This document shows, piece after piece, positions 1 through 64,000 of a stretch of DNA of 64,000 bases; positions within the stretch are counted from its first letter, which is position 1, and the number at the start of each line of letters is the position of its first letter. A model generated the notes under the pieces. That model did no database searches. It was given only the letters and a program-made list of their open reading frames with translations, and was not told where the DNA came from. The stretch covers positions 754,303 to 818,302 of the forward strand of contig JBBECT010000004.1 in the NCBI GenBank assembly GCA_040881665.1, read 5' to 3'. A program made the position numbers and the translations under genes. The stretch comes from Actinomycetota bacterium. GTDB taxonomy: Bacteria; Actinomycetota; UBA4738; HRBIN12.

Positions 1-9048: not shown

Positions 9049-9474
9049 TCAGGCGACGAACGCGCTGATCTCGGCCGTGTGCTCGTCGTAATGGTCGAAC
9101 GTGTCGTCCCGGAACCATTCGACGGCGGTGTCGCCGGGATCGGGCGACGACGAGAAGGCGGCCCGCACTCGTGCGTGCCCCTGCTCCGCGCGCCCGACAA
9201 CCTCGTCCCAGCTCATGCCGCGACCCGTGGCGAGGATCTCCGCCTCCTCGAGCTCTGAGTCCGCCGGCTCCAGGTCGGTGTCACCGGCCCGGTCCCGTTC
9301 GATCACGTCGGCGGCGTAGCCCGCCCAGTAGCCGACGTGCCACACCAGATCGTGGACGGTCCAGCCCGGGACGACACCCTCGACATCCCGGCGGTCGGCG
9401 GGGACGGCGCGAACGATCTCCGCGAACCGCCGCCACGCCTCGTCCTCGCGTCCCAGCATCTCCTCACGGTCCAT
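9049..9474 (-). CDS. DinB / mycothiol-dependent maleylpyruvate isomerase family protein
   Basis: A 141-residue four-helix protein. It has the family pattern W-x-V-x-D-L-x-x-H at WTVHDLVWHVGYW (near residue 40) and a second metal-site motif DHYDEHTAEI near the C-terminus, giving the His triad of DinB/MDMPI proteins. These use thiols such as mycothiol or act on unknown substrates, and mycothiol fits an actinobacterium. The ATG at 9474 is preferred over the TTG one codon earlier because GGAGGAG lies six bases before it. The C-terminus ends soon after the last helix, and the transposase remnant continues in the same frame straight after the stop, so this gene's 3' end may have been the insertion point. 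Confidence 0.75.
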   Translation of the reverse strand: MDREEMLGREDEAWRRFAEIVRAVPADRRDVEGVVPGWTVHDLVWHVGYWAGYAADVIERDRAGDTDLEPADSELEEAEILATGRGMSWDEVVGRAEQGHARVRAAFSSSPDPGDTAVEWFRDDTFDHYDEHTAEISAFVA

Positions 9475-9553
9475 CAATCACTCCTCCGCGCTCGCGAACC
9501 CCGGGAGGATACCGGTTGACGGCTCGGTCAGCGACGGCCGGATCGACGGGCAC

Positions 9554-9985
9554 TCAGCGCTCTCTCTCCGGCAGCATCGAAGTTTCGGCCACGGATCGTC
9601 GTCCGCCACTCAATCCAGGAGGGGAAGGGGAAGGTCGCCGCAAGAGGAGGTAGCGCCCCAACCTGATCACCTTCGTGTCCTCCTCGGCCGAAGCGTCGCG
9701 ACGTTCCGGTGGATCGAGTACCAGCGATGAGGGAACTCCCTGCTTGAACGCCTTTTGGGCGTCCGGTGGATCGGCGGACAGGAACAGGTCGCACCTGAAG
9801 GCGCGGAGGTACCCCGCTCGGGTACGGCACGCCGAGATCCGGCGGAGCGATTCGGGTGGGACGTGACCCGACGCCTGCAGTAGGTTGTGTCGAACATGCG
9901 ATGTGTCCATCCTCGCGGCAACGAGTTCGGGGCGGCTGCGATGGCGTGGCTCGGTGAAGTGCGCAGCCACATCTGGCCCCGTCAT
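9554..9985 (-). CDS. Doubtful small open frame
   Basis: The 520-base gap between the DinB-like gene and the secreted protein at 10001 contains one open frame of 143 codons that looks somewhat protein-like in its middle (CDLFLSADPPDAQKAFKQG, then a basic tail). It has no clear ribosome site, no recognisable domain, and an ATG only 15 bases from the divergent gene. It may be a decayed gene or chance. I see nothing else in this gap. Confidence 0.2.
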   Translation of the reverse strand: MTGPDVAAHFTEPRHRSRPELVAARMDTSHVRHNLLQASGHVPPESLRRISACRTRAGYLRAFRCDLFLSADPPDAQKAFKQGVPSSLVLDPPERRDASAEEDTKVIRLGRYLLLRRPSPSPPGLSGGRRSVAETSMLPERER

Positions 9986-10000
9986 GGAAGGGAGTAGGCG

Positions 10001-10537
10001 ATGAAGGCGACTCGCTCCGTCCGAGTTGGCTTGGTGGTGTTCTCACTCTTGCTCTGGGTACCGGGAACGGTTTCTGCCGCTCCGAACGGGGGCTCGGGAG
10101 ATGCGACCTCGATGTCGGTGACCTGTGTCGATTGGTTCCTGGGCGGTGGGCATCAGGATCACATCCACGTGGAGCTCCATGTCGAGGATGAGGCGGGCAA
10201 CGGGGTTATCGGGGCCACGGTGACGTTCGCGAACTCCTACGACCGCCACGATGGAGCGGAGCCCTACGTCTATCAGATGCCCACGTCGACAACGACGAAG
10301 AGCGACGGCAAGAACCACGGCGCCGGATGCGCGGATCCCAGTGGCACCGGGGTGACCAGCTGGTTCTGCTGCATAGGCGCAGGCAAACACGATGGCGAAA
10401 CCCCGGGCAAGCGAGCGTGCCCTGCCGGCTTCTACAGCACGCACGTGCTCAGTGTGACGCCGCCCGAAGGTTCGAATCTCATCTGGGATGGTGTGACGCC
10501 ACCGAACGGTAGAGAGTTTCTCCCGAGTCACGCGTAG
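10001..10537 (+). CDS. Secreted protein of unknown function
   Basis: A 178-residue protein starting at an ATG with GGAAGGGAG eight bases upstream. Residues 1–27 are a signal peptide ending VSAAP. The mature part begins with a Gly/Ser stretch, then [19 protein letters not shown], the usual look of an immunoglobulin-like or bacterial Ig-fold strand pair (VxVxDxxGxPVxGAxV). It is followed by a Cys-rich second half (six Cys) with WFCCIGAG. It is probably extracellular. I cannot name a family. Base composition is lower in GC than in the core genes. It stands alone between the doubtful frame and an ABC transporter remnant. Confidence 0.7.
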
Positions 10538-10739
10538 CGCAACTCGGGAGGTCACTCATTGGCTGTATCGCGCAGGCCTTAGTGGTAGGCGTCCGGACGC
10601 GGAGGAAAGCGCCAGTCGGTCCAAGTTCCGCATCGACGCATCGACGAGGACCTTGGCTCCGAAGCCCGGTATTGGCCGCTGGGACCCGAGCGCGGGCCGT
10701 CGTGTCGGCGATGCCCTTCGCCGTTCTCACAAGCGGGGG

Positions 10740-11195
10740 GCGAGCACGCACAAGCTGAACGTGAACACGGTGTTCCAGAACTACGCGCTCTTCCCGCACC
10801 TCTCGGTCGAGAAGAACGTCGCGTTCGGGCTGAAATACCGCGACGTCTCGAAGGCCGAACAGAGCGAGCGCGTCGGCCACGCGCTCGAGCTCGTGCGCCT
10901 GACCGGGGTTCGAGGCGCGGCGCCCGAACCAGCTTTCCGGCGGGCAGCAGCAGCGCGTCGCGCTCGCCCGTGCGCTGATGCTCCATCCCGCGGTGCGCTC
11001 CTGCTCGACGAAACTCCTCGGCGCCCTCGACGCGAAGCTGCGCAAGGCCCCCAAATCGAGCCGAAGACGATTCAGGAGGAGGTCGGCATCAACGTTCATC
11101 TACGTGCCGCACGACCAGGAAGAAGCGCTGACGATTTCGGACCGCATTGCGGTGATGTCGAACGGCTCCATCGAGCAGGTCGGCCCACCGCGAAC
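10740..11195 (+). pseudogene. PotA/UgpC-type ABC transporter ATPase, broken fragment
   Basis: The stretch encodes the middle and end of an importer ATPase in several frames. The Q-loop region [20 protein letters not shown] is in one frame; the signature [18 protein letters not shown] and the Walker B area LLLDE are in others; then [10 protein letters not shown] and an H-loop-like [17 protein letters not shown] (here PHDQEEAL). Walker A is absent and at least three frameshifts separate these blocks, so no working protein can be made. The family (spermidine/putrescine or sugar import) follows from the [15 protein letters not shown] style. It sits next to a permease remnant. Confidence 0.85.
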
Positions 11196-11204
11196 ATCGC
11201 GGTT

Positions 11205-11362
11205 CAGATCTCGAACCGCGCGAAGTCCTCGACCGCCAGCGTCTGCCGCCTTCCGGCCGCTGGATAAAGACCCGCTGCACGAGGATCGCCATCGTGATTG
11301 CTAGGAGGGACGCGGAGAGCATGATCGTCGCGACCGCGCTGAGGCTCGGGTTGCCGTCGAAC
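11205..11362 (-). pseudogene. ABC transporter permease, C-terminal fragment (PotC-like)
   Basis: On the minus strand, reading from 11362, the frame gives DGNPSLSAVATIMLSASLLA followed by [14 protein letters not shown]. This is the last transmembrane helix and tail of a PotC/PotI-type binding-protein-dependent permease (xPxINAxSTxxLxxSLLL). Nothing upstream encodes the rest of the permease. The frame runs on into non-homologous sequence. It is opposite in strand to the ATPase remnant, so the ancestral transporter operon was both deleted and rearranged. Confidence 0.6.
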
Positions 11363-11423
11363 TAGCCGCTCCCCATGCGTTCTTGGCAACGGAACGCCCA
11401 CCGTCGATCGATCGGAGGAACAG

Positions 11424-12533
11424 ATGAGAAGCATGAAGGCAGCCATCTTCGATGCACCGGGGCGCCAGCTCGCGATCGAACACCTCGAGATCGATCAGCC
11501 TCACGCGGGCGAGATTCTCGTCAAGTTGGCGGCTAGCGGCGTGTGCCACAGCGACTACCACGTCGTGCTCGGCGAATGGGCATCGCCGACGCCGATCGTC
11601 CTTGGTCATGAAGGCGCCGGCATGGTAGAGGCGGTCGGTGACGGCGTGACCGGTGTCGTCCCCGGGGACCACGTGATCCTTTCGTGGACGCCTTACTGCG
11701 GACGATGTTCCTACTGTTTGCGTGGACGACCTAGCCTCTGTGAAGTCGCGGCAAAAACAACTTACGAAAGCGTGCTCTTCGACGGAACCACGCGCATCCG
11801 CCGCGGCGAAGAGAACGTCCACGCCTACCTCTCGGTTGGTTCGTTCGCAGAGTACGCCGTCGTTCCTGAGACGGGCTCGGTCGTGATCGCGAAGGATGTA
11901 CCACTCGACCTAGCTTCGATCGTTGGCTGTGCGGTCACCACGGGGATCGGAGCGGCGATCAACACCGCCTCGGTGGAACCGGGAAGCAGCGTTGTGGTGA
12001 TCGGTTGTGGCGGCGTCGGGCTCTCTATCGTCATGGGTGCTGCCCTCGTCTCCGCTCATCCGATCATCGCGGTGGACGTCGTCGACTCGAAGCTCGCGCT
12101 TGCGGAGCGGGTCGGTGCGACCGAAGTGGTGAACAGCCGCCGTCAGGACATGTCGGACGTCGTGCGTCAGCTGACCCACGGGCGGGGTGTCGATTACGCC
12201 TTCGAAGCGATCGGTCTCGCATCGACGATCGAATCGGCGTACGAGGCGCTGGCGCCCGGTGGAACAGCCGTCGTCGTCGGGCAGGCGGCAGAAGGGGTCA
12301 AGGCATCGTTCGATCCGCAAGTCATGTCGGATAGGGAGAAGCGCTTGATCGGCTGCAATTACGGCTCGGCACGGCCGCCGCTCGATTTCCAGCGGATCAT
12401 CGACTTGTCCATGGCTGGCAAGATCGACCTCGAGGCGCTCGTCAGCCAGCGGATCGGCTTAGAAGAGGTCAACGACGCTTTCGCTGCGATGGGGCGCGGT
12501 GAGGTCGCTCGCAGCATCATCTGCTACAGCTAA
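11424..12533 (+). CDS. Zinc-dependent alcohol dehydrogenase
   Basis: A 369-residue medium-chain dehydrogenase with a cytosolic NAD-dependent fold. Catalytic zinc ligands are Cys41 (GVCHSDYH) and the His62-Glu63 pair (GHEGAG). Structural zinc ligands are Cys92, Cys95, Cys98 and Cys106. The Rossmann motif is VIGCGGVGLS near residue 195, with an acidic residue (VDVVDSK) fitting NAD. Its length is normal for the class that includes S-(hydroxymethyl)mycothiol/glutathione-type and aryl-alcohol dehydrogenases; the substrate is unknown. The ATG follows CGGAGGAAC. The gene is intact although its neighbours on both sides are broken (ABC relics upstream, an aldehyde dehydrogenase tail downstream). An alcohol–aldehyde oxidation pair may once have worked here. 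Confidence 0.9.
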   Translation: MRSMKAAIFDAPGRQLAIEHLEIDQPHAGEILVKLAASGVCHSDYHVVLGEWASPTPIVLGHEGAGMVEAVGDGVTGVVPGDHVILSWTPYCGRCSYCLRGRPSLCEVAAKTTYESVLFDGTTRIRRGEENVHAYLSVGSFAEYAVVPETGSVVIAKDVPLDLASIVGCAVTTGIGAAINTASVEPGSSVVVIGCGGVGLSIVMGAALVSAHPIIAVDVVDSKLALAERVGATEVVNSRRQDMSDVVRQLTHGRGVDYAFEAIGLASTIESAYEALAPGGTAVVVGQAAEGVKASFDPQVMSDREKRLIGCNYGSARPPLDFQRIIDLSMAGKIDLEALVSQRIGLEEVNDAFAAMGRGEVARSIICYS

Positions 12534-12863
12534 ATCGACAACGGCGCAGGCATCGCACGCGAGGAGATCTTCGGGCCCGTGATGTCGGTGATCCCGTTCG
12601 AGACGCCGGACGACGTGCTCGCGATGTCGAACGACAACGACTACGGCCTCGCGGCGGCGATCTGGACGAACGACATCAAGAAGACGATGCGCACCGCGCA
12701 GGCGATCCGCACCGGCATCGTGTGGATCAACGACACGCAGCCCGCGCCGACCGAGATGCCGTGGGGCGGCTACAAGCAATCGGGGGTCGGACGCGAGCTC
12801 GGCAAGCACGGCTCGATGACTACCTCGAGGAGAAGGCCGTCTACCCTGAACCTCGCGGACTGA
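12534..12863 (+). pseudogene. Aldehyde dehydrogenase (betaine-aldehyde type), C-terminal fragment
   Basis: Directly after the alcohol dehydrogenase stop, one frame encodes AREEIFGPVMSVIPFE, then YGLAAAIWTND and MPWGGYKQSGVGRELGKHG. This is the last ~110 residues of an aldehyde dehydrogenase of the betaine-aldehyde/gamma-aminobutyraldehyde type. The catalytic Cys and the cofactor domain are missing. A one-base change near 12815 shifts the frame, and the true ending LDDYLEEKAVY is read in the next frame. It has no start codon context and is not functional. Confidence 0.88.
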
Positions 12864-12925
12864 CCGATGTAGAGACGCCTTCGGTGGGGCACCTTCGGGT
12901 GTCCCACCCGAAGGAGCACCGCCGC

Positions 12926-14557
12926 CTACCTCCGCTCGATCGCCTTGTCCCTCAGGATCTCGCGGACGCAATGGTGGCCAGGAAGCCCGGTCACGCCGCC
13001 GCCAGCGTGGGTCGCGCTCGACGCCTGATAGAGGCCGCGGATCGGGGTGCGGTAGTCGGCGTATCCGACGGCCGGCCGCATGTGGAACAGCTGATCGACG
13101 CTGAGCTCCCCGTGGAAGATGTTCCCGCCGATCAGATCCCAGCCCTCCTGCATCTGCTTCGGGCCGATCACCTGCTTCGCGAGCACCGAGCTGCGGAACC
13201 CCGGCGCCACGGCCTCCATGTGGTCGATCAACCGGTCCGCGTAGGCGTCGAGGTCGGCGGCATGGTCGTCCTCGTCGTCGGCCCAGTCGGCGGGCACCCA
13301 CTGCGTGAACATCGACATGGTGTGGATGCCTTCGGGCGCCAAGGTCGTGTCTTTCACCGTCGGGATCTCGGTATCGCTGAAGGGAAGCGTCGACGCCGTG
13401 CCCGCACGCGCCTCCTGGTAGGCCATCTCGAGCTGATCGATGTCGTCGAGCAGCTCGATCGCGCCGCCGTGGATCTCCGGGTCATAGTCGGGATCGGCCG
13501 TGAACGTCGGCAAGCGGTCGATCGCGAGGTTCACCTTCGCGGTGCCGCTGCGGGTCTTCAAGTGCTCGATGTCGTGAACGAAGTCGCTCGGGAGCTCCTC
13601 GCGGTCGAGCTGCTGCAGGAACGTGATCTTCGGGTGGCACGCGGTGACCACGACCGGCGCGTGCAGCTCCTCGCCGCCGTCGAGGACGACTCCCGTGACG
13701 CGACCGCCGGATGTCGAGATGCGCGCGACCGGGGCGTTGACTCGGACCTCGGCACCGAAGAACCTCGCGGACCCCTCGCACGCCGCCGCCACGGCGCCCA
13801 TTCCGCCTTCCATGAAACCCCAGATGCCGGCCTGCCCGGAGCCGATGTCGCCGCCTGAGTTATGCATCAGAACGTACGCGGTCCCGGGCGCGTCGGGACC
13901 GGCCCACGTGCCCATGATGCCGTTCACGCCCATGAATCCCTTCATCTGCGGCGTCTCGAACCACCGCTCGAGGAGATCCGTCACGCTCATCGTGAACAAC
14001 CGGGTGACGTCGGCGACGGTCCGCTCGTCGACGTGCTTGCGGAGCTTCGAGCCGAGCTTGCCGAGGTCCCACAGGTCGCGCGGCCTCTTCGACCCGACGT
14101 GCGGCGGCGTCTCCATCAGCAGCGGCCACAGGATGTTCGAGATCCGCGAGATCCAGTCGAAGAACTCGAAGTACGCGTCGGCGTCGCGTTTCGAAAGCTT
14201 CGTGATCGAGTCACGCGTCGTCTGCTCGTTCTCGGACTGGATGATCGAGCCGCCGTCGCGCATCGGCATGTACCCGTGACCGAGCGGGAGAAGCTTGAAC
14301 CCGAACCGCTCGAGCTGGAGGTCCCGTCGGACCGACGGCGGCATCAGCGCCATCGTGTGGCTGAGCGTGTTCACCTTGACGCCCGGAAGCTCGTCTGGCC
14401 ACGGCTCGCTCGTGTCGGCCGCTCCTCCCGTCTTGAGGCGCTTCTCGAGCACGATGGTCCTCGCCCCATGCTTTGCGAGGTACGCGGCGGCGACGAGCCC
14501 GTTGTGCCCTCCGCCAACGACGATCGCGTCGTACCGGTTCGTTTGCAGCTCATGCAT
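12926..14557 (-). CDS. CrtI/PYROXD2-like FAD-dependent oxidoreductase (paralogue 1)
   Basis: A 543-residue flavoprotein. The dinucleotide motif VVGGGHNGLVAAAYLAKHGA is at residues 13–32, followed by a TGGAADT motif, and the C-terminal FAD motif includes LYQASSATHAGGGVTGLPG, as in phytoene-desaturase and PYROXD2-like oxidoreductases. Family members catalyse desaturation or oxidation of non-polar or unknown substrates; there are no carotenoid genes nearby, so carotenoid synthesis is not implied. The ATG at 14557 is chosen because GGAGAG lies just upstream and the flavin motif begins soon after. A closely related paralogue lies at 15461 in the opposite direction, with an Lrp regulator between them. 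Confidence 0.88.
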   Translation of the reverse strand: MHELQTNRYDAIVVGGGHNGLVAAAYLAKHGARTIVLEKRLKTGGAADTSEPWPDELPGVKVNTLSHTMALMPPSVRRDLQLERFGFKLLPLGHGYMPMRDGGSIIQSENEQTTRDSITKLSKRDADAYFEFFDWISRISNILWPLLMETPPHVGSKRPRDLWDLGKLGSKLRKHVDERTVADVTRLFTMSVTDLLERWFETPQMKGFMGVNGIMGTWAGPDAPGTAYVLMHNSGGDIGSGQAGIWGFMEGGMGAVAAACEGSARFFGAEVRVNAPVARISTSGGRVTGVVLDGGEELHAPVVVTACHPKITFLQQLDREELPSDFVHDIEHLKTRSGTAKVNLAIDRLPTFTADPDYDPEIHGGAIELLDDIDQLEMAYQEARAGTASTLPFSDTEIPTVKDTTLAPEGIHTMSMFTQWVPADWADDEDDHAADLDAYADRLIDHMEAVAPGFRSSVLAKQVIGPKQMQEGWDLIGGNIFHGELSVDQLFHMRPAVGYADYRTPIRGLYQASSATHAGGGVTGLPGHHCVREILRDKAIERR

Positions 14558-14840
14558 CGTCGACTCTCCGTTGGCGCGAGACCAGCGTGCAGAGTACACC
14601 GGACGGGCTGGCCAGACGGCGGCACGATGGCGTCGCATACCGGCGCCGCCATCGCTCGCGGTCGCGAAGACCCCCGAACGACGTCAAGGGCAGCCATCTC
14701 GTATCCGGCATGCGCTTCCCCTCACCGTCGTCGTTCCTGTCGAAGTCGGCACCATTTTGGCGAGCAGCGGCTCCGGTGGGCCTGAACACGCTCGCGACAA
14801 CTGAGCGTCGGCGGACGCGCCGCGGCGCCACGGCGATGAC

Positions 14841-15308
14841 TCACGGGCTGGGTGTCTGGGCGAACCGACTGAAGCGGAAATCTTCCTTCTCGACGCGCAG
14901 CACGATGAAGGTGTCGATGTGGGTGATTCCGGGGATGGCACGGACATCGTCGAGCATCCTCATCAGGTCCTCGTTGTCGCGGCATATGACTTCAGCCATG
15001 AGGTCGTATCCCCCCGTGGTGCGCGAAAGGAAGACGACCTGCTGCTGGCACGCGAGTCGTTCGACGGCCTTCCCCAGCGAGGGACCCTGGATCCGTAGTC
15101 CCATGTTCAGGTACAGCAGCCCGAGCGAGTTTGGGTCGACGTCCACGACGAATTTCAAGCCGAAGCGTCTGGTCAGTCGTCGGACTCTGGCACGAACCGT
15201 CGTATCCGATACGCCCAGCCGCTCGGCGATCTTGATGAACGGCATCCGTCCGTCGACCTGAAGTAGGTCGACGATCCGGATATCGAGCTCATCGAACGGG
15301 CGTCTCAT
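14841..15308 (-). CDS. Lrp/AsnC-family transcriptional regulator
   Basis: A 155-residue one-domain-pair regulator. An N-terminal winged helix has LDIRIVDLLQVDGRMPFIKI and a recognition helix VSDTTVRARVRRL (residues 7–45). A C-terminal RAM/AsnC effector domain (about 70–150) has GGYDLMAEVICRDNEDL. Members bind amino acids or related ligands and usually control neighbouring catabolic genes. It is placed between the two paralogous oxidoreductases and is divergent from the one at 15461, across a 150-base promoter region, so it probably controls one or both. The 280-base gap on its 3' side, up to 14557, holds no gene that I can see. Confidence 0.9.
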   Translation of the reverse strand: MRRPFDELDIRIVDLLQVDGRMPFIKIAERLGVSDTTVRARVRRLTRRFGLKFVVDVDPNSLGLLYLNMGLRIQGPSLGKAVERLACQQQVVFLSRTTGGYDLMAEVICRDNEDLMRMLDDVRAIPGITHIDTFIVLRVEKEDFRFSRFAQTPSP

Positions 15309-15460
15309 CCTCGCATCTTCGCAGTCGTGAGGGCTGCTGTCGTCGATATCCGAACCAAAAGGGGGCTTCGGTCCCCGGGTTCGGACTCCAGGCTAACGTA
15401 CTGTGTCGCGACTAGCTACTGCTCCGCCCACCAACTCCGGAGACAAGAGGGACACGGTTG

Positions 15461-17098
15461 ATGAAGGCTGATAGCTACGATGTCATCGTCGTCGGGGGGG
15501 GTCACAACGGGCTCGTCGCTGCTGCGTACCTCGCCAAGATGGGGGCGAGGGTTCTGGTGCTCGAGTCCCGGCACAAGACGGGTGGTGCCGCCGACACGTC
15601 TTCACCCTTCCCTGAGCACCCCGACGTGAAGGTCACGACCCTGTCCTACGTGATGAGTCTCATGCCGCAGACGCTCGTCCGCGACCTGCGTCTGGAAGCG
15701 TTCGGCTACGAGGTCGTGCCCATGGCAGGCTCCTACGCTCCGCAACCGGGTTCGGGCGGTATCCGCGATGACCAAGGGAAGCGCGACCGGTTCCGCGAAA
15801 CCTTATCCTGCTTCTCGAAGGCTGACGTGGGCGCCTACGAAGACTGGTCGGCCTGGCTCGAACGTAGTGCGTCCTTCCTCGGCCCGATCTTGATGGAAAC
15901 ACCGCCGGATCTGGGATCGGTCACCCTCGGAGATCTCGCGGAACAGGTGCGCTTCGCGCTTCGGCATCGTTCCGGCATGAGCTCCCGCCTCGCGGCCGAC
16001 ATCACCAAGCTGTTCACGATGAGCGCTGCGGACCTGCTCGACGAGTGGTTCGAGTCGTCGGAGCTCAAGGCCCTCATTGCCACCGGCGGCATCATCGGAA
16101 CATGGGCCGGACCGGAGGAACCGGGAACGGCCTATGTTTTGATGCATCACGCCGTCGGGGACCTCGGCGACGGCACACTCTCTGAGTGGGGATACCCCAT
16201 CGGCGGCATGGGCGCCGTGACCGGCGCGTTGCGGGCGAGCGCAGAGTCCTTCGGCGCCGAGATCCGAGTCGATAGTCCGGTCGAACGCATCGTGGTCGAG
16301 GGCGGCGCGGTGCGCGGCGCGGTGACCCGGGCAGGCGAGGAATACCGAGCAACGTTGGTCATCTCGGCCTGTCACCCGAAGATCACGTTCTTGAAGCAGA
16401 TCGACCGCGAGGAGCTGCCCGGCGAGTTCGTTCGTGACATCGAGAACTGGAAGACGCGGAGCGGGACCGTCAAGATCAACCTGGCGCTGTCGCACATGCC
16501 TGCCTTCCGCGACGACCCGGACGGTGAGGATCCGGAGATCGCCGGCTCCTCGATCATGGTCGCACCCAACATCCGGTACCTCGAGAAGGCGTTCGAGGAG
16601 GCGCGCGATGGCAGGGCCTCCACCGCGCCGTTCTCGGAGACCTGCATCCCGAGTTACTACGACCCAACGCTCGCGCCCGAAGGCATGCACGTGATGTCGA
16701 TGTTCACGCAGTGGGTGCCTCATGAGTGGGCGCAGGACCGCAACCAAGACGAGCTCGAGGCGTATGCGGACCGGCTGGTTGATATCCACGACGACTTCAT
16801 GCCGGGCTTCAAGGACACGATCGTGGGCCGCCAGGTCATCGGGTCGTGGCAGATGGAGAACGAATGGGGCCTCATCGGAGGCAACATCTTCCACGGCGAG
16901 CTGTCGACGAACCAGCTGTTCCACATGCGGCCCGCGGTGGGCTACGCGGACTACCGCACGCCGATCCACGGGCTCTATCAGGCATCCTCGGGCACGCACG
17001 CAGGCGGTGGCGTGACCGGGCTGCCCGGCCATCACGTCGTCCGCGAGATCGTCAAGGATCGCAAGCGGAACCGGTTCCGGCGGCGAGGCTCGGGTTGA
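15461..17098 (+). CDS. CrtI/PYROXD2-like FAD-dependent oxidoreductase (paralogue 2)
   Basis: A 545-residue flavoprotein with the same layout as the gene at 12926: VVGGGHNGLVAAAYLAKMGA at the N-terminus, TGGAADTSSPFPEHP, a long shared block ACHPKITFLKQIDREELP, and a C-terminal FAD motif near LYQASSGTHAGGGVTGLPG. The two proteins appear well over half identical by eye, so they arose by duplication. The ATG at 15461 is preferred to the TTG one codon earlier. It leads a probable operon with a VOC protein and a GcvT-like protein (gaps about 57 and 75 bases), suggesting oxidation of a small amine or methylated compound. That role is inference. Confidence 0.88.
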   Translation: MKADSYDVIVVGGGHNGLVAAAYLAKMGARVLVLESRHKTGGAADTSSPFPEHPDVKVTTLSYVMSLMPQTLVRDLRLEAFGYEVVPMAGSYAPQPGSGGIRDDQGKRDRFRETLSCFSKADVGAYEDWSAWLERSASFLGPILMETPPDLGSVTLGDLAEQVRFALRHRSGMSSRLAADITKLFTMSAADLLDEWFESSELKALIATGGIIGTWAGPEEPGTAYVLMHHAVGDLGDGTLSEWGYPIGGMGAVTGALRASAESFGAEIRVDSPVERIVVEGGAVRGAVTRAGEEYRATLVISACHPKITFLKQIDREELPGEFVRDIENWKTRSGTVKINLALSHMPAFRDDPDGEDPEIAGSSIMVAPNIRYLEKAFEEARDGRASTAPFSETCIPSYYDPTLAPEGMHVMSMFTQWVPHEWAQDRNQDELEAYADRLVDIHDDFMPGFKDTIVGRQVIGSWQMENEWGLIGGNIFHGELSTNQLFHMRPAVGYADYRTPIHGLYQASSGTHAGGGVTGLPGHHVVREIVKDRKRNRFRRRGSG

Positions 17099-17155
17099 AT
17101 CAAGGGCCACGGCGCCGGGTGATGGCTCGAAAAGGGAGCAGGCGAGCGGCAGAAG

Positions 17156-17536
17156 ATGGCGAACGAGGGACAGAAAGCCGCTCGACTCGACTCGGTGACG
17201 ATCGACTGTCATGACCCCGAGCGCCTCGCGAGTTTTTGGGCTTCGATCTTCGGAGCCGTGGAACAGTGGCGCGGCGGCGATCCGGTGCAATACGTGGATC
17301 TGGGTGAGACCGAAGGATCTCCGGTGCTTCGATTCCAGCGGGTGCCTGAGCGGAAGACAGTCAAGAACAGGATCCATCTCGACCTGCACGTGGACGACAT
17401 CGAGGAGGCGTGCGGGCAGATCATCGCGTTGGGTGGTGCGAGAGTGGCGCAAAACGACCTCAACGAATACGACGTCGCATTCAGGGTGATGCTCGACCCT
17501 GAGAGCAACGAGTTCTGCTTGATATCCGAAGGGTAG
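17156..17536 (+). CDS. VOC (glyoxalase/bleomycin-resistance fold) protein
   Basis: A 126-residue single VOC module pair: VTIDCHDPERLASFWASIFG at the start, then VQYVDLGE, IHLDLHVDDIEEA and a closing strand LDPESNEFCL. The His/Glu metal positions (CHDPE, HLDLHV, NEFCL) fit a metal-binding member, in the style of glyoxalase-like domain PF18029 common in actinobacteria. Function is unknown. It lies between the second CrtI-like oxidoreductase and the GcvT-like gene in the same direction, so it may handle an intermediate of that pathway. The ATG has GGGAGCAGGCG upstream. Confidence 0.82.
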   Translation: MANEGQKAARLDSVTIDCHDPERLASFWASIFGAVEQWRGGDPVQYVDLGETEGSPVLRFQRVPERKTVKNRIHLDLHVDDIEEACGQIIALGGARVAQNDLNEYDVAFRVMLDPESNEFCLISEG

Positions 17537-17611
17537 ATCCGTGAACGCGCCGAGGAACGGCGCGACCAGGCCTGGACTCGCTCCCGATGGATGAGAGATG
17601 GGGAGAACCAA

Positions 17612-18787
17612 GTGGAACCGATCGCGATTGAGGACATTCCGCCAGACGTCTACGTCGGCCCGTTCCACGAGAAGCAGCGTGCGCTGGGTGGGACTTTCTA
17701 CGAGGACTACGGAACGCTATGGACGGCCACATTCGGAGATCCTGAGTCGGAATACTGGTCGGTCCGCAGGGGCGCGGCACTGTGGGACACGTACGCCCTG
17801 GTCAAGTTCCGGCTCACAGGGCGGGACACACTCCCGGCGCTGGACCGGCTGTTCACGCGGCGACTCGCAGACGCCGAGTCCGGCGTCGTGCGCTATGGGA
17901 TGCTCCTCGATGAGCAAGGCCGGATGCTTGACGAGGCGACGGTCGTCGTCCTGTCTCCCGAGGAGGCATACCTTTTCGGGAACGATGGGGGAGCGACCTT
18001 CACGGCTCACATGGCCGCGCATACCGTGGGGCTGCAGCTCGACATCGAGGATGTCAGCCGAGCGCTCCCATGCCTCGCCGTGCAGGGGCCTCGTTCGTTC
18101 GAAGTGCTCGCGAAACTGTCTGGCACGGACTTCGGATCACTACGCTGGTTCCGTTGTCTGCCGGACCCGGTCGAGATCGCGGGAGTGAGGGGGCTCTTAG
18201 TGCGCGCCGGCTTCACGGGTGAGCTCGGCTACGAGTTCTACCTGCTGGATGGGGATGACGGTGCTGAGCGTCTTTGGGAAGCGATCGCCGGTGCAGGTGC
18301 GGCGCCTATCGGCTTGGATGCCATCGAGAAGCTTCGGATCGAAGCGGGTCTGCTCATCGCCGAGGAGGACTACGTGCCCGGTGAGACCGACCCTCTGGAC
18401 CTCGGGATGGAACGGTTCATCGACTTTGATGGCCACGACTTCGTCGGTCGCGATGCGGTGATGGAGCGGACGCAAGATCCGCCGCGACGGTTCGTGACGC
18501 TGGCGCTGGAGGGTGAAGTGGCGCCCCATCATGGAGCGCCGGTGAACGTCGGGGGCAGAATCGTCGGCGATGTCCGAAGCGCTGACGTTTCGCCTCGTTT
18601 CGGAACCCTTGCGCTGGCCGTTGTGGAAACTGCGCACGCCGCGCCCGGAGGCCGCGTGATGGTCGGTGGTTCGGCCGGTCGCGTCCATCCGGTCCCTATC
18701 GACGACCCTGAGAAGCTCCGGCCACGTAGTGACCCTCGAGATCCGGTGACGGTCGACGGGCTGGACGCGAAGCAACGGCAACGCTAG
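17612..18787 (+). CDS. Aminomethyltransferase (GcvT)-like folate-dependent protein
   Basis: A 391-residue protein of the GcvT/DmdA/dimethylglycine-oxidase C-terminal family. It shows a YGTLWTATFGD start, the conserved VRRGAALWD motif near residue 57 (GcvT: R-x-x-x-G-x-F/L-D), the folate-site GFTGELGYEFYL near residue 205, and GLDAIEKLRIEAG followed by ETDPLDLGM. These proteins remove or transfer one-carbon units to tetrahydrofolate from glycine, methylated amines or DMSP. It is not the glycine-cleavage T protein by context, because no GcvH or GcvP is near. The GTG at 17612 follows GGGGAG by six bases and is preferred over the ATG at 17591. It ends a three-gene run with the CrtI-like and VOC genes. 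Confidence 0.85.
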   Translation: MEPIAIEDIPPDVYVGPFHEKQRALGGTFYEDYGTLWTATFGDPESEYWSVRRGAALWDTYALVKFRLTGRDTLPALDRLFTRRLADAESGVVRYGMLLDEQGRMLDEATVVVLSPEEAYLFGNDGGATFTAHMAAHTVGLQLDIEDVSRALPCLAVQGPRSFEVLAKLSGTDFGSLRWFRCLPDPVEIAGVRGLLVRAGFTGELGYEFYLLDGDDGAERLWEAIAGAGAAPIGLDAIEKLRIEAGLLIAEEDYVPGETDPLDLGMERFIDFDGHDFVGRDAVMERTQDPPRRFVTLALEGEVAPHHGAPVNVGGRIVGDVRSADVSPRFGTLALAVVETAHAAPGGRVMVGGSAGRVHPVPIDDPEKLRPRSDPRDPVTVDGLDAKQRQR

Positions 18788-18879
18788 ACGCGAGACCGAC
18801 GGTCGATGCGGCGGACCGTCGGGTTCCTGGATCAGCCCGAAGACCGCGACGGTGGCTCGATGAACGACCCGCTCTACGA

Positions 18880-19325
18880 GTGAACCCCAGACCGGCCGCG
18901 TCGAGCAGCTTCAGCCCGTGCCCTCGCCTGCCCCGTCGGTCCGCCCGGTCAGCGCTCTTCGGGTCAGCTGGATCCCGGGTATCGAAGGGCTCGGGGGAGA
19001 ACGGGATCGGGTTCCTGCGCACCATCTGCAGCCTGGTCCGCTGCGTGTCCCTCCCGTGCACCAGGTCGAGAGCCACACGGGCGCCGAAGCGAGTGGCTCC
19101 CACGCTGCTCAGGCAGGTGTAGCCAGCAGCGTACGCTACCCGACCGTTCCGGGCGGTCCCGAAGAAGACGCTGAAGCGGCTGCACGTATCGATCGCTCCC
19201 GCCGATCGGTGCGAGAATCGCAACCCTTCGAGCTGAGGGAAGGTCTGGAAGAAGTGGGTCGCCAGCAGGTCGAACGTATCCGGGCGCTCTTCCAACCTGG
19301 GATCGAGGCCCGTTGCGCGGGACGG
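18880..19325 (-). pseudogene. FAD-dependent amino-acid oxidase (DadA/PuuB-like), C-terminal fragment
   Basis: Reading leftwards, one frame gives HFFQTFPQLEGLRFSHRSAG, then AIDTCSRFSVFFGTA, RVAYAAGYTCLSSVGATRF and ARVALDLVHGRDTQRTRLQM. This is the C-terminal FAD-binding half of actinobacterial glycine/D-amino-acid-type oxidases. After VRRNPIPFSPEP the frame breaks, and the expected continuation (LRYPGIQLTRRAL) is read in a neighbouring frame. The N-terminal Rossmann half is missing. It is fused to the M24 peptidase remnant on its upstream side. Confidence 0.8.
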
Positions 19326-19612
19326 AACGTCTCGTCGCCGGGATCGTTGGCGGTGTCGTAGTAGAAGTCGCCGACCCAAATCGGACGGGAAAGTGATCCC
19401 GAGCTCTACCCACCGATCCACCACTCGTCACCCCATAGGCCGGTGTCGCTGTAGTACCGCTCGACCGTGCCGAGGAGCTCGCGCACCGGAAGCCCGGGCG
19501 CAGCTTCCCGGCCACGACGTCGACCGCTCCGGTCACGTGGTCGATCGGCTCCCACGGGTTCGCCGAGGGCTCCCGATCGAGAAGCAGTGCGCCATGTTCG
19601 CGTGCGGCCCGA
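19325..19612 (-). pseudogene. M24 family (creatinase/Xaa-Pro peptidase-like) fragment
   Basis: The minus strand contains NPWEPIDHVTGAVDVVAGKL, RPGF and RELLGTVERYYSDTGLWGDE followed by WWIGG. The frame breaks after that; next come ELGITFPSD and DFYYDTANDPGDETF in neighbouring frames. This is the pattern of M24 metallopeptidase-fold enzymes (creatinase, Xaa-Pro dipeptidase). Metal-ligand regions are incomplete and at least two frameshifts are visible. Together with the oxidase remnant it points to a lost creatine- or amine-type catabolic operon. Repeat copy C starts at its upstream edge. Confidence 0.65.
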
Positions 19613-19698
19613 CCTGGTCCGGGCCGGTAGAAATCCTGGCAGAAATCATAGCCCGGCTTGGTTCCGGGGCACTTGATACTAGCGATTCGAGGAGAGTT
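19612..19698 (+). repeat. Dispersed direct repeat, copy C
   Basis: The blocks ACCTGGTCCGGGCCGGTAG, AAATCCTGGCAGAAATC, a variable middle, and CTAGCGATTCGAGGAG occur in the same order as in copy A beside tRNA-Phe (ACCTGGCCCGGGCCGGTAG, CCTGGCAGAAATC, GTAGCGAGTGGAGG). It is in the same orientation and sits between the M24 remnant and the semialdehyde dehydrogenase gene. Confidence 0.6.
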
Positions 19699-19730
19699 GG
19701 TCTCGGTATCGGCTAGCTCTCGTCCCGACC

Positions 19731-21095
19731 TCAGCCGGCGCGGATCAGTTTCTTGTTCACGAACTCGTCGGCGCCGAGGCGGCCGAGCTCGCGGCCCCAG
19801 CCCGAGTTCTTGACGCCACCGAAGGGCAGCTCGACGCCATCGGCAAGCACGCAGTTCACGTACACCATGCCGGCCTCGATGCGGTCGGCGACACGGTTGG
19901 CCTGCGCCTCGTCCGTCGTGTACAGGTAAGAGCCGAGGCCGAACGGTGTGTCGTTCGCGATACGGACAGCCTCGGTCTCATCCTTCGCCCGGTAGACCTG
20001 GGCGACGGGACCGAAGAACTCCTCCTTGGAGGCGGGGTTCTCGGGGGCGACGTCCGTCAGCACGGTCGTCTGGAAGTACGCCCCGTCACGGGCGCCGCCG
20101 TGCGCGAGCGTCGCGCCGTTGGCGACCGCACGCTTCACCTGCTCGTCGAGGCCCTCGGCGGCCCCGCGCGAGGACAACGGGCCGAGTGAAGAGTCTTCCG
20201 ACTTCGGGTCGGTCGCCTCGATCTCGGCGAGCTTCGCGGTGAACTTCTCGAGGAAGGACTCGTACAGGTCGTCGGCGACGATGAACCGCTTGGCCGCGTT
20301 GCAGGACTGGCCGCTGTTGTCGAGGCGCGCGTCGACCGCGTTCTGCACGGTGGCGTCGAGGTCGTCGGTCGACAGCAGGATGAAGGGGTCCGAGCCTCCG
20401 AGCTCGAGGACGACCTTCTTGAGGTGCCGGCCGGCGATCTCGGCGACCTGAGCGCCGGCTCGCTCGGAGCCGGTAAGCGAGACACCCTGCACGCGCGGAT
20501 CCGCGATGATCCGCTCGATCTGGTCGTGTCCGGCGTAGAGGTTCTGGTATGCGCCGGGCGGGAAGCCGGCTTCCAGGAAGATCTGCTGCTGTGCAGCGGC
20601 GGACTCGGGGCATTGCGCGGCGTGCTTCAGCAGGATGGTGTTGCCGATGATGAGGTTCGGTCCCGCGAAGCGGGCGACCTGGTAGTAGGGGAAGTTCCAC
20701 GGCATGATGCCGAGCAGCACCCCGAGCGACGAACTGCGAACGACTGCCGAGCCCTCGCCGTCCAGGAGTTGGATCGGCTCATCCTGAAGGAAGCCCGCCG
20801 AGTGATCGGCGTAGTACCCGTAGATCGCCCCGGCGAAGTCTGCCTCGCCGAGTGCCTGCTCGATCGGCTTGCCCATCTCGCGAACGATGAGCTCCGCCAG
20901 CTCCTGGCGACGCTCGACGTGGAGTTCGCCAACGCGGCGGATGAGGGCCGCGCGCTCTTCGGCCGTCGTCGACTTTGACCATGTGCGGTGCGCATCGTCG
21001 GCCGCGGCGATCGCCCCGTCGAGTTCGGCGTCCGTGATGGTGTCGAAGGTCTTGACCGTCTCGCCTGTTGCGGGGTTGGTCACGGCATAGGCCAT
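19731..21095 (-). CDS. Succinate-semialdehyde-type aldehyde dehydrogenase
   Basis: A 454-residue NAD(P)-dependent aldehyde dehydrogenase starting MAYAVTNPATGE. The active site is complete: Asn134 (MPWNFPYYQ), the general base Glu231 (VLELGGSDPFI) and the nucleophile Cys265 (NSGQSCNAAKRF). The C-terminal FGGVKNSGWGRELG motif is typical of GabD/Sad-type enzymes that oxidise succinate semialdehyde to succinate in GABA or polyamine breakdown. The length matches this short (about 455-residue) subgroup. It is a single-gene unit flanked by repeat copies C and D, with GGAGAC upstream of the ATG. It is intact, unlike the aldehyde dehydrogenase fragment at 12.5 kb. Confidence 0.9.
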   Translation of the reverse strand: MAYAVTNPATGETVKTFDTITDAELDGAIAAADDAHRTWSKSTTAEERAALIRRVGELHVERRQELAELIVREMGKPIEQALGEADFAGAIYGYYADHSAGFLQDEPIQLLDGEGSAVVRSSSLGVLLGIMPWNFPYYQVARFAGPNLIIGNTILLKHAAQCPESAAAQQQIFLEAGFPPGAYQNLYAGHDQIERIIADPRVQGVSLTGSERAGAQVAEIAGRHLKKVVLELGGSDPFILLSTDDLDATVQNAVDARLDNSGQSCNAAKRFIVADDLYESFLEKFTAKLAEIEATDPKSEDSSLGPLSSRGAAEGLDEQVKRAVANGATLAHGGARDGAYFQTTVLTDVAPENPASKEEFFGPVAQVYRAKDETEAVRIANDTPFGLGSYLYTTDEAQANRVADRIEAGMVYVNCVLADGVELPFGGVKNSGWGRELGRLGADEFVNKKLIRAG

Positions 21096-21202
21096 GGTGC
21101 GGTCTCCTTGTCAGTTGGCCACCACAGGTGGTGGCGATCCTCTGGTCATCATGACAGTGTTGGACCAAGCCAACATCCTGCCGATCCGGAGAAACACACC
21201 GG

Positions 21203-21412
21203 CGTTACCAAAAATCCGTTACCAGCGGGAGATCAGCACCGCGTGTGAACTGGGGCGGAACCGATTTCTACCACCCCGACCTGGCCACCTGGCCACCTGG
21301 CCCGGACCGGTGGAGAACCTGACAGAAATCACCGCCTAGGTCATCACCAGCGTGTTCGAGTGTAGCGAGTGGAGGAGGGGGGCCTGAGCGTGGTAACGCC
21401 ATCTTGGCCTCA
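21203..21412 (+). repeat. Dispersed direct repeat, copy D
   Basis: This is the best match to copy A. It begins with GCGTTACCAAAAATCCGTTA (shared with copy B), then CTGGCCACCTGGCCACCTGG, CCCGGACCGGTGGAGAACCT, GACAGAAATCACCG, CATCACCAGCGTGTTCGAG, TGTAGCGAGTGGAGG and GGTAACGCC. The orientation is the same as A, B and C. It fills most of the 348-base gap between the semialdehyde dehydrogenase and the sarcosine-oxidase-like gene, where I see no gene. Confidence 0.7.
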
Positions 21413-21443
21413 AGGGTGCTTCGGGCAAGGATCTGGGCTGTCG

Positions 21444-22595
21444 CTAGCGCGAGATGGGCGTCATCGGTGACGCTTGGCCCGTCTTCAGTGCCGGCCTTTC
21501 GAGAGAGAACAACTCGAGGTCCTCACGCGGGACGCCGTCGGCGACATCGGCCACGAGTTCCCCGAGCGCAGGACCGAACTTGAACGCATGGCCGGAGCAC
21601 CCGGCCGCGACGACGATCGGATCCCGTCGGCCGATCGCGAAGTCGCCGTCGGGGGTCATCGTCCAGGGGTGCCGCTGTGTGCGCTCGATACGCGGTTCGA
21701 CGGTCGGCATCCGCGCGGCGAGCCACGCGATCATCCGCTCTTCCTCGGCCCGGTCGGGCGGCCACGCTTCGACGTCCGGGAGCCACGGTTGCGACGATCC
21801 GGCGTCGAACGCGACCTTGTAGCCGATCCCGGGGACCGGATGTCCGTATACGCCGACTCCGTCGTCCGCTAGCCAGTCGGCGAGACCCGGGCGATCGACG
21901 AGCTGTGGGGCGTCGAGGAACGTCACCTGCGCCACCGACGGTGCGAGGGGAAGGTCGATACCGACGGTCCGCAACAGGTCACCCGACCATGGGCCCGCCG
22001 AGACCACGACCTGGTCGGCCCGCACCCTCCGCCTGTCGGTTACCACTACTGCCTCATCCCCCTCGACCTCGATCTCGACGCACCGCTCCGGCATCGACAG
22101 CGTCGCCCCCGCCGCTGCCGCGTCGACGCAAAGCGCTCGCATCGCGATATCGGCGAGCACGGTTCCCGCCTCCGCGTGGAACAGCGCTCGTTCGCGCTCT
22201 CGCGTCGCGAGCTCGGGAAACCGCCTCCTGACCCCGGTCGCGTCGAGCTCGTCGAACGCAACGCCGGTCGCGTCCATCGCTGCAGCCAATGCGTCGAGCT
22301 TCGCGTCGGGTCCGAGGTCCACCTGGCCGGTCTCGACCAACAGCGTGACGTCCTGGGATGCCTCGATGCGTCGCCATCGCGCAAGTGCCTCCCGCGCGAG
22401 ACGCACATACCCCTCGTCGTCATAGGCCACCCGGACGGATCGCGATGCGCCGGTCGACGACGTGACCGGATGGCCGGTCCCCCACCTATCGATGCCGACG
22501 ACGGTGCGTCCTCTTCGTGCGAGGGCTCCGGCGGTGGAGATCCCAACCACGCCGAGTCCGACCACGACGACATCGGCGCGCTCTGTCACCCTCAT
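21444..22595 (-). CDS. Sarcosine / N-methyl amino acid oxidase-like flavoprotein
   Basis: A 383-residue FAD enzyme of the monomeric sarcosine oxidase/N-methyltryptophan oxidase family. The N-terminal motif is VVVGLGVVGISTAGALARRG with an acidic VGIDRW, then a TGASRSVRVAY motif as in MSOX. The C-terminal FAD motif is GCSGHAFKFGPALGELV. The segment that carries the covalent-flavin cysteine in MSOX (CxYTxTPD) reads HPWTMTPD here, so the expected Cys is a His. Flavin may be non-covalent or linked differently. The ATG at 22595 is chosen as the last start before the motif. It is divergent from the C45 gene (72 bases apart) and would demethylate a secondary amine to give formaldehyde, hydrogen peroxide and the primary amine. 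Confidence 0.85.
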   Translation of the reverse strand: MRVTERADVVVVGLGVVGISTAGALARRGRTVVGIDRWGTGHPVTSSTGASRSVRVAYDDEGYVRLAREALARWRRIEASQDVTLLVETGQVDLGPDAKLDALAAAMDATGVAFDELDATGVRRRFPELATRERERALFHAEAGTVLADIAMRALCVDAAAAGATLSMPERCVEIEVEGDEAVVVTDRRRVRADQVVVSAGPWSGDLLRTVGIDLPLAPSVAQVTFLDAPQLVDRPGLADWLADDGVGVYGHPVPGIGYKVAFDAGSSQPWLPDVEAWPPDRAEEERMIAWLAARMPTVEPRIERTQRHPWTMTPDGDFAIGRRDPIVVAAGCSGHAFKFGPALGELVADVADGVPREDLELFSLERPALKTGQASPMTPISR

Positions 22596-22666
22596 TCGAC
22601 CATCATGCACTTGGTCCATGCCCTCGCCCTGACCCACGGTTCGGCCCACGCCGGTAGGCTCGGTCC

Positions 22667-23716
22667 ATGCGGATGATCAGATCGTCCGGCACACCGTTCG
22701 AGCGCGGACGCACCGTAGGCACAGAGCTTCGCGCGGAGATCGAGCGATCCGTCGCGTTCACCATGTCATGGGCAGACGGCCTCGGTGCCGACCGCTCGCG
22801 CGTCGAGCAGCTATTGGCCCCGTACGATCGCGCAAGCAACGCCGTCGTGCCCGACCTGATGGAGATTTTGGTCGGCATGGCGGCCGGCTCGGGCGTCGAT
22901 CCCGCCGCGCTGCGAGCGGCCAACGCCTTCGAGGAGCTCTACGGCGTGCTCGACCCCGAGGCGATGGGCGCCCCCGTCGAGCGGTGTACCGACGCGCTCC
23001 TCCAGGGTTCCGACGGGCCGATCCTGGTGCATCAGGAACAGTGGTACGCAGGAGACGCGGACAGCGTCGCCATCGTGATCGATGAGCCCGATGACGGCAT
23101 CGCGGTGGTCGCCCCCGTGGTGGCGTCCGGGCTACCGCTGGTCGGCATGAACGCCACCGGAGCTGCGCTCGGCGCGATGTCGCTCACGGCGAGCGACGAG
23201 CAGGCCGGCGTGCCTCGCATGTTCATCGCGCGCCGGGCGCTCGATGCTCGCGATCGCGACGATGCGTGGCGAACCGTGACGATGCCGGAACGAGCGGGCG
23301 GCTACAGCTGGTGCTACGCGTTCGCAGACGGCGACACGGCGATCTTCGAAACGACCGCCACCGCCGCCGCGGATCTGCGCGGCACAACCGCGCACTCGAA
23401 CCACGCGCTCGACGACACCGTGGCTGTGGTGTGCCCGGCGAGTTCTGACGGTTCCCGAAGCCGGCTGGCCCGGATGCAGGCGCTCACAGCCGGCCGGGAA
23501 GAGTGGACCGTGGCGGAGGCTTGTGAGCTGCTGGGTGACCATGGCGCCGACGCGCAGAACATCTGCGTCCATCCCGATCCCACAGAAGGGCCTGAGGCGA
23601 GTGCGATCATGTTCGGCATGGTGGCCGAGGTCGCCAACCGCACGCTTTGGGTGGCACCCGGCAATCCGTGCGAGAACGCGTTCGAGCCTTACCGGCTCGA
23701 CGAACTCCTCGGCTGA
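22667..23716 (+). CDS. C45-family acyltransferase/peptidase (NTN hydrolase)
   Basis: A 349-residue protein of the acyl-CoA:6-aminopenicillanic-acid acyltransferase/C45 family. These are N-terminal-nucleophile enzymes that self-cleave before a Cys. The likely nucleophile is Cys107 in VERCTDAL, followed after the strand by DGPILVHQEQWYAG; the preceding ANAFEELY helix and the later TTAHSNHALDD and HPDPTEGPEAS motifs are typical. Substrates in the family are amides or acyl-thioesters; the substrate here is unknown. It is divergent from the sarcosine-oxidase-like gene, so a shared role in releasing and oxidising an N-substituted amino acid is conceivable (inference). Confidence 0.85.
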   Translation: MRMIRSSGTPFERGRTVGTELRAEIERSVAFTMSWADGLGADRSRVEQLLAPYDRASNAVVPDLMEILVGMAAGSGVDPAALRAANAFEELYGVLDPEAMGAPVERCTDALLQGSDGPILVHQEQWYAGDADSVAIVIDEPDDGIAVVAPVVASGLPLVGMNATGAALGAMSLTASDEQAGVPRMFIARRALDARDRDDAWRTVTMPERAGGYSWCYAFADGDTAIFETTATAAADLRGTTAHSNHALDDTVAVVCPASSDGSRSRLARMQALTAGREEWTVAEACELLGDHGADAQNICVHPDPTEGPEASAIMFGMVAEVANRTLWVAPGNPCENAFEPYRLDELLG

Positions 23717-23838
23717 GCGAAAACGGGCGGACGTTCTTGCCGTTGAGCCCGCGGCCAACCTGGCCCGGCCGACCTAGGGTGTCGCCGCAGCGCGGTTGAG
23801 TGATTCGAAGGTACCCGGGAGCCGGTAGGCTGCACGCC

Positions 23839-25281
23839 ATGTCCGGCTCGCAACAACCGACGCGGGAGGCAAGCGAGGCCGACCCGCAAGCATGGTCGGT
23901 CGACGGGCAGACGTTCGCGTTCCTCGCGCCACTCGGGGTCGATCTCCCGCTGGGTGCATTCGTCATCATCGACGTCAACGGCGCAGCCTGCCTCGGGCAG
24001 ATCCTCGATCGTGAGGTGGCCGATGGCGACCACGGCGTTGCGCGTTCCGCGCGCGGGGTCGGACGCCTGTACATGCCTTCCGATGAAGTCCAAGCCGCGG
24101 GTTCCTCGGGATTCCCCGCGAGCCCGCTCCGCCTCGCGTCGATCGACGAGGTGCGGGAATGTGGGGTACTGGAGGCGGGGACCGCACTTGAGGTCGGATC
24201 CACCGATGTAGGGGCGGGATCCATCCCCACGCACATCAAGGCCGGGGGGTTCACACGGCATACCTTCCTCTGCGGACAGAGTGGTTCCGGCAAGACCTAC
24301 GCGACCGGCGTCATCCTCGAGCGGCTGGCGGTCGAGACCTCGCTCCGCATGATCGTCATCGACCCCAACGGCGACTATCGCAGTCTGTCGGAATCCCGCG
24401 ACGACGCAGACCCTGCCGCCGCCGCTCGGCTCGCTGAGATCGGCGACCGTATCCAGCTTCATGCTGAACGAGCGGAGCTCGGTCCCCCGAAGATCCGGAT
24501 CGCCGATCTGACTCCGGCCGCCCAGCTTGCCCTGCTCCGCCTGGACCCCGTCGCCGACAGGGAGGAGCTCGCGACCCTGCTGACGCTGCACGAGCGACGA
24601 TCTCTCGGTGAAGATCCCCAACTCTTGCAGGCCGCGCTGAACGATCCCGAGAACTCTGATCCTCTCGCGATGCGGATCCGCGCCCTGGGAATCGGAACCT
24701 GGCGCACATGGGCGCTCGGCCAACCTTCGATCCTCGACCGGCTCGATGGCCCGACTGATGTCACCGTGCTCGATGTCTCAGCCGTCGATCGTGCCGAAGA
24801 GATGTACGCGATGGCGGCAGCAACCCTCGATCGGCTGTGGGAGCGACGTTCGGACCGCATACCGACGCTCATCGCGATCGACGAGGCACACCACCTCTGC
24901 ACCGCTCAGCCTGACGGGTTGCTCCAGGCCTACGTCACCGACCGGCTCGTGCAGATCGCCGGAGAGGGGCGCAAGTACGGACTGCACCTCCTTTTGGCGA
25001 CGCAACGGCCCGCGAAGCTGCACCCCAACGTCATGTCCCAATGCGACAACTTGATCCTCCTGCGGATGAACTCGCTCGCCGACCTCGTCGACGTTCGGTC
25101 GATGTTCGGTTTCGCGCCGCATGGCCTCATCGCACAAGCGGTGAACTTTCGAAAGGGGGACGCCCTGATCGCCGGCGAGATCTCGCCCGTGCCCCAGCGC
25201 ATGCGCTTCGGCGGTCGCGTCTCGGCGGAGGGCGGAAGCGATATCCCCACTGATTGGACTCGACCACGTGCGGACGCCTGA
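23839..25281 (+). CDS. HerA-like ATPase (DUF87 type)
   Basis: A 480-residue P-loop ATPase of the HerA/FtsK superfamily. An N-terminal small beta-barrel (residues about 15–90, WSVDGQTFAFLAP…GAFVIIDV) is followed by a long linker, the Walker A GQSGSGKT near residue 147, VIDPNGDY, Walker B TLIAIDEAHH near residue 344, the arginine-rich RLVQIAGEGRKYGLHLLLAT sensor strand, and QCDNLILLRM. Archaeal and bacterial HerA proteins are hexameric DNA translocases, often paired with NurA nuclease or with defence nucleases. No nuclease or SIR2 partner is present here. A class III cyclase follows in the same direction after 39 bases. The ATG at 23839 is chosen over one 13 codons earlier. Confidence 0.85.
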   Translation: MSGSQQPTREASEADPQAWSVDGQTFAFLAPLGVDLPLGAFVIIDVNGAACLGQILDREVADGDHGVARSARGVGRLYMPSDEVQAAGSSGFPASPLRLASIDEVRECGVLEAGTALEVGSTDVGAGSIPTHIKAGGFTRHTFLCGQSGSGKTYATGVILERLAVETSLRMIVIDPNGDYRSLSESRDDADPAAAARLAEIGDRIQLHAERAELGPPKIRIADLTPAAQLALLRLDPVADREELATLLTLHERRSLGEDPQLLQAALNDPENSDPLAMRIRALGIGTWRTWALGQPSILDRLDGPTDVTVLDVSAVDRAEEMYAMAAATLDRLWERRSDRIPTLIAIDEAHHLCTAQPDGLLQAYVTDRLVQIAGEGRKYGLHLLLATQRPAKLHPNVMSQCDNLILLRMNSLADLVDVRSMFGFAPHGLIAQAVNFRKGDALIAGEISPVPQRMRFGGRVSAEGGSDIPTDWTRPRADA

Positions 25282-25320
25282 TCGTTCGAGAGCCTGCGCG
25301 GGGGGACGGACTGCGATGAT

Positions 25321-26532
25321 GTGGCCGTGACCGGGATCACACGCGAAGAGCTCGCACACCGCGTCGGCGCCGCCGTCAACGATATCGACCGGCTGGTCGA
25401 TATCGGCATCATCACTCCCGGCGAACGGTCCGCCTTCTCCGGGGGAGACGTGTGGCGAGCACGATTCCTCCTTGGGATGGAGCAAGGCGGGCTGTCGCTG
25501 CAGGCGGTCGGCGCGGCGGTCCAAAGCGGCGACCTCTCGTTCGAGTTCTTCGATGCCCCCTACTGGGATCGGTTCGGCGGCCTGCGCGACGAAACGTTCG
25601 CGGACGTCAACAGGGAGACGGGTCTCAGTCTGCGTCTACTGGCATCCGTCCGGGAGGCGAGCGGTTACGCGAGCCCTTCGCCCGACGATCGGATACGGGT
25701 GGACGAACTTGCCGCGATCGAGCTGCTCAAGATGTCGATCGGGGCCGGGATAGCCCCCGACGCCATCGAGCGGCAGCTGCGCGTCTGGGGCGAAAGCATC
25801 GGCCGGATCGCGGATGCGGATGCGAACTTTTGGCACGAGCAGGTCGAGGTCCCGTTCTTGGAAGCCGGCCTCAGCCATTCACAGATGCTCGCCGCGGCGG
25901 GTGACGTGTCCGACGCGATGTCCCCGCTGCTCGACCCGGCGCTCCTGTCCACCTACCACGCTCAGTCGGAGCACACGTGGATGGCGGGCGTCATCGAGGC
26001 GGTCGAGGCGACCTTGGAGAAGGCGGGCCTGCACGAGAGCGAGGGACATCCGCCAGCGATGTGCTTCTTGGACGTGAGCGGCTATACGAGGTTGACGGAG
26101 GAGCGAGGCGACGCAGCCGCAGCCGATGTCTCCTCCCGGCTGGGTGAGCTCGTCGGTCGCAGTTCGCGCGACCGCGCCGGCCGACCCGTCAAATGGCTGG
26201 GCGACGGCGTTATGGTCCACTTCAAGGAGCCGGCCAAGGCGGTCGGGTTCGCCCTCGAGATGCGGGACGAGGTGCCAACCGCGGGCCTGCCCCCCGTGCA
26301 CGTCGGGATCGCAGCCGGGCCGCTGATCTACCAGAGCGGCGACTATTTCGGAAGGACCGTGAACCTTGCCTCGCGCATCGCTGCGTACGCGACCGCCGAC
26401 CAGGTCCTGGTCGACGACCAGACGACCCTGGCGACCACGGATCAGGACGTGGCATTCGACGAGATCGGGCCGGTGGAACTCAAGGGAGTCGCGCAGCCCG
26501 TCCGTCTCTCGGAAGCTCGTCGTCTCACCTGA
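25321..26532 (+). CDS. Class III adenylate/guanylate cyclase with N-terminal regulatory repeats
   Basis: A 403-residue protein. Residues 1–65 and about 95–165 look like two copies of a helix-turn-helix-like module (EELAHRVGAAVNDIDRLVDI; then DELAAIELLKMSIGAGIAPD), resembling the regulatory part of Rv1264-type cyclases. Residues about 240–395 are the catalytic domain: metal aspartates in CFLDVSGYTRL and KWLGDGVM, the base-contacting Lys before LGDG, and the transition-state pair in NLASRI. All key residues are present, so it should make cAMP (or cGMP). It is cytosolic, with no membrane segment. GTG start. It follows the HerA-like ATPase closely; whether they work together is unknown. Confidence 0.88.
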   Translation: MAVTGITREELAHRVGAAVNDIDRLVDIGIITPGERSAFSGGDVWRARFLLGMEQGGLSLQAVGAAVQSGDLSFEFFDAPYWDRFGGLRDETFADVNRETGLSLRLLASVREASGYASPSPDDRIRVDELAAIELLKMSIGAGIAPDAIERQLRVWGESIGRIADADANFWHEQVEVPFLEAGLSHSQMLAAAGDVSDAMSPLLDPALLSTYHAQSEHTWMAGVIEAVEATLEKAGLHESEGHPPAMCFLDVSGYTRLTEERGDAAAADVSSRLGELVGRSSRDRAGRPVKWLGDGVMVHFKEPAKAVGFALEMRDEVPTAGLPPVHVGIAAGPLIYQSGDYFGRTVNLASRIAAYATADQVLVDDQTTLATTDQDVAFDEIGPVELKGVAQPVRLSEARRLT

Positions 26533-26568
26533 TCGGGTGCTCGGGGCGATGAGCCTGCGAGGTTGTAT

Positions 26569-26961
26569 CTAGTCGATCTCGGCCGGCCGATACACACACA
26601 GCGCCCAGATGACCGCGATGTCGAGGGCGATCAGCAGGATCGACCACCAAGGTTGCACCGGGATGTGCATGAAGTTCACGAACGCCTGCGCGCCGACGAC
26701 GATGATGCCGACCGCGCGGGCCCAGGTCTGCCCGGCGAGCAATCCCAGTCCGACCAGCACGACGATGGTGCCCCAGAGTAGGTGGAGCCATCCCCAGCTC
26801 GAGGTGCTGAGCTCCAACGTGTAGTTAGGCGTCGCGAGGAAGACCGGATCGTCGAGGATGGCGATCAAACCCATGAACGCCTGGAAGGCACCTACGAGGA
26901 TCATGACCGTCGCGGCGAACAACACCCAACCCGCGCCGCGCTGGTTCCCTGAAGCTGCCAT
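26569..26961 (-). CDS. DUF7144-type four-helix membrane protein
   Basis: A 130-residue integral membrane protein with four hydrophobic helices (about residues 12–35, 55–78, 83–103, 107–124). It has the family pattern GWVLFA, SSWGWLHLLWG, TWARAVGIIV and a final SILLIALDIAVIWAL. Such proteins are common in actinobacteria and have no known function. GGAGGTTC lies upstream of the ATG. It is convergent with the cyclase gene (36 bases apart). A loosely similar membrane protein lies at 37433. Confidence 0.85.
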   Translation of the reverse strand: MAASGNQRGAGWVLFAATVMILVGAFQAFMGLIAILDDPVFLATPNYTLELSTSSWGWLHLLWGTIVVLVGLGLLAGQTWARAVGIIVVGAQAFVNFMHIPVQPWWSILLIALDIAVIWALCVYRPAEID

Positions 26962-27206
26962 CTGAAGAACCTCCCTCCACGTGGCCGTCGTCGGCCTCGG
27001 GAGCAGACTACGCGTACCCGTAGAGGATTTTCGCTTATTGACTAGCGGACTCCGTCCGGGACCAGCCGGATAGTCGGCATCCTCACGGTAAGGGTACGCT
27101 GCGTTCTGCTGCCCGCCGTTCCCGACACACAGCCGGTTCGGCGGTCACTGACGCGGCTTCGTTGGAATCGCTTGTCGGCGGATGGTCGGAGGAGGAGGAG
27201 GGCTCG

Positions 27207-29045
27207 ATGCGAGCGTACCCCGCGATCTCGGATCACGGACTGATCGGCGACCTGCAGACGGCGGCCCTGGTCGCGACCGACGGCACGATCGACTGGTTCT
27301 GTACGCCGCGTTTCGATTCTCCGAGCGTGTTCGCATCGCTATTGGATCAGGAGCGGGGAGGCCGGTTCCGGATCGCGCCCTCGAACGACGAGTTCGTGAC
27401 AAAGCAACTCTACTTCCCCGACACGGCCATCTTGATCACGAGGTTCATGACGCCGGACGGCGTGGGTGAGGTCCTCGACTTCATGCCCATCTCGCATCCC
27501 GAGCGACCGACCGACCTTCATCGCATCGTGAGGCTCGTGCGCGTCGTCCGAGGGGAGATGGAGTTCGTGCTCGAGTGCGAGCCCCGACTCGACTACGGTC
27601 GCGTGTCCCATCACGTCGAGGAGACGGACCGAGGGGTCATCTTCCGCGCCGGGGAGCAGGAGCTCTCGCTCCGCGGCACCGTGCCGCTCGAGGTCGTCGG
27701 CAGTGACGCCCGTGCGACGTGGCGTGGCACACCGGACCAGGTCGGCGGGGTGGTCCTGGAATCGGTCGTTGGGGAGCTTCCGAGACTCGAGCCGAGCGAA
27801 GTGCTGGACATGTTCAATGCGACCGTGCGGTTCTGGCGTGAGTGGCTCGGACGCTCGACGTACCGTGGTCGCTGGCAGGAGGCCGTTCACCGTTCGGCGA
27901 TGACGCTCAAGCTGATGACGTACGCGCCGACGGGAGCGCTCGTCGCAGCACCGACGACGAGCCTCCCGGAGCAGGTCGGCGGCGAACGGAACTGGGACTA
28001 CCGCTTCACGTGGGTGCGCGACGGCTCGTTCTCCGTGTACGCCCTCCTCGGACTGGGATACACCGACGAGGCGGCGGCGTTCGGTCGGTGGTTGGTCGAC
28101 CGTGCAAGCGATCGAGCCGGCGACGCCGCGGGGCCGCTGAAGATCATGTACAGGATCGACGGATCGCCCGATCTGCAGGAGGAGGTGCTGGACCACCTCG
28201 AGGGGTACCGCGGTTCGGGGCCGGTGCGGATCGGGAACGGTGCTTCCGACCAGCTTCAGCTCGACATCTACGGCGAGGCGATCGATTCGGTCGATCTCGC
28301 CGACCGCCGCGGCATCGTTCCGACCCACCAGGGATGGACGCAACTGGCGCGCGTCCTTGACTGGTTGTGCGACAACTGGGATCGAACCGACGAAGGCATC
28401 TGGGAGACGCGCGGAGGCCAGAAGGACTTCGTGTACGGCCGGGTGATGTCGTGGGTGGCGATGGACCGAGGCCTGCGCCTATCGGAACGTCGGGGGCGGC
28501 CTGCGGACGTCGAGCGGTGGAGGAGGACGCGGGACCAGATCTACGGCCAGGTGATGGAGAAGGGCTGGAGTAAGGAGCGAGCGGCTTTCGTGCAGCACTA
28601 CGGATCCGACGTAGTCGATGCGTCGAACCTCCTCATGCCGCTCGTCGGGTTCATCGCTCCACGCGATCCGATGTGGTTGTCGACGCTCGATGCGATCGAC
28701 GAAGAGCTCGTCTCGGACAGCCTCGTGTACCGCTACGACCCGAGCGCTTCACCGGACGGTCTGCGGGGGTCGGAGGGCACGTTCTCCATCTGCACGTTCT
28801 GGTACGTCGACGCGCTCGCCCGCTCGGGCCGACTCGAGCAGGCGCGACTCACGTTCGAGAAGATGCTCACGTACGGGAACCACCTCGGGCTGTATTCGGA
28901 GGAGATAGGCCCGACCGGCGAGCAGCTCGGGAACTTCCCGCAGGCGTTCACACATCTATCGCTGATCAATGCTGCGATGAACCTGGATTTTCAACTCGAC
29001 CACGGTCCAGGCTGGGTCGACTTGGTCTCCCCGCCGCGTCGATAG
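27207..29045 (+). CDS. GH15 family glycoside hydrolase (glucoamylase/trehalase-like), copy 1
   Basis: A 612-residue cytosolic protein. The N-terminal trehalase-like domain opens with ISDHGLIGDLQTAALVATDG, followed by IDWFCTPRFDSPSVFA. The catalytic (alpha/alpha)6 barrel begins near residue 240 with the strongly conserved RNWDYRFTWVRDGSF-type motif, and has FVYGRVMSWVAMDRGL and a final LGNFPQAFTHLSLINAA. Bacterial GH15 members hydrolyse maltodextrins or trehalose. The ATG at 27207 follows a long GGAGGAGGAGGAGGG track. The next gene (MFS) starts 19 bases after it. A second GH15 paralogue is at 44065. Confidence 0.92.
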   Translation: MRAYPAISDHGLIGDLQTAALVATDGTIDWFCTPRFDSPSVFASLLDQERGGRFRIAPSNDEFVTKQLYFPDTAILITRFMTPDGVGEVLDFMPISHPERPTDLHRIVRLVRVVRGEMEFVLECEPRLDYGRVSHHVEETDRGVIFRAGEQELSLRGTVPLEVVGSDARATWRGTPDQVGGVVLESVVGELPRLEPSEVLDMFNATVRFWREWLGRSTYRGRWQEAVHRSAMTLKLMTYAPTGALVAAPTTSLPEQVGGERNWDYRFTWVRDGSFSVYALLGLGYTDEAAAFGRWLVDRASDRAGDAAGPLKIMYRIDGSPDLQEEVLDHLEGYRGSGPVRIGNGASDQLQLDIYGEAIDSVDLADRRGIVPTHQGWTQLARVLDWLCDNWDRTDEGIWETRGGQKDFVYGRVMSWVAMDRGLRLSERRGRPADVERWRRTRDQIYGQVMEKGWSKERAAFVQHYGSDVVDASNLLMPLVGFIAPRDPMWLSTLDAIDEELVSDSLVYRYDPSASPDGLRGSEGTFSICTFWYVDALARSGRLEQARLTFEKMLTYGNHLGLYSEEIGPTGEQLGNFPQAFTHLSLINAAMNLDFQLDHGPGWVDLVSPPRR

Positions 29046-29064
29046 GTCACGAGGAGCGCGAACC

Positions 29065-30486
29065 GTGACGGAAGGCCCTGTCGTGCCGGCAGCATCGACG
29101 GTCTCGCCACGACGACTCTTGGCTCCGCTCGCCCTGGCGCAGTTCATCTGCAGCTTCGCGGGCTCGAACATGAACGTGATGATCAACGACATCACGCATG
29201 ACCTCGACACGACCGTGAAGGGTGTGCAGGCGACGATCACGCTGTTCCTGCTAACGATGGCCGTCCTCATGATCCCGTGCAGCAAGCTGACCGATCGGTG
29301 GGGACGCAAGCGATGCTTCATCGGAGGCCTCGCTCTCTACGGCGTCGGGGCGCTCCTCAGCGCGGTGTCACCCGGCCTCGGAGTGCTGATCCTCGGGAAC
29401 TCCATCCTCGAAGGCGTTGGTACGGCGCTGTTGATTCCGCCCGTCTACATCCTCGCGACGCTGGCGTTCACCGATTTTGCATCACGTGCCCGGGCGTTCG
29501 GCGTGATCAGTGGTATGGGAGGGATCGGTGCAGCGGCGGGTCCTCTGATCGGTGGCGTGATCACGACGGCGATCAGCTGGCGAGCAGCGTTCATCTTCCA
29601 GGCCCTCGTCATCGTGGTCATCGTCCTTCTGAGCCGTCGTCGAGTGGTCGACCCGCTGGCGCCGGACCCGACCCGCCCCTTCGACGCGAAAGGAGCGCTG
29701 CTGTCGTCGGTCGGAATGTTCTTCGTGGTGTTCGGGATCCTCCAGGCCGACACGAATGCTGTGCTCATGGCGGTGTTGTTGACCGCTGGGGTCGCCATCC
29801 TGGTCGGTTTCTTCCTCTACATCCGCTCCAGGGAGCGCGCCGGGAAGGAAGCGCTCTTGTCTATGGGCCTGTTCAAGAACCGCACCTCGAACCTCGCCCT
29901 CGTCACGCAGAACCTCCAGTGGCTGCTGCTGATGGGAACGTCGTTCGTCGTCGCCGTCTTCCTGCAGACCGTTCGTGGGTACAACGCCATCGAGACAGGT
30001 GTCATCTTCACCGCGGCGACGCTCGGCGTGCTCGTCTCATCACTCGCGGCCGAACGTCTCGCCAAGAAGTATCCGCAGAAGACCCTTATATGGGTGGGCT
30101 TCGTCGTCACGGTGACGGGGATCGGGGTGCTGCTCGCCCTCGTCGGCGCTTCGTCCCGAGTGATCGCGTTCGCGCCCGGACTCCTGATGATCGGTTTGGG
30201 TTTGGGGGTGATGCTGACCCCGTCGGTCAATGTCGTGCAGTCCAGCTTCCCTGAGGAGCTGCAAGGTGAGATCTCGGGTCTGTCGCGCAGCGTGTCGAAC
30301 CTGGGCTCGTCCTTCGGCACAGCGATCGCCGGCACGATCTTGGTGTCCGGTGTGGCAGCGGGAAATGGGTCCTACGTGCTCGCGATGATCACGCTCGCGG
30401 CGCTCGGCCTTGTCGGCCTCTTTGCCGCCCTTCGGCTTCCGGCTGCATCCGTGCCCGGGTCGACGGATCGTGGAGCGACACCCTGA
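29065..30486 (+). CDS. MFS transporter, DHA2-like drug/solute exporter
   Basis: A 473-residue membrane protein with about 14 hydrophobic segments. It shows the major-facilitator motif A region KLTDRWGRKRCFIGG near residue 77 and the antiporter motif C (GMGGIGAAAGPLIGG) in helix 5, which mark proton-coupled exporters of the EmrB/QacA type. GTG start after GAGGAG. It follows the GH15 gene closely, so a link with sugar export is possible but unproven. The 167-base gap after it, up to the TolB-like gene end, shows no gene. Confidence 0.88.
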   Translation: MTEGPVVPAASTVSPRRLLAPLALAQFICSFAGSNMNVMINDITHDLDTTVKGVQATITLFLLTMAVLMIPCSKLTDRWGRKRCFIGGLALYGVGALLSAVSPGLGVLILGNSILEGVGTALLIPPVYILATLAFTDFASRARAFGVISGMGGIGAAAGPLIGGVITTAISWRAAFIFQALVIVVIVLLSRRRVVDPLAPDPTRPFDAKGALLSSVGMFFVVFGILQADTNAVLMAVLLTAGVAILVGFFLYIRSRERAGKEALLSMGLFKNRTSNLALVTQNLQWLLLMGTSFVVAVFLQTVRGYNAIETGVIFTAATLGVLVSSLAAERLAKKYPQKTLIWVGFVVTVTGIGVLLALVGASSRVIAFAPGLLMIGLGLGVMLTPSVNVVQSSFPEELQGEISGLSRSVSNLGSSFGTAIAGTILVSGVAAGNGSYVLAMITLAALGLVGLFAALRLPAASVPGSTDRGATP

Positions 30487-30653
30487 TTGCAAGTCCTCGG
30501 CTCAGCGACGGAGGGACAAGGAGGAGTACTGCAGCCGGACGTCAAGATTCTCGGATCCCGTTACCGGGGTGCTGTCTCTGTGGCTAGCTGTTCTACGCAG
30601 TGAGGGTGTGGCAGCCGAGGGCTCGCGCACCGGTTGGGTCGTCCGTCCTCGGT

Positions 30654-31853
30654 CTACGGGCAGTTCGCGCTCAGATCCTTGAGGTCGCGGATGCACCGGT
30701 CGATCTCGGCCCCACCGTTGATCGAATCGTTCCCCCTCACGCCGTCGAGCGAACTTAGCCGGTCGTTGCCCGGGCCACCCCGGTGGACGTCCTCGCCTGC
30801 TCCTCCGACGACCGTGTCCTCCCCGTCCCCGCCCCACAGCGAGTCGTTTCCCGACCCGCCGAAGATGGCATCGAAGCCGCCGCCGCCCTCGATGACGTCG
30901 CCGCCGCCGAGGCCGCAGATGAGGTCCGCTCCGCCGGTTCCGACCAGCGTGTCCGGGCCATCGGTTCCCATGAGCGTGCATTCCGGTTGCCAGTCCGGTG
31001 ACCCGTCGGACGCGGGATCCGACGTCAGGTTCGTCTGCTCGGAGCCATCGGCGTTCATCGCGTAGATCTCGTGGTCGCCGTCGCGAGCGCTCGTGAAGGC
31101 GATCTGAGTACCATCGGGAGAGAAGGAAGGCGCGAAATCCCCGGTGTCATTCGTCGTCAGTCTCGTCTGCTCGGATCCATCCGCGTTCATCACGTAGATC
31201 TCGTCGTTGGCGTCGCGATTGCTGTTGAAGGCGATCCGCGTCCCGTCGGGGGAGAACGAGGGGTTGAAGCTCGACGATTGCGCGTTCGACGTGAGCCTCC
31301 TCGGCTCCGTGCCGTTCGCCTTCATGGAGAAGATCGCGAAGAAGCCAGGCCTGCCGCTCTCGAACACGATCCTCCTGCCGGACCAGGAGGGGTTCCCGTC
31401 CTCCGCGGGGTGCGTCGTCAGACGGGTCAGGCCGGTGCCGTCCACATCGATCGAGAAGATATCGGCGTTGCCAGCCTCGGGGATGCGAACAAAGGCGACT
31501 TTGGTGCCGTCGGGCGACCAGGTGGGGGCGGCGTCGAAAGCGGCACCCCTCGTGAGGATGCTCTGATCGGATCCGTCAGCGTTCATCGTGTAGAGCTTGA
31601 AGTGGCCGTTGCGGTCGCTCCGGAACACGATCTTCGAGCCGTCTGGGGACCAGACAGGCGCGTCGTTGAAGGCGAGGAAATCGGAGAGGTTCGTCGGATT
31701 GGAGCCGTCGGATTCCATTGAATAGATCTCGCCGCCGGCCCGGAACGCGATCTTCCCGTTCGATCCGGGGTACGAGGACCCGGCCGGCTGCCCCAGCAGG
31801 AGCATCCAGCAAAGGGCCGCAGCGAGCACTCCGATGCCGCGTCGGATCCGCAA
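30654..31853 (-). CDS. Secreted TolB-type beta-propeller protein with RTX C-terminus
   Basis: A 399-residue exported protein. Residues 1–27 are a signal peptide. Residues about 30–290 are six PD40/WD40-like TolB repeats (SPDGSKIVF, SPDGTKVAF, SPDGTRIAF, SPDGTQIAF with IYVMNADGSEQTRLT), forming a propeller. Residues about 292–385 are hemolysin-type calcium-binding repeats (GTDGPDTLVGTGGADLI, GGSGNDSLWGGDGEDTV), ending in a Cys-bounded tail. The RTX segment is related in style to the large protein at 3498. It is probably an extracellular or surface protein; no secretion partner is visible. Confidence 0.9.
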   Translation of the reverse strand: MRIRRGIGVLAAALCWMLLLGQPAGSSYPGSNGKIAFRAGGEIYSMESDGSNPTNLSDFLAFNDAPVWSPDGSKIVFRSDRNGHFKLYTMNADGSDQSILTRGAAFDAAPTWSPDGTKVAFVRIPEAGNADIFSIDVDGTGLTRLTTHPAEDGNPSWSGRRIVFESGRPGFFAIFSMKANGTEPRRLTSNAQSSSFNPSFSPDGTRIAFNSNRDANDEIYVMNADGSEQTRLTTNDTGDFAPSFSPDGTQIAFTSARDGDHEIYAMNADGSEQTNLTSDPASDGSPDWQPECTLMGTDGPDTLVGTGGADLICGLGGGDVIEGGGGFDAIFGGSGNDSLWGGDGEDTVVGGAGEDVHRGGPGNDRLSSLDGVRGNDSINGGAEIDRCIRDLKDLSANCP

Positions 31854-32048
31854 ATCAGGGTTCCTCTCTCCCTGGTCGATACGGTGCGAGGCTCGCCGGG
31901 CTCCGCTGTTGATCCCTCGACGATGGCTCGTCCGCCAGGGCGGGCATTCGCACGGATAGTCTCAGATCCCGTCCGCGGAGTCGAGACGACCGTGCCGGGT
32001 GTCCTGGCCTTCGCCCTGGCACCTGGCTCTCGCGCAGCGGGCCGCCAG

Positions 32049-32168
32049 TCAGCAGGACCAGTCAGCAGGAAGGGAGTTGGCGCGGGCGTTGACGCTGGTC
32101 GCGAGCAAGATCGCCGAGATGATCTGGGTGCCCGCGATCACGACGATCGCGATCGGCAGGACGGTCAC
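32049..32168 (-). pseudogene. GAP-family (PF11139-like) membrane protein, N-terminal fragment
   Basis: The minus strand from a GTG at 32168 reads VTVLPIAIVVIAGTQIISAI, then LLATSVNARANS, and stops soon after. This is the first helix and following loop of the GAP/Sap-like membrane family, which normally continues for about 200 residues. Only some 39 codons remain, so it is a stub. The surrounding 500 bases (31854–32349) hold nothing else that I can support. Confidence 0.45.
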
Positions 32169-32349
32169 AGGTCCACGAACCTCGTCCTTTCTGGTCCCCG
32201 ACCGCTCGGCGGCCCCATGCGGAGCGGGTCCGGGTGGCAAGAGCAGTCGGCGGGTGGGTGGTTCGCCGTCGTGGCGAGCAGGCCGCCTGGACCGACCGAT
32301 CGGCCCCCAGGCCGCTAGGCTCGGGGTCCTCAATCGAAGGAGGAAGCCG

Positions 32350-32832
32350 ATGTCGTCGAGAACCGACTACACCGAGGAAGAGTGGGCCGCCCTGCGCCGC
32401 GCCCCGCTCGTGGCCGGGATGGGCATCTCACTCGCCGACCCCGGCGGCCCGATCGAGGCCACGAAGGAGACCTTGGCGGCGATGAAGGCCGTCTCCGCAC
32501 CCGGCAGCGACGACGAGCTGCTCGTCGCCGTGTCGCAGGACGCCATGGCGATGAGCCAACAGCGGCAGAACCCCCTGGGCGACTTCAAGCTGCTCGGGGA
32601 GACTGCCGGTCAGCAGGTGCTGGACGAGATGCGCAAGGTCAACGGCATCCTCGCCGCGAAGGCGACCCCCGAGGAGACGGCGGCGTTCCGAAGCTGGCTC
32701 ATGAGCGCCGCCCAAGCCGCCGCCGACGCCGCCAAAGAGGGCGGCTTCATGGGCTTCGGCGCCGAACGGGTAAGCGCCGGGGAGAAGACGATGCTCGACC
32801 AGCTGGCTGACGCCATGGGCGCGAAAGCCTAG
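32350..32832 (+). CDS. Conserved hypothetical protein
   Basis: A 160-residue, mostly helical, soluble protein starting MSSRTDYTEEEWAALRRAPL. It has a GMGISLADPGGPIEATKET segment near residue 25 and a Gly-Phe-Met C-terminal loop (EGGFMGFGAERVSAGEKTML). It has no signal, membrane segment or catalytic motif that I can name. The ATG follows AAGGAGGAAGCC. It stands alone between the GAP fragment and the phosphoesterase. The pattern EEWxxLRRAP…GxxISxADPGG recurs in hypothetical proteins of several bacterial phyla, to my memory, without assigned function. Confidence 0.75.
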   Translation: MSSRTDYTEEEWAALRRAPLVAGMGISLADPGGPIEATKETLAAMKAVSAPGSDDELLVAVSQDAMAMSQQRQNPLGDFKLLGETAGQQVLDEMRKVNGILAAKATPEETAAFRSWLMSAAQAAADAAKEGGFMGFGAERVSAGEKTMLDQLADAMGAKA

Positions 32833-32983
32833 GGCCGTCCGCTAGGCCTTATCACTCGTGAGGCCCAGCGCGCCGATCGGGCCCTGCGCCGCGGCGCGTC
32901 CGCTTCGCCCGCCACCGGGCCCCCGGAGGATCCACGTGAAGCCGACGGCGATGTGCCCGGAGGAGACACGGGGCGAACGACGA

Positions 32984-33943
32984 CTAGTGACAGTCGGCCG
33001 AGCCCTGGTCGATGAAGTCGGGCTGGCCCCGCGCCGAGGTCCACCGGAAGTCCCACCCGCCGGTACGCAGGCGCAACTGCAGGAACCCGAACGCGTCGGC
33101 TTGGCCGCGGACGAAGATCTCGGGCCGGGTGTGGAAGTTGCCGAACTCGTTCAGGTTCCTCCCGCCGGTGCCCACGACGTACTGGGTGATCCCTCGTTGC
33201 GGATCGAACCGTCCGCGAGGGTCGGCCGGCATCCACCGTGAGTAGTTGTGGTTGTGCCCAGCGAGCAGGACATCCGCGTCGTTCCTATACAGCAGCTTGT
33301 ACAGCGGAGCCGACCGTCGGAGCTCGTAGTCGTCGGTCCAGTCCGCGTTCTGGTACTTCAGCCAGTCCCAGCGCGGGTGGTGCCAGTAGGCGAGGGTGCA
33401 TGCGGACGGATGGGCGGCCAGATCGGCCTCGAGCCACTCGTACTGCGCCGAGCCCGGCCGGCAGTCAACCCCGCCCGCGCTGCAGATCGTCGAGTCGAGC
33501 GAGACCACGTGCCAGCTCCCGAGGTCGTAGGAGTAGTACGGACCGGGTGCGCGATCGTCGAAGTACCGGAAGTACCCCGCCGCGTCGGCCGTCCCGTACT
33601 CGTGGTTCCCCGTGGCCGGCGACGTGATGTCCAGCAGGCGGCCGAAGTACACGTCGTAGTTCTCGACGAAGTTCACGTACTCCCCGTACTCGTACTGGAT
33701 GTCGCCGAGCGGCAGGAACCGGTCGTAGTCGCGTGCGGCGATCGATGCGGCGACGTCGTCGTACTGGCACACGCTGGGGTTGTTGCCTGGCGGGTTCTTG
33801 CATGCGATGTCCCCGACCGCGGCGATCTTCGGCGCAGGGGAATCGCCACGCTGCGCCGAGTTCGCGAGCGGTGCGGATACGAGCAGGGAACAGATGAGCG
33901 CGACGCACAGGAGCGCAACGCCGAGTCCGAGCTTGCGATGCAA
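32984..33943 (-). CDS. Secreted calcineurin-like metallophosphoesterase
   Basis: A 319-residue exported enzyme. The signal peptide covers residues 1–29 (ending ANSAQ). The di-metal site motifs appear in order: AVGDIAC, PLGDIQYEYG, TGNHEYG, AYWHHPRW and AGHNHNYSR, as in purple-acid-phosphatase-like phosphoesterases. All ligands are present. It should hydrolyse phosphate esters outside the cell. Its promoter region has repeated GTTGACC motifs over a TTGACC -35, the same design as the alkaline phosphatase gene, so phosphate control is likely. Confidence 0.9.
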   Translation of the reverse strand: MHRKLGLGVALLCVALICSLLVSAPLANSAQRGDSPAPKIAAVGDIACKNPPGNNPSVCQYDDVAASIAARDYDRFLPLGDIQYEYGEYVNFVENYDVYFGRLLDITSPATGNHEYGTADAAGYFRYFDDRAPGPYYSYDLGSWHVVSLDSTICSAGGVDCRPGSAQYEWLEADLAAHPSACTLAYWHHPRWDWLKYQNADWTDDYELRRSAPLYKLLYRNDADVLLAGHNHNYSRWMPADPRGRFDPQRGITQYVVGTGGRNLNEFGNFHTRPEIFVRGQADAFGFLQLRLRTGGWDFRWTSARGQPDFIDQGSADCH

Positions 33944-33981
33944 TCGAGGCCTCCGGGGGGATCGATATTCCGTCGCGGCGG

Positions 33982-34032
33982 ACCCTAGCCGGACGCCGTG
34001 CTCCCGGTCAACGGTGCGGTTCCGGTCAACGG
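33982..34032 (-). promoter_or_regulatory. Phosphoesterase promoter with repeated GTTGACC boxes
   Basis: On the minus strand, CCGTTGACCGG occurs twice, at 34022–34032 and 34004–34014 (18-base period). The nearer copy supplies a -35 TTGACC (34011–34006), and 18 bases later there is a -10-like TAGGGT (33987–33982). This matches the layout before the alkaline phosphatase. PhoP boxes of actinobacteria are direct repeats close to GTTCACC, so these may be PhoP sites. Confidence 0.5.
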
Positions 34033-34234
34033 GATCGTTCCTGGAACGGATCGGTGCTCGTGACTACGGCTCGTCGCGGGGAAACCGCACCTCCGCCGCG
34101 GCGATCCGTGCGCGGCGGGACAGCTGGGGCGCAAAGGGTCGTGTCTCGCCGAGTTCTGGTCGAGCCCTCTCCGGCTGGGGGATCCGTCGCAACGGGGCTG
34201 GGCCTCGGGAGGGAGTCACAACCGCGGCACGCGA

Positions 34235-34265
34235 AGCACGCCGGCGAGCTGACCGCCGGCGTGCT
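34235..34265 (-). terminator. Hairpin after alkaline phosphatase
   Basis: AGCACGCCGGC and GCCGGCGTGCT form an 11-bp perfect stem around a nine-base loop, 22 bases beyond the alkaline phosphatase stop. There is no U-run, as is common for terminators in high-GC genomes. The rest of the 343-base gap to 33943 holds the phosphoesterase promoter and no gene that I can see. Confidence 0.5.
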
Positions 34266-34286
34266 CGCGTTCGATGACGTCGTCGA

Positions 34287-35615
34287 TCAGGGCACGTACG
34301 ACAGGAGGTTCTGTCCTACGCGCTCGTTCGCATACGCCGTTCCCGCGAAGTCACCCGATCTCGGCCCCCACGCGTAGATCGGCACCGGGGCGCCGGTGTG
34401 GTCGCCCTCATCGGTGCCGCTCAACTCCCATCCGACCTTGAAGCGGGCGGCGAGCACGTCCGCGATACCCATCTCCTTGTTCGCTGCGATGAGGTTGCGC
34501 TCCGCGTTCGTGAGGTTGGTGATGCCGGCGTAGGTTGCGAGCGTCGCATCGATCGACGCCCCGTGCTTGATCGCCCCCCACATCCACTCCGTCGAGGCGG
34601 TCTGGCCACGGAGCCCGGCCGCGTTCGTCTTGTTGTTGACGACCAGGCCGCCCGTCTCGTGATCCGCCGTCACCACGATCAGGGTGTCGCTGCGGTTCTT
34701 GGCCCAGTCGTACGCCGCCTTGATGGCGGTGTCGAAGGCGAGCATCTCCGCCGCGGTCCACGCGCCGTCACGCGAGTGGCCCGCCCAGTCGATCTGTCCA
34801 GCCTCCACCATCAGGAAGAAGCCGTCGGGATCGGCCGACAGTACCTCGATCGCCGCTCTCGTCCCATCCGCGATCGTTGGGTGCTTGCCGACGGCGCCCT
34901 CTTCCTCGCGGTCGATCGCATACGCCATGGTCTGCGTGCCGATCAGCCCGTACATGGGCCCGGCGCCCGGACCGGCCGCATATGCGTTCAGCTCGCTCAC
35001 GTTGTTCACGTACGTGACGCCGGGCTGGTTCTCGAGGGGAGCCACCGCTCCGCCTCCGCGCCCTCCGAGCAGGAACTCGGTGCCCTGCTCGTGCATCTGC
35101 CGGGCGACCTCTTCATCCTCCCCCCGGTCGGTCACGTGCGCGGCGAAGGCGCCGGCAGTGGCGTCGGGCAGGTCGCCGGTGCTGAACAGGCCGGTCGCCT
35201 TGCCTCGATCCTCGGAGCGTTCCAGGACCGACTCGACAGCCGTCGGTTCGGGCTCGGTCGGGATCATCGACAACCACCCGTTGTTGGTCTCGTGTCCCGT
35301 CGCCAGCGCCGTCGCGCCCGCGGCCGAGTCGGTCACACCCTCCAACGAATCGGTGTTCAAGGACCCGACCGCACCCCAGGGGATGCCGTCGATGAACAGG
35401 GCCGAGCCCTTCACGCGGCGCCCGATCTCAACCTGTTCTGGGCCCATGCCGTCGCCGATGAACAGGATGACGTTCTTCGGGTTGGCGCTCGGCTGCGGTT
35501 TCGGTGGCTTGCCGGCCGCGGGCGAGGACGTGAGGGCGAGCGCGAGCGCGCTCGTGGTCGTTACAGCAGCGATGGTGGTGACGAACCGCTTCCGCCTGCC
35601 TTCGACGTGTGCCAT
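34287..35615 (-). CDS. Secreted alkaline phosphatase (PhoA/PhoB-type fold)
   Basis: A 442-residue exported enzyme. It has a Tat/Sec-like signal (residues 1–35, with RRKRF then a hydrophobic run and SSPAAG), then a metal motif NVILFIGDGMG (Asp55), the phosphoserine nucleophile Ser97 in VTDSAAGATALATG, the second metal set VEAGQIDWAGH, and VVTADHETGGL near residue 315. All metal and catalytic residues of the PF00245 family are present. It hydrolyses phosphomonoesters outside the cell, giving phosphate. The ATG at 35615 follows GGGGAGGAGATC. It is next to the metallophosphoesterase in the same direction, each with its own PhoP-like promoter. Confidence 0.93.
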   Translation of the reverse strand: MAHVEGRRKRFVTTIAAVTTTSALALALTSSPAAGKPPKPQPSANPKNVILFIGDGMGPEQVEIGRRVKGSALFIDGIPWGAVGSLNTDSLEGVTDSAAGATALATGHETNNGWLSMIPTEPEPTAVESVLERSEDRGKATGLFSTGDLPDATAGAFAAHVTDRGEDEEVARQMHEQGTEFLLGGRGGGAVAPLENQPGVTYVNNVSELNAYAAGPGAGPMYGLIGTQTMAYAIDREEEGAVGKHPTIADGTRAAIEVLSADPDGFFLMVEAGQIDWAGHSRDGAWTAAEMLAFDTAIKAAYDWAKNRSDTLIVVTADHETGGLVVNNKTNAAGLRGQTASTEWMWGAIKHGASIDATLATYAGITNLTNAERNLIAANKEMGIADVLAARFKVGWELSGTDEGDHTGAPVPIYAWGPRSGDFAGTAYANERVGQNLLSYVP

Positions 35616-35631
35616 CGAGTGATCTCCTCCC

Positions 35632-35700
35632 CTGTCGGATGCGCCCTGTCGGATGCGACAGGACCGTACGACAGAGAGGCCTCTGCGGTCAACGGTTAAC
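35632..35700 (-). promoter_or_regulatory. Alkaline phosphatase promoter with PhoP-like boxes
   Basis: On the minus strand GTTAACC and GTTGACC are adjacent (35700–35687). TTGACC (35692–35687) is a -35, followed after exactly 18 bases by TACGGT (35668–35663). Between this and the start codon there are two tandem copies of a 13-base unit CTGTCGGATGCGC-like sequence (about 35632–35657, plus strand). The remaining DNA up to 35936 holds no gene that I can support. Confidence 0.5.
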
Positions 35701-35936
35701 AGTCTGCAGCGCCCGCGCACAACTCACTGGCGTCCGCGGTATCCCACGCTCGTGGAATGATGATCGACCCGTCGGTCAGCTCCGGACGAGGCAGCTCAAG
35801 CGCATCCCGCTGGGTCCACGGGATGGGTCTAGAAGCCCGAAGGCGGTTCCTCGTTATCGCGATCGGAGCGAGGAGCGAGAGGTCGCATCCTCGTGCCGGG
35901 GTGGAACGCTCGCGAACTCGAACGCGGGAGAGAACG

Positions 35937-35968
35937 ACACGTTCATGGCCTACCGGCCATGAACGTGT
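35937..35968 (-). terminator. 14-bp perfect hairpin after tRNA-Asp
   Basis: ACACGTTCATGGCC and GGCCATGAACGTGT pair perfectly over 14 bases with a TACC loop. It lies seven bases beyond the 3' end of tRNA-Asp on the minus strand, where a terminator of the Glu–Asp transcript is expected. No T-run follows. Because it also marks the inferred right border of the accessory region, a junction-related inverted repeat is an alternative. Confidence 0.5.
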
Positions 35969-35974
35969 ACTGAG

Positions 35975-36050
35975 CGCGCCCGACGGGCTTCGATCCCGCG
36001 ATTTCCGCCTTGACAGGGCGGTGAGGACGGCCAGACTCCTCTACGGGCGC
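35975..36050 (-). tRNA. tRNA-Asp (GTC), divergent
   Basis: The cloverleaf is complete: acceptor GCGCCCG/CGGGCGC, D arm GAGG…CCTC with an 11-base loop, anticodon arm CCGCC-CTGTCAA-GGCGG with anticodon GTC, variable AAATC, T arm GCGGG-ATCGAAG-CCCGT (one G–T pair), and discriminator G as for Asp. The T loop has A at position 54 in place of the near-universal T. CCA is not encoded. It lies 21 bases after tRNA-Glu and is co-oriented with it. Confidence 0.82.
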
Positions 36051-36071
36051 ATGTTCTGTCGTTGTTGTCCG

Positions 36072-36144
36072 TGCCCCCAACGGGGTTCGAACCCGTGTCT
36101 CCGCCTTGAAAGGGCGACATCCTAGGCCACTGGACGATGGGGGC
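36072..36144 (-). tRNA. tRNA-Glu (TTC)
   Basis: Minus-strand cloverleaf: acceptor GCCCCCA/TGGGGGC, D arm GTCC…GGAT, anticodon arm TCGCC-CTTTCAA-GGCGG with anticodon TTC, T arm ACGGG-TTCGAAC-CCCGT, discriminator A, no encoded CCA. It is first in a Glu–Asp pair. Confidence 0.95.
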
Positions 36145-36264
36145 AGAAGACTGCTCCGACGGCCCCGGGCCCGGGGGCAGCCGACCGAGTATAGACCTTG
36201 GACCCTTGGCCTCCCCGTGCCCGCGTCGGGTCAAGGGGGGTCGGCTCGTGTCGATGACCCGAGC

Positions 36265-36432
36265 ATGCGCGCGCTGCTGGAGTTCCTGGGCCTGGTCGAG
36301 CCCGAACGTGGACGGCGTGATCCGGTGGCGCTCCCGGCCTGGACGCCGGCCGTCCTTCTCGGCGTGGCGCTGGTTCTCGCGCTGCTCGCGGCCTACTGGG
36401 TGCGCGGGCTCGTGCTGCTGCTATTCCCGTAG
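36265..36432 (+). CDS. Small single-helix membrane protein
   Basis: A 55-residue protein starting MRALLEFLGLVEPERGRRDP. A short soluble N-terminal part is followed by one long hydrophobic helix (residues about 30–50, VLLGVALVLALLAAYWV) and LLLFP. Its function is unknown. Codon use is GC3-rich as for neighbours. The 3' end overlaps the convergent DUF192 gene by 40 bases. Its size and lack of a known family make it a moderate call. Confidence 0.55.
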   Translation: MRALLEFLGLVEPERGRRDPVALPAWTPAVLLGVALVLALLAAYWVRGLVLLLFP

Positions 36433-36797
36433 CCGGCGGTCGCGTGCCGGTCGGACCAGGGAGCGACGCCTTCGACCGCATCGAGCGCCGAACCGTCGGG
36501 CAGCTCGACGGACGGCGCACACTCGAGCACGTGGCGCGCGCCGGGTGCCGACCACGCGATCCGCCCCGGAGCCAGCTCGCGCGTGCGCACGACCACGCCG
36601 CCGTCGTCGAGCCACGCGGCGAGGATCGGGAACCGCATGCCCACCGTGTGGATCGAGCGCGCGCCGGGGATCAGCAGGGCATGGTCCGGGGCCAGGCGAT
36701 CGCGACCGAGGAGACCACGTGTGCGTTCGCGCGGGGTCGTGGCCACGGCCACGCGGAGCCGGGAACCACCCGGGGTGCGGAGGACGATCCGTTCCAT
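36393..36797 (-). CDS. DUF192 family protein
   Basis: A 134-residue protein with the DUF192 (PF02643) pattern: an opening strand, then TPRERTRGLLGRDRLAPDHAL, LLIPGARSIHTVGMRFPILA with the conserved H-T-x-G-M, and a C-terminal VLECAPSVEL strand corresponding to VLEVPAG. Family members are small beta-rich proteins of unknown function. There is no signal peptide here, although many relatives are exported. It lies next to a VOC gene in the same direction. Confidence 0.85.
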   Translation of the reverse strand: MERIVLRTPGGSRLRVAVATTPRERTRGLLGRDRLAPDHALLIPGARSIHTVGMRFPILAAWLDDGGVVVRTRELAPGRIAWSAPGARHVLECAPSVELPDGSALDAVEGVAPWSDRHATAGYGNSSSTSPRTQ

Positions 36798-36837
36798 CGG
36801 ACGACCCTACGCGCGGCCACCGACACGCCCGATCCGG

Positions 36838-37275
36838 TCAGGGGATCGTGAGCTGTCCCTGTTCGTCTAGAGGGAAGCCGGGGTTGTAGGCGACCTCCCA
36901 AGCGTGGCCGTCCGGGTCGGCGAAGTACCCGGAGAACCCGTCGAACTCGGGCGCGTGGTGACCGGGTCGGATGATGCTCCCGCCGGCGCGTTCCGCGGTC
37001 GCGAGAGCCTCGGTCGCTTCCTCGGCGCTGCGCTCGTTGATCGCGAGCGTCACGCCGCCGAACGCGCCGCGAGCCGCGCCGGCCAGTCCCGCGTCGGCCG
37101 CGAGAGCATCGGAGCCGAACAGCCCGAGGTAGGTCCCGCCGGTGTCGAACCACACGATCGTTCCCTCGATCGAGGACGAGCAGCGACGCCATCCGAGGGC
37201 TGCGTAGAAGGCGGTCGACCGCGCGAGGTCGGCGACCCCGAGGGTGACGATGTTGATGCGTGCCGGAACACTCAT
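36838..37275 (-). CDS. VOC (glyoxalase-like) protein
   Basis: A 145-residue vicinal-oxygen-chelate protein: INIVTLGVADLARSTAFYAA at the start, LGLFGSDALA in the middle, and SGYFADPDGHAWEVAYNP at the end, a classic second-module motif. Its ATG at 37275 has GGAGGGG upstream. Function is unknown; relatives include lactoylglutathione-lyase-like proteins. It is one of several VOC genes in this window and is not similar enough to the one at 17156 to be a recent duplicate. Confidence 0.88.
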   Translation of the reverse strand: MSVPARINIVTLGVADLARSTAFYAALGWRRCSSSIEGTIVWFDTGGTYLGLFGSDALAADAGLAGAARGAFGGVTLAINERSAEEATEALATAERAGGSIIRPGHHAPEFDGFSGYFADPDGHAWEVAYNPGFPLDEQGQLTIP

Positions 37276-37432
37276 CCGAACCCCTCCTGTCGGACCGGCT
37301 GCGAGCCCGATCGGCCTGCGGCGCCGACCGTAGGCTAGCCCGAGTCGACGACAGGACACGCAGCGCGACCTCCCCCGGGAGCCGCTCGGCCCATGCTATG
37401 AACAGGCAGGATCCGAGCCCGAAGGGGGAGAC

Positions 37433-37861
37433 ATGTCCGTGTCCGTTGCTCGCCGTCCCGGTGTCGTCACGTTCATCGGGATCATCCTCTATATCCAGGC
37501 GATCCTCGCCGTGGTTGCAGGGGTGGTCATGCTCGCGTTCAAGGATCGCATCAGCGACGCGCTCGAGCAGGGCGCCACCGCGTTGTCGAACGACTCGGTG
37601 CTCGTGTCGGGCATCGTGGAGCTGGTCGTCGCTGTCCTGCTGTTCGCGGTCGCGGCCGGGATCATGCGCGGGAGCCGCGGCTGGCGGGCCTTCGTCGGCG
37701 TTGTCGAGGCGGTCCGGATGGCGTCCGCGCTGTTCCTGATGATCTGGCACCACTCCGGTGGGATCGTCACGTCCGGTTTCGTCACGATCTTGATCGGTGT
37801 GTTCGTCCTGTGGGCTCTGTACGTGCACCCGGCCTCCGAGGAGTACTTCGAAAGCTCGTAG
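37433..37861 (+). CDS. Small four-helix membrane protein
   Basis: A 142-residue membrane protein with helices at about residues 10–33, 57–77, 83–105 and 110–132. A TFIGIILYIQAILAVVAGV start and an ALYVHPAS ending recall the DUF7144-type proteins such as the one at 26569, but the middle differs. Function is unknown. The ATG follows AGGGGGAGAC. It is followed by an EamA transporter in the same direction. Confidence 0.78.
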   Translation: MSVSVARRPGVVTFIGIILYIQAILAVVAGVVMLAFKDRISDALEQGATALSNDSVLVSGIVELVVAVLLFAVAAGIMRGSRGWRAFVGVVEAVRMASALFLMIWHHSGGIVTSGFVTILIGVFVLWALYVHPASEEYFESS

Positions 37862-37941
37862 CGGTTCCGGCACCATCCGAGGGCCCGGAGCGCTCATGTG
37901 CTCCGGGCCTTCGTGCGTTCCGGACCGGGTAGCCTGCCGCG

Positions 37942-38829
37942 ATGCTCCCGTTGCTGCTCGCGCTCGGCTCGGGACTGGCCTGGGGGTCGGCCGACTTCGT
38001 CGGCGGCCTGATGACCAAGCGTCTGGCTCCGACCACCGTGCTGGTCGTCTCGCAGACGGCGGGTCTCGCCTTCATGGTCGCGCTCGTCGTCGCGCTCGGC
38101 GAGCCGATGCCCGAGACGCACTTCCTCGCGTACGGCCTGATCGCGGGGCTCGCGGGGGCGGTCGGGCTCGCGGCGCTGTACAAGGGACTGGCGGTCGGAC
38201 GGATGAGCATCGTCGCCCCGATCGCGGCGCTGTCGGGCGCGGTTCCGGTGGCGGCCGGGTTCCTGCAGGGGGAGCGCCCTGCGGGACTGCAGCTCGCGGG
38301 GATGGCGCTGGCGGGAGCCGGCGTGCTCCTTGCGGCGCGCGCTTCCGAGCCCGATGTCGCGACGCCCGGCGGGGCGGGTCCGGCGGTCGTCGCGGATGGA
38401 GCCGTACCGCGGAAGGGGGTCTCGGGGGTCGCGTATGGGCTGACCGCGGCACTGTTCCTCGGGCTGCTCGTGACCTTCCTCGATGCCTCCGGCGAGGGGA
38501 ACCCCTACTGGGCGTCGTTCATGGTGCGCTGTGCATCGGTGCCGCTGTTCGCGATCGCGTGGTTCCTGCGGCGGGAACGAGGCCGCAGGCCGACGGTGCG
38601 GGAGCTGTGGGTCCTGGCGGTCGTCGGTCTGTTCGACAACGGCGCGAACGTGACGTTCGCGATCGCCGCGAGTCAGGGATTGCTCGCCGTCGTGTCGGTC
38701 CTCGGCTCGCTGTATCCCGTGTCGACGGTGCTCCTCGCGCGGTTCGTGTTGCACGAGCGGCTCGCGCCGCTACAGACGGCCGGTGTCGCGAGCGCGTTCG
38801 CCGGCGTCGCGCTGATCGCCTTGGGGTAG
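37942..38829 (+). CDS. EamA/DMT-family transporter
   Basis: A 295-residue membrane protein with ten predicted helices in two EamA halves. Half one has GSGLAWGSADFVGGLM…AALYKGLAVGRMSIVAPIAAL. Half two has LFDNGANVTFAIAASQGLLAVVSVLGSLYPVSTVLLARFVLHERL, the usual DMT signature. Such proteins export amino acids, nucleosides or other metabolites. The substrate cannot be told from sequence. No partner gene is evident. Confidence 0.88.
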   Translation: MLPLLLALGSGLAWGSADFVGGLMTKRLAPTTVLVVSQTAGLAFMVALVVALGEPMPETHFLAYGLIAGLAGAVGLAALYKGLAVGRMSIVAPIAALSGAVPVAAGFLQGERPAGLQLAGMALAGAGVLLAARASEPDVATPGGAGPAVVADGAVPRKGVSGVAYGLTAALFLGLLVTFLDASGEGNPYWASFMVRCASVPLFAIAWFLRRERGRRPTVRELWVLAVVGLFDNGANVTFAIAASQGLLAVVSVLGSLYPVSTVLLARFVLHERLAPLQTAGVASAFAGVALIALG

Positions 38830-38878
38830 CCGGGTGTGGTAGCGGCGCGTAGGGTTGCGCTCCGAGGGGGTGGGCGGA

Positions 38879-39430
38879 GTGGAGCGGGTTGCAGCGCCGG
38901 GTGTTCGACGGGCCGGGGCGGTCGTCGCCGGCGTGGTGGTGCTCGGCGCCTTCGGGGCCGCCGCATGCGGGCTCGCGGTGCCGGGCGTGCCGCGACCGCT
39001 CGTTCCTGGTTCCTCCTCGTCTCCCGCGGACGAGACTGTCCAGGACTGTCGTCGTGAGAAGGCGGAGCTGTACGCGATCTTCCGGCGCGCCTCGCGCGTG
39101 GCGTCCTCGACCGTCGACCCGGCGGATCCACTCCGCAGGAACATCCGTGCTCTGGCCCGCGAGGAGCGGGAGCTCGCGGTCCTCGTCCGTCGTCTCGGCC
39201 GGGTCGAGGTCGGTCCCCGGCTCCAGGGGATCCTCGAGCTCGAGCGGTCGTGGCTCGGTCTGCTCCACGAGAGCGCCGAGGGATTCCTCGCGGCGTATCG
39301 AAGTCCCGGGGGAGGGGGCTATGTCCGGGCGCTCCGGCTCCACGGACGTGCGAACGAGCTACACACCCGGCTGAACCAAGAGCTTCCGTTCTTCGACCCG
39401 TGGACCTGCGCGGCCGAGGCCGGAGCATAG
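38879..39430 (+). CDS. Membrane-anchored or lipoprotein-like protein of unknown function
   Basis: A 183-residue protein with an N-terminal hydrophobic segment (AGAVVAGVVVLGAFGAAACG) that ends at a Cys, a weak lipobox, so it may be a lipoprotein. After a Ser/Pro linker the rest is helical (EKAELYAIFRRASRVASS, ERELAVLVRRLGRVEVGP, LERSWLGLLHESAEGFL). I do not recognise a family. The GTG at 38879 is preferred because of the G-rich ribosome site before it; a TTG eight codons upstream is possible. Confidence 0.6.
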   Translation: MERVAAPGVRRAGAVVAGVVVLGAFGAAACGLAVPGVPRPLVPGSSSSPADETVQDCRREKAELYAIFRRASRVASSTVDPADPLRRNIRALAREERELAVLVRRLGRVEVGPRLQGILELERSWLGLLHESAEGFLAAYRSPGGGGYVRALRLHGRANELHTRLNQELPFFDPWTCAAEAGA

Positions 39431-39477
39431 TGCGATCGACAGCGTTCCGGATCGCCTCGCGGCCTTCCCGGAAGAGT

Positions 39478-41046
39478 TCACGCGGGGAACCCGGGGATGT
39501 CGGCGAACGGACAGGTTTCGGACGCTCGCTGGCGGAGTTGTGTTAGCACGTTGCCACCCGTTCCGATCGCATTGCGGAGTTGGGCGGGATCTGTGCGCAG
39601 GTTGTAGAACTCCTCCTCGCCCGTCGCGTACCGGACGTAGATGCGCTCGCTGCGGTGTCGGATCGCGAAGTACGAGGGTGCGTCCGGCTTTTCGAATCGG
39701 AACTCCACGTGCTCGATCAGGAACTCGTTGCGCAGCTGCTCACTCGGGTCGTCGAAGGTCGGGATCAGGGAACGGCCGTCGACGACCTGCGACATGTGTG
39801 TCCCCGCGAGGTCGGCGAGCGTCGGTGCGACATCGATATTGAGCGCGAGCGCTGAGGTCCGTTGCGCCGGTGCGATCCCCGCATCCCAACGGACGACCAT
39901 CGGGACGCGGATCGTCTCTTCGTAGGGAGCGAGCTTGTAGGTCCATCGATGTTCCCCGAGGCTCTGGCCGTTGTCCGAGGTGAACACGATGACGGTGTCG
40001 TGGAGCCGACCGCTCGCGTCCAGGGCGGCCAGGAGCTTGGCCACCGCTTCGTCCACCGCTTCCAGGGATTCGAGACGCATCCGACTGATTCGCTTGAAAC
40101 GCCGTGCTGAGGTGGATGGGAAGCGAGGCAGCTCGCGGATGTAGCCGGGCTTGTCGGCGACATTCGCCTCGTTGTACGCGTCACCCAGCGCGACCGGAAG
40201 GTCCGCGAAGATGCCTTCGTGGCGTAGGGCCGGCGTGCTCACTCCGTGTGGGGCATACGTGGCGAGGAGGAGAAAGAGCGGGGCATCGGCCGGCGCCACT
40301 TCGACGAATGCGATCGCTCGTTGGGCAAGGACATCCGTGGAGTAGTCGCCCGCCTCGCCCGCGTGGGCTTCCATCGTCGGAGCGACGGCATCGGCGGTGT
40401 CGGTGTCGACGACGAGCTCGTAGTCGAAGTATCGGCCGTTGACTTCGTTGAAGGCGACCCAGGAGTCCCAACCGGCGGGCACCGGCGTGTCAACCGCGTT
40501 GTTCAGGTACTTGCCGACTAGGCCCGTGTGGTAGCCGGCATCGTCGAGCACCGCGGCGATCGTCCTCGACTCGTTCCCATTGCTCAGGAACGCTGGATAG
40601 CCGCCCAATTCCCCTCCCTCGTCTCCATTCGTCCACACGCCGGTGTGGTGGGAGTACAGACCGGTCAACAGCGATGCGCGGGCCGGGCAGCACAGCGGAT
40701 TCGTGTTGAAGGCGCGCTCGAAGAGCAGACCGCGATCCACGAGCTCGGTTCTGACGGTGTCCATCTCGCGGAGCTCGTCCGCCCGTTGGTCGTCGGTCAG
40801 GATCACGACGATGTTCGGTCCTGCGGACTCCTGCGTCGGCGACGGCGAGGGGTCGGTCGGCGACGGCGAGGGGTCGGTCGGCGACGGCGAGGGGTCGAGG
40901 CCCAGTTGCGCGGGCTGCGGGGCGGCGGTCGCGGAGGAGCGATCGATCCGCGGCCCGACGGGCCAGGCGGCGGTCGCCGCGACGCCGAGCACGATCGACA
41001 GGGACGTGACGATGCCTGTGCGTCCCCAACCGCGGGGTGCCGACAC
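39478..41046 (-). CDS. Secreted sulfatase, copy 1
   Basis: A 522-residue exported sulfatase of the N-acetylglucosamine-6-sulfatase-like group. There is a signal anchor at residues 10–30, then a linker with three DPSPSPT units (residues 51–71). Metal aspartates are in VVILTDDQR (85–86). The formylglycine cysteine is Cys120 in LCCPARASLLTG, matching C-x-[AP]-x-R, so it needs formylglycine-generating enzyme, which is not in the window. A second metal pair is FTSDNGQSLGEH near residue 365. A paralogue with the same architecture lies at 50531. Confidence 0.92.
   Translation of the reverse strand: MSAPRGWGRTGIVTSLSIVLGVAATAAWPVGPRIDRSSATAAPQPAQLGLDPSPSPTDPSPSPTDPSPSPTQESAGPNIVVILTDDQRADELREMDTVRTELVDRGLLFERAFNTNPLCCPARASLLTGLYSHHTGVWTNGDEGGELGGYPAFLSNGNESRTIAAVLDDAGYHTGLVGKYLNNAVDTPVPAGWDSWVAFNEVNGRYFDYELVVDTDTADAVAPTMEAHAGEAGDYSTDVLAQRAIAFVEVAPADAPLFLLLATYAPHGVSTPALRHEGIFADLPVALGDAYNEANVADKPGYIRELPRFPSTSARRFKRISRMRLESLEAVDEAVAKLLAALDASGRLHDTVIVFTSDNGQSLGEHRWTYKLAPYEETIRVPMVVRWDAGIAPAQRTSALALNIDVAPTLADLAGTHMSQVVDGRSLIPTFDDPSEQLRNEFLIEHVEFRFEKPDAPSYFAIRHRSERIYVRYATGEEEFYNLRTDPAQLRNAIGTGGNVLTQLRQRASETCPFADIPGFPA
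40835..40897. repeat. Three tandem 21-bp repeats inside sulfatase linker
   Basis: The unit GTCGGCGACGGCGAGGGGTC plus one G occurs three times without a gap, encoding DPSPSPT three times on the minus strand. Perfect copies suggest recent slippage, so the number may vary between strains. It lies in the flexible linker between signal and catalytic domain. Confidence 0.85.
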
Positions 41047-41363
41047 GCGACTTCCCCCCGCGGGCAGCAGCGAACCGAAGGGTCGACCGTAGCATGGAAG
41101 TGGAACCGAGCGGAGGGCCCTGTTGTGCGAGCTGACCTTTGGATCCGAGCCGGGACGTTCAGCCTTCGGGCTGCGGGGCGGCGGAAGCCCTCGGTCGAGC
41201 TCTGGGAACCTAATGGGTTCCGAGCAGTCGAGGATTGTTTGTTGACGAGGCCAGACGCCCGGGTTGTGCTCTGCGCCATCGCGACCATATGGTGATGCAG
41301 CTGCCTATCCCGATGACTAGGCCGCCGCTGAGGCGGTCAGACTGGACTGCGAAGGAGATTGCC
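41047..41363. other. Gap of 317 bases: no gene seen
   Basis: This region separates the sulfatase start from the secreted protein at 41364, so it should hold two divergent promoters. A small hairpin GGAACC-TAAT-GGGTTCC is near 41206–41222, and TTGACG near 41241 could be a -35 for the plus-strand gene. I see no coding potential. Confidence 0.4.
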
Positions 41364-41960
41364 ATGAGATGGATCACCGCGTCGATCGTGCTGGCGCTGA
41401 TGACTCTCGGCGTGGCACCCGCACATGCCAACTCGCCTACCGGTCTCGAAACGGTGCAAGACGCCGACGACGTCGGCGAGAAGATGGTCGTCGATCTCAA
41501 GATGGTCCAGAGTCAGGTGTTCGGAATCGATGAGCCTGAAGGAACCTCTGCGTTCACCATCGAGGCGTGGGACGAGTTCTTCTTCACCGAGCTGTCCAGG
41601 ACCGGGAAGAACAGGCTGGAGGTCCTCTTGCAGTTGACGAATCAACATCCCGGACCCGACTTCGTCTTCAAGGTCTACGACGACGGGGACTTTGGATTGC
41701 GATGGCAGGCGGTTGACCTCGTGACGGGTCTTACGGTCACGAACGGAGACACGATCCACTCTCCTGGCGATCCCTTTTCGCTCATCGACTCGTTCTCCAT
41801 CGTCTACGACAACTCCATCATCCCCAAGGGAGACGGCTCGATCTTCAAGTGGAAGGTTCGGTCCGAACGGTACAGGAGACCTGCTGTGAATCCAGATCCG
41901 ATCAATGTGGACCTCGCACCCGACCAGGGGTGGGCTTTCCAGAACGGCGTGGTGAACTAG
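41364..41960 (+). CDS. Secreted protein of unknown function
   Basis: A 198-residue protein with a clear signal peptide (MRWITASIVLALMTLGVAPA, cleavage after HAN). The mature part is beta-rich and acidic (GEKMVVDLKMVQSQVFGIDE; LLQLTNQHPGPDFVFKVYDD; SFSIVYDNSIIPKGDGS) with no Cys and no known catalytic motif. The ATG follows GAAGGAGATTGCC. Lower GC than neighbours by eye. Probably extracellular; I do not recognise it. Confidence 0.7.
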   Translation: MRWITASIVLALMTLGVAPAHANSPTGLETVQDADDVGEKMVVDLKMVQSQVFGIDEPEGTSAFTIEAWDEFFFTELSRTGKNRLEVLLQLTNQHPGPDFVFKVYDDGDFGLRWQAVDLVTGLTVTNGDTIHSPGDPFSLIDSFSIVYDNSIIPKGDGSIFKWKVRSERYRRPAVNPDPINVDLAPDQGWAFQNGVVN

Positions 41961-42098
41961 GGACGAGACATCGGGCCCGTAGGAATGACCACCGTCGGGC
42001 GATCGAGGGGACGCGAAAAAGACCCGGCCGGTGCGTCTCTAAGCGCGGCCTTCCGCTCCTTACCGCCGCCGACCGCCGGTCAGCAGTTCTGCTGCGAC

Positions 42099-42116
42099 GG
42101 AGGCGGAAACGCCTCC
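42099..42116 (-). terminator. Hairpin after tRNA-Lys
   Basis: GGAGGCG-GAAA-CGCCTCC forms a seven-base-pair GC stem with a tetraloop, ten bases beyond the 3' end of tRNA-Lys. It could also serve the plus-strand secreted protein gene ending at 41960. No long T-run. Confidence 0.45.
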
Positions 42117-42126
42117 TTCAGTGGGG

Positions 42127-42201
42127 TGGGCCGGGCGGGATTCGAACCCACGACACGAGGGTTAAAAGCCCCCTGCTCTGACCAGGCTGAGCTACCGGCC
42201 C
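42127..42201 (-). tRNA. tRNA-Lys (TTT)
   Basis: Minus-strand cloverleaf: acceptor GGGCCGG/CCGGCCC, D arm GCTC…GAGC, anticodon arm GGGGG-CTTTTAA-CCCTC with one G–T pair and anticodon TTT, T arm GTGGG-TTCGAAT-CCCGC, discriminator A. CCA is not encoded in the genome. Confidence 0.95.
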
Positions 42202-42219
42202 CGGGAGGAGTCTAGAGAG

Positions 42220-42379
42220 CTAGGACTTCGTCTCGCTGATCTCCAGCAGGTGGCCGTCGGGGTCTCGGAGGCTCGGCGCCGAGCACGTCGCGGTAGAAGC
42301 GGGTCGAGCGCTCGAGGTCGCGTACCACGTACAGGTGCGTCACCTCGAGACCCTCGGGAGGGAACGTTCCGTCGGGCAT
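42220..42379 (-). pseudogene. VOC protein gene with internal deletion
   Basis: From an ATG at 42379 the frame reads MPDGTFPPEGLEVTHLYVVR then DLERSTRFYRDVLGAE, a normal VOC N-terminus. Directly after it, in another frame, comes the normal VOC ending LRDPDGHLLEISETKS with its own stop at 42220. About 80 middle residues have been deleted and the junction is out of frame, so the gene is broken. It starts 12 bases after the NAD synthetase stop, so it was the second gene of that transcript. Confidence 0.75.
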
Positions 42380-42390
42380 CTGCGTCCTCC

Positions 42391-44028
42391 TCAGCGGTAC
42401 CGGTTCGTGATCGGCATCCGCCGATCGCGTCCGAACGCCTTCGGCGTGATCTTGATGCCCGGCGGCGACTGGCGGCGCTTGTACTCGGCGCGGTCGATCA
42501 TCGCGATCACGCGATCGACCAGCGCGGGGTCGGCTCCCTGCGCGACGAGATCCTCCGGACTCCCGTCGTCTTCGACGTAGGCCTCGATGATCGGGTCGAG
42601 TTCCTCGTACGGCGGCAGGGAGTCGCTGTCCCGCTGGTTCGGGCGCAGTTCCGCCGAGGGCGGCTTGTCGAGCACGCGATCGGGGATCGGCGGCTCTCCG
42701 CCCGAGCCCGTCGCCTGTGCGTTGCGCCACCGACTCAGCTCGTAGACGAGGGTCTTCGGCACGTCCTTGATCGGTGCGAACCCGCCGGCCATGTCCCCGT
42801 ACAAGGTGGAGTAGCCGACGGCGTACTCGGACTTGTTCCCGGTCGCGAGAACGAGGTCGCCGAACCGGTTCGAGATCGCGAACAGCAGGTTGCCGCGGAT
42901 CCGCGCCTGGAGGTTCTCCTCCGCGAGCCCCGGTTCCGTTCCTTCGAACACGTCGGCGAGCGCCCGGCGGTAGGCGTCGAAGGTCTCGTCGATGCGGACC
43001 TCGTCGAGACGGATACCCAGGCGGCGAGCGACCTCCACCGCGTCCTCGATGCTGTGATCGCTCGAGTACGGGGAGGGCATCGCGAGCGCTCGAACGGCCG
43101 AAGCTCCGAGGGCGTCCCTGGCGAGCACGGCCACGAGCGACGAGTCGATCCCGCCCGACAGACCCAGGACGACCTCGCGGAACCCGTTCTTGCGCGCGTA
43201 GTCGCCGAGCCCGAGAACCAGGGCCCGATAGACCTCCTCGACGTCACCCGGCCACGCGGGGCGGGGCGGCTCGAGCGTGCGTGCCCGATCGTCGTCGCCG
43301 ACCGGCAGATCGACGACGAGCAGATCCTCCTCGAACATCGCCGCGCGCCAGACGGGCTCCCCCGAAGGCGAAACGACCATGCTCCCGCCGTCGAACACCA
43401 GCTCGTCCTGACCGCCGACCGCGTTCACGTAGACGAACCACGACCCGGTCTCGCGGGCTCGCGCGGCGGCGATGCCGAGTCGCTCGTCGCTCTTGCCCCG
43501 GTGGTACGGAGACCCGTTGATGTTGACCACGACCGGTACGCCGGCGGACGCATACCCATCGAAGGGGAGGCCGGGCGCCCACGCGTCCTCGCACACGGAG
43601 ACGCCGAACCCCACGTCCCCGGCGACGTCGACCGTGCCCGCGTCGCCGGGGGTGAAGTACCGTCGTTCGTCGAACACCCCGTAGTTCGGCAGTCGGATCT
43701 TCCGGTACCGGCTCCGAACCGTCCCTCCCGCGAGAACGGCGGCGGCATTGTGCAGGCCCCGGTCCGAGCGGTCCACGAACCCCGTCACGACCACGGGGCC
43801 ATCGGCGACCTGCTTCGCGAGCCGGTCGAGCGCCTCGAGCTGGTCGTCGACGAACGCGCGACGCAGCACGAGATCCTCGGGCGGGTAGCCGGTCACGGCG
43901 AGCTCGGGGAAGCAGACGAGATCGGCGTCCGCGTCGGCGGAACGAGCGGTCCACTCGGTCATGCGCGCCACGTTCCCGTCGAGATCGCCGACGGTGGTGT
44001 TCAACTGGCCGAGCGCGATGCGAGGCAC
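42391..44028 (-). CDS. nadE: Glutamine-dependent NAD+ synthetase
   Basis: A 545-residue two-domain enzyme that makes NAD+ from nicotinic acid adenine dinucleotide, ATP and glutamine. The N-terminal nitrilase-type glutaminase has its Glu-Lys-Cys triad: FPELAVTGYPPEDL, RKIRLPNYGVFDE and GVSVCEDAWAPG. The C-terminal synthetase has the PP-loop GLSGGIDSSLVA near residue 290, and FAPIKDVPKTLVYELSRW. The length agrees with the bacterial glutamine-dependent form of about 540–580 residues (not the longer mycobacterial one). Last-step NAD biosynthesis, cytosolic. Divergent from the second GH15 gene; a broken VOC gene follows it. Confidence 0.95.
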   Translation of the reverse strand: MPRIALGQLNTTVGDLDGNVARMTEWTARSADADADLVCFPELAVTGYPPEDLVLRRAFVDDQLEALDRLAKQVADGPVVVTGFVDRSDRGLHNAAAVLAGGTVRSRYRKIRLPNYGVFDERRYFTPGDAGTVDVAGDVGFGVSVCEDAWAPGLPFDGYASAGVPVVVNINGSPYHRGKSDERLGIAAARARETGSWFVYVNAVGGQDELVFDGGSMVVSPSGEPVWRAAMFEEDLLVVDLPVGDDDRARTLEPPRPAWPGDVEEVYRALVLGLGDYARKNGFREVVLGLSGGIDSSLVAVLARDALGASAVRALAMPSPYSSDHSIEDAVEVARRLGIRLDEVRIDETFDAYRRALADVFEGTEPGLAEENLQARIRGNLLFAISNRFGDLVLATGNKSEYAVGYSTLYGDMAGGFAPIKDVPKTLVYELSRWRNAQATGSGGEPPIPDRVLDKPPSAELRPNQRDSDSLPPYEELDPIIEAYVEDDGSPEDLVAQGADPALVDRVIAMIDRAEYKRRQSPPGIKITPKAFGRDRRMPITNRYR

Positions 44029-44064
44029 GTCCCCAGCCTACGGGTATCGACTAGCGTGCAGCGC

Positions 44065-45885
44065 GTGGCGCTGCGGATCGAGGACTACGGGTTCCTGGGG
44101 GACCGACGGGGGGCGGCCCTCGTCGGTCGCGACGGATCGGTCGATTGGTTGTGCGTGCCCCGGTTCGACTCCGGAGCGTGCTTCGCGGCGCTGCTCGGAA
44201 CCCCCGACGACGGCCGGTGGAAGATCGCTCCGGCCGGCGGCGTGCGCCGGACCGAGCGGGTCTACGGCGAGGGTGATCTCGTGCTCTCGACGACGTTCGA
44301 GACCACGGACGGAACGGTCCGGGTCACCGACTGCATGCCGCTCGGGGACGGACCGCCGCGCCTGCTGCGACTGGTCGAGGGGGTCGCGGGCCGGGTCCCG
44401 ATGGAGATGGACCTCACGATCCGCTTCGACCACGGCTCGGTCGTCCCGTGGGTGCGTCGCCGCGGCTGGGGGATCGCCGCGGTCGGGGGTCCGGACGCGC
44501 TGCGGATCGACCTCCCGGTCGACCATCACGGGGAGGACTTCCATACGGTGGCGCGGTTCGAGGTGGCTGCGGGCGCTCGGGTGCCGTTCGCGCTCGCGTG
44601 GCATCCCTCGCACGAGCCTGTGCCCGAGCCGGTGGACGTCGTCGCCACTATCGCCGACACGCGGGAGCGTTGGCGCACGTGGTCGGACCGGTGCACCAAG
44701 TTCGGCCTGCACGATGAAGAGGTCGAGCGCTCGCTGATCGTGTTGAAGGCGCTCACCTACGCCCCGACGGGCGGCATCGTCGCGGCGCCGACGACCTCGC
44801 TCCCGGAGGAACCCGGTGGGTCGCGCAACTGGGATTACCGCTACTGCTGGCTCCGGGACGCCACCCTGGCATTGGACGCGCTGATCTCTGCCGGCTACCT
44901 GGACGAGGCGCGGTCGTGGCGCGACTGGCTCGTGCGGGCGGTGGCAGGCGATCCCGAGGATCTGCAGATCATGTACGGCGTCGCGGGTGAGCGCCGGCTG
45001 ACGGAGTTCGAGGCCGGATGGCTGCCCGGCTACGAGGGCTCGCGACCGGTTCGTCTGGGCAACGATGCGCACGAACAGCGCCAGCTCGACGTCTACGGGG
45101 AGGTCCTCGACCTGCTGCACCAGGCGGCGCGCAGCGATCTCGGGCCGGACGGAGACGCCTGGCGGGTGCAGCGCTCGATCATGAACTTCCTCGAGGGCGA
45201 CTGGGATCGCCCGGACAACGGGCTGTGGGAGATGCGCGGCCCGCCACGCCAGTTCACGCACTCGAAGGTCATGGCCTGGGTGGCGGCCGACCGGGCGGTG
45301 CGCACGGTGGAGCTGTTCGGCGTGGACGGACCCCTCGATCGGTGGCGCGCGCTCCGCGACGAGATCCATGCGGACGTCTGCACGCAGGGCTACGACCCCG
45401 ACCTCGAGTCCTTCGTCCTGCACTACGGGGCCCGGACCACCGACGCGGCGTTGCTCACGATCCCGCTCGTCGGGTTCCTCCCGGCCGACGACGAACGCGT
45501 TCTCGGGACGATCGCGGCGGTCGAACGTGAGCTGTCGGTCGACGGGCTGCTGCGTCGCTACGTCCCAGATGAGGACGTCGAGGGGATCCGCGGGGGCGAG
45601 GGGGCGTTCCTGTTGTGCTCGTTCTGGCTCGCCGACGCGTACGAGGTGTCGGGACGACGCGAGGACGCGGAGCGCCTGTTCGATCGCCTCTGCGGCTTGG
45701 CGAACGATCTCGGGCTGCTCTCGGAGGAGTACGACCCCGTCGCGCGTCGCCAGCTCGGGAACTTCCCGCAGGCGTTCTCGCACATCGGCCTCATCACCAC
45801 TGCGCACAACCTCGCGGAACCGGAGACGGGAGCGGCAACGCACCGCTATGCCGAGGGTCCGGGCGCGCCTTCTGCGACGGGCTAG
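44065..45885 (+). CDS. GH15 family glycoside hydrolase (glucoamylase/trehalase-like), copy 2
   Basis: A 606-residue cytosolic enzyme with the same plan as the protein at 27207: IEDYGFLGDRRGAALVGRDG and VDWLCVPRFDSGACF at the start, then GGSRNWDYRYCWLRDATLAL near residue 250, FTHSKVMAWVAADRAV and RQLGNFPQAFSHIGLITTAH at the end. It hydrolyses alpha-glucosidic bonds, such as those of trehalose or maltodextrins. The start is a GTG at 44065; another in-frame GTG is at 44056. The 3' end overlaps the next convergent gene by four bases. It is a paralogue of copy 1, though clearly diverged. Confidence 0.9.
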   Translation: MALRIEDYGFLGDRRGAALVGRDGSVDWLCVPRFDSGACFAALLGTPDDGRWKIAPAGGVRRTERVYGEGDLVLSTTFETTDGTVRVTDCMPLGDGPPRLLRLVEGVAGRVPMEMDLTIRFDHGSVVPWVRRRGWGIAAVGGPDALRIDLPVDHHGEDFHTVARFEVAAGARVPFALAWHPSHEPVPEPVDVVATIADTRERWRTWSDRCTKFGLHDEEVERSLIVLKALTYAPTGGIVAAPTTSLPEEPGGSRNWDYRYCWLRDATLALDALISAGYLDEARSWRDWLVRAVAGDPEDLQIMYGVAGERRLTEFEAGWLPGYEGSRPVRLGNDAHEQRQLDVYGEVLDLLHQAARSDLGPDGDAWRVQRSIMNFLEGDWDRPDNGLWEMRGPPRQFTHSKVMAWVAADRAVRTVELFGVDGPLDRWRALRDEIHADVCTQGYDPDLESFVLHYGARTTDAALLTIPLVGFLPADDERVLGTIAAVERELSVDGLLRRYVPDEDVEGIRGGEGAFLLCSFWLADAYEVSGRREDAERLFDRLCGLANDLGLLSEEYDPVARRQLGNFPQAFSHIGLITTAHNLAEPETGAATHRYAEGPGAPSATG

Positions 45886-46355
45886 TCCATCCCGCCGATG
45901 TCGAGGTTGTAGGCCTCCCACACGAGGTCGGCGCCCCGTTGGCGGTGGCGCACGATCCGTCCGAGCAATCGCTGGGTCTCGTCGCGGACGTCCTCGAGCG
46001 GCCACTGGTCGCCGATCGCGTTCGCTCGCACCCGCCCGATCAGCTCGTTGGTCTGTTCGAGGATCAGCGGGTGCTCCTCACGGAGCCGCCGCACCTTGCC
46101 CGCGAGGCGGGGGGACAGGTCGAGCACCTCGTCGTAGAGCCCTTCGGGTTCCTCGGTCACGTAGACGTGCTCGTCCATCGCATCCCGGAGCTTCTGGAGC
46201 TGTGTGACCACGTTCGAGGTCCACGACTCGACGCGGCCGGGAGCCGGCCGGGAGATCGCCTGTTCGACGTCGTAGAGCTCGTCCCGGAGCTTGATCCTGC
46301 GCTTGCGCGCCGCATCGAGCGCCGGGGTGAACTCGGGCTGTGCGTGGGTCGTCAT
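45882..46355 (-). CDS. Conserved helical protein of unknown function
   Basis: A 157-residue, all-helical soluble protein. His and Glu residues recur at helix-like spacing (AMDEHVYVTEEPEGLYDEV, RRLREEHPLILEQTNEL, then HRQRGADLVWEAYNLDIGG), somewhat like hemerythrin-type bundles, but the ligand set is not complete enough to call it. The ATG at 46355 is internal to a longer frame. It is downstream of the alpha-type glutamine synthetase in the same direction, about 100 bases away. The DLVWEAYNLDIGG ending looks conserved in actinobacterial proteins that I cannot name. Confidence 0.7.
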   Translation of the reverse strand: MTTHAQPEFTPALDAARKRRIKLRDELYDVEQAISRPAPGRVESWTSNVVTQLQKLRDAMDEHVYVTEEPEGLYDEVLDLSPRLAGKVRRLREEHPLILEQTNELIGRVRANAIGDQWPLEDVRDETQRLLGRIVRHRQRGADLVWEAYNLDIGGMD

Positions 46356-46455
46356 GGGATCCCTCCTCACGAACGAAACAACGGTACGACAGGTCCTGCC
46401 CCGGGCGCCAATCCGGGCTTGGCCATTCCGGCAGGCGTCGTTGGACGTTCCGGCC

Positions 46456-47784
46456 CTACAGCAGGGGCAGGTAGCGCTCGAGCTCGTAGGGGGTCACGTA
46501 GGTCTTGAACGCGTCCCACTCCTCGCGCTTGTTGCGGATCAGGAACTCGTGCACGTGCTCGCCGAGCGCCTCCCGGAGCACCTTGGACTCCTCGGCCGCG
46601 TGGATCGCCTCGTTGAGGTCCATCGGCAGCTGCGCGATCCCGGCGGCGCGGCGTTCGTCGGGAGTCATCTCGTAGATGTTGTTCGAGGCCTCGGGCGGAA
46701 GCTCGTAGCCCTGCGCGATCCCCTCGAGGCCGGCGGCCAGCATCGCCGCGAACGCTAGGTAGGGGTTGCACGCGGGGTCGGGGGAGCGCAGCTCGATCCG
46801 CGTCGCCCCTTCCTTGCCCGGCTTGTACATCGGCACGCGGACGAGCGCGGATCGGTTCCGTCGCGCCCAGCACACGTAGACGGGGGCCTCGAAGCCGGGA
46901 ACCAAGCGCTTGTAGGAGTTCACCCACTGGTTCGTCAACAGCGTGAACTCGGGAGCGTGACGCAGGATGCCGGCGATGTAGTGCTTCGCCGTGCTCGACA
47001 GGTGGTACTCGTCGTCCGCGTCGAAGAACGCGTTGCGATCGCCGGTGAACAGGCTCTGGTGGGTGTGCATCCCGTTGCCGTTCACCCCCATCACGGGCTT
47101 GGGCATGAACGTCGCGTAGATGCCGAACTCCTGCGCGACCTCCTTCACGGTCAGCCGGTAGGTCATCACGTTGTCGGCCATCGTGAGCGCGTCGGTGTAG
47201 CGCAGGTCGATCTCGTGCTGGCTCGGTGCGACCTCGTGGTGCACGTACTCGACGGGGATCCCCATCGACTCGAGATAGGTGACGGTGCGCTTGCGCCAGT
47301 CGGTGGCCAGGTCCAGAGGCGTCTCGTCGAAGTAGCCGGCGCGGTCGAGGAACTCGGGCTCGTCGAGGCTCTTCAGGTAGAAGAACTCGAGTTCCGGTCC
47401 GACGTAGAACGTGAAACCGAGCTCGGCGGCGCGCGCGAGCTGACGTTTCAGCACCGCACGCGGATCGCCCTCGAACGGCGTGCCGTCGGGGTTGACCACG
47501 TCGCAGAACAGACGTGCCACTTCGGCCTCGGTCTTCCAGGGGATCAGCTGGAACGTCGCGGGGTCGGGGATCGCGACCATGTCCGATTCCTGGATCCGGC
47601 TGAACCCGTCGATCGACGAACCGTCGAAACCCATGCCTTCGGCGAACGCGCCCTCGAGCTCTTGCGAGGTGATCGTGAAGGCCTTCAGGAACCCGAGCAC
47701 GTCGGTGAACCACAGGCGGATGAAGCGGATCCCCCGCTCCTCGATCGTGCGCAGCACGTACTCGGCTTCCGCGGTCAGCGCCAT
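46456..47784 (-). CDS. Glutamine synthetase type I, alpha-like (GlnA2-type)
   Basis: A 442-residue glutamine synthetase. It has the core motifs [56 protein letters not shown] and RSPDPACNPYLAFAAML. It is about 30 residues shorter than the enzyme at 53851, and the adenylylation loop (NLYDLPP there) reads NNIYEMTPDERRAAG. This marks the GSI-alpha subtype, which is usually not controlled by adenylylation. It is divergent from glnE across a 95-base region with a GlnR-box-like element. Mycobacterium has the same glnA2–glnE–glnA1 neighbourhood. Either a true ammonium assimilator or a related gamma-glutamyl-amine ligase is possible. Confidence 0.9.
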   Translation of the reverse strand: MALTAEAEYVLRTIEERGIRFIRLWFTDVLGFLKAFTITSQELEGAFAEGMGFDGSSIDGFSRIQESDMVAIPDPATFQLIPWKTEAEVARLFCDVVNPDGTPFEGDPRAVLKRQLARAAELGFTFYVGPELEFFYLKSLDEPEFLDRAGYFDETPLDLATDWRKRTVTYLESMGIPVEYVHHEVAPSQHEIDLRYTDALTMADNVMTYRLTVKEVAQEFGIYATFMPKPVMGVNGNGMHTHQSLFTGDRNAFFDADDEYHLSSTAKHYIAGILRHAPEFTLLTNQWVNSYKRLVPGFEAPVYVCWARRNRSALVRVPMYKPGKEGATRIELRSPDPACNPYLAFAAMLAAGLEGIAQGYELPPEASNNIYEMTPDERRAAGIAQLPMDLNEAIHAAEESKVLREALGEHVHEFLIRNKREEWDAFKTYVTPYELERYLPLL

Positions 47785-47811
47785 GTGAGCAGCCTACGGT
47801 GGCTCCTCGTC

Positions 47812-47834
47812 GTCACGGTTACGCGCCGGTTAAC
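47812..47834. promoter_or_regulatory. GlnR-box-like element between glnA2-type gene and glnE
   Basis: On the plus strand GTTAC (47818–47822), six bases, then GTTAAC (47829–47834); read on the minus strand it is TTAAC-n6-GTAAC. The five-base element with n6 spacing is the pattern of GlnR a/b sites (gTnAc-n6-GaAAc). It is centred in the divergent promoter region and could control both genes. Confidence 0.45.
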
Positions 47835-47879
47835 TCCCGGCTGCGTGACGATCGGTCCCGCCGGGGGGATGATCCGCGC

Positions 47880-50534
47880 GTGGTGACCCCGTCGACCCAC
47901 GCGCTCGCTGCCGCACCCGATCCGGAACTGGCCCGGGTCGCGATCTCGCGCGTGGGTGAGGACCCGGGCGCGCGCGAGCTGCTCGATGCGCCCGGCTTGC
48001 TGGAGACGGCGATCCGCGTCCTCGGGTTCTCGACGGCCGCCGCGGACTTCCTCGTCGCCCACCCTTCCGAGACGGCGGCCCTGCTCGACGTCTCGCGTCG
48101 CGACCGCGGCTCGCTCGACGCCGAGCTCACCGGCGACCTCGACGGGCTCGGACCTGGACCGGGGCTGCGCCGGTTCCGTCGCCGCGCGATGCTACGCGTC
48201 GCCGCGCGCGACCTGGCGGGCGCCGACGTGCCGGACGTCGTGGCGGAGATCTCCGACATCGCCGAGGCGTGCCTCGTCGAGGCATCCGCTCGAGCCGGCG
48301 ACGGCGGACGGGCGGTGCTCGCGCTCGGCAAGCTCGGTGGTCGCGAGCTGAACTACGCGTCGGACGTCGACCTGATCTTCGTTCACGACGGCACCGGAGC
48401 CGGTCGGCAGGACGCGGCCGAGCGCGCCGCGGGCCGGCTGATCCGCCTGCTGTCGGAGATCACGGCGGACGGCATCGCGTTGCGCGTCGACCCGGCCCTG
48501 CGTCCGGGCGGGCGCGCCGGCGCGCTGTCGCGTTCGCTCGAGGCAACGTTGGAGTACTACGACCGGCAGTCCGCCACCTGGGAGCGCCAAGCGCTGATCA
48601 AGGCCCGTCCGGTGGCGGGCGATCCCCTGCTCGGGGCGGCGTTCGTGGAGGGTGTCGCGCCGTTCGTGTACCCGGAGGAGCTGGCGCCCGGGGCGATCGA
48701 CGAGGTCCGTCAGGTGAAGGTCCGTCTGGAGGAGTACGTCCGCGCGCGCGGCAAGGAGGCGATCGAGGTCAAGCGCGGTCGTGGGGGGATCCGCGACATC
48801 GAGTTCGCGGTGCAGTTGCTGCAGATCGTGCACGGGCGGCGCGACGAGCGGCTGCGCGACCCGAGCACGCTCGGTGCCCTCGCGGTCCTCGCCGCGGAGG
48901 GCTACGTCGCCGAGACCGATGCGCACGCGCTCGCCGGCGCGTACGCGTTCCTCCGGCGGCTCGAGCACCGGCTGCAGATCGTCCGGGATCTGCAGACCCA
49001 CGATCTCCCGCAGGACCTCGCGTCGCAGACGACCCTCGCGCGATCGCTCGGCTATCGGGACGCGGCGGAGCTCCGCGAGACCTACGAGCGGCAGACCCAG
49101 CTCGTGCGGGGCCTGCACGAACGGCTCTTCTATCGCCCGCTGCTCGAGGCGTTCACCGGCCCCGAGCTGCCACGTCCGGGGACCGACCGCGCGGCCACCG
49201 AGGAGCTGCTCGCCGGGCTCGGGTTCGCGCAGCCCGCGGGCTCCTACGAGGTGCTCGACCGGCTCGTCGACCCCTCGACGCGACTGGGGAAGGTGCTCAC
49301 GCACGTGTTCCCGGTGATGGCGCCGCCGCTCGCGCTCGCCGCGGCACCCGACGCGGCGCTGGTTCGTCTCGAGCGGGTGGCGCAGGCGATCGGTGACTCG
49401 GGCGAGCTGGCCGACCGGCTGGCGACCGACCCCGTGGCGGCGCGCCGGTTGGCGGCGCTCGTGGCGGCGAGCTCGTTCGCGACCGATCTGCTCGCCGCCA
49501 CCCCGGATCGGCTCGACGCGCTGACGGATGCGGCCACCCCCGCCGAGCTCGACGCGGACGCCGCGCTCGTGGGCGTAGTCGCGAGAGCGGCGGGCCGCGA
49601 GCTCACCCCGAGGCAGGTGGGCGCTCGCCTGGCCGACGTGGCCGACCGGGTGGTCGCGGGAGCGCTCGAGAGCCGGCGCTCCCGCGCCGGGGGGGAGCCG
49701 GCCCTCGCGGTGATCGGTCTCGGCAAGCTGGGGGCGCGCGAGTTGAACTTCGCGTCGGACCTGGACGTGCTGTTCGTCTACGACGGGGAGGGAGCCGCGC
49801 CGTTCGCGCGCGCGGTCGAGACCGCCGAGGGCGTGCTCCGCAGCATCCGCGAGGCCGGCTGGGAGCCGGATGCCGACCTTCGGCCGGAGGGTCGCAGCGG
49901 GCCGCTCGCGCGATCGCTGACCGCGTTCCTGGAGTACTGGGAGCGGTGGGCCGAGCCCTGGGAGTTCCAGTCGCTGCTGCGCGCTCGGGTCGTCGCGGGC
50001 GACGCGGAGCTCGGCCGCCGGTTCCTGTCTCTGGCCACCGACGTGGCCTACCCCGAGCGTCTGACGATCGATCGCGTCGCAGACATGCGGCGCATGCGGG
50101 AACGGATCGAACGCGAGCGGGTGAAGCCCCCCGAGGCCGCGAAGTTCCATTTCAAGCTCGGGATCGGATCGCTCGCCGACGTGCAGTTCGCGGTCGAGCT
50201 CTCGCTGCTGCGCTTCGGCGCCGAGCGCCCGCAGGTCCGGACGACCGGAACGCTCGAGGCGATCGAGGCGCTCGCCTCCTCACGGTTGATCGAGGACAGC
50301 GTCGCGCTGGCTCTCGGTGAGGCGTTCGTGTTCCTGTCGGACGTGAAGAACGCTCTCGAGATCGATCGGCGCCTGCACGCGGAAGCGCTCCCGGCCTCGC
50401 CCGAGGAGCAGACCGCGCTCGCCCGGCGCCTCGGCTACGAGGAGTACCCGCGCCAGTCGATGCTCGACGACTACCTGCGGATCACCCGGCGCGCCCGGCG
50501 CGCGATGGAACGCGTCTTCTACGAAGAGGCTTAG
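47880..50534 (+). CDS. glnE: Bifunctional glutamine-synthetase adenylyltransferase/deadenylase
   Basis: An 884-residue enzyme that adds AMP to, and phosphorolytically removes it from, a tyrosine of glutamine synthetase in response to nitrogen status. It has two nucleotidyltransferase modules, each with the GS…DxD site: KLGGRELNYASDVDLIFVHD near residue 155 and KLGARELNFASDLDVLFVYD near residue 617. Each is followed by RLRPEGR-like (RVDPALRPGGRAG; LRPEGRSGPLA) and an all-helical domain with KRGRGGIRDIEF and FKLGIGSLADVQF. Length fits the family. GTG start at 47880 (or 47883). Its target would be the enzyme at 53851, which carries the Tyr loop. The last four bases overlap the convergent sulfatase gene. 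Confidence 0.95.
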   Translation: MVTPSTHALAAAPDPELARVAISRVGEDPGARELLDAPGLLETAIRVLGFSTAAADFLVAHPSETAALLDVSRRDRGSLDAELTGDLDGLGPGPGLRRFRRRAMLRVAARDLAGADVPDVVAEISDIAEACLVEASARAGDGGRAVLALGKLGGRELNYASDVDLIFVHDGTGAGRQDAAERAAGRLIRLLSEITADGIALRVDPALRPGGRAGALSRSLEATLEYYDRQSATWERQALIKARPVAGDPLLGAAFVEGVAPFVYPEELAPGAIDEVRQVKVRLEEYVRARGKEAIEVKRGRGGIRDIEFAVQLLQIVHGRRDERLRDPSTLGALAVLAAEGYVAETDAHALAGAYAFLRRLEHRLQIVRDLQTHDLPQDLASQTTLARSLGYRDAAELRETYERQTQLVRGLHERLFYRPLLEAFTGPELPRPGTDRAATEELLAGLGFAQPAGSYEVLDRLVDPSTRLGKVLTHVFPVMAPPLALAAAPDAALVRLERVAQAIGDSGELADRLATDPVAARRLAALVAASSFATDLLAATPDRLDALTDAATPAELDADAALVGVVARAAGRELTPRQVGARLADVADRVVAGALESRRSRAGGEPALAVIGLGKLGARELNFASDLDVLFVYDGEGAAPFARAVETAEGVLRSIREAGWEPDADLRPEGRSGPLARSLTAFLEYWERWAEPWEFQSLLRARVVAGDAELGRRFLSLATDVAYPERLTIDRVADMRRMRERIERERVKPPEAAKFHFKLGIGSLADVQFAVELSLLRFGAERPQVRTTGTLEAIEALASSRLIEDSVALALGEAFVFLSDVKNALEIDRRLHAEALPASPEEQTALARRLGYEEYPRQSMLDDYLRITRRARRAMERVFYEEA

Positions 50535-52069
50535 CGCCCGATCCGCATGCCCGGCGGCGGGGGGCGGCAGCCTCGCACCATCGCCGCGCGCTCGGTCCGC
50601 AGCTGCTCGACGTAGGCGGGATCGTCGGCAAGGTTCTCGAGCTGGAACGGATCGAGCTGGAGGTCGTAGAGCTCCTCCTCGCCGGTGACGTAGCGGACGT
50701 AGACCCAGCGCTCACCGTGGACGCCGCAGTAGGTCGGCACGCGGGGCCTGAGTCCGATCTCGGGGCCGAGGTGCTCGACCACGAAGCGCTCGCGCCAGGC
50801 CGGCGCCTCTCCGCGCAGCAGGGGCAGCAGGCTCGCACCGTCGTCGCCCTCAAGTCGCAACCCCGCCGCCTCGGCGAACGTCGCGGCGAAGTCGATGTTG
50901 AGCGCGAGGCGGTCCTCCCGGCTCGCCGGGTCGGCGACGGCAGCGTCGTAGCGGACCACGAGCGGGATCCGGATCGCCTCCTCGTAGGGGGCGAGCTTCG
51001 TGCGGAGCCGGTGCTCGCCCCAGAACAGCCCGTTGTCGGAGGCGAACACGATCAGGCTCTCCTCGAGCTCACCTTGGCGATCGATCGCGGCGACGATCCT
51101 TCCGACCATCTCGTCGACCGACAGCAGTGTCTGCATGTTCTTGCGTTGGCGACCGTCGACGTGTTCGGCGATGCCTTGCTCGTTCAGCGGGCGCTGGCGC
51201 TGCACCCACCGCGGCTTGTCCGAGACGTCCTCCTCGTTGAAGTTGGGCGGGCGATGCGGCTGCAGTCCCGAGAGGAAGTCCTTCGCATGCTCGGGCGCGG
51301 GGATCGTCGGCGAGTGCGGCGTCGGGACGGCAAGGTAGAGGAAGAGCGGCCGCTCACGGGTCGTTCGGATCAACTCGAGCGAGCGCCGTTCGAGGACGTC
51401 GAGCGAGTACGAGGGTTCGTCGCCGCCGAATCGCTGTTCGTGTCCGTTGTTCGAGACGTCGAAACCGCGGTACGAACCGCCGAAGCCCTCGCTCGATCCC
51501 GTCAGGAACGCGAACCATTCGTCCCACCCGGGCGGAACGACGCTCGGGTCCTCGTAGCCGTTCAGGTACTTGCCGACCAGAGCGGTCCGGTACCCCGCGT
51601 CCTGCAGCCAGGTCGCGACCGTCGAGCGCGGATCGAACGACGGATACCCGCCGTGCGGCGGCGTGTTCCGCCACACGTTCGTGTGGTGGGAATACAGCCC
51701 CGTGAGGATGCTCGCCCGGCTCGGACAGCACAGCGGATTGACGACGTACGCGTTCGAGAACGTGACGCCCGGGGCACCCAGGCGCTGCTGCACCGCCGCC
51801 ATCGCCCAGAGCGAATCCCAGCGCTGGTCGTCGGTGAGGATCAGGATGATGTTCTTCGCGGGTTCACCGCTCGCGGCGGGGTCGGCAACGGCGCGTGGGT
51901 GGCCTGGCCGTGTCGGCGTGCGCGGCGGCGGATCGCTCGGCGCGGCGGGGTCCGAGACCGTGGGGTCGGCGGCCGCGGGCGGTCGTGGGTCCGACGTCGG
52001 TGAGCACGCCGAGGCCGCGCCTGCGGCCAGCAGCAGTGAGAGAGCCAGGGCGGGGAAGCGGCGACCCAT
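50531..52069 (-). CDS. Secreted sulfatase, copy 2
   Basis: A 512-residue exported sulfatase. The signal (residues 1–22, LLLAAGAASAC) may be a lipobox, making it a lipoprotein. A Pro-rich linker runs to residue 70. The metal site is LILTDDQRWDS, the formylglycine cysteine is Cys115 in LCCPSRASILTGLYSHH, and the second metal pair is FASDNGLFWGEH. The protein matches the one at 39478 along its whole length (for example LAPYEEAIRIPLVVRYDA and LALNIDFAATFAEAAGL), so the two are paralogues. The substrate is probably a sulfated sugar polymer; not proven. Confidence 0.92.
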   Translation of the reverse strand: MGRRFPALALSLLLAAGAASACSPTSDPRPPAAADPTVSDPAAPSDPPPRTPTRPGHPRAVADPAASGEPAKNIILILTDDQRWDSLWAMAAVQQRLGAPGVTFSNAYVVNPLCCPSRASILTGLYSHHTNVWRNTPPHGGYPSFDPRSTVATWLQDAGYRTALVGKYLNGYEDPSVVPPGWDEWFAFLTGSSEGFGGSYRGFDVSNNGHEQRFGGDEPSYSLDVLERRSLELIRTTRERPLFLYLAVPTPHSPTIPAPEHAKDFLSGLQPHRPPNFNEEDVSDKPRWVQRQRPLNEQGIAEHVDGRQRKNMQTLLSVDEMVGRIVAAIDRQGELEESLIVFASDNGLFWGEHRLRTKLAPYEEAIRIPLVVRYDAAVADPASREDRLALNIDFAATFAEAAGLRLEGDDGASLLPLLRGEAPAWRERFVVEHLGPEIGLRPRVPTYCGVHGERWVYVRYVTGEEELYDLQLDPFQLENLADDPAYVEQLRTERAAMVRGCRPPPPGMRIGR

Positions 52070-52201
52070 CGGTCCCGTGAGGCTACTCCCGCTGCCCTGT
52101 CCGGGAACGAAGGCCGGTCGCCCGCGTGGGGTTGCGCCCTCGAGAGAGGGCCGTCACGCTGGAGCGGTCCGAGCAGGCGGCATCGAGCGAGGGGGAGAGC
52201 C

Positions 52202-52561
52202 GTGCTGAAGGAATTCCGCGAGTTCATCATGAAGGGCAACCTGATCGAGCTGGCCACGGCGTTCATCCTCGGCCTGGCGTTCGCCGCCGTCGTGACCGCG
52301 TTCACGGGGGTCGTCCTCGATTCGATCGCGTACGTCCTCGGCGGTGACGTCTCGTTCGAGCAGCTCGCCGTGCATCGGGACGGTCAGCCGGTGATCTTCT
52401 ACGGGCTCTTCATCACGGCCCTCGTTCAGTTCGTGTTGATCGCGTTCGTGCTGTTCCTCGTCGTCAAGGCCTACAACCGGTTCCGCAAGGAAACGCCTGG
52501 GGTGACGCCCGAGGAGGTCCTGGTGCTGCGCGAGATCCGCGACGAGCTGAAGCGGCGCTAG
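52202..52561 (+). CDS. mscL: Large-conductance mechanosensitive channel
   Basis: A 119-residue MscL: an amphipathic N-terminal helix LKEFREFIMKGNLIELATAF, a pore helix with VLGLAFAAVVTAF-like packing, a short periplasmic loop (VHRDGQPVIFYG), the second helix ALVQFVLIAFVLFLVVKAYN, and a C-terminal charged helix VLREIRDELKRR. It forms a homopentamer in the inner membrane and opens under osmotic downshift. The length is slightly below the usual 130–150, as is common in actinobacteria. GTG start. It overlaps the convergent monooxygenase-like gene by four bases. Confidence 0.95.
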   Translation: MLKEFREFIMKGNLIELATAFILGLAFAAVVTAFTGVVLDSIAYVLGGDVSFEQLAVHRDGQPVIFYGLFITALVQFVLIAFVLFLVVKAYNRFRKETPGVTPEEVLVLREIRDELKRR

Positions 52562-52881
52562 CCCGTCGGTGCGAGCGCCGGCGTCGTGACGATCTCCCAG
52601 TGCTCGAGCGTGGGGGTCTTCTCCAGCAGGAACTCGTCGTCCTGGGGGAAATAGCGCGCGATCTCCGGGCGCTGTCCCGCGAAGGCTTTGACGGCCTCCA
52701 TCGAATCCCAGAGCGAGAGCACGCCGAAATGTGCGACCCCGCGATCGACGCGCCGGAGCACGAAGACGCCTCGGTTGCCGGGCGTCGATGAGAGCTCTGC
52801 GACTCCCGACCGGTCGAGGTAGTCCGCGTAGGCCTCGGCGTCGAGGGCGCCCGTCCGTCCGAACCACATGCGTGCGATCAC
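52558..52881 (-). CDS. ABM/dimeric alpha-beta barrel protein
   Basis: A 107-residue protein of the antibiotic-biosynthesis-monooxygenase-like ferredoxin fold: IARMWFGRTGALDAEAYADY, then a strand GVFVLRRVDRGVAHFGVLSL followed by WDSMEAVKAFAG, and ARYFPQDDEFLLEKTPTLEH. These proteins often dimerise and may bind haem or act on quinones; no function can be assigned here. GTG start. It is upstream-adjacent to the small gene at 52888 in the same direction (six bases apart), so the two form one transcript from the promoter near 53190. Confidence 0.85.
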   Translation of the reverse strand: MIARMWFGRTGALDAEAYADYLDRSGVAELSSTPGNRGVFVLRRVDRGVAHFGVLSLWDSMEAVKAFAGQRPEIARYFPQDDEFLLEKTPTLEHWEIVTTPALAPTG

Positions 52882-52887
52882 GCTCTC

Positions 52888-53073
52888 TCACCGCCCCTTC
52901 GAGGCCGGGTCCGCGATCCGCAACGCGACCAGCGCCCCCGCGAGCCGCTTCGACACGACCACCGTTCGCCGCCGGCCGCGATGAACCTGCTCGGCGAGGC
53001 GGCGTGCCTCGGCCGCGTGATGGAGCTCGTCGTCCTTGGTCCGTGCCATCTCTGGGTTCGCGTTCGGCCACAT
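52888..53073 (-). CDS. Small conserved-looking basic protein
   Basis: A 61-residue protein starting MWPNANPEMARTKDDELHHA, helical and basic in the second half (RRTVVVSKRLAGALVALRIA). It has a strong ribosome site, GGAAGGAGAGG, six bases before the ATG, and a near-consensus promoter upstream (TTGACA at 53211–53206, 18-base spacer, TAACTT at 53187–53182). These support a real gene even though no family is recognised. It is divergent from a CGNR-type zinc protein across shared CACCGGTG palindromes. Confidence 0.55.
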   Translation of the reverse strand: MWPNANPEMARTKDDELHHAAEARRLAEQVHRGRRRTVVVSKRLAGALVALRIADPASKGR

Positions 53074-53170
53074 CGCCGACCTCTCCTTCCGATCCGAGCT
53101 GTTGGATCCATCGCCTCGGCATCAGCTTGGCCACCTCCCGCGACACGCCCGTGCGGCGTATCCACGACCT

Positions 53171-53227
53171 CACCGGTGTTCAAGTTACACCGGTGACGAG
53201 TCACCTGTCAACCCGTATACTGGTGAC
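53171..53227. promoter_or_regulatory. Divergent promoters with CACCGGTG operator repeats
   Basis: Perfect palindromes CACCGGTG are at 53171–53178 and 53188–53195, with related CACCTGTC (53202–53209) and TACTGGTG (53218–53225) further on, roughly every 14–17 bases. The second palindrome fills part of the spacer of the minus-strand promoter TTGACA-N18-TAACTT. On the plus strand, TATACT (53216–53221) is a -10 that would start transcription at about the ATG of 53231, so that mRNA would be leaderless. Confidence 0.6.
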
Positions 53228-53230
53228 GTC

Positions 53231-53863
53231 ATGAGCACGGGAACGACCGACCCGACCAGCTCTCCGGAGCGACGCCCTCCCGCGCCGCCGCGTCTCGAAC
53301 TGTTGCGGCGCTTCGTGAACACGCGCAACGTCGAGGAGGCCACCGATCGTCTCGACGACGTTCCCGGGCTGATCGCCTGGCTCGGGGAGGAGGGGTTCCC
53401 TCGGTCCGATCACCTCTCCCGTGCTGACCTGAACCGCGTCCGAGCGGTCCGCGAGGCGCTCCGCGCCGTCGCGCTCGCCAACAACGAGGGTGGCCGCGAT
53501 CCCGAGGCAGAGGCGACGATGGACGAGGCGGCCCACCGCGCGGGTCTCACGATCCGGTTCCGCGACGGGGGGTCGGTCGTCGAGCCCGAACGTGCGGGCG
53601 TGGACGCAGCGATCGGATCCTTGCTGGCGATCGTGCACGACGCGATGCGCGACGGCACCTGGTCGCGGTTCAAGGCGTGCCGCTCCGACGAGTGTCAGTG
53701 GGCGTTCTACGACTCGTCACGCAACCGCGGTGGCCACTGGTGCACGATGGCGGTGTGCGGCAGCCGCATGAAGGCGCGCGCGTACCGCGACCGCAACGCG
53801 AAGAGCCGGCCGCAGCGGACCGGCTCTTCGGGGAGAGAACGCGGAGCGGCTCAGAGGTCGTAG
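53231..53863 (+). CDS. ABATE/CGNR-type zinc-finger protein (putative regulator)
   Basis: A 210-residue protein. An N-terminal ABATE-like stress domain has [20 protein letters not shown], then [21 protein letters not shown]-terminal CGNR-type zinc finger (about 150–190) has [20 protein letters not shown] followed by [20 protein letters not shown]; all four Cys are present and the motif reads CGSR instead of CGNR. Family members are taken to be DNA-binding regulators. It has no ribosome site and a -10 about 10 bases before the ATG, so it is probably leaderless. CACCGGTG palindromes upstream suggest autoregulation. Its end overlaps the glnA1-type gene by 13 bases, tail to tail. Confidence 0.85.
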
Positions 53864-55272
53864 TACAGGAAGAACTCCCAGGGGTGGGGTCGCAACCGCA
53901 CCGGGTCGAGCTCGTGCTCGCGCTTGTACTCGATCCATGTGTCGATCACGTCCTGGGTGAAGACTCCTCCCTCGAGGAGGAACGAGTGGTCGGCCTCGAG
54001 CGCGTCGAGCACTTCCTCCAGGGACCCGGGGACCTGCTTGACGCCCGCCTTCTCCTCCGGCGGCAGGTCGTACAGATCCTTGTCCATCGGCTCGGGCGGT
54101 TCGATCTTGTTCTTGATGCCGTCCAGCCCCGCCATCAACATCGCCGGGAATGCCAGGTAGGGGTTGCAGGTCGGGTCGGGCGTGCGGAACTCCAGCCGTT
54201 TCTGCGCCGGCGTCTTGGAGAACACGGGGATCCGGATGCACGCGCTCCGGTTCCGCTGGCTGTACACGAGGTTGATCGGTGCCTCGTACCCGGGCACCAG
54301 CCGGCGATAGCTGTTCGTCGTCGGGTTCGTGAACGCCAGCAGCGACGGTGCGTGCTGCAGGAGCCCCCCGATGTACCAGCGCGCGGTGTCGCTGATCCCC
54401 GCATAGCCGACCTCGTCCCAGAACAGGTTCTCGTCGTCCTTCCACAGGCTCTGGTGGGTGTGCATCCCCGAACCGTTGTCCTGGAAGAGTGGCTTGGGCA
54501 TGAACGTGACGGTCTTGCCGGCCTGGCGAGCCGTGTTCTTGACGACGTACTTGTACTTCATCACGTTGTCGGCCGTGGCGAGCAACGGTCCGTAGCGCAT
54601 GTCGATCTCGGCCTGACCGGCGGTACCGACCTCGTGGTGGTGGACCTCGATGTCGATCCCCGTCTTCTCGAGGTTGATCACCATCTCCGACCGCAGGTCC
54701 TGGTAGTGATCCATGGGAGGCAGGGGGAAGTAGCCTTCCTTGGAGCGCACCTTGTAGCCGAGGTTGCGTCCGCCCTCGTCGGCGCCGGAGTTCCAGACGC
54801 CTTCGAGCGCATCGATGTGGTAGTAGCCCTCGTGCTGGTTCTGGTCGAACCGGATCGAGTCGAAGATGTAGAACTCGGCTTCGGGTCCCCAGTACGAGAT
54901 GTCGGCGATGCCGGTCTGTTGCAGGTACAGCTCCGCCTTCTTCGCGATGCCGCGCGGGTCGCGCGAGTACATCTCGCCGGTGACCGGGTCTTTCACGAAG
55001 CAGTTGATGTTCAGGGTCGTGTGCTGGGTGAACGGATCGAGCCAGGCGGAGTCGGGGTCGGCCACCAGGAGCATGTCGGATTCCTGGATCTCCTGGAATC
55101 CGCGGATCGATGAGCCGTCGAACCCGATCCCGTCCTCGAACAGATCCTCGCGGAGCTCTTTCGCGGGGATCGAGAAGTGCTGCATCAGTCCCGGCAGGTC
55201 GCAGAACCGCAGATCGACGATCTCGGCTCCGGCGTCCTTCGCCATGGACAGGACGTCTTTCGGCGTGGCCAT
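53851..55272 (-). CDS. glnA: Glutamine synthetase type I, beta-like (adenylylated form)
   Basis: A 473-residue dodecameric glutamine synthetase that makes glutamine from glutamate, ammonia and ATP. It has [20 protein letters not shown], the metal/ATP motifs [12 protein letters not shown] and [12 protein letters not shown]-like ([11 protein letters not shown]), [17 protein letters not shown], and [14 protein letters not shown]. The adenylylation loop [12 protein letters not shown] is intact, with Tyr near residue 401. The length is typical of GSI-beta (about 470). It is the expected GlnE substrate. The promoter carries a GlnR-like box (n6-spaced GTTAC/TTAAC/GAAAC) and a -10 TAGGCT. The main housekeeping enzyme of the pair. 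Confidence 0.96.
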
Positions 55273-55308
55273 GCCCGTCTTCCCCCTTCGTGTCGACCGA
55301 ACGGTCCG

Positions 55309-55362
55309 AGCCTAGTCGCGCCGCAGTCCCGGGGTGTTTCCGGGCTGTTAACAGCTCGTAAC
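55309..55362 (-). promoter_or_regulatory. glnA promoter with GlnR-like box
   Basis: On the minus strand GTTAC (55362–55358), six bases, TTAAC (55351–55347), six bases, GAAAC (55340–55336). The 11-base period and the sequences match the GlnR consensus gTnAc-n6-GaAAc. The GAAAC element overlaps the expected -35 position, and TAGGCT (55314–55309) is a -10. This puts glnA under GlnR-type nitrogen control. Confidence 0.6.
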
Positions 55363-55376
55363 GCTCGGGGGAAGGG

Positions 55377-55409
55377 CCGCCCCGGGAGGGTGGAGGCCTC
55401 CCGGGGCGG
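55377..55409 (-). terminator. 13-bp GC hairpin before glnA promoter
   Basis: CCGCCCCGGGAGG and CCTCCCGGGGCGG pair perfectly around a seven-base loop. It follows the small membrane-protein gene (ending 55465) on the minus strand and lies just upstream of the glnA promoter, so it should isolate the two transcripts. Confidence 0.65.
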
Positions 55410-55464
55410 TCGTGCCGGCGCTGAGGTTTCCTCCGCGTTCTAAGTCATCACGGGGGGAGCTGGA

Positions 55465-55623
55465 TCAGCGCCGGCGTCGCCGTCCGGACGACTGGGGGGA
55501 GGTACCGGACGGCGAGGGGAACAGATGCAGGATCGGGTGCATCAAGGCGTGGCCGATCCGGAGGAGGGCGATGGCCGTCAGCACGAAGGCTGCAGAGCTG
55601 AGCACCGCGTTCGCTCCTGCCAT
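55465..55623 (-). CDS. Small membrane protein
   Basis: A 52-residue protein starting MAGANAVLSSAAFVLTAIAL. One hydrophobic helix (about residues 6–24) is followed by RIGHALMHPILHLFPSPS and a basic RRRRR tail. GGAGGAG lies five bases before the ATG, which strongly supports translation. A hairpin terminator follows. No family is recognised; its size and His-containing helix do not resemble a known toxin. It sits between the glnA promoter and the GlnR-like regulator. Confidence 0.6.
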   Translation of the reverse strand: MAGANAVLSSAAFVLTAIALLRIGHALMHPILHLFPSPSGTSPQSSGRRRRR

Positions 55624-55739
55624 GTCGTCTCCTCCTCCGGTCGGTCCGTGGATCCTCCGCACGGTCTGTATCGGGATTCGGGCCGCTCCGCGCGCAGAGC
55701 ACCTATCGGCCATCTTGCGATGACACCGAATGACTAGGA

Positions 55740-55850
55740 GCACCCGAGTGGGGGAGGCCGCCGGGCGCGCCCGGCCTCGGACGGGGGGCCGGGGCCCGGC
55801 CCCGGCGGGTGGGGCCGCTCGACGGGTTCCCCGGAGGACCGCGGCACGAT
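55740..55850. other. GC-rich inverted-repeat region downstream of GlnR-like gene
   Basis: The 250 bases between the GlnR-like gene and the small membrane protein contain nested GC inverted repeats (GAGGCCGCCGGGCGCGCCCG near 55766 and CCGGGGCCCGGCCCCGG near 55790). They probably terminate the regulator transcript. I see no coding potential. Confidence 0.4.
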
Positions 55851-55871
55851 CCGACCAGGTGGCTGCCCTCG

Positions 55872-56540
55872 TCAGCTCTCCTCGGGCACGACCGCCCGGT
55901 AGCCCACGCCGCGGACCGTTCCGATCAGCTGCTCGTGTTCGGGGCCCAACTTGCTGCGCAGACGCCGGACGTGCACGTCGACGGTGCGGGTCCCTCCGTA
56001 GAAGTCGTAGCCCCACACCTCTCGGAGCAGCGCCGGCCGGGTGAACACGCGACCCGGCCGTTCGGCCAGGAACCGAAGGAGCTCGAACTCCTTGTAGGTG
56101 AGGTCCAACGGCCGGGTGGCGAGGGTCACGCGGTATGAGTCCAGGTCGAGGGCGAGCGGCCCGAGGTGGAGCACGCTCCCCCCGGCCGCGCCGTGGCGCC
56201 GTCGGAGCATCGTCAGGCGCAGGCGGATCTCGGCCGCGGGTGCACCCGGGAACAGCAGCTCCTCGGCGACCTCGTCCCAGGAGAAGCGTTCGAGGTCGGC
56301 CCGCTCGACGATCGCGATCGCGGGGACGCGTGCGTCGCGATCTCGGAGCATCCGCAGCAGGTGATGGCCCTGGCCGGGGTTCTCCGCGGCGTCGATGAAC
56401 AGGGCGTCCGGCCCGAGGGCCAACGCGTGCTCGAGCCCCGCGGCGCTCAGTTCCTCGTGCTTGGGGTCGGCCACGGGCGCGGCGAGCGCAGGTAAGGCCT
56501 CGTCGGGTGTTCGATCGGACAGGAGCACGTAGATAGCCAT
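55872..56540 (-). CDS. GlnR-like OmpR-family transcriptional regulator
   Basis: A 222-residue orphan response-regulator-type protein. The N-terminal half is a degenerate receiver (GPDALFIDAAENPGQGHHLL near residue 45, without the usual acidic triad), as in actinobacterial GlnR. The C-terminal winged helix (about 125–220) has LDLTYKEFELLRFLAERPGR and a recognition segment GGTRTVDVHVRRLRSKLGP, ending IGTVRGVGYRAV. No histidine kinase is nearby. GlnR activates or represses nitrogen genes including glnA. The location 600 bases from glnA and the GlnR-like boxes at glnA and glnE support that identity, but other OmpR-type roles remain possible. Confidence 0.7.
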   Translation of the reverse strand: MAIYVLLSDRTPDEALPALAAPVADPKHEELSAAGLEHALALGPDALFIDAAENPGQGHHLLRMLRDRDARVPAIAIVERADLERFSWDEVAEELLFPGAPAAEIRLRLTMLRRRHGAAGGSVLHLGPLALDLDSYRVTLATRPLDLTYKEFELLRFLAERPGRVFTRPALLREVWGYDFYGGTRTVDVHVRRLRSKLGPEHEQLIGTVRGVGYRAVVPEES

Positions 56541-56586
56541 GGAGCCTCCCGCATCCGAGCCTAGCAGCGGGCGCTACGCTGGGCGC

Positions 56587-57414
56587 ATGGTCACGCTCCA
56601 GGCGCTCTTGTCGCACCGTTGGAACGTGCCCGCTCGTCCGTTCACCGTGCTCGCGGCCGACGGCACGAAGATCGCCGGTACGCGGATCGGTGACCCCAGC
56701 CGGGAACGCTCGGCGCTCGTGCTCTGTCACGGGCTGATGGGATGGCACCGCAAGCCACGGATCGCGCGGTTCGCCGAGGAGCTGTCGCGCTGGTGCACGG
56801 TGTACCTGCCCGACCTGCGCGGACACGGGGCGAGCGGAGGGACGTCCAGCTACGGCGTCGAGGAGATCGAGGACGTCGACGTGGTCGTCGGACTCGCGCG
56901 GGACGAGGGCCATGTTCGGGTAGCGACGGTCGGGACGTCGATGGGGGCGATCGCGGTCCTGCGTCACGCCGGTCTGCTCGGCGGGGTCGACGCGGTCGTG
57001 TCGATCTCCTCGCTCGCCCGGTGGGGGCCGCATGACGCCGATCCCCGCCGCGCGGAGGCGTGGCGCCGCATGCGCCGGGTCACCGACACCGATCGAGGCC
57101 GGACGTGGCTCGCGCGGTACGGGGCGCGGTTGCCGTCGACCTGGAGCTCCGCCGAGTCTCCCGAGGAGGTTGTCGGCAAGATCGCCCCGACCCCCGTGTT
57201 GATCGTGCACGGCAGGGACGACCACCTGTTCGGCGAGGAGGAGGCGATCCGGTTGTTCGAGGCGGCGGGAGAGCCCAAGAAGCTGCTCCTGGCCGACCGT
57301 TTCGGGCACGCGGAGGACGGTCTGACGCCCGCGGTCGCCCGGCGCATCGCCAAGGAGCTCTCGATCGGATGGGGCAGGCCGACCCCGGTCGCCCGGTCGG
57401 GGAGCGGGGCCTGA
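56587..57414 (+). CDS. Alpha/beta hydrolase
   Basis: A 275-residue alpha/beta hydrolase. It shows VLCHGLMGWHRKPRIA (oxyanion strand), YLPDLRGHGASGG, the nucleophile elbow GTSMGAIAVLRHAG (Ser in G-x-S-x-G near residue 122), VLIVHGRDDHLFG (acid Asp) and the catalytic His in FGHAEDG. It is complete and cytosolic. Substrate unknown; esterase/lipase-like. Its stop overlaps the next start by one base (TGATG), so it is translationally coupled to the MoaD/ThiS-like protein. Confidence 0.88.
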   Translation: MVTLQALLSHRWNVPARPFTVLAADGTKIAGTRIGDPSRERSALVLCHGLMGWHRKPRIARFAEELSRWCTVYLPDLRGHGASGGTSSYGVEEIEDVDVVVGLARDEGHVRVATVGTSMGAIAVLRHAGLLGGVDAVVSISSLARWGPHDADPRRAEAWRRMRRVTDTDRGRTWLARYGARLPSTWSSAESPEEVVGKIAPTPVLIVHGRDDHLFGEEEAIRLFEAAGEPKKLLLADRFGHAEDGLTPAVARRIAKELSIGWGRPTPVARSGSGA

Positions 57415-57650
57415 TGCGCGTTCGACTGTTCGCCGCGCTCCGCGAGCTCGCCGGGGCGTCGGTGGTGGAGGTGGACGACGCCGGGACGGTGGCGGAGGTG
57501 CTCGAGGAGCTGGCCGGACGCTTCGGGCCGCGGTTCGCCACGATCGCGTCCGCGGGATCAGTGGTTATCGACGGCGAACGCGTCGACCGGGATCGCTCAC
57601 TCAGCGGGAACGAGGAGATCGCGGTGCTGCCGCCGGTCTCGGGCGGCTGA
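57414..57650 (+). CDS. MoaD/ThiS-family sulfur-carrier protein
   Basis: A 78-residue ubiquitin-fold protein: MRVRLFAALRELAGASVVEV at the start, EVLEELAGRFGPRF in the helix, VVIDGERVDRDRSL, and the C-terminal VLPPVSGG ending in the required Gly-Gly. Such proteins carry thiocarboxylate sulfur for molybdopterin, thiamine or cysteine/homocysteine synthesis. No adenylating partner (MoeB/ThiF) is in the window. Sulfate-assimilation genes lie 1–3 kb away, which makes a cysteine-pathway (CysO-like) role conceivable but unproven. Confidence 0.88.
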   Translation: MRVRLFAALRELAGASVVEVDDAGTVAEVLEELAGRFGPRFATIASAGSVVIDGERVDRDRSLSGNEEIAVLPPVSGG

Positions 57651-57702
57651 GCCGCCCCCGGAACGGATGCCCGAGCGCCCTGCCATACTCGAGCCAGCCC
57701 CT

Positions 57703-58620
57703 ATGCAGCGCATCAACCGTGTCCTGTTGCTCGTGAATCCCGTCGCCCGAACGGTCTCGAAACCGACGCTCGCGGTGATCGAGAAGGCGCTGTCGGCCGA
57801 CTTCAAGCTCGACGTGATCGAAACCGTCGAACGCGGACATGCGACCGAGATCGCGCGGCGCGCGGTCGAAGACGGGATCGAGTTACTGATCGTGTTCTCC
57901 GGCGACGGAACGATCAACGAGGTGGTCAACGGGCTCGCCGGCAGCGAGGTCGCGCTCGGGGCGCTTCCCGGAGGCGCGACGAACATCTTCGTCCGCGCGC
58001 TGCAGCTGCCGACGGATCCGGTCGAGGCGACGGGCGTGCTGATCGGCAAGGCGTTCGGCGGCGAGGTCCGAAAGCTGCATCTGGGTCGCGCGGACGGCCG
58101 GTACTTCGCGGTCAACTGCGGGGCCGGCGTCGATGCCGCGGCGATGAAGCGGCTGGACACGAAGTTCCCGAAGACCCGTTCACGGTTCGAGCGTGCCGCG
58201 TTCCGCGCGGTGGCGGGAGAGCTTATGCTCGGCTACGCCGGACGCGCCGCCGACCTGACGGTACGGATCGACGACGGGGAACCGGTCGAGTCGCTCTCGG
58301 TGATGGTCGGTCGCACGGATCCGTACACCTACTACAAGGGGCGCGGCCTGCACGTGACACCCGACGCGTCGCTCGAGACCGGTCTCGACGTCCTGGCGAT
58401 CCGTCGCCTTCCGCTGCGGCGTATCGCCGCGGTCGGGTGGCAGATCCTTGGCTCCGCGCGCCACGTCCAGGGCAAGGACATCGAGTACGTCCACGACGCA
58501 TCGAGCGTCCAGATCGTCGCGGAGGAGCCGTTCCCGGTTCAGGTCGACGGCGACCTCATGGAGGACCGGCGCCGGCTCGACATCTCCTTGGCGCGTGACG
58601 CGTTATGGGTCGTCGCGTAG
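57703..58620 (+). CDS. Diacylglycerol-kinase-family lipid kinase
   Basis: A 305-residue protein of the DagK/YegS/BmrU catalytic family: VLLLVNPVARTVSKPT at the start, the nucleotide motif IVFSGDGTINEVVNGLAG, ALPGGATNIFVRAL (usual PGGTxNDFAR, here with Ala-Thr-Asn), a VNCGAGVDAAAMKRL block and a C-terminal PFPVQVDGDLME. It phosphorylates diacylglycerol, sphingosine-like or related lipids. The ATG at 57703 is used; CATACT at 57683 could be a -10 giving a leaderless or very short-leader mRNA, and an ATG 12 codons earlier is less likely. Confidence 0.88.
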   Translation: MQRINRVLLLVNPVARTVSKPTLAVIEKALSADFKLDVIETVERGHATEIARRAVEDGIELLIVFSGDGTINEVVNGLAGSEVALGALPGGATNIFVRALQLPTDPVEATGVLIGKAFGGEVRKLHLGRADGRYFAVNCGAGVDAAAMKRLDTKFPKTRSRFERAAFRAVAGELMLGYAGRAADLTVRIDDGEPVESLSVMVGRTDPYTYYKGRGLHVTPDASLETGLDVLAIRRLPLRRIAAVGWQILGSARHVQGKDIEYVHDASSVQIVAEEPFPVQVDGDLMEDRRRLDISLARDALWVVA

Positions 58621-58632
58621 CGCGAACCCGGT

Positions 58633-59400
58633 TCAGGCGGTGGGAGCCGAGCCAATCTCGGTTCCGGGGGTGAGCTGGATCCCGCATTCCCACTTCGACT
58701 TGCCGGCCCAGCGTCCCGCGCGTTCGGGCTCGCCGGGGAGGCGCATCCGGGTGCACGGGGCGCAGCCGATCGACGCGTAGCCGAGGTCGTAGAGCGGGTT
58801 GTGCGGCAGATCGTATTCCTTCAGGTAGTCCCACACGTCGCGACGGGTCCACGCGGCCATCGGGTTGATCTTCAGGATCGGCCGACCGGGCTCGAGGTCG
58901 TACAGATCCAGGATCGGTGCGTCCGCGCGCGTGGGGGACGAATCCCGCCGGTACGCGGTCACCCACGCGGCCAGACCCCGGAGGGCTTCGAACATCGGAC
59001 GGACCTTGTTCATCTCGCAGCAGCGTTCGGGGTTGCGTTCGTACAGCCGGGCACCGTGTGCGCGCTCCTGCTCCTCGACCGTGTGCTCGCCGACGAGATC
59101 GACGACGTTGAGATCGAGCCGCGCGACGAGTTGCTCCTTGAACGCGAGCGTCTCCGCGAACTGGAAGCCCGTCTCGAGGAACAGGATCGGAACGTCGGGG
59201 CGGATCGAGGTGGCCAGATGCATCGCGACGGTTCCGTCGGCCTGGAACGCCGACGCGATCGCGATCGGCTCCAGGCCCGAATCCTCGAGGGCCCAGCGAA
59301 GGATCTCGCTCGGATGGGCACTCTCGAACCGCTGGTTGAGCTCGCCGACCGTTGTCGGCGAGAGGCTTTCGGAGAGGCCTGAGGAGAGATCGCTCTGCAT
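58633..59400 (-). CDS. cysH: Assimilatory adenylyl-sulfate (APS) reductase
   Basis: A 255-residue enzyme that reduces APS to sulfite and AMP with thioredoxin. The Cys pairs Cys127-Cys128 (NPERCCEMNKV) and Cys213/Cys216 (IGCAPCTR) that hold a 4Fe-4S cluster are present, so the substrate should be APS rather than PAPS. The PAPS-reductase-fold motif SAFQADGTVAMHL and the C-terminal catalytic Cys239 (KWECGI, here followed by Gln in place of His) are also there. It is divergent from sat, which makes APS, so the two are a functional pair. A -10 TATACT lies at 59462–59457. Confidence 0.93.
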   Translation of the reverse strand: MQSDLSSGLSESLSPTTVGELNQRFESAHPSEILRWALEDSGLEPIAIASAFQADGTVAMHLATSIRPDVPILFLETGFQFAETLAFKEQLVARLDLNVVDLVGEHTVEEQERAHGARLYERNPERCCEMNKVRPMFEALRGLAAWVTAYRRDSSPTRADAPILDLYDLEPGRPILKINPMAAWTRRDVWDYLKEYDLPHNPLYDLGYASIGCAPCTRMRLPGEPERAGRWAGKSKWECGIQLTPGTEIGSAPTA

Positions 59401-59565
59401 GCGCGCCTCCGGATGGGAGCCGGCTCCGGCTGGTCTCCGGAGCGGCGGGGGTCCGGAGTATAGCCCCCGCGCTCGGACCCCGCCGACGGCCCCCTGGTCG
59501 CACTATGCTGTGGGCCGCCGCGACGACCGGTCCGCTCGGCGTCCGGCCTCCGAGGAAAGACACAG

Positions 59566-59625
59566 ATGACACCCGAGCCGTGCTGCGAGCCCGGCCGCTC
59601 CGAGAAGGAAGGCGAGGCCCCCTGA
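59566..59625 (+). CDS. Cys-Cys leader peptide upstream of sat
   Basis: A 19-residue open frame, MTPEPCCEPGRSEKEGEAP, with GAGGAAAG seven bases before its ATG and tandem TGC codons at positions 6–7. Its TGA stop overlaps the ATG of sat (TGATG), so sat translation depends on it. Cysteine-responsive leader peptides are known before sulfur genes in mycobacteria. By analogy, stalling at the Cys codons when charged tRNA-Cys is low would open or retain the sat start. The peptide itself is probably non-functional. Confidence 0.65.
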   Translation: MTPEPCCEPGRSEKEGEAP

Positions 59626-60791
59626 TGACCGAGAACGACCCGATCGCCCCCCACGGCGGTACCCTGGTGAACCGCTTGAAGGAGGGCGCCGAGGCCGACG
59701 GGCTCCGCGCCGAGGCCGCGAACCTGCCGAAGGTCACGGTGAACGCTCGCGAGCTGGCCGACCTCGAGATGATCGCCGTGGGCGCGCTCTCGCCGCTCAC
59801 CGGGTTCCAGGGCGAGGCGGACTACCGTTCGGTGCTGGAGTCGATGCACCTGTCCAACGGGCTCCCCTGGGCGATCCCGGTGACCCTGTCGCTGTCGGAC
59901 GACGAGCTGAAGAGGGTCGGCGGCGCCGGCGCGGTGGCGCTCACCGCGAGCGACGGTGGCGACCCGTTGGCCGTTCTCCGGGTCGAGGGCACCTTCACGC
60001 GCGATCGCGAGAACGAGTCTCGGAGCGTGTACGGCACGACCGAGCTCGAGCATCCCGGCGTGAAGGCGGTCCACGAGGCCGGCGATCATTGCCTCGCCGG
60101 CGACCTCGACGTGATCGCTCTGCCCCCCCATGACGACTTCCAGCAGTACCGGTTGACGCCCGCGCAGACGCGAGCCGCGTTCAACGAGCGTGGATGGAAG
60201 ACGGTCGTGGGGTTCCAGACCCGCAACCCGATCCACCGTGCGCACGAGTACATCCAGAAGTGCGCGCTCGAGATCGTCGACGGACTGCTCGTGCACCCGC
60301 TCGTCGGCGCCACGAAGGCCGACGACGTTCCCCCGGACGTTCGGATGCGTTGCTACGAGGCGCTGTTCGACGGCTACTACCCCAAGGATCGCGCGATGGT
60401 GTCGGTGTTCCCGGCCGCGATGCGCTACGCGGGCCCGAGGGAGGCAGTCTGGCACGCGATCTGCCGCAAGAACTACGGCTGCACGCACTTCATCGTGGGT
60501 CGCGATCACGCCGGCGTCGGGAGCTACTACGGCACCTACGACGCGCAGAAGATCTTCGAACGGTTCGAGCCCGGCGAGCTCGGCATCACGACGCTCAAGT
60601 TCGAGCATTCCTTCTGGTGCAATCGGTGCGAAGGCATGGCGTCGCCCAAGACCTGTCCCCACGGCGAGGAGGACCGGGTCTCCCTCTCGGGGACGAAGGT
60701 GCGCGAGATGCTTCGCGCCGGGCAGCGCCCGCCCGAGGAGTTCTCCCGCTCCGAGGTCGCCGACATCCTGATCGCAGCGATGAAGAGCTAG
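59625..60791 (+). CDS. sat: Sulfate adenylyltransferase (ATP sulfurylase)
   Basis: A 388-residue monofunctional ATP sulfurylase that makes APS from sulfate and ATP. It has a PUA-like N-terminal domain (about 20–165), the active-site motifs QTRNPIHRAHEYIQK near residue 200 and HPLVGATKADD near residue 222, RDHAGVGSYYG, and a C-terminal zinc-type segment FWCNRCEGMASPKTCPHG, plus LSGTKVREMLRAG. No APS-kinase domain is attached. It acts before CysH, which is divergent from it. The start ATG is inside the stop of the Cys-Cys leader peptide. Confidence 0.95.
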   Translation: MTENDPIAPHGGTLVNRLKEGAEADGLRAEAANLPKVTVNARELADLEMIAVGALSPLTGFQGEADYRSVLESMHLSNGLPWAIPVTLSLSDDELKRVGGAGAVALTASDGGDPLAVLRVEGTFTRDRENESRSVYGTTELEHPGVKAVHEAGDHCLAGDLDVIALPPHDDFQQYRLTPAQTRAAFNERGWKTVVGFQTRNPIHRAHEYIQKCALEIVDGLLVHPLVGATKADDVPPDVRMRCYEALFDGYYPKDRAMVSVFPAAMRYAGPREAVWHAICRKNYGCTHFIVGRDHAGVGSYYGTYDAQKIFERFEPGELGITTLKFEHSFWCNRCEGMASPKTCPHGEEDRVSLSGTKVREMLRAGQRPPEEFSRSEVADILIAAMKS

Positions 60792-60806
60792 GTTGGCTGG
60801 CGATAC

Positions 60807-60839
60807 ATATCCGTATCGAGATACGGATATGCTATCATC
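60807..60839 (+). promoter_or_regulatory. Perfect 26-bp palindrome and promoter of XRE/NTase pair
   Basis: CATATCCGTATC (60807–60818), GA, GATACGGATATG (60821–60832) is a perfect inverted repeat. A -10-like TATCAT follows at 60834–60839 and the ATG is at 60846, so the transcript would be leaderless or nearly so. The palindrome is AT-rich in a GC-rich genome and ends just before the -10, as expected for an operator bound by the XRE protein. Confidence 0.75.
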
Positions 60840-60845
60840 AATCCC

Positions 60846-61178
60846 ATGAGGCCTGGTGCACGGCTGTTGTGGACGGCCCGTCGACGGGCCGGTCTCTCCC
60901 AACGGGCCCTCTCGCGTCGGTCGGGGGTCCCCCAGCCCACGATCTCCAGGATCGAGCGTGAGCTGGAATCCCCGAGTGCCGATCTGCTCGCGCGGCTCGT
61001 CGACGCCTGCGGGATGGAGCTCGCCGTGATCGAGCGCGCCGGGCGGGGCGTCGACCGCACCCTGATCCTGGAGCAGCTGCGCGGTTCTCCCTCTCAGCGA
61101 GGGCGTGACGCAGCGCGCGGAGCCGAAGTCCTCGAGCGCCTGGGAGCGGCACGCCCCGTCGATCGCGAGGCGGGGTGA
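60846..61178 (+). CDS. XRE-family antitoxin-like regulator
   Basis: A 110-residue protein. Residues 5–55 form a Cro/CI-type helix-turn-helix (LLWTARRRAGLSQRALSRRS, then VPQPTISRIERELESPSADL), then a short stretch (LARLVDACGMELAVIERAGR) as seen in XRE antitoxins. The C-terminal third is basic and helical (RGRDAARGAEVLERLGAARP). It is directly followed by a nucleotidyltransferase gene six bases later. The palindromic operator next to its own promoter fits autoregulation. In related toxin–antitoxin pairs (for example AbiE- or MNT-like) the HTH protein is the antitoxin. Confidence 0.85.
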   Translation: MRPGARLLWTARRRAGLSQRALSRRSGVPQPTISRIERELESPSADLLARLVDACGMELAVIERAGRGVDRTLILEQLRGSPSQRGRDAARGAEVLERLGAARPVDREAG

Positions 61179-61184
61179 TCGCTG

Positions 61185-61691
61185 ATGCCATTCGATCCCT
61201 ACCTGGCGCTCGCGACCCTTCAACGCCATGAGGTCCGCTTCGTCATGATCGGCGGGTTCGCGGGAGCGATCCTCGGCAGCGGCGTTCTCACGCAGGATCT
61301 GGACCTCTGCTATCGGCGCGACGACGAGAACCTCGAACGACTCGTGGCGGCGCTCGAGGAGCTCGATGCTCGACTCCGAGGCGTCGAGGAGGATGTGCCG
61401 TTCGTCCTGGACGCCGCCACGCTTCGCAACGGCGACTCCTTCACGTTCCAGACGACGGCGGGTCCGATCGACATCATCGGGACGCCGTCGGGAACCAACG
61501 GGTTCCACGATCTCGAGGCCGCAGCGCTGGACATGGATCTCGGCGATGGGGTCCGCGTGCGGGTCGCCTCGATCGACGATCTCATGCGGATGAAGCGGGC
61601 CGCGGCCCGGCCGAAGGATCTGATCCATCTGGAGCAGCTGGCTGCGCTCCGAGACCAGCTCGAGTCGAAGGAACCTCCTGCCGAGAGTTGA
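61185..61691 (+). CDS. Nucleotidyltransferase (MNT/AbiEii-like), probable toxin
   Basis: A 168-residue protein of the minimal nucleotidyltransferase superfamily: VMIGGFAGAILGSGVLTQDL, then DLCYRRDDENLERLVAALEE, giving the GS…T-x-D-x-D pattern (G-S-G-V-L-T-Q-D-L-D) needed for metal binding. A third acidic position is probably in GPIDIIG. It ends with SIDDLMRMKRAAARPKDLIHL, as in DUF6036/AbiEii-type proteins. Several such proteins are toxins that add nucleotides to tRNA or protein. It is paired with the XRE gene, which supports a toxin–antitoxin role, but that is inference. Confidence 0.82.
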   Translation: MPFDPYLALATLQRHEVRFVMIGGFAGAILGSGVLTQDLDLCYRRDDENLERLVAALEELDARLRGVEEDVPFVLDAATLRNGDSFTFQTTAGPIDIIGTPSGTNGFHDLEAAALDMDLGDGVRVRVASIDDLMRMKRAAARPKDLIHLEQLAALRDQLESKEPPAES

Positions 61692-61841
61692 CCCCCTCGC
61701 CATCGTGCGCCGGGAACGTATCTGCCCAGCTCAACAGGGGTTTGCCTTTCCCGGAAGGCCACTGGTAGCCTCGGCTACGAGCCCAGCACCGGCCGCACGA
61801 GCAACACCGGCCGCATCCTCGACCAGGAGGCAACGACGACC

Positions 61842-62918
61842 GTGAAGCGGGCCTTCACCCGAGCTTCGCTCGCACTCTTGTTCATCATCGGCCTCGCCGC
61901 CGCGTTGCCCGCGTCGGCCGACACCGAGGGTGAGCTCGGCGCTGCCGAGACGCAGCTGAACGCCGCCGAGGCAGACCTGCAGCGCGTCGCCGCGGCATGG
62001 AGTCAGGCGCAGTCCGACCTCGCGGAGACCCAGGACCAGATCGATCTCACCCGGGAGCGCGTGGATGACACACGCGCGCAGCTCCTCGCGATCCAGGTGC
62101 GGCTCGAGGGCCGAGCGATCGAGGCGTTCATGACCGGCGGCTCGGCCGCGGACCTCGGCGTGCTCCTCGCGTCCGACGACTTCGGTGACTTCTCCGACCG
62201 GCTCGAGTTCGTCGGCAGCGTCGTGGACAAGGACCTCGATCTCGCGACGGCCGCCGAGGTGCAGCGCGTCGAGCTCGAGCGGGCAGAGGCCGAGCTCCAG
62301 TCGCTCGAGGAACAGCTCTCAGACGAGCAGGCCGAGCTCGCGCGCCAGCGCGACTCCCTCGCTTCGGAGGTCGACCGGCTCGAGGCGCTGAAGCAGCAGC
62401 TCGAGGACAAGCTCGCCGCAGAACGCGAGGCGGCGCGCGAGGCCGCCGCGGAAGCAGCCGCGGCCGAGGCTGCCTCTACCGATACCAGCGGTGGCGGTGG
62501 CGGTGGTGGTGGGCCGGTCGGCTCGGGTGCGATCCAGGTCTGCCCCGTCCAGGGCGGCGCCTCGTTCACCGACACGTTCGGCGACCCCCGCTCGGGCGGA
62601 CGCACTCACGCGGGCCAGGACCTCCTCGCGCCGGCCGGGACCCCGGTCGTCGCGGTCCACAGCGGGAGTGCCTCGCAGAGCACCAACTCGCTCGGAGGTC
62701 TGACGGTCGGCCTGAACCACGACGGGGGCGGCTGGACCTACTACGCCCACCTGTCGCGCTACGCGGCCGGGGGGCACGTCTCCGCGGGAACCGTGATCGG
62801 CTACGTCGGAAGCACCGGCAACGCCGGCAGCATCAACCACCTCCACTTCGAGTACCACCCCGGCGGGGCCGGCGCCGCCCCGGTCAACCCGTACTCGATG
62901 CTGACCGCCGTCTGCTGA
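61842..62918 (+). CDS. Secreted M23 (LytM-type) peptidase with coiled coil
   Basis: A 358-residue exported protein. The signal peptide spans residues 1–27 (ending PASAD). A long coiled coil runs from about 30 to 195 (LGAAETQLNAAEADLQ, LERAEAELQSLEEQLSDEQA), then a poly-Ala/Glu and poly-Gly linker, and a C-terminal M23 domain from about 235. Zinc ligands are in GRTHAGQDLLAP and HLHFEYHP, so the active site looks intact (unlike EnvC). This layout matches peptidoglycan hydrolases or activators such as RipA-like and EnvC-like proteins in cell division. GTG start after CAGGAGG. The 150-base gap upstream holds only its promoter. Confidence 0.9.
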   Translation: MKRAFTRASLALLFIIGLAAALPASADTEGELGAAETQLNAAEADLQRVAAAWSQAQSDLAETQDQIDLTRERVDDTRAQLLAIQVRLEGRAIEAFMTGGSAADLGVLLASDDFGDFSDRLEFVGSVVDKDLDLATAAEVQRVELERAEAELQSLEEQLSDEQAELARQRDSLASEVDRLEALKQQLEDKLAAEREAAREAAAEAAAAEAASTDTSGGGGGGGGPVGSGAIQVCPVQGGASFTDTFGDPRSGGRTHAGQDLLAPAGTPVVAVHSGSASQSTNSLGGLTVGLNHDGGGWTYYAHLSRYAAGGHVSAGTVIGYVGSTGNAGSINHLHFEYHPGGAGAAPVNPYSMLTAVC

Positions 62919-63037
62919 GGTCCCCGCGAACGCGTCGCCGCGCCGCGACGACGCGCTAGGATGCGCGTCGTGGGCGAGACGATCCTCGCCGGCGGAACCA
63001 CCGGCCGGATGCCGACACACCCAGGAACGGAGTCCCT

Positions 63038-63571
63038 GTGACCGACGAGCCCGGCAAGCGACGGATCGACCGGATCCGGGAGCCGTCGTTCGCGCAGTCG
63101 CTCGACGACCTCCCGCTCGAGGAGCTCCGTGAGCGACGTGACGACTGCCGGCTCGAGCTCGAGTACGTCTCGCTGTTGCGCCGCCTGCTCCAGGGCCGCG
63201 CCGAGATCCTGAAAGCGGAGATCGAGCGCCGCGACGACGACACCGGCGGAGCCTCGCTCGTCGAACGTCTCTCGGACGTCCTGTCCGGCGACGAACACCC
63301 CGTCAGTTCCCGGGGCGCGGCCGTCCAGGTGGGTGTGCCGGACGAGGAGCTCGCGCTCGCGCGACGCCGGATCGAACGCCTGTGGGCCGACGCCGGGGTC
63401 TCCGACCCGACCGACCAGGACCGAGACGAGCTCGAGAAGGCGATCGACGTGCTCGTCGCAGCGGAGAAGGACGTCTCGGCCGATCGAACCGACGTGATCG
63501 CGGTGCTCGACCGGCTCCAGGAGGAGCTGAAGCGCCGGTACCGGGACGATCCGTCATTGGTGCTCTCCTAG
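63038..63571 (+). CDS. RsiG-like protein (anti-sigma/aerial mycelium formation family)
   Basis: A 177-residue helical protein. A helix pair near residues 35–70 contains LELEYVSLLRRLLQGRAEIL, matching the c-di-GMP-binding signature of RsiG, E(X)3S(X)2R(X)3Q(X)3D, at S, R and Q. The final D is E here, and the first E is at minus three rather than minus four from the Ser. A second helical region (about 105–165) has the same family look (RRRIERLWADAGVS, EKAIDVLVAAEKDVSADR). In Streptomyces RsiG holds sigma-WhiG when c-di-GMP is bound. No sigma factor is in the window. GTG start after AGGAACGGAG. An HD-GYP-like gene follows. Confidence 0.75.
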   Translation: MTDEPGKRRIDRIREPSFAQSLDDLPLEELRERRDDCRLELEYVSLLRRLLQGRAEILKAEIERRDDDTGGASLVERLSDVLSGDEHPVSSRGAAVQVGVPDEELALARRRIERLWADAGVSDPTDQDRDELEKAIDVLVAAEKDVSADRTDVIAVLDRLQEELKRRYRDDPSLVLS

Positions 63572-63754
63572 CCACCGCGCCGTACTCCCCGCGCCATCAC
63601 CCGACCGGGGGATGCGCCTATGGGGACCATCGGTCGCGGGACCCGTCACCGGGCGAGACGGAAATGCATCGAGCGGCGTATGGCCGCCTGCTCAAGTTTC
63701 CACGAGACTTCCATCGTCGCCCCGTAAGGGCGGTGTAGATTCATCGGCCCCGAC

Positions 63755-64000
63755 ATGACCGACTTCCCTCCTGCCACGGGCACTGCCGCCACGGCGGTCG
63801 ATCCCGAGAGCCCTGCGCTCCACGCGCAGCTCGTCGTCTTCGCGCGCGAGCTGGGCGAGCTCTACGCGCTCGAGCGCCAACGCAGCCGCGATCTCGAGCA
63901 CGCGCTCGGGAGCCTGGAGGAGACCTACCTCGCGACGATGACCTCCCTCGCGCAGGTGGTCGAGGCGAAGGACGCCGCGACGCGCGGTCATCTCGACCGG
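63755..64000 (+). CDS. HD-GYP-like protein, N-terminal part
   Basis: Only the first 82 codons are in the window: MTDFPPATGTAATAVDPESP, then a helix QLVVFARELGELYALERQRS and LEETYLATMTSLAQVVEAKD ending AATRGHLDR. The pattern TYLATMxxLAxxVEAKDxxTRGH is the usual entry to an HD-GYP phosphodiesterase domain, which breaks down c-di-GMP. The catalytic HD and GYP motifs lie beyond the right edge, so activity is not shown. A -10-like TAGATT (63736) sits about 14 bases before the ATG. It follows the RsiG-like gene in the same direction. Confidence 0.7.
   Translation, partial: MTDFPPATGTAATAVDPESPALHAQLVVFARELGELYALERQRSRDLEHALGSLEETYLATMTSLAQVVEAKDAATRGHLDR

What the first reader, a model, noticed from the sequence alone, without database searches (positions are those of the whole stretch)
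60807..61691. XRE–nucleotidyltransferase pair behind a perfect 26-bp palindrome
CATATCCGTATC-GA-GATACGGATATG ends one base before the -10, the XRE gene starts leaderless a few bases later, and a GSxxxTxDxD nucleotidyltransferase follows six bases after it. The design fits an autoregulated toxin–antitoxin or defence unit. The 168-residue toxin-like protein is fused to no other domain and may represent a little-studied branch.
Basis: partly seen in the sequence, partly recalled or inferred. Interest (0 to 1): 0.6.

Follow-up and report, generated by a model that had tools for sequence, protein, structure and literature searches.

The report
Self-regulated bacterial nucleotidyltransferase toxin-antitoxin pair
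A two-gene unit in an environmental actinobacterium pairs a small DNA-binding protein with an enzyme related to a tuberculosis tRNA-poisoning toxin, and comparison across about 70 loci shows that the partner carries a short, undescribed, swappable tail that probably holds the enzyme in check.

Summary
A 12+2+12 inverted repeat (60806-60831) ends one base before a -10 (TATCAT, 60833-60838); a leaderless XRE gene (60846-61178) and a 168-aa nucleotidyltransferase (61185-61691) follow. The repeat is better read as two adjacent operators. Relatives conserve ATAnC-N6-GnTAT overlapping the -10: 38 of 54 full-XRE loci, typically 9-10 nt from the start codon, including held-out loci; none of six relatives whose partner lacks the XRE domain reaches that cut-off. 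The pair is widespread in Actinomycetota (91 of 396 genomes), patchy, multi-copy and sometimes plasmid-borne, with empty sites in sister genomes. The enzyme's closest solved relative by profile and fold is M. tuberculosis toxin MenT1. The partner's ~40-residue C-terminal hairpin is the constant part: joined to XRE, to RHH, or alone, it sat beside this enzyme at 29 of 30 loci (the other is cut by a contig end). Most likely: an autoregulated type II toxin-antitoxin unit with a MenT1-like toxin and a modular antitoxin. Toxicity, substrate and neutralisation are inferred. XRE-nucleotidyltransferase pairing is known (S. suis Xress-MNTss); the module appears undescribed.

The parts
   Evidence: sequence; 8/8 core GATA-N8-TATC; the own-genome paralogue L002 also has two tandem dyads
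60820..60836 (.). promoter-proximal operator GATA-N9-TATC, whose right half-site is part of the -10
   Evidence: position and core conserved in relatives; GATA-N-TATCAT occurs once in the whole 2.46-Mb genome
60806..60831 (.).
60833..60838 (+). -10 element TATCAT (TAnnnT); start codon 7 nt further, leaderless
   Evidence: TAnnnT lies within 16 nt of the XRE start in 25 of 34 relatives vs 1.2% of random places
60846..61178 (+). XRE/Cro-CI antitoxin and autorepressor, 110 aa; HTH residues about 3-60, C-terminal helical hairpin module residues about 66-101
   Evidence: HTH_3 6e-12; AlphaFold2 helices 3-15, 19-26, 30-37, 45-54, then 71-78 and 82-101
61041..61148 (+). part of the XRE gene that codes the NTase-associated C-terminal module (DRTLILEQLRGSPSQR...)
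   Evidence: module kept without HTH in L022, L048, L081, L087, L125; fused to RHH in L089 and L118; beside this NTase in 29 of 30 loci
61185..61691 (+). MenT1-like minimal nucleotidyltransferase, 168 aa; G23-G24, T36, D38, D40, D96, K137, R142, D145
   Evidence: profile vs PDB: MenT1 5.4e-11; AlphaFold2 pLDDT 86, Foldseek best hit 8AN5_B E=6.3e-7, TM 0.66; conservation

Best explanation
This is an autoregulated two-gene toxin-antitoxin (type II-like) module. An XRE dimer binds two adjacent dyads; the proximal one covers the -10, so bound XRE blocks RNA polymerase. The transcript is leaderless and gives XRE first and then the nucleotidyltransferase. The XRE C-terminal helical hairpin (residues about 66-101) contacts and inhibits the enzyme. 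Free enzyme would act like MenT1: with D38/D40/D96 binding metal and K137 helping, it would transfer nucleotides to a cellular acceptor, most likely tRNA 3' ends, and stop translation. Shown here by computation: gene order, operator conservation and its link to the HTH domain, homology to MenT1, conserved active site, modular partner, mobility. Inferred: repression, toxicity, neutralisation by the module, tRNA as substrate.
For: 1) The pair is conserved as a unit: XRE directly upstream in 37 of 47 first-set loci, usually overlapping by 4 nt; XRE or its C-terminal module upstream on the same strand in 22 of 22 further loci, 20 of them held out. 2) Operator: 34 loci mean score 8.59 vs 6.64 (sd 0.13) in dinucleotide shuffles; 19 of 34 have a strong core within 12 nt of the start vs 0.4% of random places; held-out set 10.8 vs 7.2; 38 of 54 full-XRE loci vs 0 of 6 HTH-less loci reach the strong-site cut-off, p=7e-4 on scores; single occurrence in the own genome. 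3) Enzyme: MenT1 is the best hit by profile (E=5e-11) and by fold; MenT1 T39, D41 and K137, needed for its auto-phosphorylation (PMC11375011), align with T36, D38 and K137; MenT1 blocks growth and modifies tRNA (PMC10435456). 4) Modularity: the same C-terminal module with XRE, with RHH (PF01402 1.5e-6) or alone, beside this NTase. 5) Distribution like mobile TA units: patchy, up to 9 copies per genome, plasmid copies, a second pair in the own genome, sat-M23 neighbours without the pair in sister genomes.
Against: No toxicity data. One same-family genome (G005, L057) keeps the NTase at the same site without the XRE, and L029 also lacks one; both enzymes carry a deletion after residue ~63 but keep the catalytic aspartates, so the enzyme may not always need an antitoxin. 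MenT1's tested D152 aligns with H148, which is not conserved, and the motif-II arginine of DUF1814 toxins is absent in the window protein. The module does not resemble MenA1 by sequence. MenAT1 itself is not autoregulated (PMC11375011). Similar folds serve antibiotic adenylylation (ANT(2'')-Ia). One relative (L015) has D40 changed to A. The operator consensus was first read off the 34 loci, so only the held-out set is free of that bias.
Confidence: 0.65

Rival explanations
1. The unit is a self-repressed small-molecule (for example antibiotic) nucleotidyltransferase: XRE represses, an inducer relieves it, and the enzyme inactivates a compound; there is no toxin.
For: ANT(2'')-Ia is among the fold hits (E=5e-5) and Pfam Aminoglyc_resit matches 22 of 37 members weakly. 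Lone NTases exist (L021, L029). Makarova 2009 (PMC2701414) raised antibiotic inactivation for MNT-HEPN pairs.
Against: MenT1 is the better match by sequence and fold. A stand-alone 50-60 aa module without any DNA-binding domain is kept beside the enzyme, which a repressor-only partner does not explain. Up to 9 divergent copies per genome are unusual for a resistance enzyme.
Confidence: 0.15
2. A toxin-antitoxin pair whose target is not tRNA: the enzyme nucleotidylates a protein, or acts elsewhere, as claimed for S. suis MNTss, which was toxic only when exported to the periplasm.
For: Xress-MNTss is an autoregulated XRE-MNT pair (PMC8406773); the nucleotidyltransferase of HEPN-MNT systems modifies a protein (PMC11586414, abstract).
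Against: The closest homologue, MenT1, modifies tRNA. There is no HEPN or other protein target in the operon. MNTss was modelled on kanamycin nucleotidyltransferase, a different branch; no NTP_transf_2 or KNTase match was seen here.
Confidence: 0.15
3. The pair is a decaying or domesticated remnant with little present function in this genome.
For: Sister genomes lack it, and some relatives have stops inside, lost HTH or lost XRE.
Against: Both window genes are intact with every invariant residue, and the double operator and -10 are intact.
Confidence: 0.05

Closest known systems
MenAT1 of Mycobacterium tuberculosis (Rv0078B-Rv0078A; PDB 8AN4, 8AN5, 8RR5)
   Same: Enzyme is homologous over positions 17-156 and has the same fold; T-x-D-x-D, the conserved lysine and the R..D element align; a small antitoxin is encoded upstream.
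   Different: MenA1 is a 68-aa helical protein without a DNA-binding domain and MenAT1 does not autoregulate (PMC11375011, PMC10435456). Here the partner is XRE plus a C-terminal module without detectable similarity to MenA1, with a conserved operator.
Xress-MNTss of Streptococcus suis (Xre-MNT type II TA)
   Same: XRE gene followed by a nucleotidyltransferase gene; the XRE and the complex bind and repress their own promoter, which contains palindromes (PMC8406773).
   Different: MNTss was modelled on kanamycin nucleotidyltransferase and was toxic only when exported. The present enzyme belongs to the DUF6036/DUF2204/MenT1 branch. Direct sequence comparison with MNTss was not done.
AbiE / COG5340-DUF1814 type IV systems
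   Same: Regulator plus nucleotidyltransferase, autorepression through two inverted repeats (PMC3985639).
   Different: The AbiEi regulator is a winged-HTH COG5340 protein. The window enzyme has no PF08843 match and lacks the motif-II arginine.
HEPN-MNT type VII systems
   Same: Minimal nucleotidyltransferase in a two-gene mobile unit.
   Different: No HEPN gene here; in those systems the nucleotidyltransferase is the antitoxin.
Modular type II antitoxins
   Same: A DNA-binding domain combined with an exchangeable toxin-binding element (PMC10440598).
   Different: The particular module (DRxxIRxxLxLTPxER hairpin) matches no Pfam or PDB entry here.

Membership tests
MenT/DUF1814 (AbiEii) toxins | PF08843 AbiEii domain match | tested here: not met
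   Window protein: no PF08843 hit at E<=1; 10 of 37 relatives match, best 5e-7
MenT/DUF1814 (AbiEii) toxins | hG[G/S]-x-DhD catalytic motif with a motif-II arginine, and a motif-III lysine | tested here: inconclusive
   G23-G24-x13-D38-L-D40 and K137 present and near-invariant; motif-II arginine (MenT1 R37) absent in the window protein; defined in PMC3985639
MenT1-like nucleotidyltransferases | sequence-profile and fold similarity to MenT1 | tested here: met
   5.4e-11; 8AN5_B best, TM 0.66
MenT1-like nucleotidyltransferases | toxicity by nucleotide addition to tRNA | not testable with these tools
   needs expression and tRNA assay
Type II toxin-antitoxin system | two small adjacent co-oriented genes, patchy and mobile distribution | tested here: met
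Type II toxin-antitoxin system | antitoxin (or complex) represses own promoter through an operator | tested here: inconclusive
   operator conserved and tied to presence of the HTH domain; binding not measured
Type II toxin-antitoxin system | antitoxin binds and neutralises the toxin | not testable with these tools
   only indirect: C-terminal module kept with the enzyme when HTH is lost or replaced
Xre-MNT (Xress-MNTss type) | XRE gene followed by minimal nucleotidyltransferase, autoregulated | tested here: inconclusive
   gene order met, regulation inferred from the operator only; homology to MNTss not tested
HEPN-MNT | adjacent HEPN gene | tested here: not met
   neighbours are ATP sulfurylase and an M23 peptidase

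The most novel reading that the evidence does not exclude
The ~40-residue C-terminal hairpin (DRxxIRxxLxLTPxER) is an undescribed antitoxin element dedicated to MenT1-like nucleotidyltransferases. It is mounted on XRE, on RHH or on nothing, and it may neutralise the enzyme as MenA1 does, by steering the active-site threonine (T36) to auto-phosphorylation.
Probability: 0.4. Interest if true: 0.62.

Novelty: new variant of a known kind. Interest (0 to 1): 0.5.

Why it matters
If true, MenT1-like tRNA-modifying toxins would be widespread outside pathogens, in roughly a fifth to a quarter of sampled actinobacterial genomes, in an autoregulated form that MenAT1 itself lacks. The swappable antitoxin module would give a simple system for asking how a short helix silences a nucleotidyltransferase. 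It would also give annotators a way to name many 'hypothetical protein' pairs.

Tried and rejected
HEPN-MNT reading: rejected, no HEPN gene. Known defence system: PADLOC gave only generic HTH hits and a non-significant AbiEii hit. Phage origin: no hit in phage records, one partial relative in viral contigs. RNA family at the locus: none in Rfam. C-terminal module as a MenA1 homologue: no PDB match with two profiles. Sigma-70 consensus scan found no promoter here, but the consensus used demands a -35 match. Treating the sat-linked copies as one clean orthologous group: the enzyme tree separates L001 from L018 and L019, the XRE tree does not resolve it.

Full report
Observation. A 12+2+12 inverted repeat at 60806-60831 ends one base before TATCAT (60833-60838); the XRE start codon is 7 nt further and has no Shine-Dalgarno. 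XRE (110 aa) and a 168-aa nucleotidyltransferase are separated by 6 nt. The repeat is unique in the window and absent from shuffles. Perfect 12-bp arms are expected 0.25 times per window of this composition and were seen at about four places. The intergenic stretch is AT-rich (46% GC against 68% in the window).

What the palindrome is. Reading upstream regions of relatives showed that the 26-bp repeat is not itself the conserved element. It is two abutting dyads, GATAC-N6-GTATC (60802-60817) and GATA-N9-TATC (60820-60836). Relatives keep the promoter-proximal one, generally as ATAnC-N6-GnTAT. Its right half-site is part of the -10, so a repressor bound there would exclude RNA polymerase. Scores: 34 loci mean 8.59 vs 6.64, sd of the shuffle mean 0.13; strong core within 12 nt of the start codon in 19 of 34 vs 0.4% of random places. 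Because the motif was read off these loci, 20 further loci were fetched as a held-out set, plus two plasmid loci: mean 10.8 vs 7.2 in mononucleotide shuffles, with about 9 of the 22 carrying a perfect 13/13 site. Over all loci, 38 of 54 with a full XRE reach the strong-site cut-off and none of 6 whose partner lacks the HTH does (rank test p=7e-4); L089, where RHH replaces XRE, scores 10 and is borderline. In the whole 2.46-Mb genome GATA-N-TATCAT occurs once. The paralogous pair in the same genome (L002) has two tandem dyads as well. TAnnnT lies within 16 nt of the XRE start in 25 of 34 loci vs 1.2% of random places, so leaderless starts are the rule.

What the enzyme is. The window protein gives only sub-threshold Pfam hits: DUF6036, Aminoglyc_resit, DUF2204. 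Of 37 aligned relatives 35 match DUF6036, 26 DUF2204 and 10 AbiEii at E<=0.1. A profile of the 37 against the PDB finds M. tuberculosis MenT1 first (5.4e-11, positions 17-156). AlphaFold2 from a five-row alignment is confident (pLDDT 86, pTM 0.82), and Foldseek ranks the MenAT1 toxin chain first (6.3e-7, TM 0.66), with TM1012 and ANT(2'')-Ia behind. Invariant or near-invariant: G23, G24, G31, T36, D38, D40, N49, D96, K137, R142, D145. T36, D38 and K137 align with MenT1 T39, D41 and K137, which PMC11375011 found necessary for auto-phosphorylation. MenT1's D152 aligns with H148, which varies in the family.

What the partner is. XRE lies directly upstream in 37 of 47 first-set loci, typically overlapping the enzyme gene by 4 nt; in all 22 further loci XRE or its C-terminal part is upstream on the same strand. 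AlphaFold2 gives an HTH fold (residues 3-54) and a C-terminal hairpin (71-78, 82-101) of moderate confidence, on a three-row alignment. Six loci lack the XRE HTH yet keep the C-terminal part beside the enzyme. In L089 that part follows a ribbon-helix-helix domain (PF01402 1.5e-6), and L118 reads the same way by eye. Searching 396 genomes with a profile of the C-terminal part alone, 29 of the 30 loci fetched have this nucleotidyltransferase on the same strand nearby, and the thirtieth is cut by a contig end; in L118 the enzyme is frameshifted or truncated. The module is therefore the constant companion of the enzyme and the DNA-binding domain is replaceable, the pattern expected of a modular antitoxin. 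It has no Pfam or PDB match and does not resemble MenA1.

Distribution. 27 of 61 relatives and 91 of 396 phylum genomes carry the enzyme, up to nine copies per genome; copies sit on plasmids of Mycolicibacterium rufum and Miltoncostaea oceani. At the window's site, ATP sulfurylase is followed by XRE-enzyme in three genomes (G000, G001, G006), directly by the M23 peptidase in four (G002, G004, G010, G014), and by a lone enzyme with a shortened middle in one (G005). The trees are too weakly resolved to tell one insertion at this site from several.

How it most likely works. XRE dimers occupy the two dyads and shut the leaderless promoter; the C-terminal hairpin holds the enzyme inactive; loss of XRE frees the enzyme and derepresses the operon; free enzyme would add nucleotides to tRNA as MenT1 does. 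Operator, homology and modularity are computed. Repression, toxicity, neutralisation and substrate are inferred.

Known or new. XRE-nucleotidyltransferase toxin-antitoxin pairing was reported in Streptococcus suis (PMC8406773; a search for 'Xre-MNT' gave two papers), with an enzyme likened to kanamycin nucleotidyltransferase. MenAT1 has the nearest enzyme but a different partner and no autoregulation. No paper in the held library mentions DUF6036. This is a new variant of a known kind; the antitoxin module and the operator family are the parts that look undescribed.

Noticed in passing
G000:C4:282898-283499 (L002 1465-2300, minus strand): A second XRE-nucleotidyltransferase pair in the same genome, 44% identical enzyme, with two tandem GATAGC-N6-GCTAT dyads before the start codon.
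   Followed up: yes
L089/L122 (G251) and L118 (G261): Partner protein is a ribbon-helix-helix domain joined to the same C-terminal module; in L118 the enzyme gene is frameshifted or truncated.
   Followed up: partly
L022, L081, L087, L125: Stand-alone 50-60 aa module (RGVDxxQIRRQLRMTVxERVRxMVxAANxM) directly before the enzyme, with no DNA-binding domain and, in L022, L081 and L087, no operator; in L125 the enzyme side is cut by the contig end.
   Followed up: partly
L057 2244-2800 (G005) and L029 (G003): Lone nucleotidyltransferases without XRE; both have a Shine-Dalgarno-like start and a deletion after residue ~63 but keep the catalytic aspartates.
   Followed up: partly
L030 and L032: More distant relatives follow a different reading frame ending in a QERxAAVxxLRR helix, possibly another small partner for such enzymes.
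   Followed up: no
window 34235, 35938, 55378: Other perfect inverted repeats with 12-bp or longer arms; probably terminators, not examined.
   Followed up: no
L078 (Acidisarcina polymorpha plasmid pACPOL3, 116150-121048): A distant relative sits between two identical IS6 transposases with a recombinase, a transposon-like cassette.
   Followed up: no
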